From: Terricaulis silvestris
Lineage (GTDB): Bacteria; Pseudomonadota; Alphaproteobacteria; Caulobacterales; Aquidulcibacteraceae
Direction of reading: 5' to 3'
Assembly (NCBI RefSeq): GCF_009792355.1
Contig: NZ_CP047045.1
Coordinates: 2,196,501 to 2,260,500, forward strand
Length of the DNA: 64,000 bases
The number at the start of each line of letters is the position of its first letter. Within the stretch, counting starts at the first letter, position 1. A program made the position numbers and the translations under genes. This document shows, one piece after another, positions 1-64,000 of this stretch. The notes beneath the pieces were generated by a model. That model did no database searches and was not told the origin of the DNA. It was given only the letters and a program-made list of their open reading frames with translations.

Positions 1-584
1 CGCTCTCGCGTTATCCGACCAGCGACACCTCGCAGCCGGCGCGGTATGCGCGGGCGGTGGCGTATTATCGCGCCTCGCAGCTCGACTTGGCGCGCGGTGA
101 ACTGAACGTGCTGATCGCCGAGGATCCCAACAACGCCTACTTCCAGGAGCTGATGGGCCAGATCCTGTTCGAGAACGGACGCGCCGAGGAATCGATCCCG
201 TACCACCAGCGCTCCAACGATCTGGCGCCGAACCAGCCGCTGCTGCAAATCAATCTGGCGCGCGCGCTGACGGCCGCACGTGGCCGTGCTGGCGCGGACG
301 CGGCCGTGCCGCTGCTGCAAGCCGCGATCGACCGCGAACCCGACAACGCCTTTGCGTGGCGCGAATTGGCGCAAGCGCGGAACCAGCAGGGCAACGAATC
401 CCTGGCCGAGCTCGCCTCCGCCGAACAAAATTTCGCGATCGGCAACTTCCCGGCGGCGCTCAACTTCGCCGAGCGGGCGCGCCGTGGGTTGGCGCGCAAC
501 ACGCCATCCTATCAGCGCTCGGTGGACATCGTGACGTTCTCATCGACGCAGATCCGCGACATGGACCGCGAGCGCCGCCGCTAG
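1..584 (+). CDS. C-terminal part of a TPR protein, probably an M48-family metalloprotease (5' end outside window)
   Basis: The reading frame is open from the first bases of the window, so the gene starts to the left. The visible 190 or so residues are helical tetratricopeptide repeats (for example ELNVLIAEDPNNAYFQELMG and the repeat following it). The protein ends in a basic tail, DRERRR. No protease motif is visible because the N-terminal domain lies outside. The guess of a BepA-like periplasmic M48 protease rests on the family's layout (protease followed by TPRs) and on the DsbA-like gene that follows, an arrangement I recall from related alphaproteobacteria. It could be another TPR protein. 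Confidence 0.6.
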   Translation, partial: LSRYPTSDTSQPARYARAVAYYRASQLDLARGELNVLIAEDPNNAYFQELMGQILFENGRAEESIPYHQRSNDLAPNQPLLQINLARALTAARGRAGADAAVPLLQAAIDREPDNAFAWRELAQARNQQGNESLAELASAEQNFAIGNFPAALNFAERARRGLARNTPSYQRSVDIVTFSSTQIRDMDRERRR

Positions 585-647
585 CGCAAACGCTTGCGCG
601 GCGAGCGCGGAGCGGTCATGTCCTCAGCGCAATTCTGGAGACGCCCC

Positions 648-1370
648 ATGGCGCGCTTTCTCGCGGGCCTCGCCGCCCTTTTCGCTCTCATCTTGACGCC
701 GGCTTCGGCGCAAAGCTTCAACGCGCAGGAGCAGGCCGAGATGCGCGCCATCGTGCGCGAGTATCTGGTCAACAATCCCGACGTGCTGCGCGAAGCGCTG
801 GATGCGCTGGCGGAGCGGACGGAGTCCGAACGCTGGCAGCGGCTCAAATCCGACAACCGCGATTTCTCGCTGGGGCCGGCGGACGCGCCAATCGTGATCG
901 TGGAATTCTTCGACTATCGCTGCGGTTTTTGCCACGCGGCTTTGGAATGGGTGACGGATGTTTCTCGCACGCGGCGCGATGTGCGCGTCGTGTTCAAGGA
1001 GTTTCCGATCCTCTCCGAGGAATCCATGGAAGCCTCGCGCGCGGCGATCGCGGCGATGCCGCAAGGGCGTTATTGGGCGTTTCACCAGGCGCTGATGGGC
1101 TTTCGCGGCGATCTAACGTCAGCGCGGATCGATCAGCTTGCACGCGACAGCGGCATCGATGTAGCGCGGATGCGGCGCGGCATGGAGTCCGAAGCGATCA
1201 CGCAGCTGATCATGGACAACCGCGCCCACGCCATCGAGATGGACAACACCGCAACGCCGATCTTCATCATCAATGGCGAAATGGTCGCCGGCTTCAATCG
1301 CCCGCTGCTGGAAACGCGTCTACGCGAAGCTACGCGCGAAGCACGGGCGCGGCGGCAAGCGTCGCGCTAA
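648..1370 (+). CDS. DsbA-family thiol:disulfide oxidoreductase
   Basis: Periplasmic thioredoxin-fold protein of about 240 residues. An N-terminal signal peptide (MARFLAGLAALFALILTPAS, cut near ASA/QSF) is followed by a short ScsC-like N-terminal helical region (EYLVNNPDVLREAL). The thioredoxin domain carries the redox motif CGFC at residues 92-95 and the cis-proline loop TATPIFIING near the end. The ATG at 648 is chosen because GGAG lies 7 bases upstream; an ATG at 618 is a possible longer start. The stop overlaps the stop of the convergent gene by 4 bases. It probably oxidises or isomerises disulfides in exported proteins. Confidence 0.88.
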   Translation: MARFLAGLAALFALILTPASAQSFNAQEQAEMRAIVREYLVNNPDVLREALDALAERTESERWQRLKSDNRDFSLGPADAPIVIVEFFDYRCGFCHAALEWVTDVSRTRRDVRVVFKEFPILSEESMEASRAAIAAMPQGRYWAFHQALMGFRGDLTSARIDQLARDSGIDVARMRRGMESEAITQLIMDNRAHAIEMDNTATPIFIINGEMVAGFNRPLLETRLREATREARARRQASR

Positions 1371-2080
1371 AGCCGGCCGGTTGCTGACGCGGCGACGAGC
1401 TCGAGCTGACGAAACAGTAGCGGGCGCTCGGCGCCGCCTGTCTTCAACGTCGCGGCGTAGCCGGGCGTCAGCGCCAAGTAGCCGATAGCGGGGAACGCGT
1501 CCGCGGGGACGGCGTGAGTGCGCGCTTGCGCGTATGCGTTCATGGCGCGCGTGATCTCATCGTCCCTTGAAACGCCGGCGAGCGACGTGCGGCGATTGCG
1601 GACGAAACCCAGACCGCCCCAGGCGCGCGCCGCTTGAGTGATAAACGCCTCAGGCATCTCTGCGCCGCACGCGATTAGGGCGAGGCGCATGAGTTGGCCG
1701 GCGGTGGCGTCCAGGTAGGCGCTGAACGCTGCTTCGTTCTCGAATGGCGTCGCATCGAGATCGCGGGCGCGCGCGTCGATCAGATCTTCAAGGGCTTGGC
1801 GCGGCCAGAGCTTGCGGCTTTGCGCGAGTGCATCGACCACCGGATGCGCGCGCGGTGTCCGGCCTTCATGGATTTCAGCCATCGCCTCGCGCCACCAGGC
1901 CAAGCGGATATCGCCCAGGGTTGGCTGCGACACGATTTCCGCGGTACGGGCGAGTTCGTAGTTGAGCGCATAAAGCGCAATCAGGTCGCCGCGCACGTCC
2001 GCCGGCGCAAAGCGGCTGGCGAGCCAGCGATCTTCATCGACGCGGCGAACGGTTTCGCTGATGTCGCCAATCTGAGTCAT
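1367..2080 (-). CDS. Squalene/phytoene synthase-family protein, NDUFAF6-like
   Basis: The 237-residue protein has the trans-isoprenyl synthase fold signature (LGDIRLAWWREAMAEIHEG). It lacks both aspartate-rich metal motifs of real squalene or phytoene synthases: the first region reads YELARTAEIV and the second GLGFVRNRR. That pattern matches the NDUFAF6-type branch, linked in mitochondria to complex I assembly. A role in respiratory complex assembly is therefore more likely than carotenoid synthesis, and an NDUFA12-type complex I gene lies 8 kb away. The start codon sits inside a REP-like palindrome. Terpenoid synthesis is not excluded by sequence alone. Confidence 0.75.
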   Translation of the reverse strand: MTQIGDISETVRRVDEDRWLASRFAPADVRGDLIALYALNYELARTAEIVSQPTLGDIRLAWWREAMAEIHEGRTPRAHPVVDALAQSRKLWPRQALEDLIDARARDLDATPFENEAAFSAYLDATAGQLMRLALIACGAEMPEAFITQAARAWGGLGFVRNRRTSLAGVSRDDEITRAMNAYAQARTHAVPADAFPAIGYLALTPGYAATLKTGGAERPLLFRQLELVAASATGRL

Positions 2081-2110
2081 TCCAGGATCGCGGAGCGATA
2101 CCTGGAATCC
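2077..2110. repeat. REP-like palindrome, copy 1
   Basis: Imperfect inverted repeat with arms TCATTCCAGGATCGC and GCGATACCTGGAATC around a GGA loop. It overlaps the start codon of the squalene/phytoene synthase-like gene. It is related to the copies at 2138-2169 and 32720-32757. Confidence 0.7.
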
Positions 2111-2137
2111 AGGGCAGACGATTCGTCATTGGCCCTG

Positions 2138-2169
2138 GATTCCAGATCGGCCTCCGGCCGTCTGGAATG
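2138..2169. repeat. REP-like palindrome, copy 2
   Basis: Inverted repeat with arms GATTCCAGATCGGCC and GGCCGTCTGGAATG around TCC. It lies 27 bases from copy 1 in the opposite orientation, forming a paired-REP arrangement between two minus-strand genes. Confidence 0.7.
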
Positions 2170-2185
2170 GCTCATAATCTCGTCC

Positions 2186-2815
2186 CTAGAACAACGTGCT
2201 CGCGCCGGTCATCGCCACCAGCATCGGCACGGACAGGAACGTGTTCGTGCGCGAGAACAGCATCGCGGTTTTGCCGGCGGCGGCTTTCGCGGCGGGCTCG
2301 AGGCTCGCATAGCGATCGCCGATGTTGAGCGCCTTTTGCTGGTTCGGCCAGATGATGAACCACACGTTGAACCACATCGCGATGGCCAGCCACATGCCGA
2401 TGCCGATCAGAATGTGCTTCGGCACCGCAAACGCCGGATCATCAGCGGCGCCGAGCGTCAGCGCCTGCAATAGATAACCCTGGTTCCAGGCCAACAAGAG
2501 CCCAGTGATCAACGTCAGCATCGCGCCCCAACGAAACCAATAGAGCGCGGCCGGCGCAATCACTTTGGTGACCGCCGGTTTCTGCTCATCCGGAATCTTC
2601 GGCATGTTCGGGATTTGCGTGAAATTGAAATAGTAGAGATGGCCGACCCACATGATGGCCACAAGCACATGACCCCAGCGCAGCGCGGCTTCCCAGAACG
2701 CGCCGTCACCGAACGTATAGCCGGCGACGCCCATCGCGAAGTAAATCAGAAACAGCGCGCCAACGGCGAGCGCCGTCCAAGCGACGTAACGCAGATTGCT
2801 CAGAAACCAGGCCAT
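2186..2815 (-). CDS. PuuD-like urate hydroxylase membrane domain protein
   Basis: A 209-residue integral membrane protein with several hydrophobic helices. The histidine- and aromatic-rich signatures (RWGHVLVAIMWVGHLYYFNF, WFNVWFIIWPNQQ) are typical of the N-terminal membrane domain of bacterial urate hydroxylase PuuD. The C-terminal cytochrome c domain of full-length PuuD is absent. No purine-catabolism gene is nearby, so urate oxidation is uncertain. The start has a good upstream site (GAGGAGAG on the minus strand). It may instead be a haem-binding membrane protein of other function. Confidence 0.75.
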   Translation of the reverse strand: MAWFLSNLRYVAWTALAVGALFLIYFAMGVAGYTFGDGAFWEAALRWGHVLVAIMWVGHLYYFNFTQIPNMPKIPDEQKPAVTKVIAPAALYWFRWGAMLTLITGLLLAWNQGYLLQALTLGAADDPAFAVPKHILIGIGMWLAIAMWFNVWFIIWPNQQKALNIGDRYASLEPAAKAAAGKTAMLFSRTNTFLSVPMLVAMTGASTLF

Positions 2816-2904
2816 GATCTCTCCTCAAGCCCATGCGCGAAAACCCCCTGTGGCTTGAGGGACTCAATTGCGCTGGGGGAACATAGAGTGTCCCAGCGTC
2901 CGGG

Positions 2905-3894
2905 TCACGGGTGGGAATAGACCTCGTCGCCCTTCGGCTTGTTCTTTTTCTTATCTTCGGAGGTCTGGAAGTTATCGCGCCGGCCGACGCCAAGCACAGT
3001 CAGCATAGGCGCCGCGATATAGATCGACGAATAGGTGCCGACCACGATGCCGAAGAACATCGACACCGCGAAGGCAAACAATGCTTCGCCACCGTAATAG
3101 GCCATGACGCCCAGCGCCATCAGGCCGGTGACGCCGGTAATGATGGTGCGGGAGAGCGTTTCGTTGACCGAAAGATCGATCAGCTCCTTCATCGGCATGC
3201 GCTTGTACTTGCGCAAATTCTCTCGAACGCGGTCCAGAACGACGATTTTGTCGTTGATAGAGTAGCCGATGATGGTGAGGATCGAGCCCACGGCCACCAG
3301 CGTGAATTCCATCTGGAACACGGCGAAGAGGCCGAACGTCAGGATCACGTCGTGCGCCAGCGCGGTGACGGCGGCAGCGCCGAACGTGAACCCGAAGCGG
3401 AACCAGATATAGAGCAGCATCAGCGTGATGCCGGCGCCGAGTGCTGCGGCGCCCAGCAGGAAGAGCTCACCCGACACCTTGGCGCCGACGACATCGGCGC
3501 GACCGAAATGCACACCCTCGCCCAAACGCTCGGTGATGGCCGCGCGCATGATCGCCTGCGCCTCATCGCTGCTCATGTTTTCGGGCGTCTCATATTTCAC
3601 CATCGCCGCGGTGGGATCGGTGAAACCCTGAACCTGAACTTCGCCGAGGCCGATGTCGTTGAGCGAGCGGAGGGCATTCTGATCGACGCTTTGCGGCGCG
3701 GTGGAGATTTCGATCATCGAGCCGCCCTTGAAGTCGACGCCGCAATTAAGGCCGCCGCACGGCGGCGTAAACGGCACGACCGTCAGATAGATCGACGCGA
3801 GACAGGCGAGCAGCGAGATAACGCACAAGAACGGCGCGACCGCGACGTACTTGAAGTTCGTCTTCTCGGGCAGGAGCTTAATCAGAGGCCACAT
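2905..3894 (-). CDS. secF: Protein translocase subunit SecF
   Basis: Inner-membrane RND-type subunit that with SecD uses the proton gradient to pull exported proteins out of the SecYEG channel. The 329 residues give one N-terminal helix, the periplasmic domain beginning GVDFKGGSMIEI, and a C-terminal block of five helices. That block includes the conserved segment SINDKIVVLDRVRENLR. The charged C-terminal tail is cytoplasmic. The gene starts 9 bases after secD ends, so the two are almost certainly co-transcribed with yajC. Confidence 0.97.
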   Translation of the reverse strand: MWPLIKLLPEKTNFKYVAVAPFLCVISLLACLASIYLTVVPFTPPCGGLNCGVDFKGGSMIEISTAPQSVDQNALRSLNDIGLGEVQVQGFTDPTAAMVKYETPENMSSDEAQAIMRAAITERLGEGVHFGRADVVGAKVSGELFLLGAAALGAGITLMLLYIWFRFGFTFGAAAVTALAHDVILTFGLFAVFQMEFTLVAVGSILTIIGYSINDKIVVLDRVRENLRKYKRMPMKELIDLSVNETLSRTIITGVTGLMALGVMAYYGGEALFAFAVSMFFGIVVGTYSSIYIAAPMLTVLGVGRRDNFQTSEDKKKNKPKGDEVYSHP

Positions 3895-3903
3895 CGGACT
3901 TGC

Positions 3904-5505
3904 CTAACTAATCGGGAGTTTCTTGGGCCGGAAGGTGCGATACCACCAAGCGACCAGCACTTGCGTGATCAGCACCGCCGTAAACACGGACGTGAACACG
4001 CCGATCAGCAGCGTCCACGCAAAGCCTTTCACCGGCCCTGGCGGCGCCAGGTTGAGCATGATGAAGGCCGCGCCCAAGTGGGTGATGTTTGCGTCGAAGA
4101 TGGTCAGCATGGCGCGGTTGAAACCCGCCTCGATTGCAAGCGCCGGCTGCCTGCCCGCCCGCGCTTCTTCACGCATGCGCTCATAGATCAGCACGTTGGC
4201 GTCGAGCGCGACAGCGAGCGTCAAGATCAGACCGGCAACGCCGGGCAACGTGAGTGCTGCCCCGGTGATTGTCATGATCGCCATGATCAGGATGCCGTTG
4301 ACCACGAGCGCCACAACCGAAATGCCGCCAAACAGCAGCCCGTACGCCAGCACCATGAACAGCAGCACGAGGCCAAACGCGATGAAGGTGGATTTTGTAC
4401 CGGCATCGATGGCGGCTTGGCCGAGTTCAGCGGTGACGCTGCGCTGTTCGATCACCGTGAGCGGCGCAGGCAACGCGCCGGCGCGGAGCATCACAGCGAG
4501 TTCGTTTGCGCTTTCGGCGGTGAAGTTGCCCGAAATCTGGCCGCTGCCGCCGCAGATCGGTTCGTTGATCGTCGGCGCGGTGAGCACCTGGTTGTCGAGC
4601 AGGATGGCGAAACGCTGGCCGGTGTAGCGCTGGGTAATGCGGCAAAACAGACTTGAGCCTTCGCCGTCGAGCCTGAAGGCGAGAACGAACGCGCCATTTT
4701 GATCCGTTGACGGGCTGGCGCTTGTCAGCCGTTCGCCGGTGAATTCCGGACGGCGCGCGACGACATCGGGTGAGTCGCCGATACCGGGATACGGCTGCAC
4801 CACCATGGCGCCCGCCGGTATGCGGCCGGCGGCCTGGTCTTCGGGAGACACTTCGCGCACCATGTGGAACGTCATCACGGCGGTTTGGCCGATGCGCGAG
4901 CGGAGCTGTTCGGGATCGGAAACGCCCGGCGCTTGTACGGCGATACGGTCGTCGCCTTGGCGTGAGATAGACACTTCGGCGGTGCCGTCGGGGTCGATCC
5001 GTCGGCGAATGACTTCAATCGATTGCTGAGCGGCTTGCCGGCTCAATTCGCGCAAATGCGCTTCAGTCATACGCGCTTCGACGAGCCCGTCCGCCGCTTC
5101 GGTGAACTCCAGCACGTCACCGCCCGCGGTCGTTTGCGTGCGTCCAACTTCGCGCATGATCGGACGCGCGCGCGCGATGTCGGCGACGTTGACAAGGCGC
5201 ACGCGCGCGACATCGCCTTCCAGGCTGGCGCGCGCCGTGCGAATGGTGGGCTCGGCCTCGCGCAAAGCGCGGATCAGCTGATCCTGGATATTCTCGACCT
5301 GCGACCGGCGCAGCGTCGCGACATCGACTTCGAGCAGCAATTGCGAACCGCCGCGCAAGTCGAGACCCAGATTGATGGTCTTCTGCAGGAAGCTCGGCAG
5401 CTGGTTGCGCGTCGATTCCGGCAACAGGTTCGGCGTTGCGAACACGATGCCAAGCAAGGTCACGACCAGAACCAGGATCACGCGCCAGCGCGCAACTTGA
5501 AGCAT
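3904..5505 (-). CDS. secD: Protein translocase subunit SecD
   Basis: The 533-residue partner of SecF. The N-terminal helix is followed by GLDLRGGSQLLLEVD, the family signature. The large periplasmic P1 domain then leads to the transmembrane block with ALDANVLIYERMREE, which holds the conserved aspartate used in proton transfer. The length is ordinary for alphaproteobacterial SecD proteins that are separate from SecF. The yajC stop is only 5 bases upstream of the start codon, giving a tight yajC-secD-secF operon. Confidence 0.97.
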   Translation of the reverse strand: MLQVARWRVILVLVVTLLGIVFATPNLLPESTRNQLPSFLQKTINLGLDLRGGSQLLLEVDVATLRRSQVENIQDQLIRALREAEPTIRTARASLEGDVARVRLVNVADIARARPIMREVGRTQTTAGGDVLEFTEAADGLVEARMTEAHLRELSRQAAQQSIEVIRRRIDPDGTAEVSISRQGDDRIAVQAPGVSDPEQLRSRIGQTAVMTFHMVREVSPEDQAAGRIPAGAMVVQPYPGIGDSPDVVARRPEFTGERLTSASPSTDQNGAFVLAFRLDGEGSSLFCRITQRYTGQRFAILLDNQVLTAPTINEPICGGSGQISGNFTAESANELAVMLRAGALPAPLTVIEQRSVTAELGQAAIDAGTKSTFIAFGLVLLFMVLAYGLLFGGISVVALVVNGILIMAIMTITGAALTLPGVAGLILTLAVALDANVLIYERMREEARAGRQPALAIEAGFNRAMLTIFDANITHLGAAFIMLNLAPPGPVKGFAWTLLIGVFTSVFTAVLITQVLVAWWYRTFRPKKLPIS

Positions 5506-5510
5506 GGGTA

Positions 5511-5861
5511 TTAGCTCGCGGCGGAGTCGTTGGCGGGCGCGGGATCGGTCTTGGAGCGCACCTCGCCGATGGCGCTGCGGATCACCCGCACTTCGACATT
5601 CGGCGACAGCTCAACGCGCAGCTCATCATCAGCAACGCTCTTCACTTTGCCAATCAAGCCGCCGGACGTGACGACGACATCGCCCTTCTTCAGCGCGGCC
5701 ACCATGTCCGTGTGCCGCTTGCGCGCTTGTTGCTGCGGGCGGATCAGCAGGAAGTAGAACACGACGAAAATGAGCGCGTACGGGATGAGCATAACGAGCC
5801 CACCCATGCCGCCATCGCCGGCAGCGGCTGCGCCCTGCGCATAAGCATTCGAAATGAACAT
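5511..5861 (-). CDS. yajC: Preprotein translocase subunit YajC
   Basis: A 116-residue single-pass membrane protein. The transmembrane segment (PYALIFVVFYFLLIRPQQQ) and the following KKGDVVVTSGGLIGKV domain are the YajC hallmarks. It associates with SecDF and YidC. It is the first of the yajC-secD-secF operon. A 151-base gap to the nlpD-like gene upstream could hold its own promoter. Confidence 0.96.
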   Translation of the reverse strand: MFISNAYAQGAAAAGDGGMGGLVMLIPYALIFVVFYFLLIRPQQQARKRHTDMVAALKKGDVVVTSGGLIGKVKSVADDELRVELSPNVEVRVIRSAIGEVRSKTDPAPANDSAAS

Positions 5862-6012
5862 TGATCCTCGCTGGAAGCGGCGCGTCGGTGCGCAGCCGAG
5901 ATGGGCGTTCGCCGCCCTGGAAAGAAGGCCGGGACTATAGCGACCGGCCCCGCCTTATCAATCAGCGCGCGCCGTATCCGCGCGCCGTTTCGCCGCAGGG
6001 CCAAAATCGCAA

Positions 6013-7032
6013 TCAGGGGCCCAGCAACGGCGTCGGGTCAATCGCTTCAGCGCCGCGGCGGACTTGAAACAAAAGTCGTGGGCGCCCATCGGAACGCGGC
6101 CCCAGTTCGGCGATCGCCTCGCCGGCGCGGACATGCTGGCCTTCACGCACCAAAGCGCGGCGGGCATGGCCGTAGGCGGTCACGTAATTGTCGGCGTGGC
6201 GCACCAGGACAAGCGTGCCGTAGGCGGCCAAGTCCGAGCCGGCATAAACGACATCGCCCTCGGCGGCGGCGCTGATCTGGGCGCCTTCGCGGCCGGCGAT
6301 CTCTACGCCATCGATGCGCGCGCCGTCGGGCTGAGCGCCGTAGCGCGTGACGAGCTGTCCGCGCAGCGGCCAAGCGAAGCGGGCATTGGTCTGAACCGCC
6401 GGCGCCTCGCCGGCATTTGCAGCGCTGGCCGGCGGGGGCGCCGGCGATACAGACGCAATCTCCATCGATCGCGCCATCGCAGGCAGCACGATGCGATCGC
6501 CTTGGCGCACGCGATACGGCGCCTGCATGCGGTTCAGCAGCGCCAGCGATCGCGTGTCGACATTGTAGCGGCGCGCTACGTCCTCGAAGCTTTCACCGCG
6601 CGCAACCGTGTGAAAACGGGGCGGCGGCAATTGCAGCTCGCTGCCGGGGCGAAGCGCGTAAGGCGGCTCAAGCCGGTTCTGATCGATCAGCGCACGCAGT
6701 GGGACTTGGTAGGTCGTGGCGACATCGTAAAGCGATTCATTCGCGCGCACGCGATGGGCGCGCGGCAGATGCGCGGGATCGAACGGCTGCGCTTCGTTCG
6801 GTTGCAGTGCGTAAGCAGAGAGCGCCGTGCCTTCGCCGTCGGCCCAGTTCGGCGCTTCTTGAGCGATTGGCGCGCTCGGCGTCTCTTGTTCGACAACCGG
6901 ACGTGGCGCTTGCCGAACCGGCGGCGGCGCTGCAACAGGCGGCTGGGCGCCACCGCCATAGGCAATCGGCGCCGCTTGGCCGGAGGCGCATGCTGTCGCC
7001 AGCAACGCAAGCAGGAGGCTCCCGCGCATCAT
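6013..7032 (-). CDS. LysM/M23 lipoprotein, NlpD-like, with degenerate LytM active site
   Basis: A 339-residue lipoprotein: the signal ends in the lipobox LLATAC near residue 15. Two LysM peptidoglycan-binding domains follow (HRVRANESLYDVATTYQV and HTVARGESFEDVARRYNV), then a proline/alanine linker and a C-terminal LytM/M23 domain (FAWPLRGQLVTRYG ... LVRHADNYVTAYGHARR). Zinc ligands are missing: the usual HxGxD region reads IDGVEIAG and the final HxH region reads LLFQVRR. As with E. coli NlpD, it probably activates cell-wall amidases rather than cutting peptidoglycan. Start 7032 or 7029. The linker holds a probable decayed palindromic element (6395-6449). It follows pcm by 37 bases, as in surE-pcm-nlpD operons. 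Confidence 0.88.
   Translation of the reverse strand: MMRGSLLLALLATACASGQAAPIAYGGGAQPPVAAPPPVRQAPRPVVEQETPSAPIAQEAPNWADGEGTALSAYALQPNEAQPFDPAHLPRAHRVRANESLYDVATTYQVPLRALIDQNRLEPPYALRPGSELQLPPPRFHTVARGESFEDVARRYNVDTRSLALLNRMQAPYRVRQGDRIVLPAMARSMEIASVSPAPPPASAANAGEAPAVQTNARFAWPLRGQLVTRYGAQPDGARIDGVEIAGREGAQISAAAEGDVVYAGSDLAAYGTLVLVRHADNYVTAYGHARRALVREGQHVRAGEAIAELGPRSDGRPRLLFQVRRGAEAIDPTPLLGP
6395..6449. repeat. Possible decayed copy of the TATGGACC palindromic element inside the nlpD-like gene
   Basis: Positions 6395-6414 are identical over 20 bases to the left arm of the element in rsmA. The opposite arm around 6427-6448 pairs imperfectly. The encoded linker reads AGEAPAV, the same peptide the element encodes in rsmA. 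It could also be chance similarity in a GC-rich linker. Confidence 0.4.
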
Positions 7033-7069
7033 GCTGGGAGCATCCGCCAGAATCAGAGCGCCACGCAAA

Positions 7070-7714
7070 TTACGCGGGCTGTTCGGCCTCACCCTCTTCC
7101 ACCCCGCGCTCCAGCGGCGCCAGTTTGATGGCGCCAAGATCCTCGCGCTCACCGTTGCGATAGCGGATCAAACGTTGGTTTTGCGCATCACCCAGCGGAG
7201 CGAGCAGAACGCCGCCGGGCGCGAGTTGTTCGAACAGCGCCTCAGGAAAATCGTCGAGCGCCGCGTTCACGACGATGCGTTGGTACGGCGCTTCGTCCTC
7301 CCAACCCTCGGCCCCGTCAGCGACATGACAATAGGTGCGCATCAGCCGCGCCGTGCCGAAGCGGCCACGTGCGTCGGCGGCGAGTTCGCGCCAGCGTTCG
7401 AGCGTGATGACTTTGCTTGCGAGCGTTGAGAGCGCCGCGGCCTGGAAGCCGGAGCCGGTGCCGATTTCCAACACAGTGTCAGTCGGCTGCACCTCGAGCG
7501 CTGTGATGATGCGGCCGATGACCGACGGCTTCGTCATGGTTTGGCCGTGCGCAAGCGGCAGCGCGACATCGTCGAGCGCCAAGCCTTCCAGATGCCCCGG
7601 TGCGTAATGCGTGCGTGGCGCGCGTTCGAGCGCTGAGAGAGCGCGCGCGTCGGTAATCCCGGCTTGGCGCATCTCCAGGACGAAGCGCATCAAGCGTGCG
7701 GGATCGATGCTCAT
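7070..7714 (-). CDS. pcm: Protein-L-isoaspartate O-methyltransferase
   Basis: A 214-residue SAM-dependent enzyme that methylates isoaspartyl residues in damaged proteins, starting their repair. The family motif [20 protein letters not shown] is followed by the SAM-binding motif [16 protein letters not shown] and later [20 protein letters not shown]. The start codon overlaps the surE stop in an ATGA arrangement, indicating translational coupling. The surE-pcm pairing is conserved across proteobacteria. Confidence 0.96.
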
Positions 7715-8499
7715 GCAGGCGCCTTAGGGGGCGCGCCGCCGAGCACCCCTTTGAGCGCGTGGACCGTTTCCATGTGCGTCAGGTCGATGTGCAGCGGCGT
7801 CACGGCGATGCGGCCTTCGTAGATCGCGCGCAAGTCCGTGCCTTCCGGCGGATTGGACAAGTTGCCGCGAAAACCCAGCCAGAAATACGCGTTGCCGCGC
7901 GGATCGGTGCGCTTGTCGGCGTAGATGATGTGCTGATCGCGACGGCCCTGCGTCGTGACTTCCACTTCTTTCACTTGATCCGGCAACACATCCGGAAAGT
8001 TGACGTTCATCAGCACGTCTTTCGGCCAACCGTGTTCGAGCAACTTGCCAACAACGCCCGGGCCGTAGGTTTCGGCCGTCTCCCAAGGAATTGGCGCTTC
8101 CTCGCCGCGAAAGCCGCGCGCTTGGCTGAGCGCAAGCGCAGGAATGCCGAACTGCATGCCCTGCATCGCGCCGGCGATGGTGCCGGAAAACGTGACGTCT
8201 TCAGCGATGTTCTGGCCGCGATTGACGCCGGAAAGGACGAGATCCGGCATCACGCCTTCAAGCAAATGCTCGACGCCGAGCAACACGCAATCCGTCGGCG
8301 TGCCGGAGACGGCGTAGCGCTTCGGCCCGGCTTGGCGCACGCGGATCGGCGCTGTCAGCGTAAGTGCGCGCGAAGCCCCGGAATGCTCGACCTCCGGCGC
8401 GATCACCCAGACATCGTCGCTGAACGTGCGCGCGATTTTTTCGAGGACCGCGAGGCCGGTCGCGTGGATGCCGTCATCGTTGGTGCAGAGAATGCGCAT
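7711..8499 (-). CDS. surE: 5'/3'-nucleotidase SurE
   Basis: A 262-residue nucleoside monophosphate phosphatase. The N-terminal metal-binding motif [14 protein letters not shown], the [14 protein letters not shown] loop and FSGTIAGAM are all present. The ATG at 8499 places the NDDG motif at the expected distance from the N-terminus; the open frame extends further upstream without support. It is the first gene visible in the surE-pcm-nlpD-like series. serS, a frequent upstream neighbour, is absent here and is replaced by a DUF1761 gene. Confidence 0.95.
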
Positions 8500-8541
8500 G
8501 GCCGCCCGCTTAGCGCGAACGGCCATGGCTGTCGAATAGGG

Positions 8542-8946
8542 CTACTTCCAGGCGCCCAGCACCGCACCCGCCGCAGCCCAGCACACCAGGAAATGCCCGA
8601 GATTGACGAGCAAATAGTGCGGGGTGTGCGGTCCATAGACGAAGCCGTAAAGGCTGGTCCCGAACGCAAACAGCACGGCGAGGATGATACCCGTCATGGC
8701 GCCACCCTGCAGCGTCTGCGCGCCACGCCACTTGATGCAGAGCGAAAGCCCAATTGCCGCAAACAGCGGCGGAATAATGCCGAACGGCATCCGCGCTTCG
8801 CCGCCATCAACCTGAGCTTGGGTAATGCCTGTAAACGCCATGTACTGCTCCGGTGAGATCAGCACGGCGAAGATCACGAACTCGATGACGTAAATCAGCA
8901 GCGCCGCGACGATGATCGCGAACACATTGTGGCCCATAACACGCAT
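8542..8946 (-). CDS. DUF1761 family membrane protein
   Basis: A 134-residue protein with four predicted membrane helices. The pattern (NVFAIIVAALLIYVIEFVIF, MTGIILAVLFAFGTSLYGFV, LLVNLGHFLVCWAAAGAVLG) fits the DUF1761 family, which has no known function. A strong ribosome-binding site (GGGAGGAA) precedes the ATG at 8946; ATG 8937 is an in-frame alternative. It lies 42 bases before surE on the same strand and may be in its transcript. Confidence 0.8.
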   Translation of the reverse strand: MRVMGHNVFAIIVAALLIYVIEFVIFAVLISPEQYMAFTGITQAQVDGGEARMPFGIIPPLFAAIGLSLCIKWRGAQTLQGGAMTGIILAVLFAFGTSLYGFVYGPHTPHYLLVNLGHFLVCWAAAGAVLGAWK

Positions 8947-9060
8947 GCAGTGTTCCTCCCTCCGAACGGCGTACGTGCGCCGTCCGCTCGGGTGGAGTTT
9001 AGCCGAGTCCGAGAGGATTACAGATGTGTCCGATGAAACGCAGACGAAACGAAGTCCGCG

Positions 9061-9429
9061 TTACGCCCGGCAGTCGATGGCCCAAATGTCATAAGTCGGG
9101 TGATCGACGGCGTTGAGGCCAGGCGAGGACGCGAACAGCCAGCCGTGGAAAATCTCGCGGCGTTCGCTTTCTTCGCCCTCGCGCACGGGCGGCGTGTCGA
9201 ACACCTCGACGTAGATGCGCACTTCCGGCGTCTCTTCCGGCGCGCTCTTAGTGCAGGCGCGCGCGATCACTTCGAGCGAACCGATCCGCGCCGCGCGGCC
9301 GACGGTCAGCGTGTAATCCGATGCATGGCCCGTGATCTTGTCCAGCCCACGAATGACGGCGCGCTGCGCATAAGCAGGCGCGGTCATGGCTGAGAACATC
9401 ACGAATGCTGCGACAAAGGCACGGATCAT
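9061..9429 (-). CDS. DUF2155 domain-containing exported protein
   Basis: A 122-residue protein with a signal peptide ending PAYA/QRA. The mature part has the DUF2155 pattern: KITGHASDYTLTVGRAARIGSLEVIARAC, then FHGWLFASSPGLNAVDHPTYDIWAIDC. Two conserved cysteines near the middle and at the C-terminus may pair. The function is unknown. The ATG overlaps the mlaD stop (ATGA), so its translation is coupled to that lipid-transport gene. An envelope role is inferred from this. Confidence 0.88.
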   Translation of the reverse strand: MIRAFVAAFVMFSAMTAPAYAQRAVIRGLDKITGHASDYTLTVGRAARIGSLEVIARACTKSAPEETPEVRIYVEVFDTPPVREGEESERREIFHGWLFASSPGLNAVDHPTYDIWAIDCRA

Positions 9430-9908
9430 GGAGCGGCTTCCTCGGTAGACTCTGAGTTGTTGCCCTGCCCCTGTGCGAAACTTGCGAACAAGGTCAGCAG
9501 ATCGACCGCGCCTTGCGTGTTTGGAATTTCGCCGCCAGCCGGCAGCGGATCCATGCCCGCTGGTTCGATTGCTACGTATGCGCCGCCGAGCAAACCATCA
9601 CTGGCGATGCGCGCGGTGGAGTCGTCAAGCACGTGCACGCCGTCTTCGATCGAGAGCGTGAGTTGGGCGAGATAGGTTTCCGGATCGAGCGCGACCGCGC
9701 GCACAACGCCGACTTTCACGCCCGACACGCGCACGTCCGAACCGACAGCAACGCCATCCACGCGCTGAAAGCGCGCGACGAGATCGTAGCCGTTGCCGCC
9801 GCCGGTCTGTCCGGCTTGCGCCGCCGCGAAGGCGAAAAATCCAATCGCCACGATGGCGACGATGGCGCCCAGGATGGTCTCACCCCAGCGTTCGAAATTG
9901 ATGCTCAC
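9426..9908 (-). CDS. mlaD: MlaD-family phospholipid transport substrate-binding protein
   Basis: A 160-residue inner-membrane-anchored MCE-domain protein. One N-terminal helix (ETILGAIVAIVAIGFFAFA) is followed by an MCE domain (YDLVARFQRVDGVAVGSDVRVSGVKVG...). It would be the periplasmic lipid-binding ring of an MlaFEDB-type transporter. The GTG at 9908 is chosen over the ATG at 9935: GGGAGA lies 6 bases upstream and the GTG forms a GTGA overlap with the preceding stop. The permease and ATPase genes sit about 53 kb away at the right end of this window. Confidence 0.9.
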   Translation of the reverse strand: MSINFERWGETILGAIVAIVAIGFFAFAAAQAGQTGGGNGYDLVARFQRVDGVAVGSDVRVSGVKVGVVRAVALDPETYLAQLTLSIEDGVHVLDDSTARIASDGLLGGAYVAIEPAGMDPLPAGGEIPNTQGAVDLLTLFASFAQGQGNNSESTEEAAP

Positions 9909-10309
9909 GAGCGGTCTCCCGAATCTGGAGTCCATGCTTCGTAGTCAGCGCTTGACGCTTGCCTAACGCCGCCGCGCGCCAGCGACCCTTTCGGCCGATA
10001 CGCTTTCACGGTGCCGGTCAAATTCGGCACGTGATCCTTCTCCCACCTCTGCCGCTTCAGTGGCGCGATGGTGGGCGGCTCGCTGACGGTGTGGTGCATC
10101 CAGCCATGCCAATCGGGCGTCACGCGCGATCCCTCGGCGAGGCCGTTGTAAATCACATAGCGCCGCTTGCGGCCCTCGATGCTGGGCCGGCGCTCCTCGT
10201 AATAGCGATTGCCTTGTTCGTCCTCGCCCACGAGCGCCCCACGACGGCCAATATCAAACAAGGCCCCCAGGGTGGCCCCGTTCCACCAGGTGAAAATCCG
10301 CTTGAGCAT
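9905..10309 (-). CDS. NDUFA12-family complex I accessory subunit
   Basis: A 134-residue protein of the NDUFA12/B17.2 family. Its pattern MLKRIFTWWNGATLGALFDI ... RYVIYNGLAEGSRVTPDWHGWMHH is characteristic. The homologue is an accessory subunit of respiratory complex I in alphaproteobacteria and mitochondria. Start 10309 is chosen because homologues begin at this point; the frame is open 27 codons further upstream. The stop overlaps the mlaD GTG (GTGA). The trio NDUFA12-mlaD-DUF2155 is one coupled unit. Confidence 0.92.
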   Translation of the reverse strand: MLKRIFTWWNGATLGALFDIGRRGALVGEDEQGNRYYEERRPSIEGRKRRYVIYNGLAEGSRVTPDWHGWMHHTVSEPPTIAPLKRQRWEKDHVPNLTGTVKAYRPKGSLARGGVRQASSADYEAWTPDSGDRS

Positions 10310-10503
10310 GGGCTTTTGTTTGTCTCCGCGAGGCCAGGAATAGGCCCGAAGCAGCTGGCGGCCGGGAATATGACTAAGCGCCTCCCCCACGTCCAGTGCA
10401 GTTGCGAAACAATATGTGGGGTTTATACCCAGATGTCACATACCAGATATTGATTGCGTGTCCGAAGCAAGGGTATCTTCCGGACGGTATGAGGGAGGCT
10501 GCC

Positions 10504-13293
10504 ATGGCCCAGGATTTCGACGACGACGCGCGCCCGGTGGCAATCGCCCCGCCTGCGTGGAGCGAAACCATGGCCCAGGCCGCCCTCGAGGCTGGTTTGG
10601 CCATCGAGGGCGACATCCCGGCGGCGATCACGCGGGTGGCGAAACGCGTCGGCGCCTGGGGCGAGGACGAGACGCTGGCCCCGGCGGTGCGCGACCTCCT
10701 GCTCGAAGGCAAGATCGCGTTCGACGCGCCGCTAATCCGTGCGGCGCTGTCGGCTGGCGCTGAACTCGCGGTCTCTGCAGCGCTGCTAAAGTGGCCCACC
10801 GATCAGCGCGACGAACTCAACGCCATCGCGCGCGCGCAAACGCTGCTCGCAGCGGGCGCGAAGATCGGCATTGTCGGCACCCCGAGTGCTGCGGCGCTCG
10901 ATGCGCTCGACGCGGCGGCGCGGCTTGCGGCGCCTGGCGTGAACGGCGCAGCCATCTTGGTGCGGCCGGAAGGCGAAGCGGCCAACGCAATCATCGCCGA
11001 CGATGGCGCGCGCTTGCGCGCAAGTGCTGCACTCGCGGCCGGCGCACGCGCGCTCGACGCGGCGCTCGCGGAGCTGGCGATCGAAGCCGTGCGCAATGGG
11101 TTGAACATCGAGAACGGCGGCGTACGCCACAAAGCTGCGGCGGCGCGTCTCGCCGGCGCACCAGATGCCGACATAATCGCAGCACTCGCCGGCGCGGTGG
11201 CGCGCGGCGCGTATAGCGCGGCGCTCGATGCTGGCGCCGATCCATCCCGGCGCCGCTTGGTGATCGCAGCGCCTGAAGGCAGCGCGCATCCGCTGACGGC
11301 GTTTGGCGCAGGCGCGATCGATCCGACGGGCGTCGCCAGCAGCGCAGACGAGTGCAGCGCCATCGCCGCCAGCATCGCATCCCAGCTGTTCTGGATCGAC
11401 GGCGCGTTCGACATCAATGCGTTTGAGGCCGCCATCCGCACACTGACACGCGCGCTCGACGCCGCGCACGGCTCGCATGGCGCGTCCCCGCGCCGGCCGA
11501 TCGTCATTCGCCTCGAAGGTCTGGCGTCGCTGCTGATGCGCGCCGGGCTTGCCTATGACAGCGACGAGGGCCGTGCGTTGGCGACGGACGTCGCGGCGCT
11601 GGCGCATGCCGTAGCAATCTCTGAAAGCGCAGCTCTCGGCGCCGCCACGAGCGCCTACCCAGACTGGTCGCGCGACAAAAAGGCCGCCGAAGCCGCGGTC
11701 AAAACCGCGCGCGACGCGGCCGCGGCGCTGACCGGGCCAATCGCGGCCCGGGCGCAGGCGACCTATCGCGCGCTTCCCGGCGCGAAGAATGCGGGGCTGC
11801 GCGTTTCGGCTGCAATTGCGTTCGCCAACGATGACAGCGCCGCGCGTGCGCTCGGCGTGAGCGCGAGCGGTTTGGCGCCGTTAGCTGGCGTCGCTGCGTA
11901 TGGCTTGCGCGACGACGGCGGCTTCGGCCGCGTGCTGACCCACGACGCGCGTTTGGGCTTGGCGGCCCTTGGCTATGACGACGACGCGATTGCAGCGTTG
12001 ACGCGGCACATCGAGGGCCATCGCACCCTGCGCGGCGCGCCCGGCGTGAACCTCGATGCGCTCGCGGCGAAGGGGCTTACGGAGCCCGCGCTGGAGGCGA
12101 TCGAGGAAGCGGCAATCGATGCGTTCAATCTGCGCGCGGCGGTGCACCCGTTGGTGATCGGCGCGGAGCTTTGCGAGGACGTGCTGAAGCTGCCGCCGGA
12201 TGTGGCCGCAGGCAAGCGCGGCGACCTTCTGATGACGCTCGGTTTCAGCGAGGCCGACATCGCGGCGGCGGAAGCGTTCTGCATGGGCGCCGGCGATTTT
12301 GCCGACGCGCCGCTGGACGAAGCGCACACAGCAGTGTTCGCCGGCGAGCGCGCGATTGCACCGGACGCGCGGATTGCCATGGCGGTCGCTGTGGCGCCGT
12401 TCGCGCGCACGGCGCTCGAAATTACCTTGACGCAAACGGACGTGCAGCGGCGCGATGCGTTGCTCGCTAGCGCGCAAGCTGCTGGCGTGGCGCTGATCGC
12501 CATCCGCGTCGAAGCCCCGCCGATCACGCTCAGCTTGCCGGCGCTTGAGGAAGACATCGAGGAGCCTCGCGCAACGCCCGCCGCTGCTGCCGCGACGCTT
12601 GCGCCATCACAAGCGCAGGAAGCGCCTGCCCGCGTGGAACGCCGCCGCCTACCCGAGCGCCGCAAAGGCTACATCCAGAAAAGCACCGTCGGCGGCCACA
12701 AAGTCTATCTGCACACCGGCGAGTACGACGACGGCGAGCTCGGCGAAATCTTCATCGACCTGCACAAGGAAGGCGCCGCCTTCCGCTCGCTGATGAACAA
12801 TTTCGCCATCTCGATCTCGATCGGCCTGCAATACGGCGTGCCGCTGGAAGAATATTGCGACGCCTTCCTGTTCACGCGCTTCGAGCCCGCCGGCGAAGTG
12901 AAGGGCAACGAAACCATCCGCCACGCCACCTCGATCCTCGACTACATCTTCCGCGAACTCGCCGTCTCGTACCTCGGCCGCGCCGATCTCGCGCAGATGG
13001 ATCCATTCGACGCGCGCGGCGACGGCCTCTCCAAGCGCGCCAACGACGCCGAAAGCGCCGCGCGGCTCATCTCACGCGGCTTCGCGCGCGGGGCGTCGCC
13101 GGACAATCTGGTGATGTTGCGGCCACGCTCCGTCGTCGAAAACATCCGCGACCGCCGCGAGCCGATCGCGCCGTCACGCCCTGCCGCCACCGGCTATCGC
13201 AACGAACCCTGCGACGCCTGCGGCCACTTCACCGTCGAGCAAACCGGCAAATGCGCTGCCTGCGGCGCAACCGGCGAAGCCAGCGGCGGTTAA
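10504..13293 (+). CDS. Class II ribonucleotide reductase-like protein with degenerate catalytic core and TSCPD domain
   Basis: A 929-residue protein. The C-terminal third is a clean NrdJ TSCPD region ([20 protein letters not shown] ... [20 protein letters not shown], about residues 713-840). A zinc-ribbon tail CDACGHF...GKCAACG follows. The middle keeps NrdJ landmarks in degraded form: [31 protein letters not shown] and the [18 protein letters not shown] stretch. The finger-loop cysteine motif and the APTGTIG-like phosphate loop of active enzymes cannot be found, and the protein is shorter than the roughly 1200 residues usual for NrdJ. It is probably not a working reductase; a regulatory or scaffold role is possible. 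Start 10504 has GAGGGAGG upstream. Confidence 0.8.
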
Positions 13294-13360
13294 CGCGCTC
13301 TAAGCGTTGGTGGCGCGCGTTCTGCGAGGGTCGCGGCAACACCTTTAAGGATGCGCCATT

Positions 13361-13894
13361 ATGAAACGCGCCGCGCTTATTGCTTGCCTGTTGGCCTTAA
13401 CGTCCCCCGCGTTCGCGCAGGACGCGGACACCGGCGGCCCGATTACGAACCAAGCTGAACGCGACGTGGTCGCCCAGCGCGTGCGCGGTGGCGCTTCATG
13501 CGGAGGCTGCGACCTGTTCCAGATCGATCTCTCCTATCAGGTCGTCTCCGGCCGCAATTTCACCGGCTCGCGCATCCGCCAGTCGGACATGACGATCGCC
13601 ATCGCTGACCACACCAATTTCACCGGCGCCAATCTCTCGTTGGCCAACCTGTTCGGCGTGCGCGCAACCGGCGCAAACTTCACCGGCGCGAACTTGGATG
13701 AAGCGTCGTTGGTCGGCGCCTATTTCGGCAGCGCCAACTTCACTGGCGCGCGGCTGCGCGGCGCGAACCTCTCGGGCGCCGACATGGCGAATGTACGCGG
13801 CCTTACACAAGAGCAATTGAATACTGCTTGCGGTGATGCAACGACCACGCTGCCGTCTGGTTTGACTGTTCCGGCTTGCGGTAACAACCAGTAA
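13361..13894 (+). CDS. Exported pentapeptide-repeat protein
   Basis: 177 residues. A signal peptide ends near AFA/QDA, then a CGGCDL motif leads into pentapeptide repeats of the A(N/D)LxX type (for example NFTGANLSLANLFGVRATGA, NFTGARLRGANLSGADMANV). These fold as a right-handed quadrilateral beta-helix. A short C-terminal cap with two cysteines (GLTQEQLNTACGD ... VPACG) follows. The function is unknown. It lies 67 bases after the RNR-like gene and is a paralogue of the next gene. Confidence 0.85.
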   Translation: MKRAALIACLLALTSPAFAQDADTGGPITNQAERDVVAQRVRGGASCGGCDLFQIDLSYQVVSGRNFTGSRIRQSDMTIAIADHTNFTGANLSLANLFGVRATGANFTGANLDEASLVGAYFGSANFTGARLRGANLSGADMANVRGLTQEQLNTACGDATTTLPSGLTVPACGNNQ

Positions 13895-13954
13895 CAAATC
13901 TCACTTACTGCATGTTCACTGGCGCGATGTCTTGAGCAGGCATAACTCGGCGCC

Positions 13955-14413
13955 GTGGTGACACAATTTCGCCTCGCCGCGTTCGCGGTGGCTGCGCTAG
14001 TCGTGGTCGGGGCGGGCCAAGCCTTCGCGCTCTGGCCGTTCACCGCGCCACCGCGCCTTGCGACGACACCAGCCTATGGCGGCGTGTGCGAGGAGTGCAA
14101 TTTAGCCGGCCGCGATCTCAGCGGCGCGCGCATGACCAACTCCGTGTTCAACCGCAGTGATTTTTCAAACGCGAAGATGGCGAGTGCCAATGCATCCGGC
14201 TCGGCGTTCGCGGAAGCGAACTTCACCGGCGCCGATCTGCGCGGCACGCGCTTCGCGCAGGCTGACGTCACCAGCGCGAACTTCAGCGGCGCAAACATCG
14301 CCGGCGCCGATTTGGAGACGGCGGAAGGTCTAACGCAACGCCAGCTCAACGGCGCATGCGGCGACTACACCACCCGCGTGCCGCGTGGCATGCGCGTGCG
14401 GGAGTGCGAGTAA
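13955..14413 (+). CDS. Exported pentapeptide-repeat protein, second paralogue
   Basis: 152 residues with GTG start (13955, or the adjacent GTG at 13958). After a hydrophobic signal segment come the CEECNL motif and pentapeptide repeats (NFTGADLRGTRFAQADVTSA, NFSGANIAGADLETA). The C-terminal cap GLTQRQLNGACGDYTTRVP closely resembles that of the upstream gene, so the two arose by tandem duplication. The paired cysteines at the repeat start (CxxC) and in the cap are shared. The role is unknown. Confidence 0.8.
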   Translation: MVTQFRLAAFAVAALVVVGAGQAFALWPFTAPPRLATTPAYGGVCEECNLAGRDLSGARMTNSVFNRSDFSNAKMASANASGSAFAEANFTGADLRGTRFAQADVTSANFSGANIAGADLETAEGLTQRQLNGACGDYTTRVPRGMRVRECE

Positions 14414-14422
14414 CTCAGCGGG

Positions 14423-14650
14423 TCACAAGCCAACGAGGGCGAGCATAACCAAAAAGCTACCGCACCCGACAAAAATGATCGGCAACCGCAACGCGCCAAG
14501 TCGTCTAAACCAAAGCGGATGCGAGACTCCCCACGTGGAAGGCTGAGGCGGGTGCTTCCGGTGCCACGCGCGCGCATAGGGCCACATCAACCCGCCGACA
14601 CAGATCGCCAAGCCGCCAACAACCAGCGCCACGATCCTGTCTGGAGTCAT
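14423..14650 (-). CDS. Small membrane protein
   Basis: A 75-residue protein with two hydrophobic segments (IVALVVGGLAICVGGLMWPY and LRLPIIFVGCGSFLVMLALV) separated by a basic, histidine-containing loop. I do not recognise a family. It is likely real because its ATG overlaps the aspS stop codon by one base (TGATG), a standard coupling arrangement. It runs convergently to within 10 bases of the pentapeptide gene. Confidence 0.6.
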   Translation of the reverse strand: MTPDRIVALVVGGLAICVGGLMWPYARAWHRKHPPQPSTWGVSHPLWFRRLGALRLPIIFVGCGSFLVMLALVGL

Positions 14651-16452
14651 CAGCTCTTCGCCTGCCCCACGATCCGAATGTGCAGCTCCTTGAGCTGTTT
14701 CGGCGTCACTTCGCCTGGGGCGTTCATCATCAGATCTTGAGCCTGCTGGTTGAACGGGAAGACGATGACTTCGCGAATGTTATCGACGCCGGCGAGCAAC
14801 ATGACGATCCGGTCCACGCCCGGCGCCGAGCCACCGTGCGGCGGCGCGCCGAAGCGGAACGCGTTCAGCATGCCACCGAACTTCTCCTCGACCACGCTCT
14901 GCGGATAGCCGGCGAGTTCGAACGCCTTGATCATGATCTCCGGCTTATGGTTCCGGATCGCGCCTGAGCTCAGCTCCACGCCGTTGCAGACGATGTCGTA
15001 CTGGAACGCCGTGATCTTCTCGATCGTCTCACGGTCATTGACGTCGAGCTTCTGAAACGCTTCGTGGTCGTAGTTCGGCATCGAGAACGGGTTGTGAGAG
15101 AAGTCGATTCGCTTCTCATCCTCGCTCCACTCGTACATCGGGAAATCGACGATCCAGCAGAACTTGAACTGATCCTTATCGGCAAGATTCAACTCGTCCG
15201 CGACCTTGTTCCGGGCGAGACCGGCGAATTTGTAGAAGACGGCCGGATCGCCAGCGACGAAGAACGCCGCGTCGCCGACTTTCAAGCCAAGCTGTTCGCG
15301 GATCGCGGCGGCTTTCTCCTGGCCTATGTTTTTCGCGATCGGTCCAGCGCCGCCCTCTTCGCCCTCGCGCCAGAAAATGTAACCAAGTCCCGGCTGACCT
15401 TCGCCCTGCGCCCACGCGTTCATGCGATCGGCAAACGCGCGCGAGCCGCCGTTCGGCGCGGGGATCGCCCACACCGCGTGCTTCGGCTTCTCCAGAATGC
15501 GCGCAAACAGGCCAAAGCCGCCGGCGCGGAAATGCTCGCTAACGTCTTTCAGGATGAGCGGGTTGCGCAGGTCCGGCTTGTCGGAGCCGTACTTCGCGAT
15601 CGCTTCGGCAAACGGAATGCGCGGAAATTCGTTGGCTGGCGTCACGCGCTTGCCGCTGCCGAATTCCTCGAACACGCCGGCCAGCACTGGGCCGATGGCG
15701 TTGAACACGTCTTCCTGCGTCACGAAGCTCATCTCGAAATCGAGCTGGTAGAACTCGCCGGGCGAACGGTCGGCGCGAGCGTCTTCGTCGCGGAAGCACG
15801 GCGCGATTTGGAAGTACTTGTCGAAGCCGGCCACCATCAGCAGCTGCTTGAACTGCTGTGGCGCCTGCGGCAGCGCGTAGAACTTGCCCGGATGCAGACG
15901 CGACGGAACGAGGAAGTCGCGCGCGCCCTCGGGCGACGACGCCGTCAGGATCGGGGTTTGAAACTCGGTGAAGCCCTGGTCGATCATGCGGCGGCGCAAT
16001 GAGGCGATCACCTGGCTGCGTAGCAGGATCGACTTGTGCAGCTTCTCGCGGCGCAGATCGAGGAAGCGGTACTTCAAGCGAAGCTCTTCCGGATAGTCCG
16101 GTTCACCGAACACCGGCAGCGGCAGCTCCTCGGCCGCACCCAGCACCTCGAGCGCCGACGCCTGCACTTCGATGCCGCCCGTCGGGATGTTGGCGTTCTT
16201 AGTCTCTGCCGTGCGCTCGACCACCTTGCCATCGATCTGGATCACGCTCTCGGCGCGCACGCGCTCAGCGGCGGCGAACGCAGGCGACGAGGGCGCGATG
16301 ACGATTTGGGTCAGCCCGTAATTGTCGCGCAAATCGATGAACAGCAGCCCGCCATGGTCGCGCTTCCTGTGCACCCAGCCCGAGACGCGCACGTCCTTGC
16401 CGGCATGCTCCGGCCGGAGGGCGCCGCAGGTATGGGTACGGTAGGCGTGCAT
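14650..16452 (-). CDS. aspS: Aspartate--tRNA ligase
   Basis: A 600-residue class II aminoacyl-tRNA synthetase. It has the N-terminal OB-fold anticodon-binding domain ([20 protein letters not shown]), class II motif 2 ([20 protein letters not shown]), the bacterial GAD insertion in the middle, and motif 3 ([14 protein letters not shown]). The start at 16452 ([12 protein letters not shown]) matches family N-termini. Whether it also charges tRNA-Asn depends on whether the genome has an asparaginyl-tRNA synthetase, which cannot be told here. Confidence 0.97.
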
Positions 16453-16555
16453 CAGGAAACTCCAGCGAGTCGTGGCTCGCATATTTCGCCGGTTAGGCGC
16501 ATGGGCAGCGCCGCCTTGTCAAGGCGCGCCCGACCCCGGCAGAACAGCGCTGCGC

Positions 16556-17203
16556 ATGTGCAACCTCTATTCCATGACCAAATCCCGCGAAGCGCTGGTG
16601 GCTTACACCCGCGCCATGCGTGATCGGACGGCGAACCAGCCGCCCTTGCCCGCGATTTTCCCGGACCAGATGGCGCCAGTGGTGGGCACCTCGAAAGAAG
16701 GCCTGCGCGAGGTCACGATGATGCGCTGGGGCTTTCCGGCTGCCGGTGGCGGCAAGCGGCCGGTGACCAACATCCGCAATCTCGGTTCCAATTATTGGAA
16801 GGGCTGGCTCGATCAGCCCCGTTTTCGCTGCGTCGTGCCGGCGACAAGTTTCGTGGAATACACGGACTCGACGCCAAAGGTGGCGCATTGGTTTGCGCTC
16901 GGCGACGACCGGCCGCTTTTCTGCTTCGCCGGCCTATGGCGGCCATGGACCGGCGTGCGCGGCAAGGAGGACGGCACGCACCTGCTGTTCGGCATTCTCA
17001 CCACCGAGCCGAACGAGCTGACCAAGCCGATCCACGCTGAAGCGATGCCGGTAATGCTGACGGGCGACGAGATCGAGACTTGGCTCGAAGCGCCGCTTCA
17101 AGACGCCGTGAAGCTCGCGAAACCGTTTCCGCCAGAGCGGATGAAGATCGTATTGTCGGGACCAAGGGAAGATTTAGGCGAAGATTCGGGGGAAGCGTCA
17201 TGA
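16556..17203 (+). CDS. SRAP-domain protein (YedK/HMCES family)
   Basis: A 215-residue protein. The SRAP fold protects abasic sites in single-stranded DNA by forming a covalent link through Cys2. The start at 16556 gives MCNLYSM, exposing Cys2 after methionine removal. The glutamate in the FVEY segment and the histidine in IHAEAMPVML match the family's catalytic positions. The asparagine loop reads TNIRNLGSNYW instead of the usual NARxET. The stop overlaps the next start codon (ATGA). No LexA box was identified upstream. Confidence 0.88.
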   Translation: MCNLYSMTKSREALVAYTRAMRDRTANQPPLPAIFPDQMAPVVGTSKEGLREVTMMRWGFPAAGGGKRPVTNIRNLGSNYWKGWLDQPRFRCVVPATSFVEYTDSTPKVAHWFALGDDRPLFCFAGLWRPWTGVRGKEDGTHLLFGILTTEPNELTKPIHAEAMPVMLTGDEIETWLEAPLQDAVKLAKPFPPERMKIVLSGPREDLGEDSGEAS

Positions 17204-18174
17204 AGTGGCTGATTGGACTAGGCGTCGTTGTCGCCATCGCTGGCGGCGCGTTCTGGTATTTTGTTGCTGATGGCGCGACGCCAACGCAGGCCGATGGCGA
17301 GTTCGATATCGCGGCCTACCGCGCGCTCGTCGCCAACGATGCGCCAGAAACTCTACCTCAAGAGGTGCGGGTCGAGTTCGTGGGTGAGAGCGCCGCGCCG
17401 AGCTTTGCGGCTGTCGCGGGCGATTTCAGCGGCGACAAGACCTTCGCCTACGTCTCGTTCCAGATCGTCGCGCCCGATGGCGCAACCATCATCGACGGCG
17501 CGGTCGATGCCGAGACACTGAGCGTGATGTCCGACGGCAGCGGCGCGTTCGATGCGGCCGCCTATCAGCGCGTACTCGACGCTGAAACCCAAGCCGCGCG
17601 CGTAATGATCACGCACGAACACTTGGATCACGTCATGGCAATCGCGCGCCACCCCCAACCGGCCGCCATCGCCGCGCAGCTTCGCCTCACGCAGTCGCAA
17701 CTGGACGGTTTGCCGGAGCACGCGCCCGGCGGCGTGCTCGGACCCGAAATTGCGGGCATCACCACTATCGATATCAGCGCGCCGACGCGCATTGCGCCGG
17801 GCATCGTCGCGGTCGCCAAGCCTGGTCACGCGCCGGGTGAGATCGCGATTTACGTTCGCACGACGTCGGAGCGCGAGTATTTGTTCATCGGCGACATCGC
17901 TTGGCTTATGGGCGCCATCGAGCGCACTAGCAGCCGACCGCGCTTCATCCGGTTCATCATGCCGGGCGTCGATCCCGACCGGCCGGCAGTGTTGCGCCAG
18001 ATTCGCGCGCTTCACGATCTACGCACAGCGGAACCGGACCTGGTGATCGTCCCCGCGCATGACGACGAATATCTACGCGGATTGGTGGGAAGCGGCGCAT
18101 TGATCGAGCAATTCGTCGTCAGGGCTGCGGAAACACCGGCTCCAAGCGGCGAATCGCCGCCAGCCAGCCCTTGA
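17200..18174 (+). CDS. Membrane-anchored metallo-beta-lactamase-fold hydrolase
   Basis: 324 residues. An N-terminal helix (MKWLIGLGVVVAIAGGAFWY) anchors or exports the protein. The beta-lactamase-fold motif HEHLDHV is at about residues 142-148, followed by a later conserved histidine (KPGHAPGEIAIYV) and the metal-bridging aspartate region (YLFIGDIAWLMG). The substrate is unknown. The ATG overlaps the SRAP stop and has GGGGGAAG upstream, so the genes are coupled, but I know of no functional tie between the families. Confidence 0.8.
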   Translation: MKWLIGLGVVVAIAGGAFWYFVADGATPTQADGEFDIAAYRALVANDAPETLPQEVRVEFVGESAAPSFAAVAGDFSGDKTFAYVSFQIVAPDGATIIDGAVDAETLSVMSDGSGAFDAAAYQRVLDAETQAARVMITHEHLDHVMAIARHPQPAAIAAQLRLTQSQLDGLPEHAPGGVLGPEIAGITTIDISAPTRIAPGIVAVAKPGHAPGEIAIYVRTTSEREYLFIGDIAWLMGAIERTSSRPRFIRFIMPGVDPDRPAVLRQIRALHDLRTAEPDLVIVPAHDDEYLRGLVGSGALIEQFVVRAAETPAPSGESPPASP

Positions 18175-18205
18175 CCCCGCCAGCGGCGCGGACCAGTCAC
18201 GGCTA

Positions 18206-19354
18206 ATGCGCGTCATCACCAAGACGGCCGACCTCGAAACGCTGCGCCAGGAGCTGGCCGCGGCGCCCTTCGTCGCGGTCGACACCGAGTTCATGCGCGA
18301 GACCACGTACTGGCCCAAGCTCTGCCTCATCCAGGCTGCGGCCGAGGGCGTCGAAGCGGTGATCGATCCGTTGGCCGAGGGCTTGGACCTCGGCCCGTTC
18401 ATGGCGCTGATGGCCGACCGCAACGTGCTGAAAATCTTTCACGCCGCGCGGCAGGATTTGGAAATCTTTCTTAAGCTCGGTGGTGCGCTGCCGCATCCGG
18501 TATTTGATTCACAAATCGCCGCGATGGCATGCGGCTACGGCGACACCGTCGCCTACGACGCGCTGGTGCAGCAGGTGCTGAAGCGGCGGTTGGACAAGAG
18601 CTCACGCTTTACTGATTGGAGCCGCCGGCCGCTGTCGGAGTCCCAGCTCGCGTACGCGCTCGCGGACGTGACCCATCTCCGCGATCTGTATCCGAAGCTC
18701 CACACCAAGCTCGAGAGCGAGGATCGGCTGTCGTGGCTGGACGAGGAGCACGCCAACCTGCTCAATCCGGCGATCTATGACACGACACCTGAGAACGCCT
18801 GGAACCGATTGAAGCTGCGCAAGACGACGGCCGACTTCGTACTTGGCCTGCAGGTCGCGGCGGCTTGGCGCGAGCGCCAGGCACAGTTGCGCGATGTGCC
18901 GCGCGGGCGGATCGTCAAGGACGAGGCGCTTTACGAAATCGCAGAGCAGCGGCCGAAAAACGCGGCGGACTTCGATCGCATGCGCGCCGTGCCGCGCGGG
19001 TTTGGCAATTCGCGCTCAGCGCAGGAGCTGATCCAAGCGCTTGACCGCGCGTTCTCCGATCCGAACCGGGATCAGTACAAGCACGAACGCTTGCCGCCGC
19101 TGCCGTCGGGCCTAGGGCCGACAGTGGAATTGCTGAAAGTGTTGTTGCGCTTTGAAGCCGAGCATCACCAAGTGGCGCCGCGATTGATTGCGTCCGCTTC
19201 GGATGTGGAAGCAATCGCGGCGAGCGACACCGCCGATGTGGCGGCGCTGCGCGGCTGGCGGCGCAAGGTGTTCGGCGAACGCGCGCTAGCGCTGAAGCAC
19301 GGCAAGCTGGCGCTGAAGCTGAAAGACGGCAAAGTCTTCGTCGAAGACGTTTAG
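18206..19354 (+). CDS. rnd: Ribonuclease D
   Basis: A 382-residue 3'-5' exoribonuclease that trims tRNA and other small RNA precursors. The DEDDy exonuclease residues are visible: VAVDTEF (D, E), the aspartate in FHAARQDLEIFL, and the final Y and D in YALADVTHLRDLY. An HRDC helical domain follows (AEQRPKNAADFDRMRAVPRG). The aspS-rnd neighbourhood is common in Caulobacter relatives. A 105-base palindromic element begins 2 bases after the stop. Confidence 0.95.
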   Translation: MRVITKTADLETLRQELAAAPFVAVDTEFMRETTYWPKLCLIQAAAEGVEAVIDPLAEGLDLGPFMALMADRNVLKIFHAARQDLEIFLKLGGALPHPVFDSQIAAMACGYGDTVAYDALVQQVLKRRLDKSSRFTDWSRRPLSESQLAYALADVTHLRDLYPKLHTKLESEDRLSWLDEEHANLLNPAIYDTTPENAWNRLKLRKTTADFVLGLQVAAAWRERQAQLRDVPRGRIVKDEALYEIAEQRPKNAADFDRMRAVPRGFGNSRSAQELIQALDRAFSDPNRDQYKHERLPPLPSGLGPTVELLKVLLRFEAEHHQVAPRLIASASDVEAIAASDTADVAALRGWRRKVFGERALALKHGKLALKLKDGKVFVEDV

Positions 19355-19355
19355 C

Positions 19356-19460
19356 AATATGGACCGCCGGCGCCCTCGCCGGCATGCCGCCAGATCGAAC
19401 AAGCGCCACCGCTTGTCGGTAGCAGGCGCGCCGTGCCGGCGGGGGCCGGCGGTCCATATT
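19356..19460. repeat. Palindromic repeat element (TATGGACC family), intergenic copy
   Basis: A 105-base inverted repeat with arms of about 27 bases that begin AATATGGACCGCCGG and end CCGGCGGTCCATATT, with a few inner mismatches. Its centre (about 19385-19432) is unlike the rsmA copy. It lies between rnd and the convergent cyclase gene, so it could also act as a transcription terminator for both. Confidence 0.85.
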
Positions 19461-19489
19461 GGCGTTGCGTCCAATTTATATCATGGGCG

Positions 19490-21520
19490 CTAGGCGTTGA
19501 GCGCGGCCTTGCAGGCAGCTTTGAAATCGTAATCGACATACGCGGCGCAATCCGGCCACTTGCCGCTCTCGACCCAGTATTGCGCCAGCCCCAAGCGCGC
19601 AGCGAGGCGCGGAAAGCGCTGGGATTTCCAGGCAGGCTCGCCGCCAGTGGCGACGAAGAGTTGCAACGGCGCTTGCGCGCGCGCCATGCCGAAACCGTCG
19701 TGATTGTCCGGCTTCAGGCCGCGGCCCGTATCCAGCGCATTCCCGATCAAGTCGAACGCGCGCTCCGCACAGCCGTAGCCAGCCGCGACCAGGCAGGTTG
19801 AGAGCGGCAGAGGCGAGTTTTGCGTCGAGAGCATGGTGAGCAGCTGATCGCAAGCGTCACGGCGCTCGGTCTCGCCGAGACGCAGCAGATTGATGTAGTT
19901 CTGCAGCACCGCGATGTCGCGGTCGATGACGGCGCGGCGCGGCGGCACGCCGGGTGCGGCGAGCGCTTCGGCTTCGTCCGGCCGCTTGGCGACACAGAGC
20001 GTCGTCCACATGATGTACCAAGTGAACGCGGAATCCGGCCAACGCGTCCATGCGGAACGGATCACTTCGATGGCGGTGAACGGATCGCCGCGCGCGCTGA
20101 TCAAGCTGGCGCGCAAGCCTTCGACGGCGGGGCCAAGCGGATCGAGCACGCTCGCGGTCTCCAGCGCTTTTGCCGCGTCCCTGAGCCGGCCGACGCCGTA
20201 GAGCCATGCGGCGCGCGCGACGTGAAGCGACGGATCGTTTGGCGTGCGCTTCAGCGCTTCATTCACCAGCCGGAGCTTTTCACCATGCTCGTCGAACGCG
20301 GGCTTCAGCAGCGACAGCGCCGCGTAAGCCTGCGCACAATCGGCATCGAGTTCGAGCGCGCGGACAGCGGCTTCGACGGCGGCGTCGTGTTCGGGCTCGC
20401 CAATGCAATCGCGGTCGCGTGGTAACAGCAGCGCGCGCACGCTCGCCAGCATCGCCCAGGCCGGCGCGAAGTCCGGCGCCAAGCCAACGCAACGCTCCAA
20501 CAACACCGATGCCTGGTCCTCCTCGATGTCGTTCATCATCAGCCAGATTTGGCGGGCGCGCAGGTAGAGTTCATAGGCCGCGGGATCGATTGGCGCTGCG
20601 CGCTCGGTTTGCGCAAGTGAACGCCGGAGCGATGCCGCGACCTTGCCGGCGATATCGTCTTCCAGCGCGAAGACGTCGGCGCGGTCGCCGTCATAGTGCT
20701 CGCTCCAGATCGCCGCGCCGGTCGTGGCGTCGATGAGCTGGGCGTTGACGCGGAGCTTGGTCCCGCTGCAGCGGACCGAGCCGTCGAGAACGTGCGACGC
20801 CTTTAGCGCCGCCGCCGCTTCGCTCTTGCGATCGCCGCGGAATTGAAACGCCGAGGTGCGGCCGATGACCTTGATCTTGGATTGGCGCAGCAGCGTATTG
20901 ATGATCTCGTCGGCGACGCCCTCGGAGAAATAATTCATCTCCGTTTCGTCGCTCTCATTATCGAACGGCAGCACGGCCAACACCGGATCTGGCTTGCGCG
21001 TGCGTGGTTTCTGAGCGGCGACATTCTCGAACGTGAAGATGTCGATGGTCTCGGCCATCTTATCGAGATGCGCCGAGCCCGCTGGATGTAGCCGCTGCGC
21101 CAGCGCGCCACGAACGGCGCGGCGGACGTCCATCGAGACCAGCACCACGCCAGGCTGCGCCAATTGCTGCAAGCGCGCCGCGACGTTGACGCTGTGGCCG
21201 AGCAGATCACCGTTTGGCGCCTGCATCACATCGCCGACGTGCACGCCGACACGCACACTACGGCGCTCAACGCGCCCATCCCACAACAGCTCGGCCGCAC
21301 CCAAGGCACCGGCGGCCGAGCAGAACTCCAGCATGAAGCCGTCGCCGGCGGTGTTGAAGATGCGCCCGCCGTGCACGAGCGCTGCGCCCTCAAGCGCACT
21401 GCGCAGCGCGCCGACGCGATCCAGCGCTGCGCCTTCATCGACTTCGCTGAGCGCAGAATAGCCGACGATGTCGATCGACATGATCGCCGCCAGTTTCCGT
21501 GGGCCAGGTTCCTCGGTCAC
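19490..21520 (-). CDS. Adenylate/guanylate cyclase-domain protein with TolB-like and TPR regions
   Basis: About 676 residues. An N-terminal class III cyclase domain carries both metal aspartates (SIDIVGYSAL and TAGDGFMLEF) and the NVAARL transition-state motif. A TolB-like domain follows (VLAVLPFDNESDETEMNYFS ... GDRADVFALEDDIAG), then C-terminal TPRs. The lysine that usually selects ATP in the second strand is not evident (GRIFNTAGDG), so nucleotide specificity is uncertain. The GTG at 21520 is preferred because GGGGAC lies 5 bases upstream; the frame stays open to a GTG at 21553. There is no membrane segment, so a cytoplasmic sensor is likely. Confidence 0.85.
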   Translation of the reverse strand: MTEEPGPRKLAAIMSIDIVGYSALSEVDEGAALDRVGALRSALEGAALVHGGRIFNTAGDGFMLEFCSAAGALGAAELLWDGRVERRSVRVGVHVGDVMQAPNGDLLGHSVNVAARLQQLAQPGVVLVSMDVRRAVRGALAQRLHPAGSAHLDKMAETIDIFTFENVAAQKPRTRKPDPVLAVLPFDNESDETEMNYFSEGVADEIINTLLRQSKIKVIGRTSAFQFRGDRKSEAAAALKASHVLDGSVRCSGTKLRVNAQLIDATTGAAIWSEHYDGDRADVFALEDDIAGKVAASLRRSLAQTERAAPIDPAAYELYLRARQIWLMMNDIEEDQASVLLERCVGLAPDFAPAWAMLASVRALLLPRDRDCIGEPEHDAAVEAAVRALELDADCAQAYAALSLLKPAFDEHGEKLRLVNEALKRTPNDPSLHVARAAWLYGVGRLRDAAKALETASVLDPLGPAVEGLRASLISARGDPFTAIEVIRSAWTRWPDSAFTWYIMWTTLCVAKRPDEAEALAAPGVPPRRAVIDRDIAVLQNYINLLRLGETERRDACDQLLTMLSTQNSPLPLSTCLVAAGYGCAERAFDLIGNALDTGRGLKPDNHDGFGMARAQAPLQLFVATGGEPAWKSQRFPRLAARLGLAQYWVESGKWPDCAAYVDYDFKAACKAALNA

Positions 21521-21577
21521 GTTGTCCCCGCGAGTGCGGGTTGGTTCTAGCACGCCAAGCGGCGCGGGCGATGCCCG

Positions 21578-21835
21578 TCAGGCGCCGGAATCGCGTGGAA
21601 TATCCTCAAAGTACGGCTCCACTTTGCCGCTGTACTTGATCGTCAGCTGCTTGCCCTTGCGGTCGAGCGTCTTGCCGACGGCCAAGCGCACCCAGCCCTC
21701 GCTCACGCAGTATTCCTCGACGTTGGTTTTCTCGTTGCCGTTGAACCGCACGCCAATGCCGCGCTCCAACAACTTGGCGTCGTGATACGGGCTCGCGGGA
21801 TCGACCGAGAGGCGATCTGGGGGCGTGTCGCTCAT
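21578..21835 (-). CDS. DUF3297 family protein
   Basis: 85 residues, matching the DUF3297 pattern (DRLSVDPASPYHDAKLLERG, GVRFNGNEKTNVEEYC, KGKQLTIKYSGKVEPYFED). The function is unknown. The ATG overlaps the ppx stop (ATGA), so translation is coupled to the polyphosphate operon. Confidence 0.85.
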   Translation of the reverse strand: MSDTPPDRLSVDPASPYHDAKLLERGIGVRFNGNEKTNVEEYCVSEGWVRLAVGKTLDRKGKQLTIKYSGKVEPYFEDIPRDSGA

Positions 21836-23325
21836 ACGATTTTCGTCTCCGCGGTGAGACCCAGCGCCTGGGCGGCGGCATCCAGCCGGCGCGACGCAGT
21901 CTCGGTGACCAAATGTGCTACGCGCTTCTTCACACGAAGCACCAGCTTGTCGTCAACTGCGGCAATGTCGAACGAGGCCAGCAATACCTCGCTGCGGCCC
22001 GACAAATCCGCGCCAAGCCGGAGCGCCGCACCCAAAGCGGCGGCGGCGGCCTGCTGTTCTTCATTGAGCAGCCGCAGATAGGCGTCGGCGTGGCGCGGCT
22101 GGGCCTTGGTGTAGCGGTGATGGATGGCGGCCGCGAGGAACGCGCGTTCTTCGTGACTGATTGCGGCGAGTGGCGCGCGTAGGATCAGATCGAACATCAC
22201 CTCGACGCGCTGGTCCGGATGCAGCGGCCCGCCCACGTCGGCCAACCGCGCAGCCGCGCCGCGCACAACTTCGTCGCGCTTCTTGCCGAAGATCGGCACT
22301 TGGCCAACGAACATCGGCGCGATCCACTGCTCCAGCGATTGCCCAAACGCCCGCGTCCGCGACCAGCGGCCAGCCAGCGCTTCAGCTGCTGCGATCAACG
22401 GATGCACCGAAAGCGCCTGCTCGCTCATGCGCTCCAACAGCACGCCCTCGCGCAAGCCAAACGCAGAGAGGATCACGCGGTCAAAATTCCCCGCCATCAT
22501 CACGCGCTCGAGCACGACGGCCGCGTACGGCAGAGTATCCGCGCGCTTTGCGGCGGCTTCTTCCAGTTTTTCCAGGGAGCGCCGGCTCTGCTTACGCACA
22601 ACGTCGGCCACCTTCAGCACTTCAGCGCGGCTCATCTGGTGATGATGCAGCACGCCGAGCGGGTGGTTGGTCAGCGCGATATCGATGCGGCCAAGCGCGC
22701 GCCAAGCGCCGCCAACGGCGTAGAAATCGCCACCGCGTCGGCCGAGCAGCTTGGTTGTGGTCAGCACCTTCTCGACTTGATCGCTGACGCGCTCATAGTC
22801 GAACTCCTCGCGTGCCAGCGTCAGCGGCCCCAGCGGAAACGTCTCACCACGCCCAAGACCCTTCGGGCTGATCTCAATCAGCTCAAGGCTAGCGCCGCCA
22901 AGATCGCCGACAATGCCTTTCGCGTCCGGCGCGCCGGCGCTGACTCCCAATGCGGACAAACGGGCCTCGTCATCGCCGCTCAAGATACGGAGCTTCAGCC
23001 CGGTTTCGTCATAAATACGATCGGCGAAGGCGCGGCCATCATTGGCCTCGCGCACGGCGGCAGTGGCGACGGGAAACACTTCGCGAATCTGCAGCGCCTC
23101 GATCAACGTCGCGAAGCGTTTGATCGCGCGCACCGCTATCTCCACGCCTTCGGGCGAGAGCATCTGTGTGCGGTTCAGATCGCGGCCCAGACCGGCCATG
23201 ACCTTTTCGTTCAAGATCGGTGTCATGGCGCGGCCGTCGATGCGGTACACCACCATACGCACGGAGTTAGAGCCGACGTCGATGACGGCGGCTTCCTGGC
23301 CGTCTCGGAGGACGGACCGGCTCAC
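21832..23325 (-). CDS. ppx: Ppx/GppA family exopolyphosphatase
   Basis: A 497-residue phosphatase of the ASKHA fold. The phosphate-1 motif VIDVGSNSVRMVVYRIDG is at the N-terminus and the phosphate-2 motif GIVGDLGGASLELIEI is further in. A C-terminal HD-like helical domain follows. It hydrolyses polyphosphate or pppGpp; sequence alone does not separate these. It follows ppk by 12 bases, pairing polyphosphate synthesis and breakdown in one transcript. Confidence 0.93.
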   Translation of the reverse strand: MSRSVLRDGQEAAVIDVGSNSVRMVVYRIDGRAMTPILNEKVMAGLGRDLNRTQMLSPEGVEIAVRAIKRFATLIEALQIREVFPVATAAVREANDGRAFADRIYDETGLKLRILSGDDEARLSALGVSAGAPDAKGIVGDLGGASLELIEISPKGLGRGETFPLGPLTLAREEFDYERVSDQVEKVLTTTKLLGRRGGDFYAVGGAWRALGRIDIALTNHPLGVLHHHQMSRAEVLKVADVVRKQSRRSLEKLEEAAAKRADTLPYAAVVLERVMMAGNFDRVILSAFGLREGVLLERMSEQALSVHPLIAAAEALAGRWSRTRAFGQSLEQWIAPMFVGQVPIFGKKRDEVVRGAAARLADVGGPLHPDQRVEVMFDLILRAPLAAISHEERAFLAAAIHHRYTKAQPRHADAYLRLLNEEQQAAAAALGAALRLGADLSGRSEVLLASFDIAAVDDKLVLRVKKRVAHLVTETASRRLDAAAQALGLTAETKIV

Positions 23326-23337
23326 GATGAAACGACT

Positions 23338-25548
23338 TTAGTAGGTGCGCGCGCCGATGTGATCGAACGCGGCAGGCGCATCGCCCTTGAGCGCGCGGCC
23401 GCGGCCCGAGAGGCTCGGGTTGCGCATGAAGTACACGTGCGCCGAGAACGGATTATCCAGCTTCGAAACATCGACCCGTGTGAACACCCCGTCCTGGTCC
23501 ATGTACCAGGACTGCGCCTCATCGTTGAGGTTCGCGACCATGATTTGGTCGAGTACTTGCTGGTGAACGGTTTGATTTTCAACCGGAGTCATGACTTCGA
23601 CCCGGCGCTCCAGGTTCCGGGGCATCCAATCGGCCGAGGAAATGAACACCTTGGCGTCCGGATTGGGGAGTTTCCGCCCGGCGCCGAAACAAACGATGCG
23701 CGCGTGCTCCAGGAACCGCCCGACGATCGATTTGACGGTGATGTTCTCCGACATGCCCGGCACGCCGGGGCGCAAGCAGCAGACGCCACGCACGATCAGT
23801 TCTATTTTCACGCCGGCGTTGGAAGCGCGATAAAGCGCGTCGATGATCTCGGGATGCACCAGCGCGTTGAGCTTGGCCCAGATCGCGCCATCGCGCCCGG
23901 CGCGGACGTGGTCGATCTCCGCTTCGATCAGATCGAGGATGGTCTGCTTGGAGTTGATCGGCGACATCGCGAGTCGTTCAAGTTCAGCTGGGCGCGCGTA
24001 ACCCGTGACGAAGTTGAATAGCTTGCCGGCGTCCCGGCCGAGCGCTGGATCGCAGGTGAAGAGCGAGAGGTCGGTGTAAATCCGCGCCGTGATCGGGTGA
24101 TAGTTGCCGGTGCCGAAGTGGGTGTAGGTGCGCAGGCCCTCGGCTTCACGGCGAACGACGAGGCTCACCTTGGCGTGGGTTTTGAAATCGATGAAGCCGT
24201 ATACCACCGAAGCGCCGGCGCGCTCCAAAGTCTGCGCAACTTTGAGGTTCGCTTCTTCGTCGAAGCGCGCTTTCAGTTCGATAACAGCGGTGACGTTCTT
24301 GCCGGCTTCGGCAGCCGCTATCAGCGCCGCGACGATCGGGGAATCTTTCGAGGTGCGGTAGAGCGTCTGCTTGATGGCGACCACCGCTGGATCGGCGGCG
24401 GCCTGGCGCACGAACTGAACCACCGAGTCGAACGATTCAAACGGGTGATGGACGAGGATGTCCTTGGCCCGGATCGCAGCGAAGCAATCGCCACCGAAAT
24501 CCTTGATCCGCTCCGGGAAACGCGGCTCGTAGCGCGTGAACTTCAGATCGGCGCGCTCTTCATTGACCAGCGCCGAAAGCGCCGACAGCCCCAGCATGCC
24601 GTCCACAACAACGACGTCGCGCGCATCAGCTTCCAGTTCGCGGATGATGAAGCCGCGCAGGTCCTCCGGCATCTGCGCTTCGATCTTCAAGCGCACGATG
24701 TCGCCGAGACGGCGTTCTTTGAGGCGCGTTTCGAACTCGCGCACAAGGTCTTCGGCCTCTTCCTGGATTTCGATATCGCTGTCACGGACGATGCGGAACG
24801 CGCCCTTGGCCTCGACGTGATAGTCAGGGAAGAGCTCGCTCAAGAACTCCATGATCGTGTTTTCGAGCGTAAAGAACCGGCGCTGCGGGCGCTCGCCGGG
24901 CGCGAGTTCCGTTTGCGGATGCGCCAGCGTGACGTCGATGAAGCGAGCAACTTGGCTCGGCACCGGGATTAGCGCGTTAAGCGGGCGGCCATCGCCCCGG
25001 CGTTTCAGCTTCAGCGCGATGGCGAAACCCAGGTTCGGAATGAACGGGAACGGGTGGGCCGGATCGACCGCGAGCGGCGTCAGCAGCGGAAACACTTCGG
25101 ACATGAACAGCGAGCGCAGGAAAGCGCGCTCCGCGTCGGTCAGCTCTTCCGGCGCCAGCACGGCGATGCCGGTGGCGCGCAGTTCACCGCGCAGGAAACG
25201 CCAGTTCTCTTGCTGGCGCTCGATCAGCTCCTGCGCGTCAGCGTGAATGCGGTTGAGCTGTTCGTTCGGCGTCAGGCCATCGAGGCTCAGCACCTGCGCG
25301 CCGACTTTTACCTGCTCGTGCAGGCCCGCGACGCGGACCATGTAGAATTCATCGAGGTTGGACGCGGAGATCGAGAGGAAGCGCAGGCGTTCGAGCAGCG
25401 GGTGGTTGGCGTTCTCCGCTTCTTCCAGAACGCGCGTGTTGAACGCGAGCCACGACAGCTCGCGATTGATGAACCGCTTCGGGCTCGTCAGCAGCGACAC
25501 ATCTTCGGCCGCCGCTACAGCGCGCGTTTTTCTGCGCGTCTTCGCCAT
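23338..25548 (-). CDS. ppk: Polyphosphate kinase 1
   Basis: A 736-residue enzyme that makes polyphosphate from ATP. The N-terminal helical domain ([20 protein letters not shown]) is typical, and the phospholipase-D-like catalytic halves carry the phosphohistidine region [20 protein letters not shown] and [13 protein letters not shown]. The length is normal. Three bases separate it from hdaA upstream. Polyphosphate and (p)ppGpp influence cell-cycle arrest in Caulobacter relatives, which fits the hdaA neighbour. Confidence 0.97.
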
Positions 25549-25551
25549 CTC

Positions 25552-26238
25552 TTAACCGTCTCCGACACCCCACGCGGCCTGCGCTTTTTCGAGCGCCAAA
25601 CGCGCCGCTTTGAGAGCGACGGGCTTGGCCCCCTTCACCAGATCCGCGTCCAGCGCCGCCGCCATTTGATGCGCCGCGGCGAAAGTCCGCGGCAGCCGGC
25701 GGGCCAGATACCGAGCAGCATCATCGCTCAATAAGATGAATTGTTCACGACAAACGCGCCGCAGAACCACCTCCATCAGCGTTTCATCCGGCTCCCCAAG
25801 CCGCGCCACGGCCAAGGATTTTAACCGGGAGGCAAGGTCTGGGATCGGTGTCGGCCAGTTTGACGGACTGTCGCCACCCACGAGCAGCACCGCGCCGCCC
25901 TCGGTGCGGGCGAGATCGAGGATGCGCCAGAACATCGGATCGTCCCGCTCGCCGTCGGCGTCATCGATGAACAGCCGCCCACCGCTTTCGCGGAAGATCG
26001 CCGCGGCATCGTCCGGGCTAGCGGCTGGCGTGATCTGGCGGGCGCCGGCTTCGAGCGCCCAGGCGAGCGCCAAATGCGTCTTGCCTGAGCCTTTCGACCC
26101 CGTCAGCGCCAGCGCTCCGTTCGGCCACGCGCGCCAACCGGTCAGCAGGTTGGCCGCGTCGCGATTGGCTTCGGAGACCACCAACGTCGCAGGCGAGCGC
26201 TCGCCCATGCGGAACTCGAACAGGCGGGGCTGGCTCAT
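25552..26238 (-). CDS. hdaA: HdaA-like DnaA regulatory inactivator
   Basis: A 228-residue AAA+ protein resembling the DnaA ATPase domain without the DNA-binding domain. It has Walker A (GSKGSGKTHLALAWA), Walker B (RLFIDDADG) and a short N-terminal QPRLFEF that could be the sliding-clamp contact. With the beta clamp it stimulates ATP hydrolysis on DnaA and so prevents over-initiation. The hdaA-ppk-ppx order is a familiar alphaproteobacterial arrangement. It begins 12 bases after the DUF2066 gene. Confidence 0.88.
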   Translation of the reverse strand: MSQPRLFEFRMGERSPATLVVSEANRDAANLLTGWRAWPNGALALTGSKGSGKTHLALAWALEAGARQITPAASPDDAAAIFRESGGRLFIDDADGERDDPMFWRILDLARTEGGAVLLVGGDSPSNWPTPIPDLASRLKSLAVARLGEPDETLMEVVLRRVCREQFILLSDDAARYLARRLPRTFAAAHQMAAALDADLVKGAKPVALKAARLALEKAQAAWGVGDG

Positions 26239-26250
26239 GGGGCGGCCCGG

Positions 26251-27321
26251 CTATCTCCCGCCAGCCACGCGCAGGACGGGGCCGTTCGAACTATCGGCCA
26301 AAGCAATGCCGCGCCGCGCGAGTTCAGCGACGAGTTGATTGCGGTCGCCGACAAACGAGAACGACACCAGCGCGCCTTCGCGGCCTACCGCTTCGATGCG
26401 GATTTCCGAGATTAGCGTCGAGGCCGCGCCTTCGAGCGCATCCTTGATCTGCTCCCATTGCGCTTGGTTGCCGTAGAGCGCCGACGCCGAAATACGCGCG
26501 CGCTGCCCGCCGCCGGTGGCGATGCGGCCCTTCCAGTCGTTCTGAATGCGCGTGCTGGCTTGATCCGCGAGCGAAGCCAGCGCTGCGCGCGTAGCGGCGG
26601 CGTCCGTGCCATCGATGCGCGCGGTCACTTCGCCACGATCGCGGCTGGCGTTGCCATCGACTTCAACCAGCGTGGCCGTCGCCGTTGAGCCTTGCACGCG
26701 CAACGTCGCGTAAAGCGCCGAAGCCGCAGCGGCCGCTTGGGCGAACGGCGCGGCGCTAGTCCAAGCCGGCGCGCCTTGCAGGGAGGCCGGAGCGACGGCG
26801 AGCGGCACCAGTTCGTCGCCAAAACCGCCTTGCGCCCAAACTTCGCGCCAGAGCGTGGCCGTCTCTTCCGGCACGCCGCTCGACACCAGCGGCGCAACCA
26901 GGACCGGCGCGGTGCGGGTATCGACAACAGTCAGGCCCTGCTGGCGCAACAACGCGCGCACGCCCGACGGATCGAAGCGCACGGTGAGGCGGCCGATGTA
27001 GCGCGTAGCGGAGCGGCGCTCTTCTTCCACGTCCACGCTGAGCACCAGCGCCTCCAAAGCGGCGCCCTCGGCCGCAGGCATCCCGCGAGCGACCAATTCG
27101 TTCGGCACCGTCAGCCGGCGCACCAGCCGCTCAAAGGCCGCCCGCTGGGCCGAGGTGAACCCTGCCTGCTGCGCCGCGGCGGCGTTGGCGGCCGTCGCGT
27201 CCACATGGACCCCAGACACCGCGTAAACATTGTCGCGCCCCTGGGCGCTTGCGACGCCGGGCGACACCGCGCACAACGCCGCGAAGAACGCGGCGATGGC
27301 AGCCAGAGACGTTATTTTCAT
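26251..27321 (-). CDS. DUF2066 domain-containing exported protein
   Basis: 356 residues with a signal peptide ([20 protein letters not shown], cut near ASA/QGR). The N-terminal pattern [20 protein letters not shown] ... RLVRRLTVP is that of DUF2066, a periplasmic family of unknown function. The start at 27321 has GAGGT upstream and is preferred to the far longer open frame. It is the first gene of a minus-strand series DUF2066-hdaA-ppk-ppx-DUF3297 and is divergent from purM. Confidence 0.82.
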
Positions 27322-27402
27322 TCTGGGACCTCGTTGCGGGCGGCGGCCGACCCTAACCGGCGCGGAATCGCCTATCAATGTGGCGGCTTCTGGACTCATG
27401 AC

Positions 27403-28443
27403 GTGACCAATCCTCAAAACCCGCGCGGAACCAACGGCCTGACCTACCGGGACGCCGGCGTTGATATCGATGAAGGCGAACGGCTGGTCGATCTGATCAA
27501 GCCGGCGGCGAAATCCACAGCCCGGCCAGGGGCGGAAGCGGGTCTGGGCGGATTCGCCGCCGTATTCGACCCTAAGGCCGCAGGCTTCAAGGATCCTATC
27601 TTTCTTGCAACCACGGATGGCGTCGGCACCAAGTTGAAGATCGCGATCGAAAGCGGTCGCCACGAGACGGTGGGCATCGATCTGGTCGCCATGTGCGTGA
27701 ACGACCTCTCCGCCCAAGGCGCCGAGCCACTGATGTTTTTGGACTATTACGCCACTGGGAAGCTCAACGCCGACGAAGCCGCCCTCGTGGTGCAAGGCAT
27801 CGCCGAAGGCTGCCGCCAAGCGGGCGCAGCACTCGCGGGCGGCGAGACCGCGGAAATGCCAGGCATGTACGGCAAAGGCGACTACGACCTCGCCGGCTTC
27901 TCCGTCGGCGCTGCTGAGCGCGGCACCCTGCTGCCGCGCGTCGACGAGATGCAGACGGGCGATGTCATCATCGGCATCGCCTCAAGCGGCCCGCACTCGA
28001 ACGGCTACTCGCTGGTGCGCAAAGTGGTGGAGCGTTCCGGCCTCGCCTGGGATGCGCCGGCGCCATTCGCGAACGGCAAGACGCTGGCCGAAGCGCTGCT
28101 CACACCGACGCGGATCTATGCAAAGGCGCTGAAGCCAGTGTTCGAATCGAAACTGGCAAAGGGCGCCGCGCACATCACCGGCGGCGGCTTGGTCGAGAAC
28201 ACCCCGCGCGCACTACCGGATCATCTCGCCGCCGACTTCGACTGGAACGCATGGAAGCGCCCTGCCGTATTCGAGTGGCTGCAATCCACCGGCGGCGTGC
28301 CGGAAGAAGACATGCGCCGCACCTTCAACTTGGGCGTCGGCATGATCCTCATTGTTGCGCTTGAGCGTGAAAAGGACGTGCTGGCGATGCTGACGGCTGG
28401 CGGAGAAAGCGCGTTCAGAATCGGCGTGCTGAAAGCGGTCTAG
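27403..28443 (+). CDS. purM: Phosphoribosylformylglycinamidine cyclo-ligase (AIR synthase)
   Basis: A 346-residue enzyme of the fifth step of purine synthesis (FGAM + ATP to AIR). Signatures are [36 protein letters not shown], the [20 protein letters not shown] block and [13 protein letters not shown]. The GTG at 27403 is the only credible start at the family's N-terminus; the nearby ATG at 27398 is out of frame. An 81-base gap separates it from the divergent DUF2066 gene. Confidence 0.96.
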
Positions 28444-28623
28444 TGCAAGCCGCCACCAACGCCCGTGCTCTCCCGATAGGGAGAGCTGTCATCGCGCAAA
28501 GCGGGATGACTGAGAGGGTGGCGCCGACGTTTGCAACTTTCCGCGCTGCCCTTTCCGTCTCGCGTGCTCCGCACACGAGCCACCTTTCCCTACTGGGAAA
28601 GGACGGATGGTGAGAGCGGCCCC
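28444..28623. repeat. Mosaic of short hairpins between purM and purN
   Basis: No gene is visible here. The 180 bases contain several near-perfect small palindromes. CTCTCCC-GATA-GGGAGAG lies near 28472 and GTCAT...ATGAC near 28488. CTCGCGTG...CACACGAG lies near 28558, and CCTTTCCC-TACT-GGGAAAGG near 28582. The composition resembles a bacterial interspersed mosaic element rather than a simple terminator. No second full copy occurs in this window. Confidence 0.55.
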
Positions 28624-29196
28624 ATGACCAAGAAGCGCGTCGCCGTCCTCATCTCCGGCAGAGGCTCCAACCTGCAAGCGCTGCTCGATGCCGAGCAAAA
28701 CGCCTACGAAATCGCCCTCGTCATCTCCAACGTCCCCAACGCCGGCGGCCTCGATCGCGCACGTGCGGCGAACATCGAAGCGCTCGAACTCGATCACAAA
28801 CCCTTCGGCAAAGACCGCGAAGCGTTTGAGCGCGATCTCAACACGCTGCTCACCGCGCGCACCATCGAGATCGTCGCCCTCGCCGGCTTTATGCGCGTGT
28901 TAACGCCCTACTTCGTGCGCGCCTGGGCTGGGCGCCTCGTCAACATCCATCCCTCGCTTCTGCCCAAGTTTCCCGGCATCAACACCCACGCGCGCGCGCT
29001 GGAAGCGGGCGACATTGAACATGGCTGCACAGTTCATCTCGTCGTCGAGGAGGTGGATTCAGGCGAAGTCCTCGGCCAGGCGCGCATGAGCATCGAACCA
29101 AGCGACACCGCCGAAACGCTCGCTACGCGCGTGCTCGGCCTCGAACACGACCTCTATCCGCGCTGCCTCGCTGCGCTGGCGTCGCGAATGCCCTGA
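28624..29196 (+). CDS. purN: Phosphoribosylglycinamide formyltransferase
   Basis: A 190-residue enzyme that transfers a formyl group from 10-formyl-THF to GAR in purine synthesis. The N-terminal substrate loop VAVLISGRGSNLQALLDA, the catalytic segment NIHPSLLPKFPGINTHARAL, and the aspartate in EEVDSGEVLGQA are in place. The ATG at 28624 fits the family N-terminus. It lies downstream of purM, from which it is separated by the hairpin mosaic. Confidence 0.96.
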   Translation: MTKKRVAVLISGRGSNLQALLDAEQNAYEIALVISNVPNAGGLDRARAANIEALELDHKPFGKDREAFERDLNTLLTARTIEIVALAGFMRVLTPYFVRAWAGRLVNIHPSLLPKFPGINTHARALEAGDIEHGCTVHLVVEEVDSGEVLGQARMSIEPSDTAETLATRVLGLEHDLYPRCLAALASRMP

Positions 29197-29315
29197 TTGC
29201 GACGTTGCCTAGCATGGTGCGGAAGCGTACCCTAACCGCATCGCTTGCCGGCAATTTGGGCGCAAGCGGCTGAGAGAGACGCAATTTGCACTCTTGCCCT
29301 TAGGCGGCGAGAGTC

Positions 29316-30035
29316 ATGTCCAGCACCGTTTCCGATTCTCAAGTTTTTTCCTCCACCAATCGGCTCCTTTCGCTGTTGGGTCACTCAGATCTCGCGCTGC
29401 TGACACCACATCTGACGCGCATTCCGCTCGCGACGCGCCAAAGCATCGAGCGGCCGAACGAGGACATCACGCATGTCTATTTCGTTGAAAGCGGCATCGT
29501 ATCGATCGTCGCGCACTCGGCTGCGCATGAGAGCATTGAAGCGGGCCTGATTGGCTACGAAGGCGTGACGGGCATCTCTGTCATCATGGGCGATCATCGC
29601 ACGCCGCACGAAGCCTTCGTTCAGTTCGAAGGCGGCGCGTTGCGCATCGAAACCGCCGCGTTCCGAGACGCCTTGGCGCAGAGCGAAACACTCACCCGGC
29701 TCATGCTGCACTTCGTGCACATCTTCAACATTCAGGTCGCGCACACGGCTCTAGCCAACGGCCGCGCGCACATCGAAGAACGCCTCGCACGTTGGCTGCT
29801 GATGGTGCATGACCGCACTGTCGGCGACGAAGCGACGCTCACGCATGAATTCATCGCACTCATGCTCGGCGTCCGTCGGCCCGGCGTCACCGACGCGCTG
29901 CATGCGCTCGAAGGCAAAGCCATGATCCGCTCCACGCGCGGCATCGTCCGCATCGTCGATCGCGAGGGCTTAGAGTCACTTGCGAGCGGTACGTACGGGG
30001 TGCCAGAGTCCGAGTACCGTCGCTTGATCGGCTGA
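29316..30035 (+). CDS. Crp/Fnr family transcriptional regulator
   Basis: 239 residues. An N-terminal cyclic-nucleotide-binding-like beta domain (HVYFVESGIVSIVAHSA ... EGVTGISVIMGDHRTP) is followed by a dimer helix (ANGRAHIEERLARWLLMVHD) and a Crp-type helix-turn-helix (LTHEFIALMLGVRRPGVTDA). There is no Fnr-type cysteine cluster and no clear cAMP phosphate-binding arginine, so the effector is unknown. The downstream pseudogene is its tandem duplicate. Confidence 0.9.
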   Translation: MSSTVSDSQVFSSTNRLLSLLGHSDLALLTPHLTRIPLATRQSIERPNEDITHVYFVESGIVSIVAHSAAHESIEAGLIGYEGVTGISVIMGDHRTPHEAFVQFEGGALRIETAAFRDALAQSETLTRLMLHFVHIFNIQVAHTALANGRAHIEERLARWLLMVHDRTVGDEATLTHEFIALMLGVRRPGVTDALHALEGKAMIRSTRGIVRIVDREGLESLASGTYGVPESEYRRLIG

Positions 30036-30207
30036 TGCGCCGAACGCGCGAATCGCCAGCAGGATCAAGGAGTTCGTCCGCTTCCGTACAGGCGCACTAC
30101 GCGCTCAAATCAGATGCTAGGCCACGTCTGAGATTTTGTGGGCGCCGCAAAGAAAACGCGGCTGAAGAGACTGTGAGCTCTTGCCCTTTCGGCGAGGGCT
30201 TTCACGC

Positions 30208-30903
30208 GTGCTTCAGCGACCGTCCAACACTCTGCTTGCGTTGTTGCCTGATGCGGACTGGGCGTTGATTGCGCCGAAGCTGGAAGCCGTCGAACTCGTG
30301 CATCGTCTGCCGATCGAAGTCGCGAACGAGCCGATCGAGCACGCCTATTTCCCGACCGCCGGCATTATCTCCATCGTCGCCAAAGCGCCGACCGGCTAGC
30401 AAATCGAAGCGGGCGTCATCGGCCGCGAAGGCATGTCGGGCTTGGCGATCGTCATGAGCAATCATAGATCGCCGAACGACGCATTCGTTCAACTCGCGGG
30501 GCGCGCAGTTCGCATCACCAGCGATGATCTGCGCGAGGTCCTCAGTCAAAGCACTGCGTTCCGTCAGCTGGCGCAACGCTTCGTGCAGGTGTTCATGGCG
30601 CAAGTGGCGCAGACCGCACTCGCCAACGGCCGCGCCAAGATCGAAGAGCGCTTGGCGCGCTGGCTGCTGATGGCGCAGGACCGGCTCGACGATAGCAACC
30701 TAACGCTGACGCACGAGTTCATCGCGTTGATGCTGGGTGTCCGGCGCCCGGGCGTGACCGACGCGCTGAACGACCTCGAAGGCAAAGGCCTGATCCGCTC
30801 CAGCCGCGGCGCGCTGCGGATTATCGACCGGCACGGCTTGGAAGCCACCGCCGGCGGCATCTACGGGGTGCCCGAAGCTGAGTACAAACGCCTGATCGGC
30901 TAA
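30208..30903 (+). pseudogene. Second Crp/Fnr regulator, interrupted by one in-frame amber codon
   Basis: The frame encodes a close paralogue of the preceding regulator. It is open from a GTG at 30208 (or TTG at 30181) to 30903, except for TAG at 30397-30399. Both halves are in the same frame, so there is no frameshift. Aligned to the paralogue (SAAHESIEAG against APTG*QIEAG), the stop replaces a glutamate codon, consistent with a single GAG to TAG change. The rest, including the helix-turn-helix LTHEFIALMLGVRRPGVTDA, is intact. An ATG at 30433 could restart translation without the N-terminal strands. A sequencing error would give the same picture. Confidence 0.8.
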
Positions 30904-31713
30904 CTCAGCCTGCACAATTGGTGACGAACGCCGCAATGCCCACGATCCAGCAAAACGAGATGCAGATCGTGAACAACCACCAGCTCCGCCCTCGCGATGG
31001 CCTGTCCATGCTGTGGATTATACGGGGGGTGGAACTTGTTTCAGGCTCAATCCGAAAGTGAACAAATATCCGCCGATTAGGGGGATAGAGGCGCCCTCTA
31101 TCCCACACTTCGCGCCAGCCTTAGCAGGTTGGAGCGCGCGGCTCCGCCGCGCATTTTCACCACACGCTCAAGCGTTTGCGGTCAAGCGGGGCTGAAGCCC
31201 CGCGCTCCAACCTGCAAATATTTGCGCCAATCTATCCGACCGAATTGACTCCGCCCTACAGTGCGTCCGTCCGCACACGGGAGATTTCGAAGAGCTCCGA
31301 AACTTTGGAATGTGTTGGATCGGAATCGGCGTGGTGATGATCGCCAAGCAACGGCAAGTCCGAAGCGAACGATGATCACATTTGCCCGCTTAATCGGCGG
31401 GGCCCATCGGGACTTTCGGGACCCGAAGCGCGCGGAACCGGGAACGGCGCCTGGAGCTAAGGCAAAGTCAAGCTGGGGAGGCTTGGCCAAGTCCCAAGAA
31501 CTCCACATCCCGTCCGGGAAAAACGATTTCGTCACGGGGCGCGCGAAGCGCGCAAGCGTTGGTTGGAGACAACCGGCGCACCTAGAGACTACCTCAGCGC
31601 GGATCGCGCGCCCCGGCTCCCATTTTTCACGGAGCACGACCATCTCAACGTCCGCTTCCGGCGAGACGCAGCGTTTCCGCGCGCCTATATTTTCCGCACA
31701 CGGAGACCGCCAC
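30904..31713. other. Gene-poor 810-base stretch
   Basis: I see no convincing gene here. The open frames on both strands (for example minus 31182-31715) have no recognisable domain, no ribosome-binding site and cross the repeat element at 31124-31215. Composition is more AT-rich near 31000-31080 than in the neighbours. The stretch separates the regulator pair from the methyltransferase and may hold the latter's promoter. Confidence 0.6.
31124..31215. repeat. 92-base inverted-repeat element with nested hairpins
   Basis: Terminal arms of 15 bases are perfectly complementary (GCAGGTTGGAGCGCG at 31124-31138 and its complement at 31201-31215). Inside lie a GCGCGGC-TCC-GCCGCGC hairpin near 31136-31152 and GCGGGGCT-GA-AGCCCCGC at 31186-31203. 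The nested layout suggests a miniature mobile or REP-type element. No coding capacity. Confidence 0.7.
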
Positions 31714-32523
31714 ATGGCTGAACGCGACTACGTCCTTGGCACCCATGACGACGAAATCTACCGCCTCGGCTACCAGCACCGCGTTTGGCGCCCTCGCGCG
31801 CTCGATGCCTGGGCCCGCGCTCACATCGGCGACGGCTGCAAGGTGATCGATTTCGGCGCCGGACCAGGCTTTGCGACCATGGACCTAGCCGAAATGGTTG
31901 GTCCGACCGGCGAAGTCCACGCGCTCGAACGCTCGCGCCGATTCCTCGATACGCTCGAAGCCCAAGCCAAAGCGCGCGGCTTTGCCCAAGTGAAAGCCCA
32001 CGAGATCGACATCGTCACCGACGCCATCCCCGTGAAGGACGCCGACGCCGCCTGGGCCCGTTGGATCTTTGCGTTTTTGCCCAACCCGAAAGACGCACTG
32101 AAGAAGCTGGTCGCGGCGCTGAAGCCGGGCGGCACGCTCGTGTTCCACGAATACATCGACTACCAGACCTGGAAGCTCGCGCCGCCGGCGCCAAACTTCG
32201 AGAAGTTCGTCGACGAAGTCTCCGCCAACTGGCGCGCCTCAGGCGGCGAACCGGACATAGCGCGACACCTGCCAGCGTGGCTGACGGAAATGGGCTTAAA
32301 AGTTGAAAGCCTGAAGCCCTACGTCGACGTCGTATCCAAGAACGACAACGTATGGCGCTGGCCGATCGGCTTCTTCGACATCCACATCGATCGCCTGCTC
32401 GAACTCGACCGCATCACGCCGCAGACTGCGAAGGACATGCGCGATGAGTTCGCGCGCGTCTCGCAACTGCCCGGCACGCTGATGGTGACGCCGCTGGTGC
32501 TTGAGATCATTGCGCGGAAGTAG
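31714..32523 (+). CDS. Class I SAM-dependent methyltransferase
   Basis: 269 residues with the Rossmann-fold motif I VIDFGAGPGFATMDLAEMVG, acidic strand end VHALERS, and post-motif ALKPGGTLVFHEYIDYQTWK. The substrate is unknown; the arrangement resembles UbiE/methyltransferase-11 proteins. The start at 31714 (MAERDYVLGTHDDE) has GGAGACC upstream. The frame is open far upstream, but that extension covers the gene-poor stretch and is not protein-like. Confidence 0.88.
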   Translation: MAERDYVLGTHDDEIYRLGYQHRVWRPRALDAWARAHIGDGCKVIDFGAGPGFATMDLAEMVGPTGEVHALERSRRFLDTLEAQAKARGFAQVKAHEIDIVTDAIPVKDADAAWARWIFAFLPNPKDALKKLVAALKPGGTLVFHEYIDYQTWKLAPPAPNFEKFVDEVSANWRASGGEPDIARHLPAWLTEMGLKVESLKPYVDVVSKNDNVWRWPIGFFDIHIDRLLELDRITPQTAKDMRDEFARVSQLPGTLMVTPLVLEIIARK

Positions 32524-32579
32524 TTGTCGAACGCGCGAAGGCGGGCTTAGGCTCACGCGGTCAACCAAGGAGTTTTTTT

Positions 32580-32711
32580 ATGCCAGATAAACGCCCAGGC
32601 GGTCCGTTGCCCGGTCAAACCGGCACGACGCAAAAAAATCCCGCGCCAGGCAAAGGCACAGCGCCTGCGAAGCCAGGCCCAGGCGGCAAAGGCGGCGGCG
32701 GCAAGAAGTAG
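32580..32711 (+). CDS. Small 43-residue Pro/Gly/Lys-rich protein
   Basis: The open frame ATG...TAG encodes MPDKRPGGPLPGQTGTTQKN followed by a Pro/Gly/Lys-rich stretch ending GGKGGGGKK. A strong ribosome-binding site AAGGAG lies 7 bases before the ATG, which is the main reason to believe it. It has no hydrophobic segment, is strongly basic and is probably disordered. I know of no family. It is followed at once by a REP-like hairpin that could terminate its transcript. Confidence 0.55.
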   Translation: MPDKRPGGPLPGQTGTTQKNPAPGKGTAPAKPGPGGKGGGGKK

Positions 32712-32719
32712 ATCACGAG

Positions 32720-32757
32720 AGTCATTCCAGATCACGCTCCGCGTGTCTGGAATGACT
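32720..32757. repeat. REP-like palindrome, copy 3
   Basis: Nearly perfect hairpin with arms AGTCATTCCAGATCACGC and GCGTGTCTGGAATGACT around TCC. Same family as 2077-2110 and 2138-2169. It lies between the small gene and convergent ndk and may end both transcripts. Confidence 0.8.
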
Positions 32758-32769
32758 CAGGTTGACTAG

Positions 32770-33192
32770 CTAGCCAACGATCTCTTGATCGGTGAAGAAG
32801 AACTCGATTTCGCGTGCGGCGTTCTCTTGGCTGTCCGAGCCGTGCACGGAGTTCGCTTCGATCGATTCAGCAAACTCCTTGCGGATCGTGCCTGGCGCCG
32901 CGTTGGCGGGATTGGTCGCGCCCATCACGTCGCGATACTTGGCCACCGCGTTGTCGCCTTCGAGTACTTGGACGACGACTGGGCCGGAGATCATGAAGGT
33001 CACGAGATCGCGGAAGAACGGCCGCTCCTTGTGAATGGCGTAGAAGCCTTCGGCTTGGCCTTCCGAGAGCTGGACGCGCTTCTGGCCAATGATGCGCAGA
33101 CCCGACTTCTCGATCACCGCGTTGATCGCGCCCGTCAGATTGCGCTTGGTCGCGTCCGGCTTGATGATCGAGAAGGTGCGTTCGACGGTCAT
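32770..33192 (-). CDS. ndk: Nucleoside diphosphate kinase
   Basis: A 140-residue enzyme that balances NTP and dNTP pools. It has the N-terminal [13 protein letters not shown], the nucleotide-binding [17 protein letters not shown] and the phosphohistidine motif NSVHGSDS. The start at 33192 (MTVERTFS) fits the family; the longer open frame has no support. Its promoter should lie between 33193 and the hairpin at 33261. Confidence 0.97.
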
Positions 33193-33260
33193 TGGCCCCA
33201 GGCTCCTGAATTTGGAGCCGGGTCTATAGCCTTCGCACCTGCACTCGCCAAGTGCGTCAG

Positions 33261-33301
33261 AAGCACCCGGCGGCGGCCTATTCGGCCGCCGCCGGGTGCT
33301 T
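33261..33301 (-). terminator. Strong hairpin at the end of the I78 lipoprotein transcript
   Basis: A perfect 18-base stem (left arm 33261-33278, right arm 33284-33301) with loop TATTC. It starts 4 bases past the stop of the last I78 gene. The minus strand continues only with a weak T run (TTCTG), so termination may be partial or the hairpin may protect the mRNA 3' end. Confidence 0.65.
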
Positions 33302-33304
33302 GCT

Positions 33305-33625
33305 TCAGTAGCACTCAACCGCGGTAATCAGACCGTTCGCGTCGGTGAGGAAGTTGATGCGCTCGGCCGAGAAATCCATCGTCACCGGCGTGTCCGGCGC
33401 GATGATGCGGTGGTTGAGACCAGTGGGGATCGTAATCGCCGCCACGTTTGTGCCGATCATCGCGCGATAGCCGCTGGCGCCGCACGTATCCTGCGCGGTG
33501 GCTTCTTCGCGCGTCGTCGGCGCAGCGGCGACGGGCGCCGGCGTTTCGGGCTCAGGCGTCACGGTGGTGGTCTGACCACAAGCGACCAACGTCAGCGCCG
33601 CGGCTGCTATCAACAAAGCGCGCAT
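33305..33625 (-). CDS. I78-family peptidase inhibitor lipoprotein, copy 1
   Basis: 106 residues. The lipoprotein signal ends in the lipobox LTLVAC, followed by a Pro/Thr/Ala linker. The mature domain [20 protein letters not shown] ... ITAVECY matches the I78 serine-peptidase inhibitor family, with the two conserved cysteines expected to form a disulfide. The ATG at 33625 is preferred (GGAG 8 bases upstream); ATG 33631 is in frame. It is the last of three tandem copies in one minus-strand series. Confidence 0.82.
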
Positions 33626-33637
33626 CTGCATCTCTCC

Positions 33638-33967
33638 TCAATAACAATTGAGCGACGCGACGTTGCCGTCGGTGCCGGTGGTGATGTTAAGCCGCGTCGG
33701 CACGAAATCCTGCGTGACCATCGTCTCGGGCGTCACGATGCGCGTGCCTGGCGGCAGCGTGGCGAGATCAATGCCGCTGGCGGGCGTGCCGATCAGCGCT
33801 TGATGCGCGGCGGCGCCGCACGTGTCGGCGGCGGTTGCTTCAGCAGCATTGGTCGGACCGACCGGCGCTTCAAAAGCCGCGGGCTCAGCCGGCGGCGGCG
33901 TATCGGCGGCAGGCGGCGTGCAGGCGGCAGCGAGCAGAGCGAAGGCGAACAGCGATGCGCGGATCAT
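33638..33967 (-). CDS. I78-family peptidase inhibitor lipoprotein, copy 2
   Basis: 109 residues with lipobox LLAAAC and a Pro-rich linker. The I78 domain has the same skeleton as its neighbours: TCGAAAHQALIGTPASGIDL, then LNITTGTDGNVASLNCY. It is 10 bases from copy 3 and 12 bases from copy 1, hence the same transcript. The reactive loop before the final strands differs from the other copies, so the targets may differ. Confidence 0.83.
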   Translation of the reverse strand: MIRASLFAFALLAAACTPPAADTPPPAEPAAFEAPVGPTNAAEATAADTCGAAAHQALIGTPASGIDLATLPPGTRIVTPETMVTQDFVPTRLNITTGTDGNVASLNCY

Positions 33968-33977
33968 GTGGGCTCTC

Positions 33978-34319
33978 CTAGTAACACTGCAGCGCGATGA
34001 TCACGCCGTGCTCGTCGGTGATGATATTGAGCCGATTGGAGCGGAAGTCATCAGTCACGGCGGTTCCCGGAGCGATCACGCGGACGCTCGCGGGAACTTG
34101 CATGTCCGCGACCGGTGTTCCGATCCGATCACGGAAAGAGCGCGCGCCGCAGGTGTTGCGCGCAGTGGCGTCCTCCGCGTTTTGGGGCGCCGCAATTCCG
34201 CTGACGCCGCCGCGTTCGTAGACGGAAGCGCTCCGCTCCAATTCGCGATAAGTCGGCGTGCGTTCGGTGGCGCAGGCGCCAAGCAAAAGCAGCGCACCCA
34301 ACATCCCCGCCAGTCTCAT
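33978..34319 (-). CDS. I78-family peptidase inhibitor lipoprotein, copy 3
   Basis: 113 residues with lipobox LLLLGAC. The I78 domain reads TCGARSFRDRIGTPVADMQV, then LNIITDEHGVIIALQCY. The start codon overlaps the holC stop (ATGA), so translation is coupled to that gene. It is first in order of the three tandem I78 lipoproteins. The linker is less proline-rich than in copies 1 and 2. Confidence 0.83.
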   Translation of the reverse strand: MRLAGMLGALLLLGACATERTPTYRELERSASVYERGGVSGIAAPQNAEDATARNTCGARSFRDRIGTPVADMQVPASVRVIAPGTAVTDDFRSNRLNIITDEHGVIIALQCY

Positions 34320-34759
34320 GCCTGCTTCTCCCACTTGCCCGCAGCACTCTCGCGCCAGTATGAGGCCGCGATGCCGGCCTCCTTGGCGGCTTTCCAACGC
34401 AACCGCGCCGATTCCAAGGCAGCCTGGTCGCGACCGTCGAAGACGAGGCATGCGCGTTCAAACGCCGCGATGTCGCCAGCCTCAGCGCCGTCGATCAGGA
34501 AAAGCACCTGCGCGCCGTTGGGATTGCCGCCTTCGGTGGTGAGCCAAATCGGCTGCCGCGCGGGATCACCCTCGCGGGCGTGGGGGAGAAAGCTCTCCTC
34601 GCGGTACGTCCACAGCGTGTCGTCCAACGCATCGAGGCGCTCCGGCGCGCCGCCACGAATCAGCGCACGCCAGCCACGCTGCAAGCACTTCTCCAACAGC
34701 GGCGGCAACGCCCGCTCAAGCTCGCTGCGCTCCAGATGATAGAACCAGAGTTCAGCCAT
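34316..34759 (-). CDS. holC: DNA polymerase III chi subunit
   Basis: 147 residues matching HolC: the N-terminal AELWFYHLERSELERALPPL, CLQRGWRALIRGG, and the LDDTLWTYREESFLPH segment are typical. It links the clamp loader to SSB. The start at 34759 overlaps the stop of the upstream secreted-protein gene by 8 bases. The pepA-holC neighbourhood is widely conserved, although an extra gene is wedged between them here. Confidence 0.93.
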   Translation of the reverse strand: MAELWFYHLERSELERALPPLLEKCLQRGWRALIRGGAPERLDALDDTLWTYREESFLPHAREGDPARQPIWLTTEGGNPNGAQVLFLIDGAEAGDIAAFERACLVFDGRDQAALESARLRWKAAKEAGIAASYWRESAAGKWEKQA

Positions 34760-35126
34760 GCGCCAAGAAGTCCTGACCATCGCAAACAATGCGCGAGGCT
34801 ACTTTGATCTCTGCATCGGGAATGGCGGCCCCGTCAGCGAGACTGCCGGCGCTGATGCGATCGCGGCGCACGTCGAACGAACATACGGCGCCGATCGCCG
34901 GCACTGGTTCGTCGTGCGTGAGCTGAAGCGCATACGCGGTGCGACGACGCTCTCCTTGTCGCACGTCAAACCGTATCCACGTGGCGATAATCCCGGCATC
35001 CACACGCCAAACGCCCGATGTCGAGGCAATGGTCGCGTTCACCCACTGCAAACTTTGCCTCGGGAGTGCATATGCGCCCGTCGTGCTGAGCAATGCCCCC
35101 GCGAGAATGAGCGATCGAAACAGCAT
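34752..35126 (-). CDS. Exported protein of unknown function
   Basis: 124 residues. The signal peptide is MLFRSLILAGALLSTTGAYA. The mature part is basic, with two cysteines (AVCSFDVRR and RIVCDGQDF) that may pair. I do not recognise a family. It is supported as a gene by overlaps at both ends: its ATG overlaps the pepA stop by one base (TGATG) and its end overlaps holC by 8 bases. Confidence 0.65.
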   Translation of the reverse strand: MLFRSLILAGALLSTTGAYALPRQSLQWVNATIASTSGVWRVDAGIIATWIRFDVRQGERRRTAYALQLTHDEPVPAIGAVCSFDVRRDRISAGSLADGAAIPDAEIKVASRIVCDGQDFLAHG

Positions 35127-36619
35127 CAATCTTCGTAGCGGTTTGCGATCAAGCGATTGAGCAGGCGGACTCCGTAACCCGTGGCCCAAGCAGGCGACAA
35201 CGGATCATCATACGGCCCCGACTTCCACGCTGTGCCCGCGATATCGAGGTGCGCCCAAGGCGTGCCGTCTTTGACGAAGCGCTTGATGAATTGCGCGCCA
35301 ATGATCGAGCCAGCGACGGGCTTGCCGGCGATGTTCTTCATGTCGGCGTTCGGCGTATCGATCAGCTTGTCGTAAGCGGCGCCGAGCGGCAGACGCCACA
35401 CCGGCTCGCCTTCGGCGGTCGCGGCGGAGATGATGGCTTGCGCCAAATCTTCGTCGTTCGAGAACATGCCGGCGTGTTCGTTGCCAAGCGCAACGATCAC
35501 GGCGCCCGTCAGCGTAGCGAGATCGATCACGGCGCTCGGGTCGAACTTGTCCTGCGCGTACCAGACAGCGTCGGCGAGGATGAGGCGGCCTTCGGCGTCG
35601 GTGTTGAGCACTTCGATGGTCTGGCCCGACATCGTTGTGACGATGTCGCCCGGACGCTGCGCGTTGGGGCCGGGCATGTTCTCGACCAGCGCCACCACGC
35701 CGACGACGTTCGCCTTCGCCTTGCGCAGCGCGATCGCCTTCATCGTACCGGCAACAGCTGCGGCGCCGCCCATGTCGCCCTTCATTTCGTCCATGCCGCC
35801 GGCGGGCTTGATCGAGATACCGCCAGTGTCGAACGTGACGCCCTTGCCGACGAGCGCCACCGGCTTGGACTTCTTCGAGCTAGAGCCCTTCCAGCTCATG
35901 GTCACTAAACGGCCCGGACGCACGCTGCCTTGCGCGACGCCGAGCAGCGCGCCCATGCCGAGCCGCTCCATCGCGGTGTGATCGAGCACGTTCACTTCAA
36001 TGCCAATGGTTTCGAGATCGCGTAGCCGCTCAGCGAAACTCTCGGGATAGAGAACATTCGGCGGTTCGCTGACGAGATCGCGCGCAAAGAATACGCCCTC
36101 GACGATGGCCTCATCCTTCTCAGCGCGTGCACGCGCTGCGGCGGGGCCGTCGATCGAGATTTCGACCGTGGTCAGCGTCGGTTGCTGCTCCGGCTTCAAC
36201 TTGGTGCGGTAGGTGTCGAAGCGGTATGAGGCGAGGCGCGCGCCCATCGCGGCGTGCGAACCGGCTTCGGCCTTGGACACGCTCGGCAGCGCGTCCGGCT
36301 GCAGCACCAGCTTCTCAGCGCCAGACGTCAGCGTGCGCTTCACGGCGTGGCCGGCCCAGCGTTCCACCGCCATGCCGTCTGCAGCGTCAGCCTTGCCGAC
36401 GCCGATCACCAACACGCGGGCGAAATCGACGCCATCCGGCGCCAATACATCGACGACCTGCCCTGGCCCGCCTTTGAAGTTGACGGCCTTGGTCGCCTTG
36501 GCGATGCGCCCGCCAGACGCGGAGTCGAGCGCCTTGCCGGCGTCCAGCAATTCGCCGCCTTCACTGGCCATGACTGCCACAACGTCGCCGCCGCCGGCGG
36601 TCACAAATCGGATGTCCAT
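35126..36619 (-). CDS. pepA: Leucyl aminopeptidase (M17)
   Basis: A 497-residue two-metal aminopeptidase. The metal-binding lysine and aspartate lie in VGKGVTFDTGGISIKPAGG, and the family signature NTDAEGRLILAD supplies further ligands. The N-terminal macro-like domain is present (residues about 1-160). It is cytosolic and active on N-terminal residues of peptides. It is first of the coupled chain pepA-secreted protein-holC-I78 x3 and divergent from lptF. Confidence 0.96.
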   Translation of the reverse strand: MDIRFVTAGGGDVVAVMASEGGELLDAGKALDSASGGRIAKATKAVNFKGGPGQVVDVLAPDGVDFARVLVIGVGKADAADGMAVERWAGHAVKRTLTSGAEKLVLQPDALPSVSKAEAGSHAAMGARLASYRFDTYRTKLKPEQQPTLTTVEISIDGPAAARARAEKDEAIVEGVFFARDLVSEPPNVLYPESFAERLRDLETIGIEVNVLDHTAMERLGMGALLGVAQGSVRPGRLVTMSWKGSSSKKSKPVALVGKGVTFDTGGISIKPAGGMDEMKGDMGGAAAVAGTMKAIALRKAKANVVGVVALVENMPGPNAQRPGDIVTTMSGQTIEVLNTDAEGRLILADAVWYAQDKFDPSAVIDLATLTGAVIVALGNEHAGMFSNDEDLAQAIISAATAEGEPVWRLPLGAAYDKLIDTPNADMKNIAGKPVAGSIIGAQFIKRFVKDGTPWAHLDIAGTAWKSGPYDDPLSPAWATGYGVRLLNRLIANRYED

Positions 36620-36759
36620 GATTTCCCTTGGGGCACATTCGCGGGATCGCCCGCTTCAACCTCGGTCAAGCGAGTGGTAGCCATGCCCGAAGCAATTGAA
36701 AAGCTGACCGCGACGGTTAGGGAAGGCGCGCGGCGCCGCCGGGGCGGCCAAGGAACGCG

Positions 36760-37887
36760 ATGAACACCATCTCGACCTACGTGTTCCGGCAGGCGCTGGG
36801 CCCGCTCCTGGCGATCCTGGGCGGGCTGGCGGCGATCGCTATCCTGACCCAAGGCCTGAACCAGCTCGACATCATCATCACCAACCGGCGCGCCGGGTTC
36901 GCCTTCGCCTGGGTGACGCTGCTGGCGCTACCGCAACTGCTCTCCCTTATCCTGCCGATGGCCGTGTTCATCGCGGTCGCCTACGCGCTGAACCGGATGC
37001 AGTCGGAAAGCGAAGTCGCGGTGCTCTACGGCGCCGGCATTTCGCGTCAGCGCATCGCTCGGCCAATCATTCAGCTCGCCGTGCTGGCGGCGCTGGCGCA
37101 TTTGGCCATCAATGTCGTGGTGCAACCGTGGGCGTTCAAGGAACGACGCGAGACGTTCTACGCGCTGCGCACGGACGTTGCGGCGAGCCTGATCGAGGAA
37201 GGCGCCTTCACGTTTCCGAGCGACCAGCTCACGCTCTATGCGCGCGAGCGCGGCGGCGGCGGCGAGTTGCGCGATCTGCTCATCAATGACGCCCGGCCCG
37301 ATTATCCGATCACCTACACCGCGCGCGCCGGCGCCATCGCCACGATCGAAGGCCGGCCGGCCATGGTGATGCGCGATGGACAAATTCAGCGGCAGACCGA
37401 AGACGGCACTGTCGATGTGCTCGATTTCGACCGCTACGTGCTGCCGCTCGATTCCGGCAATTTCGATGAGCCAGCGATTTTCTATCTGAAGGCTTCCGAC
37501 CGCACGCTCTACGAGCTGCTGATGCCGGATCTCACGGCGCACTACGATCAAGGCAACATCGTGCGCTTCCAGGCCGAAGCGCACGCGCGGCTTTCGTCGC
37601 CGTTGTTGAGCATTGCGCTGGCCATGATTGCGCTTGTCACCGTGCTGGGCGGGCAATTTAACCGTGGCGGTTACGCGCGGCGGATCGGGATTGGCGCGGT
37701 GATTGCCCTGGTGATCCGCCTCGCATCGTTGACGCTGCAAGCGACCGCGGAAGAAGATGTGCGCATGAACGTGCTTCAATACGTGCTGCCGCTGGTCGTC
37801 ATACTGGCGTGCGGATCGATGCTAGGCGGGCGCGGGGCGCGCAAAAGGCGCCATTCGCTTGGCCCATCCCTTTTGCAGGAGGCCTGA
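36760..37887 (+). CDS. lptF: LPS export permease LptF
   Basis: A 375-residue inner-membrane permease of the LptB2FG transporter that extracts LPS from the inner membrane. Three N-terminal helices (LGPLLAILGGLAAIAILTQG and the following pair), a periplasmic beta-jellyroll domain and three C-terminal helices match the YjgP/YjgQ family. lptG follows after 3 bases and lptD after that, so LPS export genes form one cluster. Confidence 0.94.
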   Translation: MNTISTYVFRQALGPLLAILGGLAAIAILTQGLNQLDIIITNRRAGFAFAWVTLLALPQLLSLILPMAVFIAVAYALNRMQSESEVAVLYGAGISRQRIARPIIQLAVLAALAHLAINVVVQPWAFKERRETFYALRTDVAASLIEEGAFTFPSDQLTLYARERGGGGELRDLLINDARPDYPITYTARAGAIATIEGRPAMVMRDGQIQRQTEDGTVDVLDFDRYVLPLDSGNFDEPAIFYLKASDRTLYELLMPDLTAHYDQGNIVRFQAEAHARLSSPLLSIALAMIALVTVLGGQFNRGGYARRIGIGAVIALVIRLASLTLQATAEEDVRMNVLQYVLPLVVILACGSMLGGRGARKRRHSLGPSLLQEA

Positions 37888-37890
37888 GCC

Positions 37891-38991
37891 ATGGGGTTCA
37901 TGTTCTCCCGTCTTGGTCGCTATGTCATCTCGCGCGTGGTGTGGGGCATCGTCATCGCCCTGATCGCGGTGCTGGCGTCGATCCTGCTGATCGATCTCGT
38001 CGAGCAGATGCGCACCGTGGGCACGCGCTCCGAGCTTTCGCTTTGGGAAGCACTCCGTCTGACGTTGCTCAAGACGCCGATGCTGATCGAGCAGACGCTG
38101 CCGTTCGTTGTGCTCGCGGGCTCGATGATGGCGATTGTCGGCCTAAACCGTTCGAGCGAACTCGTCGCCATGCGTGCGGCCGGCGTTTCGGCGTGGCGTT
38201 TCCTGGCGCCGGCGGCGCTGGCAGGCATCGTGCTCGGGCTCTTCACCATCACGGTACTCAATCCGATTGGCGCGCACCTGTTTCAATCATTCGAGACGGA
38301 GCGATCCGACGCGCTCTCCGACCGCCCCGCCGGTGAAGCCAATGCCGGCGTGTGGATTCGCCAGGGCGATCCCGACGGCCAAGTCGTCATCCATGCCGAC
38401 ACCGTCGACGCCAGCGGATCGACGCTGCAGGGCGCGACCTTCATGTTCTTCGGCGTCCGCGACAACGCGCTCAGGTTCGAGCGCCGCATTCTGGCCGAGC
38501 GCGCTGAGCTGCGGCCTGGTTTTTGGCAACTGACCAATCTTGTGGAAGCAACACCGGGGGGCCGGCCGGTGCGGCACAGCCACCTGGCGATCCCGACGAC
38601 GTTGGACGCCACCGAAATGATCGACCGCTTCGTCAGCCCAGCGTCGCTCTCATTTTGGGCGCTGCCCGGCTTCATCGGCGAGGCTCGCGCGGCCGGTTTT
38701 GCGCCGACGCGCTATGAGCTGAAGTGGCAGAGCCTGCTGGCCTACCCGTTGCTGCTGGCGACAATGGCCGGGCTTGGGGCCGCTTTCTCGCTGCAGTTGC
38801 AGCGCTTGGGCAATTTGGCCCGCTGGGGCGCGGCAGGGGTCGGAATTGGGCTCTTCTTGTTCTTCTACAGCCAGCTGGCCGGGGCTTTTGCCATGACCCA
38901 GACCGTTCCGGCCGTGGTGGCGGCATGGAGTGCGCCCTTTGCCGGGATGTTCATCGCCCTGGCCATGGTGGCCTTCCTCGAAGACGGCTGA
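37891..38991 (+). CDS. lptG: LPS export permease LptG
   Basis: 366 residues, the partner of LptF, with the same six-helix and periplasmic jellyroll plan. The first helix is YVISRVVWGIVIALIAVLAS and the conserved cytoplasmic coupling segment reads SSELVAMRAAGVSAWRFLAP. C-terminal helices include LLATMAGLGAAFSL. It is 3 bases after lptF. Confidence 0.94.
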   Translation: MGFMFSRLGRYVISRVVWGIVIALIAVLASILLIDLVEQMRTVGTRSELSLWEALRLTLLKTPMLIEQTLPFVVLAGSMMAIVGLNRSSELVAMRAAGVSAWRFLAPAALAGIVLGLFTITVLNPIGAHLFQSFETERSDALSDRPAGEANAGVWIRQGDPDGQVVIHADTVDASGSTLQGATFMFFGVRDNALRFERRILAERAELRPGFWQLTNLVEATPGGRPVRHSHLAIPTTLDATEMIDRFVSPASLSFWALPGFIGEARAAGFAPTRYELKWQSLLAYPLLLATMAGLGAAFSLQLQRLGNLARWGAAGVGIGLFLFFYSQLAGAFAMTQTVPAVVAAWSAPFAGMFIALAMVAFLEDG

Positions 38992-39087
38992 GACGACACA
39001 GGGGCCGGAAACGATTCCCCGTGCGGCTTCCGGCGCTGGACGCCTTATGGCGCAGGCGGTTAGGTAGGCCGGGGAGTCGCCAGAGGG

Positions 39088-41340
39088 ATGCGCATGCGCC
39101 GTTCGGGGGAGATGGCCGATCGTTCGGCCGAACGCGCGCCGTTCGGCTGGGCCGCGCTCGCCGCGGCCGTGGCGGTCACGGTTGCCCCCGCTGCCGTCGC
39201 GCAGGAACAGGTTCCCGCGCCATCACCTACCGCTGAGCAGACCGATCGGGTCCTCCTCGAAGCCGATCAACTGATCGACGATCAGCAGGCGCGCACCATC
39301 ATCGCCGAGGGCGACGTCCAGATCCGCTACCAGGGCCGCACCATGCGCGCCGACCGGCTGGTGTACGATCTCAACACCGGTTCGATCCACGCCATCGGCA
39401 ATGTTCAAATCGTGCTCGAGGACGGCTCGACGACTTACGCCGAAGAGGTCGAAGCCGACGAGGCGATGAATGTCGGCGCCGCACGTGAGTTGCGTGCGCG
39501 GCTTGGCCAGACAGGCACACTCGCGGCGCGCGCCGCGCTCAGGCACGGCGAAGGTGAGAGCGAACTTCGCAACATTATCTACACCAGCTGCCCGATCTGC
39601 GAGAACGGCGACCGTCCGCCGACATGGAGCTTGCGTGCGCGGCGCGCGATCCAGGATCGCGAGAGCCGCACCATTTCGTATCAGGGCGCGGTGCTGGAAG
39701 TGGCCGGCGTGCCGGTGCTTTACATTCCGTATCTCGCACACCCGGATCCGTCCGTTGGCCGCGCGTCGGGTTTCCTGACGCCTGACATCGGCCGTAACCG
39801 CCGTCTCGGCACGTTCTACGATCAGCCGTATTTTTGGGCGATTTCACCGTCGCAGGATTTGACAGCGTCGTTGCGCATCCACGGCAACGTCAATCCGATG
39901 GCGGGCCTCGAGTATCGCAAGCGCTTCTGGTCGGGCGAACTCGAAGTCGACACCACGTTCACGCAAGAACAGTTGTTCGACACCGAGGGCAACCGCTTCG
40001 GCGACGAGATTTTCCGCTACAGCGCCTTCGCCGAAGGCCGCTTCGAGATCAATCGCCATTGGGATTGGGGTTTCGGCGTCGAGCGCACCTACGACGACGA
40101 ATATCTGCGCCGCTACGATATCGAAGGCGCTGGCGAGCGCCGTGGTCCGTACATCGGCCAAGACACGCGCCTCATCTCGCAGCTCTATGGCATCGGCCAG
40201 ACGCGCCACTCCTACACATCGGTGTCATTCGTCGGCTTCCAGGGTCTGCGCGAAGAAGACACGTCTGACTTGCTGCCGGTGATCCTGCCGTTTGCGGAAA
40301 CTGACCACGTATGGACGCCGCCCGGCATCGGCGGACAAATTCGCTTCCAATCCAACACAGCCGTGCTGCTGCGCGACGACAATCCCGCGACCGTCGATTT
40401 CGAAGGCAGCGACGGCCGCTTCTCGTTCAGCACCTCGTGGCGCAAGGATATGATCTTCGGGCCGGGCATGGTGTTCAGCCCGTTCGCCCAAGGCCGCGGC
40501 GATATCTATCACGTCGAAACCAGCGACGATGAGTTCGAGACGATTTCGCGCGGCTTAGGTCTCGGCGGCGCTGAGCTCAGCTGGCCGTTCATGCGCCCAG
40601 GTGAGCGCTTCGACCTGATCGTCGAGCCGGTGGTGATGGCGGCGGTCGCGACCGACAACGCCGAAGACCCGCGCATCGTCAACGAAGACAGCCTCGCGTT
40701 CGAGTTGGACGACTCCAACCTCTTCCGTCCCAACGCGGCGCCCAACTACGACCTCTGGGAACCCGGCGCACGTGTGAGCGCTGGCCTGCGGGCGACAGCG
40801 CGAGCGCGCACGGGCGAGAGCGCATCGCTCATGTTCGGCCGGCGCTGGCGCGAGGAACAGGCGGACGGTTTCACCGAAGAAAACAATCTGGGTGGCGAGA
40901 CCTCCGATTGGGTGGCCGCCGCACAGGCCGATCTCGGCAGCGGCTTCGGCGCTGAGGCGCGGTTCCGGTTGGACAATGAAACGCTGGAAGTCCAGCGCAT
41001 CGACTTGGGGGTGCGCGCGTCAGCGGGGCGCTTCACCGTCAACACCCGATATTTCGCCGTGGACGAGTCTTTGACCCCGCCAGGCGACCCCAATGAGGAA
41101 TTGTCGGCCAATGTGGGCGTTGAACTGGCACGCGGCTGGCGGGCGCAGTTCGGTCTGACCCGTGACCTAGATTCAGACATAAATCTGCGCCAGGACATCC
41201 GCGCGATTTACGAGGATGACTGTACTTTCCTCGAGATCGCCTACACCCGCTCGGAAACGCAGCGGGGCACGATCGGTCCGGATGAGGGGCTACAAATCCG
41301 GATCGGGCTGCGCTCGCTAGGGGTGTTCGGCGGGAGCTGA
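39088..41340 (+). CDS. lptD: LPS assembly outer-membrane protein LptD
   Basis: A 750-residue outer-membrane beta-barrel that inserts LPS into the outer leaflet. After a signal region ending AVA/QEQ comes the OstA/LptA-like domain (LLEADQLIDDQQARTIIAEG ... YAEEVEADEA). The barrel domain follows, with a C-terminal strand near DDCTFLEIAYTRSE. Two cysteines in the N-terminal half (TSCPICENG) and one near the end (DDC) could supply the structural disulfides. It follows lptG by 96 bases. Confidence 0.94.
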   Translation: MRMRRSGEMADRSAERAPFGWAALAAAVAVTVAPAAVAQEQVPAPSPTAEQTDRVLLEADQLIDDQQARTIIAEGDVQIRYQGRTMRADRLVYDLNTGSIHAIGNVQIVLEDGSTTYAEEVEADEAMNVGAARELRARLGQTGTLAARAALRHGEGESELRNIIYTSCPICENGDRPPTWSLRARRAIQDRESRTISYQGAVLEVAGVPVLYIPYLAHPDPSVGRASGFLTPDIGRNRRLGTFYDQPYFWAISPSQDLTASLRIHGNVNPMAGLEYRKRFWSGELEVDTTFTQEQLFDTEGNRFGDEIFRYSAFAEGRFEINRHWDWGFGVERTYDDEYLRRYDIEGAGERRGPYIGQDTRLISQLYGIGQTRHSYTSVSFVGFQGLREEDTSDLLPVILPFAETDHVWTPPGIGGQIRFQSNTAVLLRDDNPATVDFEGSDGRFSFSTSWRKDMIFGPGMVFSPFAQGRGDIYHVETSDDEFETISRGLGLGGAELSWPFMRPGERFDLIVEPVVMAAVATDNAEDPRIVNEDSLAFELDDSNLFRPNAAPNYDLWEPGARVSAGLRATARARTGESASLMFGRRWREEQADGFTEENNLGGETSDWVAAAQADLGSGFGAEARFRLDNETLEVQRIDLGVRASAGRFTVNTRYFAVDESLTPPGDPNEELSANVGVELARGWRAQFGLTRDLDSDINLRQDIRAIYEDDCTFLEIAYTRSETQRGTIGPDEGLQIRIGLRSLGVFGGS

Positions 41341-41353
41341 GGCGGAGCAAGTG

Positions 41354-42586
41354 ATGAATTGGAAGCAAGTTTTCGCAGCGGCGGCCGTGGCCTCCGCGCT
41401 GGCCGGCGGCGCCTCGCCGGCTTCGGCGCAGATGGCCGAAGGGGTCGCGGCGGTCGTGAACGACCACGTCATCTCGACGTTCGACGTGCGCCAACGCGCC
41501 AATCTGTTGATCACGTCGGCGGGCCTGCAGTCGACACCGGAAATGCAGCAACGTGCGCGCGCCCAAGCGCTGCGCGATCTGATCGATGAGCGGCTGCAGA
41601 TCCTGGAAACGGCGACGTACGAGATCGCTGTTACGCCGCAAGAGATCGACTCGCGCCTGAACGACATCGCGCGCTCGAACAACACCGATCTCGCAGGCTT
41701 CACCCAGCAACTGGCGCAAGCCGGCATTTCCCCAACGACGCTGCGCACGCAGATCGAAGCTGACATCGCCTGGAACCGATTGATCGCGGGCCTCTATGGT
41801 ACGCGCGTTCGTGTTTCCGACGTCGAAGTCCGTGAGACGCAGGAACGCATCGCCGCCAACGCTACGCGGCCGCAGTATCAGATTTCGGAGATCTTCCTGC
41901 CGGCCGAGTCCGATGCAGAGTTCAACGAAATGGAGCAAGGCGCGCTCCGGCTGTTGCAGGAAATGCAGCGCGGTGCGCCGTTCCCCGCGGTCGCGCGCCA
42001 GTTTTCGCGCGCGCCCTCCGCTGTCGCGGGCGGCGACGTCGGCTGGATTGCCTCGACCGATCTCGCGCCCGAACTGCAACCGATCGCGGATCGCCTGGAG
42101 ACGGGTCAAGTCTCGCTGCCAGTGCGGACACCGACAGGTGTTTACATCATCGCAATGCGCGATCGCCGCGCGGGCGCCGATCCGGGCGCGAGCTCGACCA
42201 TCTCACTGCGCCAGGTTAGTGCGCCAACGGCGAGGCAGAGCGCTGTCGAGCGCCTCCAGCGGCGCGGCGGCTGCAGCGATCTGGACTCACAAGTCGCAGG
42301 CATCGAAGGCGGCGTTGTGGTCGACTTGGGCGAAGCACGCGAAACCGACCTGTCTCCCGCCATTCGCGCACGCGTAAACGGCGTGGCAGCCGGTTCGGCG
42401 TCACCGGTCGTGGTCGACGGCGAAACCGCGAACACGATCTTTGTGTGCGGGCGTCAGACTGGCGGCGGCGCCGTGCCGGCGCGCGAGGAAATCGAGAGCC
42501 GGTTGCGCGAGCAGGAGCTGGCGCTCCTGTCAGAACGCTATCTGCGCAACCTGCGGCGCGAAGCCACGATCATCACGCGCCAATGA
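41354..42586 (+). CDS. surA: SurA-like periplasmic peptidyl-prolyl isomerase/chaperone
   Basis: 410 residues. A signal peptide (MNWKQVFAAAAVASALAGGA, cut at ASA/QMA) is followed by the SurA N-terminal chaperone domain (VVNDHVISTFDVRQRANLLI). One parvulin domain follows (ISEIFLPAESDAEFNEMEQG ... AGGDVGWIASTDL). SurA delivers barrel proteins such as LptD, its direct neighbour, to the BAM complex. ATG 41354 is taken rather than the adjacent GTG at 41351. Confidence 0.92.
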   Translation: MNWKQVFAAAAVASALAGGASPASAQMAEGVAAVVNDHVISTFDVRQRANLLITSAGLQSTPEMQQRARAQALRDLIDERLQILETATYEIAVTPQEIDSRLNDIARSNNTDLAGFTQQLAQAGISPTTLRTQIEADIAWNRLIAGLYGTRVRVSDVEVRETQERIAANATRPQYQISEIFLPAESDAEFNEMEQGALRLLQEMQRGAPFPAVARQFSRAPSAVAGGDVGWIASTDLAPELQPIADRLETGQVSLPVRTPTGVYIIAMRDRRAGADPGASSTISLRQVSAPTARQSAVERLQRRGGCSDLDSQVAGIEGGVVVDLGEARETDLSPAIRARVNGVAAGSASPVVVDGETANTIFVCGRQTGGGAVPAREEIESRLREQELALLSERYLRNLRREATIITRQ

Positions 42587-42590
42587 CGTC

Positions 42591-43601
42591 ATGAAGCCGC
42601 TCGCCGTTTCGATGGGCGATCCCGCCGGGATCGGCCTCGAACTGGCGGCGCGCGTCTGGGCCGAACGGGACGGAGACACGCCGCCGTTCTTCTTTGTTGG
42701 CGACGCGGATGCACTCGAACGCGCGAGCACGCGGCTAGGCTTGGCAACGCCCGCGCTCAATGTTGTCGACAGCGCTGACAAGATTGCGGTCGATGGCGAA
42801 CAGCTTTCGATCCTCTCCGTTCCGCTCGCGATGGAAGAGACGCCAGGCGCACCGGATCCGGTCAACGCCGACGCCACGATCGCGGCGATCGAGAAGGGCG
42901 TGGCGGCGGTGCGCGCTGGGGCGGCGTCGGCGCTGGTGACGCTTCCGATTGCGAAGGCAGTGCTGCACACCGCCGATTTCGGCTTTCCAGGGCACACGGA
43001 ATTTCTCGATCACCTGACGCAAGACATGCCGTGGCAACAGGCGCGCGGCCCGGTGATGATGTTGGCGGGGCCATCGCTCAAAGTGGCGCTGGCCACTATT
43101 CACACCCCGCTGGCGCTGGTCTCCAAGCAATTGACCAGGGAGCGCATCGCGCATGTGGGCCGCATCGTGGGCGAAGCGCTGCGGCGCGATTTCGGCATCG
43201 AAGCGCCGCGCATTGCACTCTGCGGACTCAATCCGCATGCGGGTGAGGAAGGCAACATCGGCCGCGAAGAGATTGAGGTAATCGACCCGGCGGCGCGATC
43301 TCTGCGCGGCGAAGGCTGGCAAGTCGCCGACGCGCGCTCGGCGGATGCGCTGTTCCACGACGAAGCGCGCAAGACTTATGACGCCGTGATTGCGCTCTAT
43401 CACGACCAGGGCCTCATCCCGATCAAGACGCTGCATTTCTGGGATGCGGTGAACGTCACGCTGGGCTTGCCGATCGTGCGCACGTCGCCGGATCACGGGA
43501 CGGGGTTCGATATCGCCGGCAAAGGCGTGGCGCGCGCCGACAGTTTCCGCGCGGCGCTGAAGCTGGCGTGGGAGATGGCGCAGCGCCGCGCCCGCGCATG
43601 A
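42591..43601 (+). CDS. pdxA: 4-hydroxythreonine-4-phosphate dehydrogenase
   Basis: A 336-residue enzyme of vitamin B6 synthesis. Signatures are the N-terminal SMGDPAGIGLELAARVW, the metal-ligand segment GHTEFLDHL, GLNPHAGEEGNIGREE and YHDQGLIPIKTLHFWDAVNV. ATG 42591 lies 4 bases after the surA stop. The final codons overlap the rsmA start (ATGA). surA-pdxA-rsmA is a classical conserved order. Confidence 0.97.
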   Translation: MKPLAVSMGDPAGIGLELAARVWAERDGDTPPFFFVGDADALERASTRLGLATPALNVVDSADKIAVDGEQLSILSVPLAMEETPGAPDPVNADATIAAIEKGVAAVRAGAASALVTLPIAKAVLHTADFGFPGHTEFLDHLTQDMPWQQARGPVMMLAGPSLKVALATIHTPLALVSKQLTRERIAHVGRIVGEALRRDFGIEAPRIALCGLNPHAGEEGNIGREEIEVIDPAARSLRGEGWQVADARSADALFHDEARKTYDAVIALYHDQGLIPIKTLHFWDAVNVTLGLPIVRTSPDHGTGFDIAGKGVARADSFRAALKLAWEMAQRRARA

Positions 43602-44470
43602 ACGCCGACGAGTTGCCGACGCTACGCGAAGAACTCGAAGCGCACGGGCTGTGGGCGAACAAGGGGCTCGGCCAGCATTTCCTGCTCGATCTCAACATCA
43701 CGCGCCGCATCGCGCGCGCGGCCGGCGATATCGCGGGCAAGCCGGTGATCGAAGTGGGCCCCGGGCCGGGCGGGCTGACCCGCGCGTTGTTGGAAGCCGG
43801 CGCCGACGTCACCGCGATTGAGAAGGATGCGCGCTTTCTTCCCCTGCTCGAGCCGCTGATCGAATGGAGCGAAGGCCGGTTGCGCATCATTCATGGCGAT
43901 GCGCTGGAGGCGGATGAGGCGACCTTGCTTTATGGACCGCCGGCGCCTCGCCGGCCGGCTTCGGCGCATGCCGGCGAGGCGCCGGCGGTCCATATTGTGT
44001 CCAACCTGCCCTACAATGTTGGGACGCCGCTGCTGGTGAAATGGCTGAAGGCGGGTGCGTGGCGCGGGGACATGACACTGATGTTCCAGAAGGAGGTTGC
44101 GCAGCGCATTGTGGCGAAGCCTGGGAGCGATGCCTACGGGCGCCTTGCTGTGTTGGCGCAGGCGCGATGCGAGGCGCGGTTGGAGTTCACCGTCCCCGCC
44201 CGCGCGTTCACGCCGCCGCCAAAGATTGCGTCGGCCATCGTGCGCCTGACCGATCGCGCCGATCCCTACCCGCATCTCGACGTACTGGAGCGCGTCACGG
44301 CGGCGGCGTTCGGGCAACGGCGGAAAATGCTGCGGTCGGCGCTGAGATCGCTGACGCCGGAAACGGAAGCGCTACTCCGCGGTGCCGACTTGCCGCCGAC
44401 GGCGCGCGCCGAAGAGATCGACCAAGCGGGGTTTCGCCGCCTGGCCGATGCGTGGCGCGCTAGGGCGTAG
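43598..44470 (+). CDS. rsmA: 16S rRNA dimethyladenosine transferase RsmA (KsgA), with inserted palindrome-encoded peptide
   Basis: A 290-residue SAM-dependent enzyme that dimethylates two adenines near the 3' end of 16S rRNA. It has GLGQHFLLDLNITRRIARAA, the SAM site VIEVGPGPGGLTRALLEAGA and the catalytic NLPYN motif. Just before NLPYN about 20 residues (GPPAPRRPASAHAGEAPAVH) are unlike the family. They are encoded by a palindromic repeat element at 43931-43994 that keeps the frame. The activity is probably retained, because the motif residues and the C-terminal domain are intact. The 3' end overlaps the convergent YceI gene by 11 bases. Confidence 0.95.
   Translation: MNADELPTLREELEAHGLWANKGLGQHFLLDLNITRRIARAAGDIAGKPVIEVGPGPGGLTRALLEAGADVTAIEKDARFLPLLEPLIEWSEGRLRIIHGDALEADEATLLYGPPAPRRPASAHAGEAPAVHIVSNLPYNVGTPLLVKWLKAGAWRGDMTLMFQKEVAQRIVAKPGSDAYGRLAVLAQARCEARLEFTVPARAFTPPPKIASAIVRLTDRADPYPHLDVLERVTAAAFGQRRKMLRSALRSLTPETEALLRGADLPPTARAEEIDQAGFRRLADAWRARA
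43931..43994. repeat. Palindromic repeat element (TATGGACC family) inside rsmA
   Basis: 64 bases with two perfectly complementary 25-base arms (43931-43955 and 43970-43994) and a 14-base loop. The outer sequence TATGGACCGCCGG is the same as in the element after rnd at 19356-19460. It is translated in frame into a GPPAPRR...AGEAPAVH peptide. This recalls the in-gene palindromic elements known from Rickettsia, but the sequence is different. Confidence 0.9.
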
Positions 44471-45140
44471 CCGGCGTGGGCGCCGCCAAGGCCGGACCGT
44501 TGAACTCGGTCTCGATGATCAACTCGACCTGATCGCCAACGCCAAGATTGCTGCCTTCAGGCGGCAGGCCGTAGCTCATGCCGAACTCCGAGCGATTGAA
44601 CACGCCATGCGCCGAGAAACCGACACGCGCGTTCGGATCGAGCGCCGGCATGCCTTCGTAACCGCCGTTGAATCGCGCTTCGAGCGTGACCGGCTTGGTG
44701 ACGCCAAGCAGAGTTAGATCGCCGGTGATGCGCGCGGTGTTCGGGCCTGTGGGTTCGACGCGCGTCGAGCGGAAGGTGATCTCCGGGTGCGCGGGCGCCT
44801 GGAGGAACTCGTTGCGCATGATGTCGATGAAACCGGTCGGCGCATTGTCGGACGCGATGGAACGCGGATCAATCGTGACGTTGATCGACGAATTCGCAGG
44901 CGCCGCCGGATCGAGATTGAGCGACGCGTCCCAATTCACGAAGCGCGCGGTGAAATTGGAATAGCCGATGTGATTGACGCGGATGACCAAGCTCGCGTGC
45001 GGCTTGTCCAGCGTGTAAGCGCCGGCCGGCGCCGTATGTGCGACAGCAGTTTCGGCGGGCGCCGGCTCGGGCGCGGGTTGGGTCGGCGCGCCGCAGGCGA
45101 TGAGGGCGAGCGCTAGCAGGGACGGGGCGAAGCGATACAT
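44460..45140 (-). CDS. YceI-family lipoprotein
   Basis: 226 residues. The lipobox LALIAC places it as a lipoprotein, followed by a Pro/Ala linker. The YceI lipocalin-like domain is clear: YTLDKPHASLVIRVNHIGYS, NVTIDPRSIASDN, GDLTLLGVTKPVTLEARFNG and the C-terminal LGVGDQVELIIETEF. The family binds isoprenoid-type lipids. The start at 45140 has GAGGAGA upstream. Confidence 0.92.
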   Translation of the reverse strand: MYRFAPSLLALALIACGAPTQPAPEPAPAETAVAHTAPAGAYTLDKPHASLVIRVNHIGYSNFTARFVNWDASLNLDPAAPANSSINVTIDPRSIASDNAPTGFIDIMRNEFLQAPAHPEITFRSTRVEPTGPNTARITGDLTLLGVTKPVTLEARFNGGYEGMPALDPNARVGFSAHGVFNRSEFGMSYGLPPEGSNLGVGDQVELIIETEFNGPALAAPTPATP

Positions 45141-45223
45141 GGGTGTCTCCTCAAACTCGTCCCAAGGACGTGGGAGACCCGCTCGTCCCGACAACCACCT
45201 GACACGTTATTGACGAGGAAAAC

Positions 45224-45862
45224 TCAAATACCCTGCTTCAGCCGCTCTACATGCAGCCGCAGCCACATCTGGCGGAGACGCTTTAGCCGTTCGGCGGCAA
45301 GGATTTGTTTGATCTGGCCAAGCGTCTGTTCGAGCAGCGTGTTGACGAGCACGTAATCGTACTCTTCCCAGTGGCTGATCTCGTCGAGCGAGCGCGCCAT
45401 GCGCCGGGCTATGACCTCTTCGCTGTCTTCAGCGCGAGCATGGAGCCGGCGCTCGAGTTCGGACATCGACGGCGGCAGGATGAAAATGCCGACGACGTCC
45501 TGCGGTTCGGCGGCGCGGAGCGCGCGGGCGCCCTGCCAATCGACATCGAACAGGACGTCTTTGCCCTGGATCAACATAGCTTCGACGGGCGCGCGCGGCG
45601 TGCCGTAATGATTGCCGAAGACGAGCGCATGTTCGAGAAACTCGCCGCGATCGGCCATTTCTTCGAACGCCTCGCGCTGCATAAACTTGTACTCGCGGCC
45701 GTCGACCTCGCTCGGGCGAGGCGGACGCGTTGTCGCCGAGACCGAGAGCGACATGTTGGAATCTTCCTCCAACAGCTTCCGGGCCAGCGTGGACTTGCCG
45801 GCGCCGGAGGGGCTCGACAGCACGAACATGAGGCCGCGCCGCGCGACATGCTCATTCAACAT
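45224..45862 (-). CDS. gmk: Guanylate kinase
   Basis: A 212-residue enzyme that phosphorylates GMP to GDP. The P-loop is SSPSGAGKSTLARKLL. The GMP-binding segment is SVSATTRPPRPSEVDGREYK and the lid region contains RLHARAEDSEEVIARRMA. The start overlaps the yicC stop by 11 bases. An internal ATG at 45829 is possible, but the first start fits homologues better. Confidence 0.96.
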   Translation of the reverse strand: MLNEHVARRGLMFVLSSPSGAGKSTLARKLLEEDSNMSLSVSATTRPPRPSEVDGREYKFMQREAFEEMADRGEFLEHALVFGNHYGTPRAPVEAMLIQGKDVLFDVDWQGARALRAAEPQDVVGIFILPPSMSELERRLHARAEDSEEVIARRMARSLDEISHWEEYDYVLVNTLLEQTLGQIKQILAAERLKRLRQMWLRLHVERLKQGI

Positions 45863-46736
45863 TGGCGGCCTGCTCCTTGATCTGATCGACCACGGTTTTG
45901 AGATCGAGGCCGATCCGAGTCAGTTCGAGATCGGCGGACTTCGAGCACAACGTATTGGCTTCGCGCGTCAGTTCTTGGCTTAGGAACTCGAGACGCCGGC
46001 CAGCGGCCTCTGGCTTCGAGATTAACATGCGTAATTCGAGCGCATGCGCGGCGAGGCGTTCCAGTTCTTCCTGCACATCCGCTCGCGTGGCGGCGATGGC
46101 TGCTTCCTGCGCCAGGCGCGTTGGATCGATCTTGAGTTCGGGCGCGAGCGTCTCCAAGCGTTGGCGGATGCGCTCCACGGCGGCGGCGGGCGCCGCACTG
46201 GCGGAGGAACGCGCCGCGGCGATCAACGCATCCATGCGGTCGGCCGCTTCTGAAAATATTGCCGCGAGCGCGCGGCCCTCGGTTTGACGAGCGGCAGCGA
46301 GTCCATCCAGCGCTATAGTGAAGCCCGCCATCAGCGCGGCTTCGAACGCGGCGCGCTCCGCTTCGCTGAGTTCGACCGAGTCTTCGCTTTGCACGACGCC
46401 GCGTATGGCGAGCAGGCCGTCCCAACTCGGCTTCTTCACGCGGCCCTCAAAGCTCTCACCTGCCGCAAGCAAGCGCTCCACCAGTGCGAGATCGATCTTG
46501 ATCGGCGGCGCCGCGGTCGGATCGCGGGCGAGATTGAGCGACGCCTGCACCGAACCGCGCTTGAACTTGCCATTCGCCGCGGCGCGCGCTTGCGGCTCGA
46601 GCGCATCGAAGCCGGGCGGCAACCGAAGCTTCAAGTCGAGGCCCCGGCCGTTGACGCTGCGCAGTTCCCAGATCCAGCGCTGGCCAGCGTGCTCGCCTTC
46701 GGCGCGCGCGAATCCGGTCATGCCTGAAATCGTCAT
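45852..46736 (-). CDS. YicC-family endoribonuclease
   Basis: 294 residues with the YicC N-terminal signature ISGMTGFARAEGEHAGQRWI, then WELRSVNGRGLDLKLRLPPG. The C-terminal DUF1732 half reads FLSQELTREANTLCSKSADL. E. coli YicC acts as an endoribonuclease on small RNAs. The start at 46736 is chosen from homologues. It is coupled to gmk, a widely conserved pair. Confidence 0.94.
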   Translation of the reverse strand: MTISGMTGFARAEGEHAGQRWIWELRSVNGRGLDLKLRLPPGFDALEPQARAAANGKFKRGSVQASLNLARDPTAAPPIKIDLALVERLLAAGESFEGRVKKPSWDGLLAIRGVVQSEDSVELSEAERAAFEAALMAGFTIALDGLAAARQTEGRALAAIFSEAADRMDALIAAARSSASAAPAAAVERIRQRLETLAPELKIDPTRLAQEAAIAATRADVQEELERLAAHALELRMLISKPEAAGRRLEFLSQELTREANTLCSKSADLELTRIGLDLKTVVDQIKEQAANVE

Positions 46737-46828
46737 TGGGGCATTGTCGCGTATTTGTGCGCCAAGTGTCACGGGGGCTTTGCGCGAATCACCGACAAGC
46801 GGCGCGGTTTCGGCACGCGGAGGCAGCC

Positions 46829-47131
46829 ATGCTCGCGCCTACACTGGACGGCAATCGGCCTAGAATTGCGCCCATTGCCCGCGTTCGTGAACGCAGCGTA
46901 GCGCTGGATATGGCGCTCCTCTTTGCTGCGTTCGGCATCGCTGGAGTTTTCTTCTTCCAAGGTGGCCTTGAGGCCCTGGTCGGCGGCGCCGTCGGCGCCC
47001 TGCTCGGCCTACGCAACGTTCATTGGCGCAATGCCCGCCTCGCGGGCGCGATTTCCGGCGCCTTTGCCGGGCTCTTCGCTGGCGCGCTGTTCGCCGGCTT
47101 CTTCCACGATGCGCTTACTGCCTTCTTCTAA
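46829..47131 (+). CDS. Small membrane protein of unknown function
   Basis: 100 residues. A basic N-terminus (NRPRIAPIARVRERSVALDM) is followed by glycine-rich hydrophobic segments (LLFAAFGIAGVFFFQGGLEA LVG and the segment around AGAISGAFAGLFAGALFAGF). The ATG at 46829 has GGAGG upstream. I do not recognise a family. It stands alone on the plus strand between yicC and mltG and ends in two hairpins. Confidence 0.6.
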   Translation: MLAPTLDGNRPRIAPIARVRERSVALDMALLFAAFGIAGVFFFQGGLEALVGGAVGALLGLRNVHWRNARLAGAISGAFAGLFAGALFAGFFHDALTAFF

Positions 47132-47143
47132 CCAGCCAGCCCC

Positions 47144-47205
47144 CGGAACGGCATCACGCCGTTCCGCCCGTACCTAGCGTCCCCTTCACAAGAGGGGACG
47201 CAGTT
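47144..47205 (+). terminator. Double hairpin ending the 46829-47131 transcript
   Basis: The first stem is CGGAACGGC/GCCGTTCCG (47144-47152 with 47158-47166). The second is GCGTCCCC/GGGGACGC (47177-47184 with 47194-47201), followed by AGTTTTG on the plus strand. The second looks like a Rho-independent terminator and may also serve convergent mltG, whose stop is at 47221. Confidence 0.7.
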
Positions 47206-47220
47206 TTGTCTGCTGTGTGG

Positions 47221-48249
47221 TTAGCGGCCCGCGCGTTCGGCGGCGAGACGCTCGGCCTCGATCGCGCGCCAACGGGCGACGTTGGCGTTGTGCTCGGCGA
47301 TGGTGCTGGCGAAGACGTGGCCCCCGGTGCCGTCGGCGACGAAGAAGATCGCGTTGGATTGCGCCGGGTTCGCCGTGGCCTCGAGCGCCGCTCGACCAGG
47401 ATTGGCGATGGGCGTCGGCGGCAGGCCGTCGATGCGATAGGTGTTGTAGCCGGTGTCGAGCGCGATCTCGCTGGCGCGGATGGTGCGGCGATGGCCTTGC
47501 GCATCGACCAAACGGCCGTCGTTGCAGCGGGCGGGATAGCGCAGGCAGACGCCGTAGATGATGGTCGGATCGGTTTCGAGCCGCATCGGACGGCGCAAGC
47601 GGTTGATGAAGACGGCGGCGACGAGCGGGCGCTCGGAAGCGACGCCGGTTTCGCGCTCGACAATGGCGGCGAGGTTCACGAGATCCTCGGGCGTCGCCAG
47701 CGGCAGGTTCGGCTGACGGCTGGCCCAGATTTCCGCCAGAGCACGATCGTGTGCATCGCGCATCTGCTGCAGCAACGCGGCGCGCGTCATGCCGCGCTGG
47801 ACGTGGTAGGTGTCGGGCAGGATCGAGCCTTCCGGCGGCGTCTCCGGCATGTCGCCGGTCAAGACTTCGCTCTCTTCGATGATCTTCATCGCGGCGCTAA
47901 TGGTGATGCCCTCGGGAAAGGTGAGCGCGTGCTGCAGCGCATCGCCGTTCGCCATCAGCTCCACGATGTCTTTCACCGAAGCGTGCGCGGGAATTTCGTA
48001 CTCGCCGGCCTGAAGCACGGCGCCGCTCGCGTAAAGGCGATTGGCGACTCGGAAGAGGAAGGGATCGGTGATGAAGCCTTCTTCTCGCAAAGCCGTGGCG
48101 ATCGAGGCGCCGGTCGAGCCTTGTTCGACGGTGAAGGCGCGCGGCTCAGCGATCGGACCGGGGCGACCGATGGCGCTGGTGAAAAAGAAGAATGCAAACA
48201 CGGCCGCTGCGCCGCCGAACACAAGCAGCCAGAACAGAAACCGTCCCAT
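47221..48249 (-). CDS. mltG: Endolytic murein transglycosylase MltG
   Basis: 342 residues of the YceG/MltG family. An N-terminal membrane helix (FLFWLLVFGGAAAVFAFFFF) is followed by a LysM-like region and the catalytic segment NLAAIVERETGVASERPLVA, whose glutamate is the catalytic residue. The conserved METDPTIIYG-type sequence appears as LETDPTIIYGV. It cuts glycan strands during synthesis. The ATG at 48249 overlaps the fabF stop by one base (TGATG). Confidence 0.95.
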   Translation of the reverse strand: MGRFLFWLLVFGGAAAVFAFFFFTSAIGRPGPIAEPRAFTVEQGSTGASIATALREEGFITDPFLFRVANRLYASGAVLQAGEYEIPAHASVKDIVELMANGDALQHALTFPEGITISAAMKIIEESEVLTGDMPETPPEGSILPDTYHVQRGMTRAALLQQMRDAHDRALAEIWASRQPNLPLATPEDLVNLAAIVERETGVASERPLVAAVFINRLRRPMRLETDPTIIYGVCLRYPARCNDGRLVDAQGHRRTIRASEIALDTGYNTYRIDGLPPTPIANPGRAALEATANPAQSNAIFFVADGTGGHVFASTIAEHNANVARWRAIEAERLAAERAGR

Positions 48250-49529
48250 CAATCCACCGCGGTTAGGATCACGGCGGCGTTGGTGCCGCCAAATCCGAAC
48301 GAGTTCGACATTGCCGCCTTCACAGGCCGTTTCTTGGCTTTGTGAGGCGTCAAATCTATGGCGGTTTCGACGGACGGATTGTCCAGATTCAGCGTCGGCG
48401 GTATGATGCCGTCGCGGATCGCGAGCGCGCAGAAAATGGCTTCCACAGCGCCCGCGGCGCCGAGCAGGTGGCCGATCGCGGATTTCGTGGACGAGAGTGA
48501 AAGGTTCGACGCCGTATTGCCGAACAGACGCTCGATCGCCTTGAGCTCAATCTCGTCGCCAAGCGGTGTCGAGGTGCCGTGCGCGTTGACGTAGTCGATG
48601 TCGCCCGGCGTCATGCCGGCGTCGTTGAGACACGCGGTCATGGCGCGGAAGCCGCCGTCGCCATCCTCGGACGGCGCGGTGATGTGATAAGCGTCGCCGG
48701 AGAGGCCGTAACCTTTCACTTCAGCGTAGATCTTCGCGCCGCGCGCCTTGGCGTGCTCGTACTCTTCCAGCACGACACAGCCCGCGCCTTCGCCCATGAC
48801 GAAACCGTCGCGGTCCTTGTCGTACGGACGCGAGGCTTTTTCCGGCGTGTCGTTGAAGCTGGTCGACATCGCCCGCGACGCGCAAAAACCGGCCATGCCG
48901 AGCCGGCAGATCGCCGCTTCAGCACCGCCAGCGACCATCAAGTCGGCATCGCCGCGCACGATCAGCCGCGCGGCATCGCCCAAAGCGTGCGCGCCCGTTG
49001 CGCAAGCGGTGACGACAGCGTGGTTCGGGCCCTTCAAGCCGTAACGGATCGAGACTTGGCCGGAGACCAGGTTGATCAGCGCGCTTGGGATAAAGAAGGG
49101 GCTAATCTTGCGCGGCCCTTCGCGCTCCAACAGAAGCGCGTTGGCTTCGATGGTGTTGAGTCCGCCGATACCGGAGCCGATCAAGACGCCGGAGCGTACT
49201 TGCTGTTCGTGCGTCTCCGCCTTGAAGCCCGAATCCGCCATTGCTTCGTCAGCGGCCGCCATGCCGAACAGGATGAAGTCATCGACGCGGCGCTGTTCTT
49301 TGCCTGACATGGTCTTGTCGGGATCGAACGCATGCGGATCACCAGCGCCGCCGCCGCGGCCATCGGCGCGCGGTACGATGCAAGCGATCCTGCACGTCAG
49401 ATCGTCCACCTTGATGTGTTCGATTCTGTTCGCGCCGGATTTGCCCGCGAGCAGCCGTTCCCACGTCGCGTCGCGATTGCCCGCGAGCGGTGTGACCAGC
49501 CCAATGCCTGTGATGACGACGCGCCGCAT
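48249..49529 (-). CDS. fabF: 3-oxoacyl-[ACP] synthase II
   Basis: A 426-residue condensing enzyme of fatty-acid elongation. The catalytic cysteine is in VVTACATGAHALGDA, and the two histidines are in VNAHGTSTPLGD and SAIGHLLGAAGAVEAIF. It sits 16 bases after acpP. The cluster order fabD-(two small genes)-fabG-acpP-fabF-mltG is the usual one apart from the two inserted genes. Confidence 0.97.
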   Translation of the reverse strand: MRRVVITGIGLVTPLAGNRDATWERLLAGKSGANRIEHIKVDDLTCRIACIVPRADGRGGGAGDPHAFDPDKTMSGKEQRRVDDFILFGMAAADEAMADSGFKAETHEQQVRSGVLIGSGIGGLNTIEANALLLEREGPRKISPFFIPSALINLVSGQVSIRYGLKGPNHAVVTACATGAHALGDAARLIVRGDADLMVAGGAEAAICRLGMAGFCASRAMSTSFNDTPEKASRPYDKDRDGFVMGEGAGCVVLEEYEHAKARGAKIYAEVKGYGLSGDAYHITAPSEDGDGGFRAMTACLNDAGMTPGDIDYVNAHGTSTPLGDEIELKAIERLFGNTASNLSLSSTKSAIGHLLGAAGAVEAIFCALAIRDGIIPPTLNLDNPSVETAIDLTPHKAKKRPVKAAMSNSFGFGGTNAAVILTAVD

Positions 49530-49545
49530 CAGCGCGGTCAGGGCG

Positions 49546-49782
49546 TTAGCCCTGTTTCTCCGAGATGAACTTCACAGCGTCGCCGACGGTCTGAATGTGC
49601 TCAGCCGCGTCGTCCGGAATCTCGATGCCGAACTCTTCTTCGAACGCCATGACGAGTTCGACGTTGTCCAAGCTGTCAGCGCCCAGATCGTCGATGAACG
49701 AGGCCTTCTCGACCACCTTCTCCGGCGGGGCTTCGAGGTGCTTGATCACGATCGCCTTTACGCGCTCAAAAACTTCCGACAT
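49546..49782 (-). CDS. acpP: Acyl carrier protein
   Basis: A 78-residue acidic protein. The phosphopantetheine attachment serine is in [20 protein letters not shown]. The start at 49782 ([15 protein letters not shown]) is set by homologues. It carries the growing acyl chain for the neighbouring fab enzymes. A gap of 123 bases to fabG may contain a separate promoter for this highly expressed gene. Confidence 0.97.
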
Positions 49783-49905
49783 GCACGCCTCGCCAAGTGC
49801 TGAAAAAATGGTCACGCCCCGTACGGGGCGCTTGGTAGCGGCCTTTTGACCACAGGTACGGCGTCGCGCAAGCCCTTTTCTCTGCGGCCAGCGCAAGCCT
49901 GCCCC

Positions 49906-50646
49906 TCAGATCATGGCCATCCCGCCGTTCACGTGCAGGGTCTGGCCGGTCATGTAGGCCGCTTCATCGCTGGCCAGATAAACGGCCGCAGCTGCGACGT
50001 CTGACCCCTCGCCGAGACGCCCAGCCGGGATCTTGGTCAGCAGCGCCGATTTCTGCGTCTCGTTGAGTACGTCTGTCATCGGCGAGGCGATGAAACCCGG
50101 CGCGATGCAATTGGCGGTGACGTTGCGGCTGGCGACTTCCGCGGCAAGCGCCTTGGTGAAGCCGATCATGCCGGCTTTCGACGCCGCGTAATTCGCCTGT
50201 CCGGGGTTTCCGGTGACGCCGACCACTGACGTAATCCCAATGATGCGGCCCCAGCGGTTTTTCATCATGTTCCGCAGCGCCGCGCGCGAGAGGCGGAAAT
50301 AGCTCTCGAGATTGATCTTGATGACGTTCTGAAAGTCCTCGTCCTTCATGCGCAGCATCAGCCCGTCCTTGGTGATGCCGGCGTTGGCGACCAGGATGTC
50401 GAGCCGACCGCCGAGGGCGGCTTCAGCTTGACCGACGAGGGCATCCACAGCGGTGGGATCGGAGAGATTGCAGGGTGTAATCGGGTGATCGGCGCCGAGT
50501 TCGGCGCGAACTTTCTCCAGCGCCTCAACGCGGGTGCCGGAAAGCGCCACGCGCGCGCCCTGTGCGGCCAGCGCCTTGGCGATCGCGCCGCCAATGCCGC
50601 CGGAGGCGCCCGTAACAAGCGCGGTTTTGCCTTTGAGATCGAACAT
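49906..50646 (-). CDS. fabG: 3-oxoacyl-[ACP] reductase
   Basis: A 246-residue short-chain dehydrogenase. The NADPH-binding motif is TGASGGIGGAIAKALA. NAGITKD, the catalytic serine in ITSVVGVTGNPGQ and the YAASKAG triad element are present, as is the family C-terminus TGQTLHVNGGMAMI. ATG 50646 is chosen; the longer open frame upstream runs through the DUF1697 gene and is not coding. Confidence 0.97.
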   Translation of the reverse strand: MFDLKGKTALVTGASGGIGGAIAKALAAQGARVALSGTRVEALEKVRAELGADHPITPCNLSDPTAVDALVGQAEAALGGRLDILVANAGITKDGLMLRMKDEDFQNVIKINLESYFRLSRAALRNMMKNRWGRIIGITSVVGVTGNPGQANYAASKAGMIGFTKALAAEVASRNVTANCIAPGFIASPMTDVLNETQKSALLTKIPAGRLGEGSDVAAAAVYLASDEAAYMTGQTLHVNGGMAMI

Positions 50647-50672
50647 GAAGCACCCTCGGTTTCCGGCGTGGC

Positions 50673-51191
50673 TTATGCCGGGCGGAGCATGGCGGCAAGT
50701 TTCGTGACCGTGTTCCAGTTTCGCGCCGTGCCGCTCTTCGGCATTTTGAGCTTCGACACGCCCTGGCCTTGCGGAAACTTGATGTAGAGACAGTCCTTGC
50801 CCTGGCGGATTTCTTCGCCGGTAAGCGCGGTGTTTTCCATCGCTTCCAGTTCGGCCTTCGTTGCCGAACTGCGCATGAAATTCACGACCAGGAAATTGGG
50901 ATTGGTCTTGGTGAAAGCCTTGAACGGATTGGCGTCGATGACGGCGTCGAGCTGATCGGCGTCGCGGACGAAGACATCTGTCTTCAGCTCCAGCCCTGCG
51001 AGGATCACCTTCTCCAACTTCGCCTCCAGCTTGGCGCCGGTGAACTTGGCGTTGAGCACGAGATTGCCGCTCGCGATCAGGGTGCGAACATTGCTGAAGC
51101 CCGCAGCTTCGCAGACTTCGCGCAGTTCGGACATGACGACTTTGCGTCCGCCCAAATTGACGCCGCGTAGAAGAGCAATTTGGCGGCTCAC
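50673..51191 (-). CDS. DUF1697 family protein
   Basis: 172 residues with the DUF1697 pattern: IALLRGVNLGGRKVVMSELR, TLIASGNLVLNAKF and the C-terminal MPKSGTARNWNTVTKLAAML. The function is unknown. It is wedged into the fab cluster between fabD and fabG with a small membrane protein, to which its start codon is coupled (ATGA). Confidence 0.88.
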   Translation of the reverse strand: MSRQIALLRGVNLGGRKVVMSELREVCEAAGFSNVRTLIASGNLVLNAKFTGAKLEAKLEKVILAGLELKTDVFVRDADQLDAVIDANPFKAFTKTNPNFLVVNFMRSSATKAELEAMENTALTGEEIRQGKDCLYIKFPQGQGVSKLKMPKSGTARNWNTVTKLAAMLRPA

Positions 51192-51505
51192 TCTGACTTG
51201 TGTTCGGGCGTGGTGTCCTGTCCTGCAGCATTTGTCCGGTCTGCTCTGAGCTGAGCGAGTATCTCGATCAACAGCGCCGCTTGCTCATCGGTGGCCGCCC
51301 GTGCCTCGTGCATTCGGCAAAGAACATAGACCAGAGAGGCCGTTAGCATGAGTGCTAGCGACCCCTGAATATCTGCGCCCGATAAGTAGCCGATGCCGCG
51401 ACCCATCAAGCTGAGCACGACCGAGGCCACTCCAAGGGCGAACATAATCGCCCCGATGACAATGACGACGACGCTGAAACTGCGGATCAAAGCTGTGAAA
51501 GGCAC
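51188..51505 (-). CDS. Small membrane protein of unknown function
   Basis: 105 residues with two membrane helices (VVVIVIGAIMFALGVASVVL and IQGSLALMLTASLVYVLCRM) and an acidic, coiled cytoplasmic tail (ATDEQAALLIEILAQLRADR). No family recognised. It starts 9 bases after fabD ends and its stop overlaps the DUF1697 start, so it is part of the fab transcript. Confidence 0.65.
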   Translation of the reverse strand: MPFTALIRSFSVVVIVIGAIMFALGVASVVLSLMGRGIGYLSGADIQGSLALMLTASLVYVLCRMHEARAATDEQAALLIEILAQLRADRTNAAGQDTTPEHKSE

Positions 51506-51514
51506 CGGCTTCCC

Positions 51515-52453
51515 TCAGACCGTTTTCGCGAAAGCTTCGAGATCGCCCGGCTCGTTCAGCGCCAGCGCTTCCGCATCGGGCGCATTGCGCTTGACCATGC
51601 CGGTGAGCTGCTTGCCGGCGCCGACCTCGGCGAAGCGGGTGACGCCGCACCGCGCCATCCATTCGATGCTTTCGCGCCAGCGCACGCGGCCTGTGACTTG
51701 CTCCACCAACAGCTTGCGAACCGTCGCTGGCTCGTGAACCGGTTGCGCCGTAACGTTGGCGACGAGGGCCGGATTGAACGGCGCAAACGAAGCGCTTGCC
51801 AACGCTTCCGCCATTGCGTCGGCGGCGGGCTGCATCAGCGGCGAGTGGAACGGCGCCGAGACGTTGAGCGCAATGGCGCGAGCGCCTTTTTCCTTCGCGT
51901 AGGCGAGCGCCGCGTCGATGCCGGCTTTCGAGCCGGAGATGACGACGTTGCCGATGTTGTTGTCGTTGGCGACCACGCAGATCCCAGCTTCTGCGCCCTT
52001 CGCGGCGATCTCTTCGGCGAGCGCCACATCGACCTTGCCGATCAGCGCCGCCATCGCGCCTTCGCCAACGGGCACGGCAGCCTGCATGGCGTTGCCGCGC
52101 GTGCGCAACAGTCTCGCGGTGTCGGAAATCGTCAACGCGCCAGCGGCGGCGAGCGCGGAATATTCACCCAGCGAGTGGCCCGCGACAAACGCGGCTTTGC
52201 TTGCCGGCACGCGAAACTCCCGTTCCAACGCGCGCATCGCTGCGAGGCTGACGGCCATCAACGCAGGTTGCGCATTGGCGGTGAGCGTCAACTCTTCCGC
52301 CGGGCCTTCAAAGATGAGCCGCGAGAGCTTCTCGCCGAGCGCTTCGTCGATTTCTTGAAACACTTCGCGGCTTGCGGCGAAAGCGTCGTTAAGGCTCTTG
52401 CCCATGCCGGGCGCTTGGCTTCCCTGACCGGGAAAGATGAATGCGAGGGTCAT
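51515..52453 (-). CDS. fabD: Malonyl-CoA:ACP transacylase
   Basis: A 312-residue enzyme that loads malonyl groups onto ACP. It has the N-terminal LAFIFPGQGSQAPGMGKSL, the nucleophile motif VAGHSLGEYSALAAAG and the second-shell histidine in NVSAPFHSPLMQPA. The start at 52453 fits homologues. It is the first gene of the minus-strand fatty-acid cluster. The 162 bases upstream separate it from the divergent exosortase locus. Confidence 0.96.
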   Translation of the reverse strand: MTLAFIFPGQGSQAPGMGKSLNDAFAASREVFQEIDEALGEKLSRLIFEGPAEELTLTANAQPALMAVSLAAMRALEREFRVPASKAAFVAGHSLGEYSALAAAGALTISDTARLLRTRGNAMQAAVPVGEGAMAALIGKVDVALAEEIAAKGAEAGICVVANDNNIGNVVISGSKAGIDAALAYAKEKGARAIALNVSAPFHSPLMQPAADAMAEALASASFAPFNPALVANVTAQPVHEPATVRKLLVEQVTGRVRWRESIEWMARCGVTRFAEVGAGKQLTGMVKRNAPDAEALALNEPGDLEAFAKTV

Positions 52454-52615
52454 GGCGCGGGGCGTATCGCGCAGGCCGTCGCTCGGCAAGCAGTTCACTC
52501 GCCCGCCGGTAGTGTTCCGTCGCGGGATGGCATGACCTGTGATTGAGTCTGTGTCGTACAGCGGGGTACGTACGTAACCCTACGCGTGGCGGCGCGGCAA
52601 AGAAGGAGGATAACC

Positions 52616-52879
52616 TTGATAAAGGTTGTTAAATCCGTCCTCGGCGCCGGCGCGATTCTAGCAGCGATGACGACACATGCTGCGGCGGAAACTTGCATAC
52701 TTTTCCTCTGCCTTGGCGGCGACGGCAAGTCCGGCGGCGACACTGGTGGCGGCGGTGGTGGTGGCAGTGCGCCGTCAGCGCCGGAAATCGACGCTTCGCA
52801 AGGTCTGACCGCGATCGCGGTGCTGGCTGTTGCAGTGCTGTTAATGCGCGAACGCTTCTTGCGCCAACGCGCGATCTAA
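52616..52879 (+). CDS. APEID (VPEID-CTERM-type) exosortase E substrate protein 1
   Basis: 87 residues from a TTG start preceded by AAGGAGGA 5 bases upstream; that site decides the start. Residues 1-24 are a signal peptide ending AAA/E, followed by a TCxxxxC motif (Cys27, Cys32) and a Gly-rich linker. The C-terminal sorting signal is APEID at 55-59, a hydrophobic helix (LTAIAVLAVAVLLM) and a basic tail RERFLRQRAI. This matches the tripartite VPEID-CTERM type with Ala in place of Val. It is presumably cut and attached or released by the exosortase two genes downstream. Confidence 0.85.
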   Translation: MIKVVKSVLGAGAILAAMTTHAAAETCILFLCLGGDGKSGGDTGGGGGGGSAPSAPEIDASQGLTAIAVLAVAVLLMRERFLRQRAI

Positions 52880-52934
52880 AACCGGACGACCTGCTAGATG
52901 AGCGCGCTCCCCCTCCCAGGCGCGCGCGTCCGGT

Positions 52935-52969
52935 GCTTGGCGCAGCAGCCCCCCAGCGCTGCGCCAAGC
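52935..52969 (+). other. Stem-loop between the two exosortase substrates
   Basis: A perfect 12-base stem (GCTTGGCGCAGC at 52935-52946 and its complement at 52958-52969) with an 11-base loop. No T run follows, so it may attenuate transcription or stabilise the first substrate's mRNA rather than terminate fully. The rest of the gap 52880-53115 has no gene I can support. Confidence 0.6.
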
Positions 52970-53115
52970 TATCGCCCCGCGCGAAATATTACGAATTGCA
53001 CACGGACGCGTGGAAAGCCGTCGCGCGCATCCGCGGCGCATGGTTCCAATGAACCAAGTGGGGAGCTTCTCCGGCGCACGACGCGGCGGAAATCCTCAGC
53101 TGGGGGATTTCGTAC

Positions 53116-53433
53116 GTGCAAAAGTTTTTCAACATGGTGGCCACTGCGGCTGCGATGACAGCGGCGACCGTGACCACGGCGTCGGCCAAGACCTGCTTCC
53201 TGCTCTTCTGCTGGAACGCCCCGACCAAGGGCAACGGCGGCAACCACGGTGGCGGTCATGGCGGCGGCCACGGTGGTGGTCACGGTGGCGGCCACGGCGG
53301 TGGTCATGGCGGCGGCGGACATCCGTCGGCGCCGGAAATCGACGTGACGCAAGGCGCGGCAGCTTTGGTGATCGTCGCGATCGCGGTGCTCATCCTGCGC
53401 GAAGCCTATCTGCGCCAACGCGCCAAGGCCTAA
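53116..53433 (+). CDS. APEID (VPEID-CTERM-type) exosortase E substrate protein 2, His/Gly-rich
   Basis: 105 residues from GTG (GGGGGA 8 bases upstream). The signal peptide ends ASA/K at residue 24, and the TCxxxxC motif again puts cysteines at 27 and 32, exactly as in substrate 1. A linker of GGGH repeats (about residues 44-69) is followed by APEID at 72-76, a helix (AAALVIVAIAVLIL) and tail REAYLRQRAKA. The histidine repeats could bind metal. It is a paralogue of substrate 1 with a diverged linker. It ends 22 bases before the exosortase gene. Confidence 0.86.
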   Translation: MQKFFNMVATAAAMTAATVTTASAKTCFLLFCWNAPTKGNGGNHGGGHGGGHGGGHGGGHGGGHGGGGHPSAPEIDVTQGAAALVIVAIAVLILREAYLRQRAKA

Positions 53434-53455
53434 TTCTTGCGTCTAGCGCCGCACG

Positions 53456-55096
53456 ATGAGCACGATGAACATCGGCGACCGTGCGGCGCACGCGCCTAAA
53501 ACCTGGCGCATAGGCGCACGCGGGGCTGCGCTTGCGCTGCTGTTGCTTGTCGAGATCGTCCTGCTCGACGGCGCCTATTCATTCCGTGACATTGTAGGCG
53601 GCGCACCTTCGCCGGCGTGGAGAGTCTTCAACGATACGCTGCAGGTTCTCGTTTACGTCGCGCTCTATGCCGGCATAGCGTTCTGCTTTCTCGCCTTCGC
53701 GCAATCGCGCGCCATCGTCGCCGATTGGCTGACGGACGCGCGGACCCACCGCTGGGGCCGCTGGCTCGGCGCCCAGACGGTGCTTTTCCTCGGCTTGCTT
53801 GCAGCGCTATCAGCGCTCAGCGGCGCGAATGCGACGCCGTGGGCCGGTGTTTCGCTCTGGATGGCGGCGGCGGGCGCGATGGTGGTTTGCGCGGTGATCG
53901 CGCTTGCGCCGATCTCGTTTTGGTTCGGCTTTGCGCGCAAACACGCCGGCCATGCCATTGTAGCGCTGGCGTTCGGCGCACTCACCTACGCGGCGATCGA
54001 GTTCTCGCGCAACAGCTGGCATGACCTCTCGGCCGCGACGCTCTACACGTCGCACTGGCTCTTGCAGCTTTACGAGCCGAGCGCGTTCATCGATGTGCCA
54101 AACCGCATGCTTGGTGCCCTCGACTTCCGCGTCATCATCGGTGCGCCTTGCTCCGGCTACGAAGGAGTCGGCCTCGTGCTCGGCATGATGAGCTTTTACA
54201 TCTTCGCCTTCCGCCGCGACCTGCGCTTCCCGCACGTGCTGGTGCTACTGCCGCTTGGCGCGCTGACGATCTGGGTGCTGAACGCGGTGCGGCTGACGTT
54301 GCTGGTCAGCATGGGCGCTCACGTGTCTCCCGAGGTCGCCATTAACGGCTTCCATTCGCAAGCCGGCTGGGTGTTCTTTCTGACGGTGACGATCTCGCTG
54401 ATGCTGATCGCGCACCGCGCGCCGATCTTCCGGGCGCATCCCGTCGTCGATAAAAAGCAAGAGCGCGATCCGGCGCTCTATCTCGCCGCCGCACTGCTCA
54501 CGCCTTTCGCGGCGCTGATGGCGGCCCGCATTGGCGGCGCCGTGTTCGGCGACAGCTCCCGCTGGGCCGGCGTTCTGCTGATCGCCATTCCGGTGGCGAC
54601 GATCTGGATCTACCGCGACGCCATTCGCGGCCAGCTGGCCAAGATCGGCGCGGAGCCGTGGCTTGTTGGCCTCGCCGTCGGCGGGCTGTGGATTGTCACC
54701 GAGCCAGCGGCGGAAACATCGACGCTCGGCGCCTGGCTCGAAACGCAGCCGCCGGCGGCTGCCGCGGCGTGGCTCGCGCTTCGGATTTTCGGCTTCGCAC
54801 TGATCGTCCCAATCGTTGAGGAACTGGCGTTCCGGGGCTATCTGCACCGCGCGCTGATCAGCCGGCGCTTCGAAGCGGTAGCGCCTGGCGCGTTCACGTG
54901 GGTAGCGCTGATCGTCACCAGCGTGCTGTTCGGTGCGCTGCACGGGCGTTGGCTTGCGGGCGCGCTCGCGGGCGCAGCATTCGCGATCACTCTCTATCGC
55001 TCGAAGACTCTCTCCGGTGCGATCGCGGCGCACGTCGCGGCCAACGGCATCATCGCGATCTATGCGGTGATGATGGAGCGTTGGGAATTGCTCTGA
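53456..55096 (+). CDS. xrtE: Exosortase E fused to a CPBP (CAAX-type) intramembrane protease domain
   Basis: A 546-residue polytopic membrane protein. The N-terminal half is an exosortase: catalytic Cys232 in GAPCSGYEGVGLVLG, Arg279 in LNAVRLTLLVSMG and His300 in GFHSQAGWVFF. The C-terminal half is a CPBP/CAAX protease-like domain with EExxxR at Glu455-Arg460 (VEELAFRGYLHRAL), His496 (GALHGRW) and His526/Asn530. This fusion is the recognised exosortase E/protease type, whose targets carry VPEID-CTERM signals. Both substrates lie directly upstream on the same strand. The cleavage and attachment chemistry is inferred from the sortase-like triad. Confidence 0.93.
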   Translation: MSTMNIGDRAAHAPKTWRIGARGAALALLLLVEIVLLDGAYSFRDIVGGAPSPAWRVFNDTLQVLVYVALYAGIAFCFLAFAQSRAIVADWLTDARTHRWGRWLGAQTVLFLGLLAALSALSGANATPWAGVSLWMAAAGAMVVCAVIALAPISFWFGFARKHAGHAIVALAFGALTYAAIEFSRNSWHDLSAATLYTSHWLLQLYEPSAFIDVPNRMLGALDFRVIIGAPCSGYEGVGLVLGMMSFYIFAFRRDLRFPHVLVLLPLGALTIWVLNAVRLTLLVSMGAHVSPEVAINGFHSQAGWVFFLTVTISLMLIAHRAPIFRAHPVVDKKQERDPALYLAAALLTPFAALMAARIGGAVFGDSSRWAGVLLIAIPVATIWIYRDAIRGQLAKIGAEPWLVGLAVGGLWIVTEPAAETSTLGAWLETQPPAAAAAWLALRIFGFALIVPIVEELAFRGYLHRALISRRFEAVAPGAFTWVALIVTSVLFGALHGRWLAGALAGAAFAITLYRSKTLSGAIAAHVAANGIIAIYAVMMERWELL

Positions 55097-55257
55097 GCGC
55101 GCCGCGCGTCAGAGTTCTCCACAAACATGCGGGCGCGCGCGTCGAGCGCATGAACTCGTATTTATTGTAAGCGCAATTGACAGTTTGCGGCGGATGACCG
55201 GGAGTGAGTCGAGGTCTGGGGGAACGCGCACACGCGCACTTCCAGGGGGACCATCCG

Positions 55258-55908
55258 ATGCGGGCTCGGAGCTTTAGCCTTGCCGTTTTGACGTTGGCGC
55301 TAGGCGCGATCGTTATGATCGGACCTGCCGCCGCCACTGGTGGCACGCATTGCCATCACAACAGCTGCAATGGCGGACAAAACGGTCAGAACGGCGAGAA
55401 CGGAAACAACGGACAGAACGGCCAAAATGGTCAGAACGGGCAGAATGGTCAGAGCGGTCAAAATGGCCAGAACGGTCAAAACGGACAGAATGGTGAGAAC
55501 GGGCAGAACGGGGAAAATGGCCAGAACGGTGAGAACGGTCTCAATGGCGAGAACGGAGAGAACGGCCAAAACGGTCTGAACGGCGACAACGGAAAAAATG
55601 GGCGCGACGGACGCGACGGGCGCGTTACTGAAATCCCCGTCACCACCGCCTACGCGCCGCCGACGATCGCCACCGAAGACACCTGCATGGGCTCGAGTTC
55701 TGTCGGCGCGCAAGGCGTCGCATTCGGCGTTTCGTTCGGCACGACGTGGCGCGACGAGAACTGCCAGCGGCTGAAAAACTCGCGCGAACTCGCCGCGATG
55801 GGCTTCGCGCCGGCAGCTGTTGCACTGCTGTGCGTGGACAACGACGTGCGGGACGCCATGACCACGGCGGGCACGCCATGTCCCGGACGGCGCGAAGACG
55901 ACCGCTAG
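55258..55908 (+). CDS. Exported collagen-like Gly-X-Asn repeat protein with C-terminal cysteine domain
   Basis: 216 residues. A signal peptide ends AAA/TGG. After a CHHNSC motif come about 27 uninterrupted Gly-X-Asn triplets (mostly GQN and GEN, ending GKN, GRD, GRD), encoded at about 55375-55620. Glycine at every third position is collagen-like, but proline is absent. A cysteine-containing domain follows (EDTCMGSSSVGAQGVAFGVS ... AGTPCPG) that is shared with the next gene. ATG 55258 has AGGGGGA 7 bases upstream. It probably forms a surface or matrix fibre; this is inference from the repeat. Confidence 0.8.
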   Translation: MRARSFSLAVLTLALGAIVMIGPAAATGGTHCHHNSCNGGQNGQNGENGNNGQNGQNGQNGQNGQSGQNGQNGQNGQNGENGQNGENGQNGENGLNGENGENGQNGLNGDNGKNGRDGRDGRVTEIPVTTAYAPPTIATEDTCMGSSSVGAQGVAFGVSFGTTWRDENCQRLKNSRELAAMGFAPAAVALLCVDNDVRDAMTTAGTPCPGRREDDR

Positions 55909-55914
55909 ACGTCG

Positions 55915-56775
55915 ATGTATCCGCGCGCGCTCACGCCGGTGATGGCGTCGCTTGTGTTCGGCACAAGTGTGCAACCGTCATTCGCTTACGCCGACGAGAG
56001 TTATGATCTCGGCGGCGACAGCGCGCGGCTCGGCGCCGATGGCTACGAGGTCACGGGCGTGATCGAGACCCAGGAGCAGAGCGCGCAGCGGGGTGCGAGT
56101 TATCACGGGCCCCGAATTCCCGTGCCTACCGCCTACTCGCCCCGGATCGTCGCGTCCGAAGACACCTGCATGGGCTCACGCTCGTTCGGCCTGCAGCTAG
56201 CCGGCTTCGGCGTGTCGTTCGGCACGACCTGGCAAGACCGCCAATGCATGCGCATCAAGAACGCGCGCCAGCTCAATGCGCTCGGATACCAGCGCGCGGC
56301 GATCGCGCTGCTGTGCCAGGACGACGAGGTGTTTGACGCCATGGAGCGCGCGGGCACGCCGTGCCCCGGCCTTGAGCTGGTGACGTTCGAACCGCCGCCA
56401 CCTGAGGTACCGGCCGAGCCACCGCTCATCTCGTTCGACGACGTGCTGTTCGACTTCGACCGCGCGACGCTGCGGCCCGAAGCGGATGCGATCCTCGCGC
56501 CGGCGCTGGAGCTGCTGCAGGCGGATCCGGCGATGGCCGTCGAGATCGAGGGCCACACCGACTGGATCGGCAGCGACGGTTACAACGACGGCCTCTCGCG
56601 GCGCCGCGCCCAGGCCGTGGTGGAATGGCTCGTGGCGCGCGGGATCGAACGCGAGCGGATCAGCGCCGTGGGGCGTGGGGAAAGCGAGCCGGTCGCCACC
56701 AACGCGACGGCGGCCGGCCGCCAGCTCAATCGGCGGGTCGAGGTGCGACGGCGGGCCGGAACAAGCTCCTCCTGA
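55915..56775 (+). CDS. OmpA-family protein with the shared cysteine domain
   Basis: 286 residues. The N-terminus has a signal-like segment ending in AYA. Residues about 73-152 form the same cysteine domain as the upstream protein (EDTCMGSRSFGLQLAGFGVS ... AGTPCPG, four cysteines). A proline-rich linker (EPPPPEVPAEPP) leads to an OmpA/MotB peptidoglycan-binding domain (DFDRATLRPEADAILAPALE, GHTDWIGSDGYNDGLSRRRA, NRRVEVRR). It starts 6 bases after the collagen-like gene, so the two are co-expressed. It likely ties a surface structure to the cell wall. Confidence 0.88.
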   Translation: MYPRALTPVMASLVFGTSVQPSFAYADESYDLGGDSARLGADGYEVTGVIETQEQSAQRGASYHGPRIPVPTAYSPRIVASEDTCMGSRSFGLQLAGFGVSFGTTWQDRQCMRIKNARQLNALGYQRAAIALLCQDDEVFDAMERAGTPCPGLELVTFEPPPPEVPAEPPLISFDDVLFDFDRATLRPEADAILAPALELLQADPAMAVEIEGHTDWIGSDGYNDGLSRRRAQAVVEWLVARGIERERISAVGRGESEPVATNATAAGRQLNRRVEVRRRAGTSSS

Positions 56776-56797
56776 CGCGCAAGCGAAGGAGGTTCGG

Positions 56798-56842
56798 AAG
56801 GGGCGGCGCCCACCACCCGGCTAAAACCGGCGCCGCCCCTTT
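56798..56842 (+). terminator. Rho-independent terminator after the OmpA gene
   Basis: A 13-base perfect stem (AAGGGGCGGCGCC at 56798-56810, complement at 56829-56841) followed by a short T run. It separates the exosortase-associated block from the ribosomal operon. Confidence 0.8.
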
Positions 56843-56912
56843 CGGTTACCGTCACCTTGGGGATAACGCCCCTTGCTTCCCGGGCCGAAATGCGTATTTT
56901 CCGCGCCTTCGC

Positions 56913-56991
56913 GATCTGCGGCCCCGGGGGCATCCGCCGCCCGGGGTCCATCGTTTTTGCCGGTTCTTCCCCGGCAGAGGCGCCGCAGATC
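56913..56991 (+). promoter_or_regulatory. Structured leader of rpsF, candidate S6/S18 autoregulatory RNA
   Basis: An outer 10-base stem (GATCTGCGGC at 56913-56922 with 56982-56991) encloses two hairpins (CCCCGGG...CCCGGGG and TGCCGG...CCGGCA). This forms a three-way junction ending 18 bases before the rpsF ATG. Leaders that bind the S6:S18 complex occur upstream of rpsF in many bacteria. I cannot confirm the conserved recognition bases by eye. Confidence 0.5.
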
Positions 56992-57009
56992 ACTCGGAAG
57001 AGGACAAGA

Positions 57010-57417
57010 ATGGCTTATTACGAACACGTGCTCATCGCACGTCCCGAAATCTCGCCGCAGCAAGTCGATGCGCTGGTCGAGGACATCACCAACACGATCA
57101 AGGAATTGGGCGGCGCGGTTGGCAAGACCGAATACTGGGGCTTGCGCAATCTCACCTACCGCATCCGTAAGAACCGCAAGGGCCACTACGCCCTGCTGAA
57201 CCTCGATTGCCCGCCGACCGCGGTGCACGAGCTCGAGCGGCGCTTGAAGATCAACGAAGACGTCATGCGCTTCAAAACCATCCGCGTCGAAGAGCTCGAT
57301 GAAGAGCCCTCGCCCATTCTCGCTCGTCGCGATCGCGAAGAGCGCCGTCGTGCGCGCCGTGAAGGCGGCCGCGATGGTGAAGAAGGTGGCGGCGAGTTTG
57401 AAGGCGGGGAGGACTAA
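57010..57417 (+). CDS. rpsF: 30S ribosomal protein S6
   Basis: 135 residues. The S6 core is [20 protein letters not shown] ... [21 protein letters not shown] basic/acidic Arg-Glu-Gly-rich tail ([18 protein letters not shown]) is longer than in E. coli and typical of alphaproteobacteria. It binds S18 in the small-subunit platform. GAGG lies upstream of the ATG. It is first of the rpsF-rpsR-rplI operon, 3 bases before rpsR. Confidence 0.97.
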
Positions 57418-57420
57418 ATC

Positions 57421-57702
57421 ATGGCCAACAAGAAAATCGTCAAAGGCGCCCCGAAGTTCAACATTTCGAACATTCCGGCGCGGCGTCCGTTCGGCCGCCG
57501 GCGTAAGGTGTGCCCGTTCTCCGGCTCTGCTGCGCCGAAGATCGACTACAAGGACGTGAAAATGCTCCAACGCTACATCAGCGAAAAGGGCAAGATCGTC
57601 CCGGCGCGCATCACCGCCGTTTCCGCCAAGAAGCAACGCGAACTCGCGCGCGCCATCAAACTGGCTCGCGAACTCGCACTGCTTCCGTTTGCCGTTCAGT
57701 AA
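57421..57702 (+). CDS. rpsR: 30S ribosomal protein S18
   Basis: 93 residues with the S18 signatures [29 protein letters not shown] and [20 protein letters not shown]. It forms a heterodimer with S6. It is located 3 bases after rpsF and 13 bases before rplI. Confidence 0.98.
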
Positions 57703-57715
57703 GGGAGACAAAGCA

Positions 57716-58297
57716 ATGCAAGTCATCCTGCTCGAACGCGTCGAAAGCCTTGGCGCCATCGGCGACGAAGTGAAGGTGCGCGACGGGTTCGCCCGCAACT
57801 TCCTGCTGCCGCAGAAGAAAGCGCTCCGCGCCACCGACGATAACCGCAAGCTGTTCGAAGCGCGCCGCGCCGAGATCGAAGCTCGCAACGCCGAACAAAA
57901 GGCCGCCGCCGAAAAGGCGTCCGGCAAGATCGACGGCTCGAGTTACCTCCTCATCCGCTCCGCCGGTGAAGCGGGCCAGCTCTACGGTTCGGTTTCCGCG
58001 CGCGACGTGGCCGAAGAGATCCTCAAGAGCGGCGCCAAGATCGAACGCAGCGCCGTTGTGCTCGACAAGCCGATCAAGACCATCGGCGTCTATGACGTGC
58101 GCGTCCGCCTCCATGCGGAAGTGTACGCCAACGTAAAGGTCAACGTGGCCCGCTCGGCCGACGAAGCTGAGCGTCAAGCGAAGGGCGAAAACGTCATCGC
58201 GTCGGCTGCTGAAGCCGATCGCGCGGACGCCGAGGCGCAAGCCAAGGAGCTTTCCGCGAACTCGATCACCAACGATCCGTCTGCTCGCGCCGAATAA
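57716..58297 (+). CDS. rplI: 50S ribosomal protein L9
   Basis: 193 residues. The N-terminal rRNA-binding domain (VILLERVESLGAIGDEVKVR, GFARNFLLPQKKALRAT) is followed by the long connecting helix and the C-terminal domain (VVLDKPIKTIGVYDVRVRLH). A C-terminal extension of about 40 residues rich in Ala/Glu is common in this class. ATG 57716 has GGGAGAC upstream. Confidence 0.97.
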   Translation: MQVILLERVESLGAIGDEVKVRDGFARNFLLPQKKALRATDDNRKLFEARRAEIEARNAEQKAAAEKASGKIDGSSYLLIRSAGEAGQLYGSVSARDVAEEILKSGAKIERSAVVLDKPIKTIGVYDVRVRLHAEVYANVKVNVARSADEAERQAKGENVIASAAEADRADAEAQAKELSANSITNDPSARAE

Positions 58298-58322
58298 CGT
58301 CGCGGCAACGCATCCAAAGCTT

Positions 58323-58363
58323 GAGGCCCGTGCATCGAAAGGTGCACGGGCCTCTCGCATTTT
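58323..58363 (+). terminator. Rho-independent terminator of the rpsF-rpsR-rplI operon
   Basis: A perfect 12-base stem (GAGGCCCGTGCA at 58323-58334, complement at 58343-58354) with loop TCGAAAGG, followed by TCGCATTTT. Confidence 0.88.
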
Positions 58364-58423
58364 GCATACGCGCGCATACGCGTGCGCGCTAGGTTGGCCC
58401 GCTGGACACTCGGAGGGACGCCC

Positions 58424-60352
58424 ATGATCAATCGTCGCAATATTCTCTTGGGCGCTACCGCGCTTTCGCTGACCGCCGCCTGCGCTTCGACGCCGGACGC
58501 CAATACGCCCGCAGCGCCGGCGACTTACACCGCCGCCGCGTTCTTCCAGACCACCGCTTATGCGATGTCAGCGCCGACGGGTTTGGGCTTCTCGCCGGAC
58601 GGGCGCAGCATCCTGATCTCGAACGACTCCAGCGGCGTCTTCAACGCCTACGCGCTATCGATCGAGGGCGGCGCCGCCGTGCCGCTTACAGCATCGACGA
58701 CGAACGCCACCTTCGCCGAGAGCTATTTCCCGAACGACGAACGCGTCATCGTCACCGCCGACCAAGGCGGCAACGAACTGACCCACGTCTATGTCCGCGA
58801 ACGCGACGGCACGCTGCGCGACCTGACGCCGGGCGACGAGTTGAAGGCCGATTTCCTGTCGTGGCGCGACGATGGCGCGGCCTTCTACGTGATCTCGAAT
58901 GAGCGCAACCCGGAAGCGTTCGATCTCTACGAATACGACGCGACCAGCTACGAGCGCCGCCTCGTCTACGAAAACCCCGGCATGGAGATCTCCGATCTCT
59001 CTCCGAACGGCCGCTGGCTCGCCCTCGTGCGCCCACGCACCAGCGCCGACAGCGACATCTTCCTGGTCAATCTGCATACGCGCGACATGCGCGAACCGCG
59101 CCTCATCACGGAGCACACCGGCAACATCTCGTACAACACGCACGCTTTTACACCAGACACCTCGGCGCTGCTCTACAGCACGGATGAACACGGCGAATTC
59201 ACTCAGGCCTGGCGCTACGATCTGGCCACCGGCGCGAAGAACGCGGTCATCGAGACCGAGTGGGACGTGATGTTCATCACCTACTCGCCGACTGGGCGCT
59301 ATCAGGTCTCGGCGGTGAACGCTGACGGATCAACCGAAGTGAGCATCGTAGATACGCGCAGCAACAATCCGATCCGCCTCACCGGCGTGCCCGCAGGCGA
59401 TCTAGGCGGCGTGCGGTTCAACCGCGATGAGACACGCATTGCCTTCACAGTGGCGGCCGATACCTCACCCGCCGACGTCTTTTCCGCGCCGCTCAACACC
59501 GGCGTCGCGACGCGACTAACGCACGCGCTGAGCTCTGAGATCAACGAAGACGTACTCGTGGAAGCCACAGTCGTACGTTACCCGAGCTTCGACGGTCGCG
59601 AAATTCCCGGCATTCTCTACCGACCACGCGGATCGAGCGCTGACAATCGCGTTCCCGCGCTCGTCTACGTGCATGGCGGCCCAGGCGGCCAAAGCCGCCG
59701 TGGCTATTCCGCGTCGGTGCAGCACTTGGTGAACCATGGCTACGCGGTGTTCGCCGCCAACAACCGCGGCTCATCCGGCTACGGCAAGACGTTCTTCCAT
59801 TTGGACGATCGCCATCATGGCGAAGTCGATCTGCAAGACATCGTACACGCGCGCCGCCATCTCGAAACACTGGACTGGGTCGACAACGACCGCATCGGCA
59901 TCATGGGCGGCAGCTACGGCGGCTACATGGTGGCGGCAGCGCTCGCGTTTGAACCGGAAGCGTTCGATGTCGGCATCGACATTTTCGGCGTCACCAATTG
60001 GGAGCGCACGCTGAACTCGATCCCGCCGTGGTGGGCTTCGTTCCGCGAAGCGCTCTACGACGAAATGGGCGACCCCGCGACCGACGCCGAGCGTCACCGC
60101 CGCATCTCGCCGCTCTTCCACGCCGCGAACATCAGCAAACCGCTGCTCGTGATCCAAGGCGCCAACGACCCGCGCGTGCTTCAGGTGGAAAGCGACGAAC
60201 TGGTCGCAGCAGTGCGCGCCAACAACGTGCCGGTGGAGTACGTGGTGTTCCCCGACGAAGGTCACGGCTTCTTGCGCAAGGAAAACCGGGTCACGGCGCA
60301 GGACGCGTATCTGCGCTTCCTGGATCAGCACCTCCGGGGCGCTGCGAGCTGA
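58424..60352 (+). CDS. S9-family prolyl oligopeptidase-like lipoprotein
   Basis: 642 residues. The N-terminus NRRNILLGATALSLTAAC combines a twin-arginine-like pair with a lipobox, so a Tat-exported lipoprotein is likely. A beta-propeller region (repeats with FSPDGRSILISND, LSPNGRWLALVRP and similar) precedes the alpha/beta-hydrolase domain. The triad is Ser497 (GGSYGG), Asp582 (GANDPRV) and His614 (DEGHGF). It would cleave peptides in the periplasm or at the surface. GGAGGGAC precedes the ATG. It interrupts the usual rplI-dnaB neighbourhood. Confidence 0.92.
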   Translation: MINRRNILLGATALSLTAACASTPDANTPAAPATYTAAAFFQTTAYAMSAPTGLGFSPDGRSILISNDSSGVFNAYALSIEGGAAVPLTASTTNATFAESYFPNDERVIVTADQGGNELTHVYVRERDGTLRDLTPGDELKADFLSWRDDGAAFYVISNERNPEAFDLYEYDATSYERRLVYENPGMEISDLSPNGRWLALVRPRTSADSDIFLVNLHTRDMREPRLITEHTGNISYNTHAFTPDTSALLYSTDEHGEFTQAWRYDLATGAKNAVIETEWDVMFITYSPTGRYQVSAVNADGSTEVSIVDTRSNNPIRLTGVPAGDLGGVRFNRDETRIAFTVAADTSPADVFSAPLNTGVATRLTHALSSEINEDVLVEATVVRYPSFDGREIPGILYRPRGSSADNRVPALVYVHGGPGGQSRRGYSASVQHLVNHGYAVFAANNRGSSGYGKTFFHLDDRHHGEVDLQDIVHARRHLETLDWVDNDRIGIMGGSYGGYMVAAALAFEPEAFDVGIDIFGVTNWERTLNSIPPWWASFREALYDEMGDPATDAERHRRISPLFHAANISKPLLVIQGANDPRVLQVESDELVAAVRANNVPVEYVVFPDEGHGFLRKENRVTAQDAYLRFLDQHLRGAAS

Positions 60353-60462
60353 TTCCATCATTACGGGTCAACAACAAAGACCTGGGTGGGACTCAGAAAA
60401 AGCGGGGTCAAGATTTCGGGACGTAAACGATTGCCGCCCCGAATCGCCTCATCTTGCCCGCG

Positions 60463-61938
60463 ATGTCGAACCAGCAGTCCCTTCCGCTTGCCGTCCCGGC
60501 CGCGCCGCCGCAGCCGCGCGTCGCGCCGCACAATCTGGAGGCCGAGCAAGCGCTGCTGGGCGCGATTCTGTTCGACAACGAGACCTACAACCGGATCAAT
60601 TCGAGCCTCCAAGAGAAGCACTTCTACGATCCAGTGCACGGCCGCATCTTCTCGGCGTGCGCCGACCTAATAACCGCCGGGCAGCTCGCCGACGGCGTTA
60701 CCCTGAAGGAACGGTTTTCGCGCGACGGCGGCATCAAGGAAATCGGCGGTGCGGTCTATCTTTTGAAACTCATGGAGGCGGCTGCGCCGCTCTCCGCGCA
60801 TGCGCAATCTTATGCTGATCTAATCTATGACTTGGCGCTCCGACGGGAACTCATTCGCGTTGGCAACGTCATAAGCGATTTGGCCGAGAGTCCGCCCGAC
60901 GATCACGACGCGAACGATATCATCGAGGAAGCGGAGCGCACACTGTTTGGCCTTGCGGAAAGCGGAACGACCAGCCGTGGTTTTCAGGATTTCAAGACTG
61001 CGATTACGAAATCGATCGAGGTCGCTGCGGCAGCAAAGAACCGTGGATCGGATGTTTCGGGCATATCGTCCGGATTCCGAGAGTTGGACCACAAGCTCGG
61101 CGGGTTTCATGGCTCGGATTTGATCATCTTAGCTGGTCGTCCTTCGATGGGAAAAACCGCCCTCGCGCTTAACATGGCAATGAATGCGGCGCTGGCGAAA
61201 CTAAAGGGCGATCAAACAAAGGACGAAAGTCATGCGGGCGGTGTAGTCGGGTTCTTTTCGCTCGAAATGTCGGCGGAGCAACTCGCGACACGTTTGCTGT
61301 CTGACTACACATCCATCGAATCGCACAGGCTCCGCCAGGGAAGGATCGAGAAACACGAATTTATGCAGATCAACGATGCTGCGCAAATGCTGCATACGCT
61401 TCCCCTGCACGTCGATGAAACGGGCGGTATCTCAATCGCGCAGCTGCACAACCGTGCGCGACGCTTGAAGCGTACGGCGGGTCTTGACCTAATCGTTGTC
61501 GACTATCTTCAGTTGGTGACCACGAACTCACGCAAAAATGATGGTCGCGTCCAGGAAGTGAGCGCTGTCACTCAGGGACTTAAGACTCTGGCCAAGGACC
61601 TAAACGTTCCGGTGTTGGCTCTTTCCCAGCTCTCCCGTCAGGTTGAATCACGCGACGACAAAAGACCGCAGCTTTCCGACCTCAGAGAGTCGGGTTCGAT
61701 CGAACAGGATGCGGACGTGGTGATGTTCGTATATCGAGAAGAATACTATCTAAGCAGAACGGAGCCCGAGCCTAATTCCGACAAGCATATCGAATGGCGT
61801 AGGAAGATGGACGCCGCTATGAACAAGGCGGAGTTGATACTTGGCAAGAATCGCCATGGGCCGATTGACACAGTGGACCTGACGTTTGAAGGAAAGTTCA
61901 CCCGCTTCTCATCAGCAGCAACGCAAAGACAGCGTTGA
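60463..61938 (+). CDS. dnaB: Replicative DNA helicase DnaB
   Basis: 491 residues. The N-terminal DnaG-interacting domain (APHNLEAEQALLGAILFDNE) and RecA-like domain are present, with Walker A GRPSMGKTALALNMA, Walker B LIVVDYLQLV, and QLSRQVESRDDKRPQLSDLR. The ATG at 60463 lacks a clear ribosome-binding site. From about 60780 on, base composition drops to near 50% GC in sampled lines, with codons rare in the neighbours, while the first 300 bases look like the rest of the window. The 3' part may have been replaced by recombination. The 3' end overlaps the only start available to alr. Confidence 0.96.
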   Translation: MSNQQSLPLAVPAAPPQPRVAPHNLEAEQALLGAILFDNETYNRINSSLQEKHFYDPVHGRIFSACADLITAGQLADGVTLKERFSRDGGIKEIGGAVYLLKLMEAAAPLSAHAQSYADLIYDLALRRELIRVGNVISDLAESPPDDHDANDIIEEAERTLFGLAESGTTSRGFQDFKTAITKSIEVAAAAKNRGSDVSGISSGFRELDHKLGGFHGSDLIILAGRPSMGKTALALNMAMNAALAKLKGDQTKDESHAGGVVGFFSLEMSAEQLATRLLSDYTSIESHRLRQGRIEKHEFMQINDAAQMLHTLPLHVDETGGISIAQLHNRARRLKRTAGLDLIVVDYLQLVTTNSRKNDGRVQEVSAVTQGLKTLAKDLNVPVLALSQLSRQVESRDDKRPQLSDLRESGSIEQDADVVMFVYREEYYLSRTEPEPNSDKHIEWRRKMDAAMNKAELILGKNRHGPIDTVDLTFEGKFTRFSSAATQRQR

Positions 61939-63001
61939 CGCTCCTAGGTCGCGCCTGGCGCGGCTGACGGTCAACCACGCCGCCATCGTCGAGAACTGGC
62001 GCTTCTTCAAACAACGCGCGCCAAGTGCTGCTGTGTCCGCCGTTGTCAAGGCGGATTCCTACGGGCTCGGTTCTGTGGGCGCGTCGCGCGCATTGGCGCA
62101 AGCGGGCGCGCGCGTGTTCTTCACGGCGACGTTTGGCGAAGCGCTGCTCGTGCGCAAAGCGCTCGGCGAAGGCCCGCAGATCTTCGTGCTGAACGGTCCC
62201 TCGGAAGAGGACGCCGAACAATACGCGGCGCCAAAGCTAACGCCGATCCTGAACTCGCTGGCGCAGATCAAGCTTTGGAATGCGCGTGGGCCGGCGGGCT
62301 TGCACATCGACACCGGCATGAATCGGCTCGGCATCGGCCCGGAGGAATTGGCGCAAGCCGCCGTCGCGCTCAAGGGCGCGGCACTGGCGCTGGTGATGAG
62401 CCACCTCGCCTGCGCGTCCGACGTGAAAAGTGAGATGAACGCCGTGCAGCTGCGTCGCTTCGTCGATGCAGCAACGTTGTTTCCCAAAGCGCTTCGCAGC
62501 TTGGCGTCTACAGGCGGGGTGCTGATCGGCCCGGATTATCATTTCGATCTCGTGCGTCCGGGCATTGGTCTTTACGGCTCTGGCGGTCTGGACGCCGACA
62601 ACCCGCCTCTGGCCGCGGCAGCCACCGTGGAAGCACCGATCGTGCAAGTGCGCGACGTCGAGCAAGGCGAAACGTTCGGCTATGGCGCGACGTTCACCGC
62701 GCCCCAAAAGATGCGCTCCGCCACAGTCGCGATCGGTTACGCCGACGGCTACTTGCGGTCGCTCTCCGGGCGCGGCTATGGGTTCCTCGGCGGCGCGCGG
62801 CCACCGATCCTGGGGCGGGTTTCAATGGATCTGATCATCATCGACGTGACCGGCTGCGCCGAGGCGCAACCTGGTGCGATGGTCGAATTTCTCGGCCCCA
62901 ACGTGCGCCTCGATGACCTCGCCGCGCTCGCGGGCACCGCGCCCTACGAAATCCTGACCACGTTCGCCGGCACAGTGCGCAAGACCGGAGCGCGCGCGTG
63001 A
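61886..63001 (+). CDS. alr: Alanine racemase
   Basis: A PLP enzyme making D-alanine for peptidoglycan. The PLP lysine is in VVKADSYGLG, the second catalytic tyrosine lies in the FGYGATFTA region, and GRVSMDLIIIDVTG is typical. Homologues begin just before ARLTVNHAAI (about 61957), but no ATG or GTG lies there. The only candidate is TTG at 61886, inside dnaB by 53 bases, giving 371 residues; a CTG near 61952 is a non-standard alternative. The start is therefore uncertain. It is coupled to mlaE by a GTGA overlap. Confidence 0.9.
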   Translation: MKESSPASHQQQRKDSVDAPRSRLARLTVNHAAIVENWRFFKQRAPSAAVSAVVKADSYGLGSVGASRALAQAGARVFFTATFGEALLVRKALGEGPQIFVLNGPSEEDAEQYAAPKLTPILNSLAQIKLWNARGPAGLHIDTGMNRLGIGPEELAQAAVALKGAALALVMSHLACASDVKSEMNAVQLRRFVDAATLFPKALRSLASTGGVLIGPDYHFDLVRPGIGLYGSGGLDADNPPLAAAATVEAPIVQVRDVEQGETFGYGATFTAPQKMRSATVAIGYADGYLRSLSGRGYGFLGGARPPILGRVSMDLIIIDVTGCAEAQPGAMVEFLGPNVRLDDLAALAGTAPYEILTTFAGTVRKTGARA

Positions 63002-63768
63002 ATCCGTTTGCGGCGATTGGACGTGGGACGTTGGGGCTGATGGCCGAGATCGGGCGCTTCTCGGCGTTCGCCGGGCGCTCGGCTGCGTCCATTTTTGCGC
63101 CGCCCTTCTTCATCGGCCAATTCCTACGCCAGTGCGCGCAGATCGGTTATTTCTCGCTGCCGGTGATTGGCGTGACCGCCGTGTTCATCGGCGCGGCTCT
63201 GGCGCTTAACATCTATGTCGGCGGCGCGCGTTTCAACGCCGAGCAATTCGTGCCGAACATCGTGGTGCTCGGCATCACGCGCGAGCTTGGCCCTGTGTTG
63301 GCCGGCTTGATGCTGGCGGGACGCGTCAGCGCCGGCATCGCCGCCGAAATCGGCACCATGCGCGTCACCGAGCAGATCGACGCGATGACGACGCTCTCGA
63401 CCGATCCGTTCAAGTATCTCGTGGCCCCGCGCATTCTGGCGGCGACGCTGACGCTGCCGATACTGGTGCTGGTCGCAGACATCATCGGCGTGATGGGCGG
63501 CTATCTGGTCGCGGTGAACAGCCTCGACTTCAATGGCGCGGCGTATTTGCGCAACACGTTCGAATTCGTGGAGCCGCAGGACGTGATCTTGGGCCTGGTG
63601 AAGGCGGCGGTGTTCGGATTCATCATCGCCGCAGTCGGCGCCTACCAGGGCTACAATTCCTCCGGCGGCGCCCTCGGCGTCGGCCGCGCGACCACCAACG
63701 CCGTCGTCGGCGCCATCGTTCTCATTCTCGCGGTGAACTATCTCATCACCGCCTTCTTCGTGGAGTGA
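62998..63768 (+). CDS. mlaE: MlaE-family ABC transporter permease
   Basis: 256 residues with the MlaE pattern: FIGAALALNIYVGGARFNAE, LGITRELGPVLAGLMLAGRV and SAGIAAEIGTMRVTEQIDAM, then LVAPRILAATLTLPILVLVA. About five membrane helices. It moves phospholipids between membranes with MlaD and MlaF. The GTG start overlaps the alr stop. The MlaD-type protein for this permease may be the one at 9426-9908. Confidence 0.93.
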   Translation: MNPFAAIGRGTLGLMAEIGRFSAFAGRSAASIFAPPFFIGQFLRQCAQIGYFSLPVIGVTAVFIGAALALNIYVGGARFNAEQFVPNIVVLGITRELGPVLAGLMLAGRVSAGIAAEIGTMRVTEQIDAMTTLSTDPFKYLVAPRILAATLTLPILVLVADIIGVMGGYLVAVNSLDFNGAAYLRNTFEFVEPQDVILGLVKAAVFGFIIAAVGAYQGYNSSGGALGVGRATTNAVVGAIVLILAVNYLITAFFVE

Positions 63769-63772
63769 CGCG

Positions 63773-64000
63773 ATGACCGCGAAACTCCAGCTTGTCGGCG
63801 TCAAGAAGAAGTTGCGCGGACGCCAGGTGCTCGATGGCGTCGATATCGACGTCAACAAAGGCCGCTCACTCGTCATCATCGGCGGCTCGGGCCAAGGCAA
63901 GTCCGTGACCCTGAAATGCGCGCTGGGGCTGATGAAGCCGGACGCCGGCCAAGTGCTGGTCGATGGCGCCGACGTCACGCGTATGCCGCAGGAAATCCGC
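63773..64000 (+). CDS. mlaF: MlaF-family ABC transporter ATP-binding protein (3' end outside window)
   Basis: The first 76 residues of an ABC ATPase: LQLVGVKKKLRGRQVLDGVD, Walker A GGSGQGKSVTLKCALGLMKP. The reading frame runs off the right edge, so the signature motif and Walker B are not seen. It starts 4 bases after mlaE and would power the MlaE permease. Confidence 0.92.
   Translation, partial: MTAKLQLVGVKKKLRGRQVLDGVDIDVNKGRSLVIIGGSGQGKSVTLKCALGLMKPDAGQVLVDGADVTRMPQEIR

Follow-up and report, generated by a model that had tools for sequence, protein, structure and literature searches.

An exosortase E/CPBP protease fusion and its two probable small exported substrates in a three-gene cassette of Terricaulis silvestris

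The window, a stretch of 64,000 nucleotides from the Terricaulis silvestris genome, holds a three-gene cassette consisting of an exosortase E/CPBP protease fusion (XrtE) and two small exported proteins, its probable substrates (Table 1), the three open reading frames lying where an earlier note, made from the letters alone, had placed them. AGGAGG stands at 52604-52609, ahead of the TTG start of substrate 1, and xrtE begins 22 bases past the substrate 2 stop codon. The description in the earlier note of two paralogous exported proteins preceding the enzyme is borne out: substrate 1 runs from a signal peptide through the head ETCILFLC and a Gly-rich linker to APEID, a helix and a basic tail, and substrate 2 follows the same order with the head KTCFLLFC and a (GGGH)n linker. 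Both paralogues carry cysteines at residues 27 and 32, adjoining the signal peptide, and have none in their C-terminal signals. A lipobox is the motif before the first cysteine of bacterial lipoproteins, and a lipoprotein reading of Cys27 was discarded, AET-C27 and AKT-C27 not fitting this motif by eye. The (GGGH) array is written in mixed synonymous codons, which argues against recent slippage. The exported parts are predicted to be about 35 residues long in substrate 1 and about 52 in substrate 2, and look more like flexible tethers than matrix domains.

Table 1. Features of the cassette and of the genes adjoining it, in window coordinates
Feature	Position	Strand	Basis or remark
Substrate 1, 87 aa, TTG start	52616..52879	+	ORF; TIGR04161 match
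Head of substrate 1 exported part, residues 25-32 (Cys27, Cys32)	52688..52711	+	Sequence; aligned with relatives
APEID signature, substrate 1	52778..52792	+	Sequence; TIGR04161 profile positions 1-26
Substrate 2, 105 aa, GTG start	53116..53433	+	ORF; TIGR04161 match (below cut-off)
APEID signature, substrate 2	53329..53343	+	Sequence
xrtE, exosortase E/CPBP intramembrane protease fusion, 546 aa	53456..55096	+	TIGR04162, 2.7e-63
Exosortase domain PF09721, residues 75-320	53678..54415	+	Pfam; Cys232, Arg279, His300
CPBP/Rce1-like glutamic protease domain PF02517, residues 438-531	54767..55048	+	Pfam, 1.1e-13
Collagen-like protein	55258-55908		Adjoins cassette
OmpA protein	55915-56775		Adjoins cassette

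With 214.7 bits against TIGR04162 (curated cut-off 150), the enzyme is by profile membership an exosortase E. Nine of nine catalytic positions are present, namely Cys232 (codon 54149-54151), Arg279 and His300 in the exosortase half and Glu455, Glu456 and Arg460 of the EExxxR motif at 455-460, His496, His526 and Asn530 in the PF02517 domain, and residues 403-545 also match TIGR03008 (102.2 bits, cut-off 81.05); the fused protease with all its named catalytic residues, as first proposed, is thus upheld by the reading frame, Pfam and TIGR04162. An AlphaFold2 model of XrtE is confident (mean pLDDT 91.3, pTM 0.84), but the fold gives no independent support because Foldseek returned no PDB match for it (best E 1.5); a profile search for related solved structures likewise gave none at E 0.01, and a literature search found no biochemical data on any XrtE. 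Profile searches of the window genome found one XrtE, no other exosortase above the TIGR04178 cut-off, and no full-length TIGR04161 match besides substrates 1 and 2.

Against TIGR04161 (cut-off 33) the two substrates fare differently, and the refuting result named in the earlier note, C-termini that an HMM search puts outside VPEID-CTERM, has a borderline outcome. Substrate 1 is borderline, at 31.5 bits as a protein and 33.2 bits in the genome search, whereas substrate 2 scores 19 and 20.4 bits respectively and is not filed under TIGR04161 because it falls below the cut-off; with the tripartite C-terminus of motif, helix and basic tail found beside a cognate XrtE for both proteins, it is nonetheless a probable substrate of the adjacent enzyme. 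Among 30 genomes of the genus, the five with xrtE each have an adjoining TIGR04161 match from profile position 1, and in a sixth, G003, the match lies at a contig end, which supports co-occurrence of xrtE and a TIGR04161-type substrate within the genus. Two matches only exceed the cut-off in this search, and weak partial matches occur also in genomes without xrtE, one of which (G014, 18.6 bits, profile positions 8-29) scores higher than those of G004 and G029. The TIGR04162 match, the absence of a second exosortase above cut-off and this co-occurrence agree with the earlier view of a compact system with dedicated substrates. Its emphasis on Cys27 and Cys32 holds in part: the paralogues share the pair, G016 has one as well and so has G015, where the spacing is longer by one, whereas three of the six same-genus cassettes (G003, G004 and G029) lack it.

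A wider comparison covered the loci of 80 XrtE relatives, a substrate being defined as a protein of at most 200 aa in which xPE[ILMFV] is followed by a helix and a basic tail. Within one kilobase upstream of xrtE there were 88 matches (1.17 per kb), against nine (0.011 per kb) in the remaining 853 kb of these loci, both strands included; given this difference and the TIGR04162 score, the pairing of substrate and xrtE is not due to chance. Counting the window and setting no length limit, a substrate lies upstream of xrtE in 70 of 81 loci, and was not found in eight despite room upstream. The residue before PE is Ala in 28 of the 70 nearest upstream substrates, and so neither the supposed rarity of Ala in place of Val nor a reading of Ala as the mark of a separate subfamily can be maintained. 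More than one adjacent substrate is likewise seen repeatedly among relatives, and the poly-Gly and GGGH linkers, also taken to be unusual, have counterparts too: linkers rich in His and Gly occur in substrate 2, G029, G004, G003 and distant relatives such as L039, L094, L109 and L110, and those of G015 and G016 are Gly-rich without His, as in substrate 1. Taking the nearest substrate of each locus without a length limit, and cutting signal peptides by a home-made rule rather than a trained predictor, the exported part has a predicted median of 22 residues, with at most 15 in 31 of 69 substrates, at most 30 in 42 and over 100 in four. Many relatives' products would, on these predictions, be so short as to be peptides, not surface proteins. 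Substrates distant from xrtE were few in 20 XrtE genomes.

All nine catalytic positions are retained in 75 of the 80 relatives. The five others comprise L049 and L073, whose sequences end at a contig end, L075, in which XrtE is split over two frames, L033, whose last residues diverge from other XrtEs as from a frameshift, and L037, with Leu for His526. Across 60 aligned XrtE sequences seven of the nine positions are invariant, and His526 and Asn530 are found in 90% or more; from this retention, exosortase and CPBP activities therefore both appear to be under selection. Not every homologue works in the way proposed for the window XrtE, however, since that of G080, which scores well (316.6 bits), has lost the catalytic Cys of its exosortase half together with His496 and Asn530 of its CPBP half, and no neighbouring substrate was seen.

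A Pfam scan of 13 proteins flanking the cassette (47.2-60.3 kb) picked out genes for fatty-acid synthesis, the ribosome, peptidases and the envelope, but no polysaccharide gene. The adjoining collagen-like and OmpA proteins share a Cys-rich domain that occurs in 15 of the 30 genus genomes and, among the six bearing the cassette, only in that of the window; its absence from the five others led to rejection of the pair as part of the system. At the cassette itself there is no local Rfam match, no sigma-70-like promoter was found, and terminator-like sites are at chance level. A fatty-acid-hydroxylase gene adjoins xrtE in 16 of the 80 relatives' loci. None of the 17 copies is farther than 2.3 kb from xrtE, and the 575 kb lying more than 2.5 kb away yielded no other; 11 of the 16 loci are probably one lineage. 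The window genome has four fatty-acid hydroxylases, all away from xrtE, and a local partnership was rejected. In G029, G004 and G003 a DUF4118 histidine kinase stands upstream of the cassette substrate. Between the two lies a response regulator, identified in G029 and G004 and, in G003, discernible by eye. At E 1e-100 this kinase occurs among the 30 genomes only in these three and in G011 (57% identical), and its absence from the window genome at that threshold rules it out as a general partner.

The reading we prefer, with a probability of roughly 0.62, is that of a self-contained exosortase E/VPEID-CTERM cassette by which short tethers are exported, cut at APEID and anchored. The sequences show which genes these are, that both active sites are in place and conserved, and that under the profiles used the pairing is exclusive in the genome; from these we infer cut site, acceptor, order of cuts and location. 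Sec would export each substrate and signal peptidase would trim it near residue 24/25, after which the C-terminal helix would hold it in the inner membrane, APEID lying at the outer face. Using Cys232 as nucleophile alongside Arg279 and His300, the exosortase half would then cut at or next to APEID and transfer the C-terminus so formed to an acceptor, for which an amino-lipid is the likeliest candidate. A second cut by the CPBP half, in or near the membrane, would most likely clear the severed helix or complete release. The product would be a flexible Gly/His-rich tether of about 35 or 52 residues, its N-terminal head hydrophobic and bearing cysteine, its C-terminus probably anchored by lipid. 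A lipid acceptor is suggested by the hydroxylase gene beside xrtE in relatives and by analogy with archaeosortase ArtA and rhombosortase, whose products are cut C-terminally and then joined to a lipid or phosphoethanolamine-containing group (PMC7157517, PMC6219818). As no hydroxylase lies near the window xrtE, the suggestion applies to the family rather than to this locus.

An unlikely alternative is that the products belong to the surface or matrix and have a link to exopolysaccharide, in the manner of PEP-CTERM/EpsH systems. Exosortases were discovered through such a link (PMC1569441), and a polysaccharide-export-type cluster is present in seven distant loci (L060, L062, L077, L078, L082, L093 and L096, the last being the member scanned with Pfam), but the 13 flanking proteins scanned in the window include none of this kind, the collagen-like/OmpA pair does not track xrtE and the exported parts are too short for folded domains, leaving the 'matrix' role envisaged earlier unsupported. 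The His/Gly-rich tethers might instead bind metal ions or line the periplasmic face, with anchoring as the sole task of XrtE; the His-Gly-rich linkers listed above and the mixed codons of the (GGGH) array fit this, yet the linkers without His in substrate 1, G015 and G016 do not, and we regard it as very improbable.

Two further readings start from the small size of the products. It is distinctly doubtful, though conceivable, that a peptide trimmed at one end by signal peptidase and at the other by both active sites of XrtE is secreted, perhaps cyclised or capped, and acts as an extracellular signal. The maturation of agr-type pheromones, in which a cysteine peptidase of the membrane works together with a CPBP protease, offers an analogy. 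Exported parts are often peptide-sized, Marinicaulis loci encode as many as four paralogous precursors whose peptides vary and whose signals are nearly identical, and the DUF4118 kinase lies by the cassette in three genomes; but a search at E 1e-100 found no such kinase in the genome of the window, the three genomes with it at the cassette are probably one lineage (the G029 and G004 XrtEs are sisters), the low-complexity window parts are poor receptor-ligand candidates, and four relatives' parts exceed 100 residues. A broader proposal, quite unlikely as we judge it, would make XrtE fusions peptide-maturation machines rather than the usual protein-sorting enzymes, with the window cassette as a two-precursor example. 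A single chain that unites a Cys transpeptidase with an intramembrane protease of the glutamic type would act on tiny precursors, each a signal peptide and a sorting signal with often only a handful of residues between, and yield peptides that are capped, lipidated or cyclised and that act as signals or decorate the membrane.

The exosortase E family and its CPBP fusions were already known, and the window cassette joins this family; new here are the retention of the nine catalytic positions, the tiny predicted exported parts, the scarcity of distant substrates and the fatty-acid hydroxylase beside xrtE. A literature search found no answer to what accepts exosortase products in Gram-negatives or why some exosortases are fused to a CPBP protease, and an enzyme with only two small substrates, in three genes, comes close to the simplest setting for both questions. 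If exported parts are mostly peptide-sized family-wide and the hydroxylase is a neighbour in several lineages, a lipid-linked or released peptide, not a matrix protein, should be sought.

Among known systems, archaeosortase ArtA and rhombosortase resemble the proposed working in their C-terminal cut and subsequent attachment, although rhombosortase is an unrelated serine protease and ArtA is not known to have a CPBP half. In the myxosortase (MrtX)/MYXO-CTERM system (PMC11980579) a CPBP glutamic protease likewise acts on a C-terminal sorting signal, whose invariant Cys is proposed to carry a lipid; the window signals lack Cys and the CPBP protease is fused to a Cys exosortase. PEP-CTERM/EpsH systems with a free-standing CAAX-type protease (TIGR03008) resemble the two halves of XrtE, which match PF09721 and TIGR03008, but the window cassette has one polypeptide, two dedicated substrates and, in the Pfam scan of 13 flanking proteins, no polysaccharide gene beside it. 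The fusion is not unusual: it defines TIGR04162, and EpsH-CAAX fusions were noted in 2006 (PMC1569441). Exosortase E/VPEID-CTERM itself (TIGR04162 with TIGR04161) shares the fused enzyme, tripartite signal and small adjoining substrate; the XrtEs of G428 (746.6 bits) and G122 (589.8 bits) adjoin short Gly-rich VPEID proteins, as in the window. From the typical VPEID-CTERM arrangement the cassette differs in its two substrates, their cysteine-bearing heads, the score of substrate 2 below the TIGR04161 cut-off, and Ala for Val before PE in both, a replacement common in the wider set.

The xrtE product, an exosortase E/CPBP protease fusion of 546 residues, scores 214.7 bits (cut-off 150) against TIGR04162, the profile of the exosortase E/protease of the VPEID-CTERM system, with PF09721 covering residues 75-320, PF02517 residues 438-531, and residues 403-545 matching the CAAX-type protease profile TIGR03008. 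The catalytic residues that the earlier note had assigned to both halves were all found in place on checking the sequence. AlphaFold2 gave a confident model (pLDDT 91.3, pTM 0.84), with which a Foldseek search returned no match. Judged by inspection and a simple rule, both substrates begin with a common signal peptide of 24 residues, followed by a hydrophobic head containing Cys27 and Cys32, a linker that is either Gly-rich or (GGGH)n, and then APEID, a helix and a basic tail. Against the VPEID-CTERM profile TIGR04161 (cut-off 33), substrate 1 scores 31.5 bits as a protein and 33.2 bits in the genome search, and substrate 2 scores 19 and 20.4 bits, respectively. The genome, a single contig of 3.86 Mb, holds one TIGR04162 match; its profile searches gave no second exosortase above the TIGR04178 cut-off, and besides the two substrates TIGR04161 gave, at E up to 10, just two matches, both partial (13.6 and 11.5 bits) rather than full-length. 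The A4 profile, made from aligned substrates, recovered from this genome the same two proteins, both of them rows of A4, and no others.

Coordinates of the cassette, its surroundings and selected loci (L) of relatives
Feature	Location	Remark
fabD-rpsF gap	window 52454-57007	relatives' loci L113-L138
Substrate 1	window 52616-52879	same direction as substrate 2 and xrtE
Substrate 2	window 53116-53433	same direction as substrate 1 and xrtE
xrtE	window 53456-55096	same direction as both substrates; TIGR04162 match
Collagen-like NGQ-repeat protein	window 55258-55908	
OmpA-family protein	window 55915-56775	
DUF4118 kinase/response regulator	L032 5294-7500; L033 5291-7455; L142	
Hydroxylase loci	L037, L038, L040, L041, L043, L045, L046, L050, L053, L054, L092, L068, L071, L098, L103, L106	
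G015 xrtE	L075 7950-9158	two frames
G080 homologue	L006 1423-3129	
Shortest substrate frames	L047 7555-7683; L051 71-199	42 codons, VPEFD

The relatives of XrtE examined are the best 80 of 368 from one scan of genome contigs, so the sample leans to the window's own XrtE; within it, nine catalytic positions (Cys232, Arg279 and His300 in the exosortase half; Glu455, Glu456, Arg460, His496, His526 and Asn530 in the CPBP half) are intact in 75. The five exceptions comprise two genes at contig ends (L049, L073), the broken gene of L075, L033, whose last residues are altered in a frameshift-like manner, and L037, where His526 is replaced by Leu. Across A2, an alignment of the window's XrtE with 59 of these relatives (60 sequences), the first seven positions, up to His496, show no variation, and conservation reaches 90% at His526 and Asn530. 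Published work favours viewing exosortases as sortase-like enzymes, with Cys attack at the motif (PMC1569441); their archaeosortase and rhombosortase analogues place a lipid or phosphoethanolamine-containing group on the C-terminus (PMC7157517; PMC6219818), and a C-terminal sorting signal can be cut by a CPBP protease itself (PMC11980579). Because both active sites are kept together in nearly all relatives examined, two cuts per substrate are likely. In the favoured reading, the exosortase half would cut at APEID and carry out the transfer, and the CPBP half would then remove the severed helix, the order of the two steps being a guess. At E up to 1e-30, TIGR04162 matches 4 of 385 genomes of the class, the window's counted. 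The homologue in genome G080 has a high TIGR04162 score and carries Tyr in place of the exosortase Cys, while in the CPBP half His496 is replaced by Tyr and Asn530 by Ala; no substrate was seen across 19.6 kb around the gene, which could possibly encode a pseudo-enzyme.

Substrates were called by an explicit rule within 1.2 kb upstream of xrtE in 81 loci, the window counted, and were present in 70, with one to four per locus. The contig is too short upstream in three (L036, L069, L094), and the rule found no upstream substrate in eight (L058, L060, L062, L064, L076, L095, L098, L108), although a TPEIP protein does lie upstream in L108, and downstream proteins of PEI/PEV type are present in L060 and L098. 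Over 80 loci, the rule matched 88 times in 75 kb of upstream sequence versus 9 times in 853 kb elsewhere. Of the 70 substrates, 38 have V before PE, 28 have A, two have T, and one each has L and G; the commonest single motif is APEID (19/70). Taking the nearest substrate per locus and a home-made signal-peptide rule, the exported part has a median length of 22 residues (n=69; one more lacked a signal-peptide call); it does not exceed 15 residues in 31 cases, 30 in 42 or 60 in 57, and is longer than 100 in four. The start codon and signal peptide of the two shortest frames are uncertain. When 20 XrtE genomes were searched with A4, 28 of 31 matches (E up to 0.01) lay within about 3 kb of xrtE, by coordinates read by eye. 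Matches next to xrtE were expected, since 11 of the 16 A4 rows derive from these same genomes, and the informative part of the search is that distant matches are nearly absent, the three being on contigs C59 of G489, C25 of G485 and, partial, C22 of G004.

Within the genus, XrtE is encoded in 5 of 30 genomes, and in a sixth, G003, a 6,355-base contig carries the substrate at its end. A 60-sequence tree, from which the broken G015 gene was omitted, unites the XrtEs of the genus in a single clade (support 1.0), the window's grouping with those of G029 and G004 (support 0.997). The XrtEs of G016, G004 and G029 are 51-57% identical to the window's; the two G015 frames, which reflect either a fault of the assembly or decay of the gene, reach 47% and 67%. 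Full-length FabD matches in the genus are 79-90% identical, XrtE diverging far faster than FabD. In the window and in genomes G015 and G016, fabD and rpsF flank the cassette. Among 26 other fabD loci (25 genomes), these latter two have xrtE, 17 have fabD facing rpsF with no xrtE match between, and in seven the available stretch stops short of rpsF; G029 has a fabD-rpsF gap devoid of xrtE and its cassette elsewhere in the genome, and in G004 cassette and fabD are on different contigs. The distribution of the cassette in the genus is thus patchy, through loss, movement or exchange. TIGR04161 (E up to 0.1) matches 11 of the 30 genomes, from profile position 1 in the five xrtE genomes and G003 and only partially in G014, G002, G001, G011 and G008, the partial match of G014 (18.6 bits) scoring above those of G004 and G029. 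Ala precedes PE in the substrates of the window, G015, G016, G003, G004 and G029 alike; the Cys pair is found in both window substrates, G015 and G016, and is absent from G003, G004 and G029.

A gene of the fatty-acid-hydroxylase family adjoins xrtE in 16 of 80 loci (17 copies, PF04116 confirmed on four), nine labelled Marinicaulis, two labelled Alphaproteobacteria, four gammaproteobacterial and one labelled Acidobacteria. Every one of the 17 copies lies within 2.3 kb of xrtE; at distances over 2.5 kb, three tblastn queries detected no copy in 575 kb of sequence. The tree, read by eye, suggests three or four independent associations, and the hydroxylase may be a lipid-modifying partner of xrtE; none is encoded near the window's xrtE. 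In G029, G004 and G003 the cassette has a DUF4118 histidine kinase beside it, directly upstream together with a response regulator in the first two. Elsewhere in the 30 genus genomes, searched at E 1e-100, this kinase occurs only in G011 (57% identical), and the three genomes with the kinase beside the cassette probably represent one lineage. Window neighbours scanned with Pfam are YceG, ketoacyl synthase, acyl carrier protein, short-chain dehydrogenase, DUF1697, a FabD-like acyl transferase, ribosomal proteins S6, S18 and L9, prolyl oligopeptidase, collagen-like and OmpA proteins, and one membrane protein with no significant match. The collagen-like and OmpA-family proteins have in common a domain of about 85 residues with four Cys, 64% identical between the two by tblastn; this domain has no Pfam match itself and occurs in 15 of the 30 genus genomes.

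A literature search, with most subscription journals outside its scope, found no paper for 'VPEID-CTERM' or 'exosortase E'. Within the same scope, the short exported parts, the scarcity of distant substrates and the hydroxylase link were not encountered, only the first being touched by a targeted search, whose one result looked unrelated. The fusion of an exosortase with a CPBP protease was already described in 2006, with four examples (PMC1569441); such a fusion is what TIGR04162 models, and the window's cassette belongs to this known exosortase E kind.
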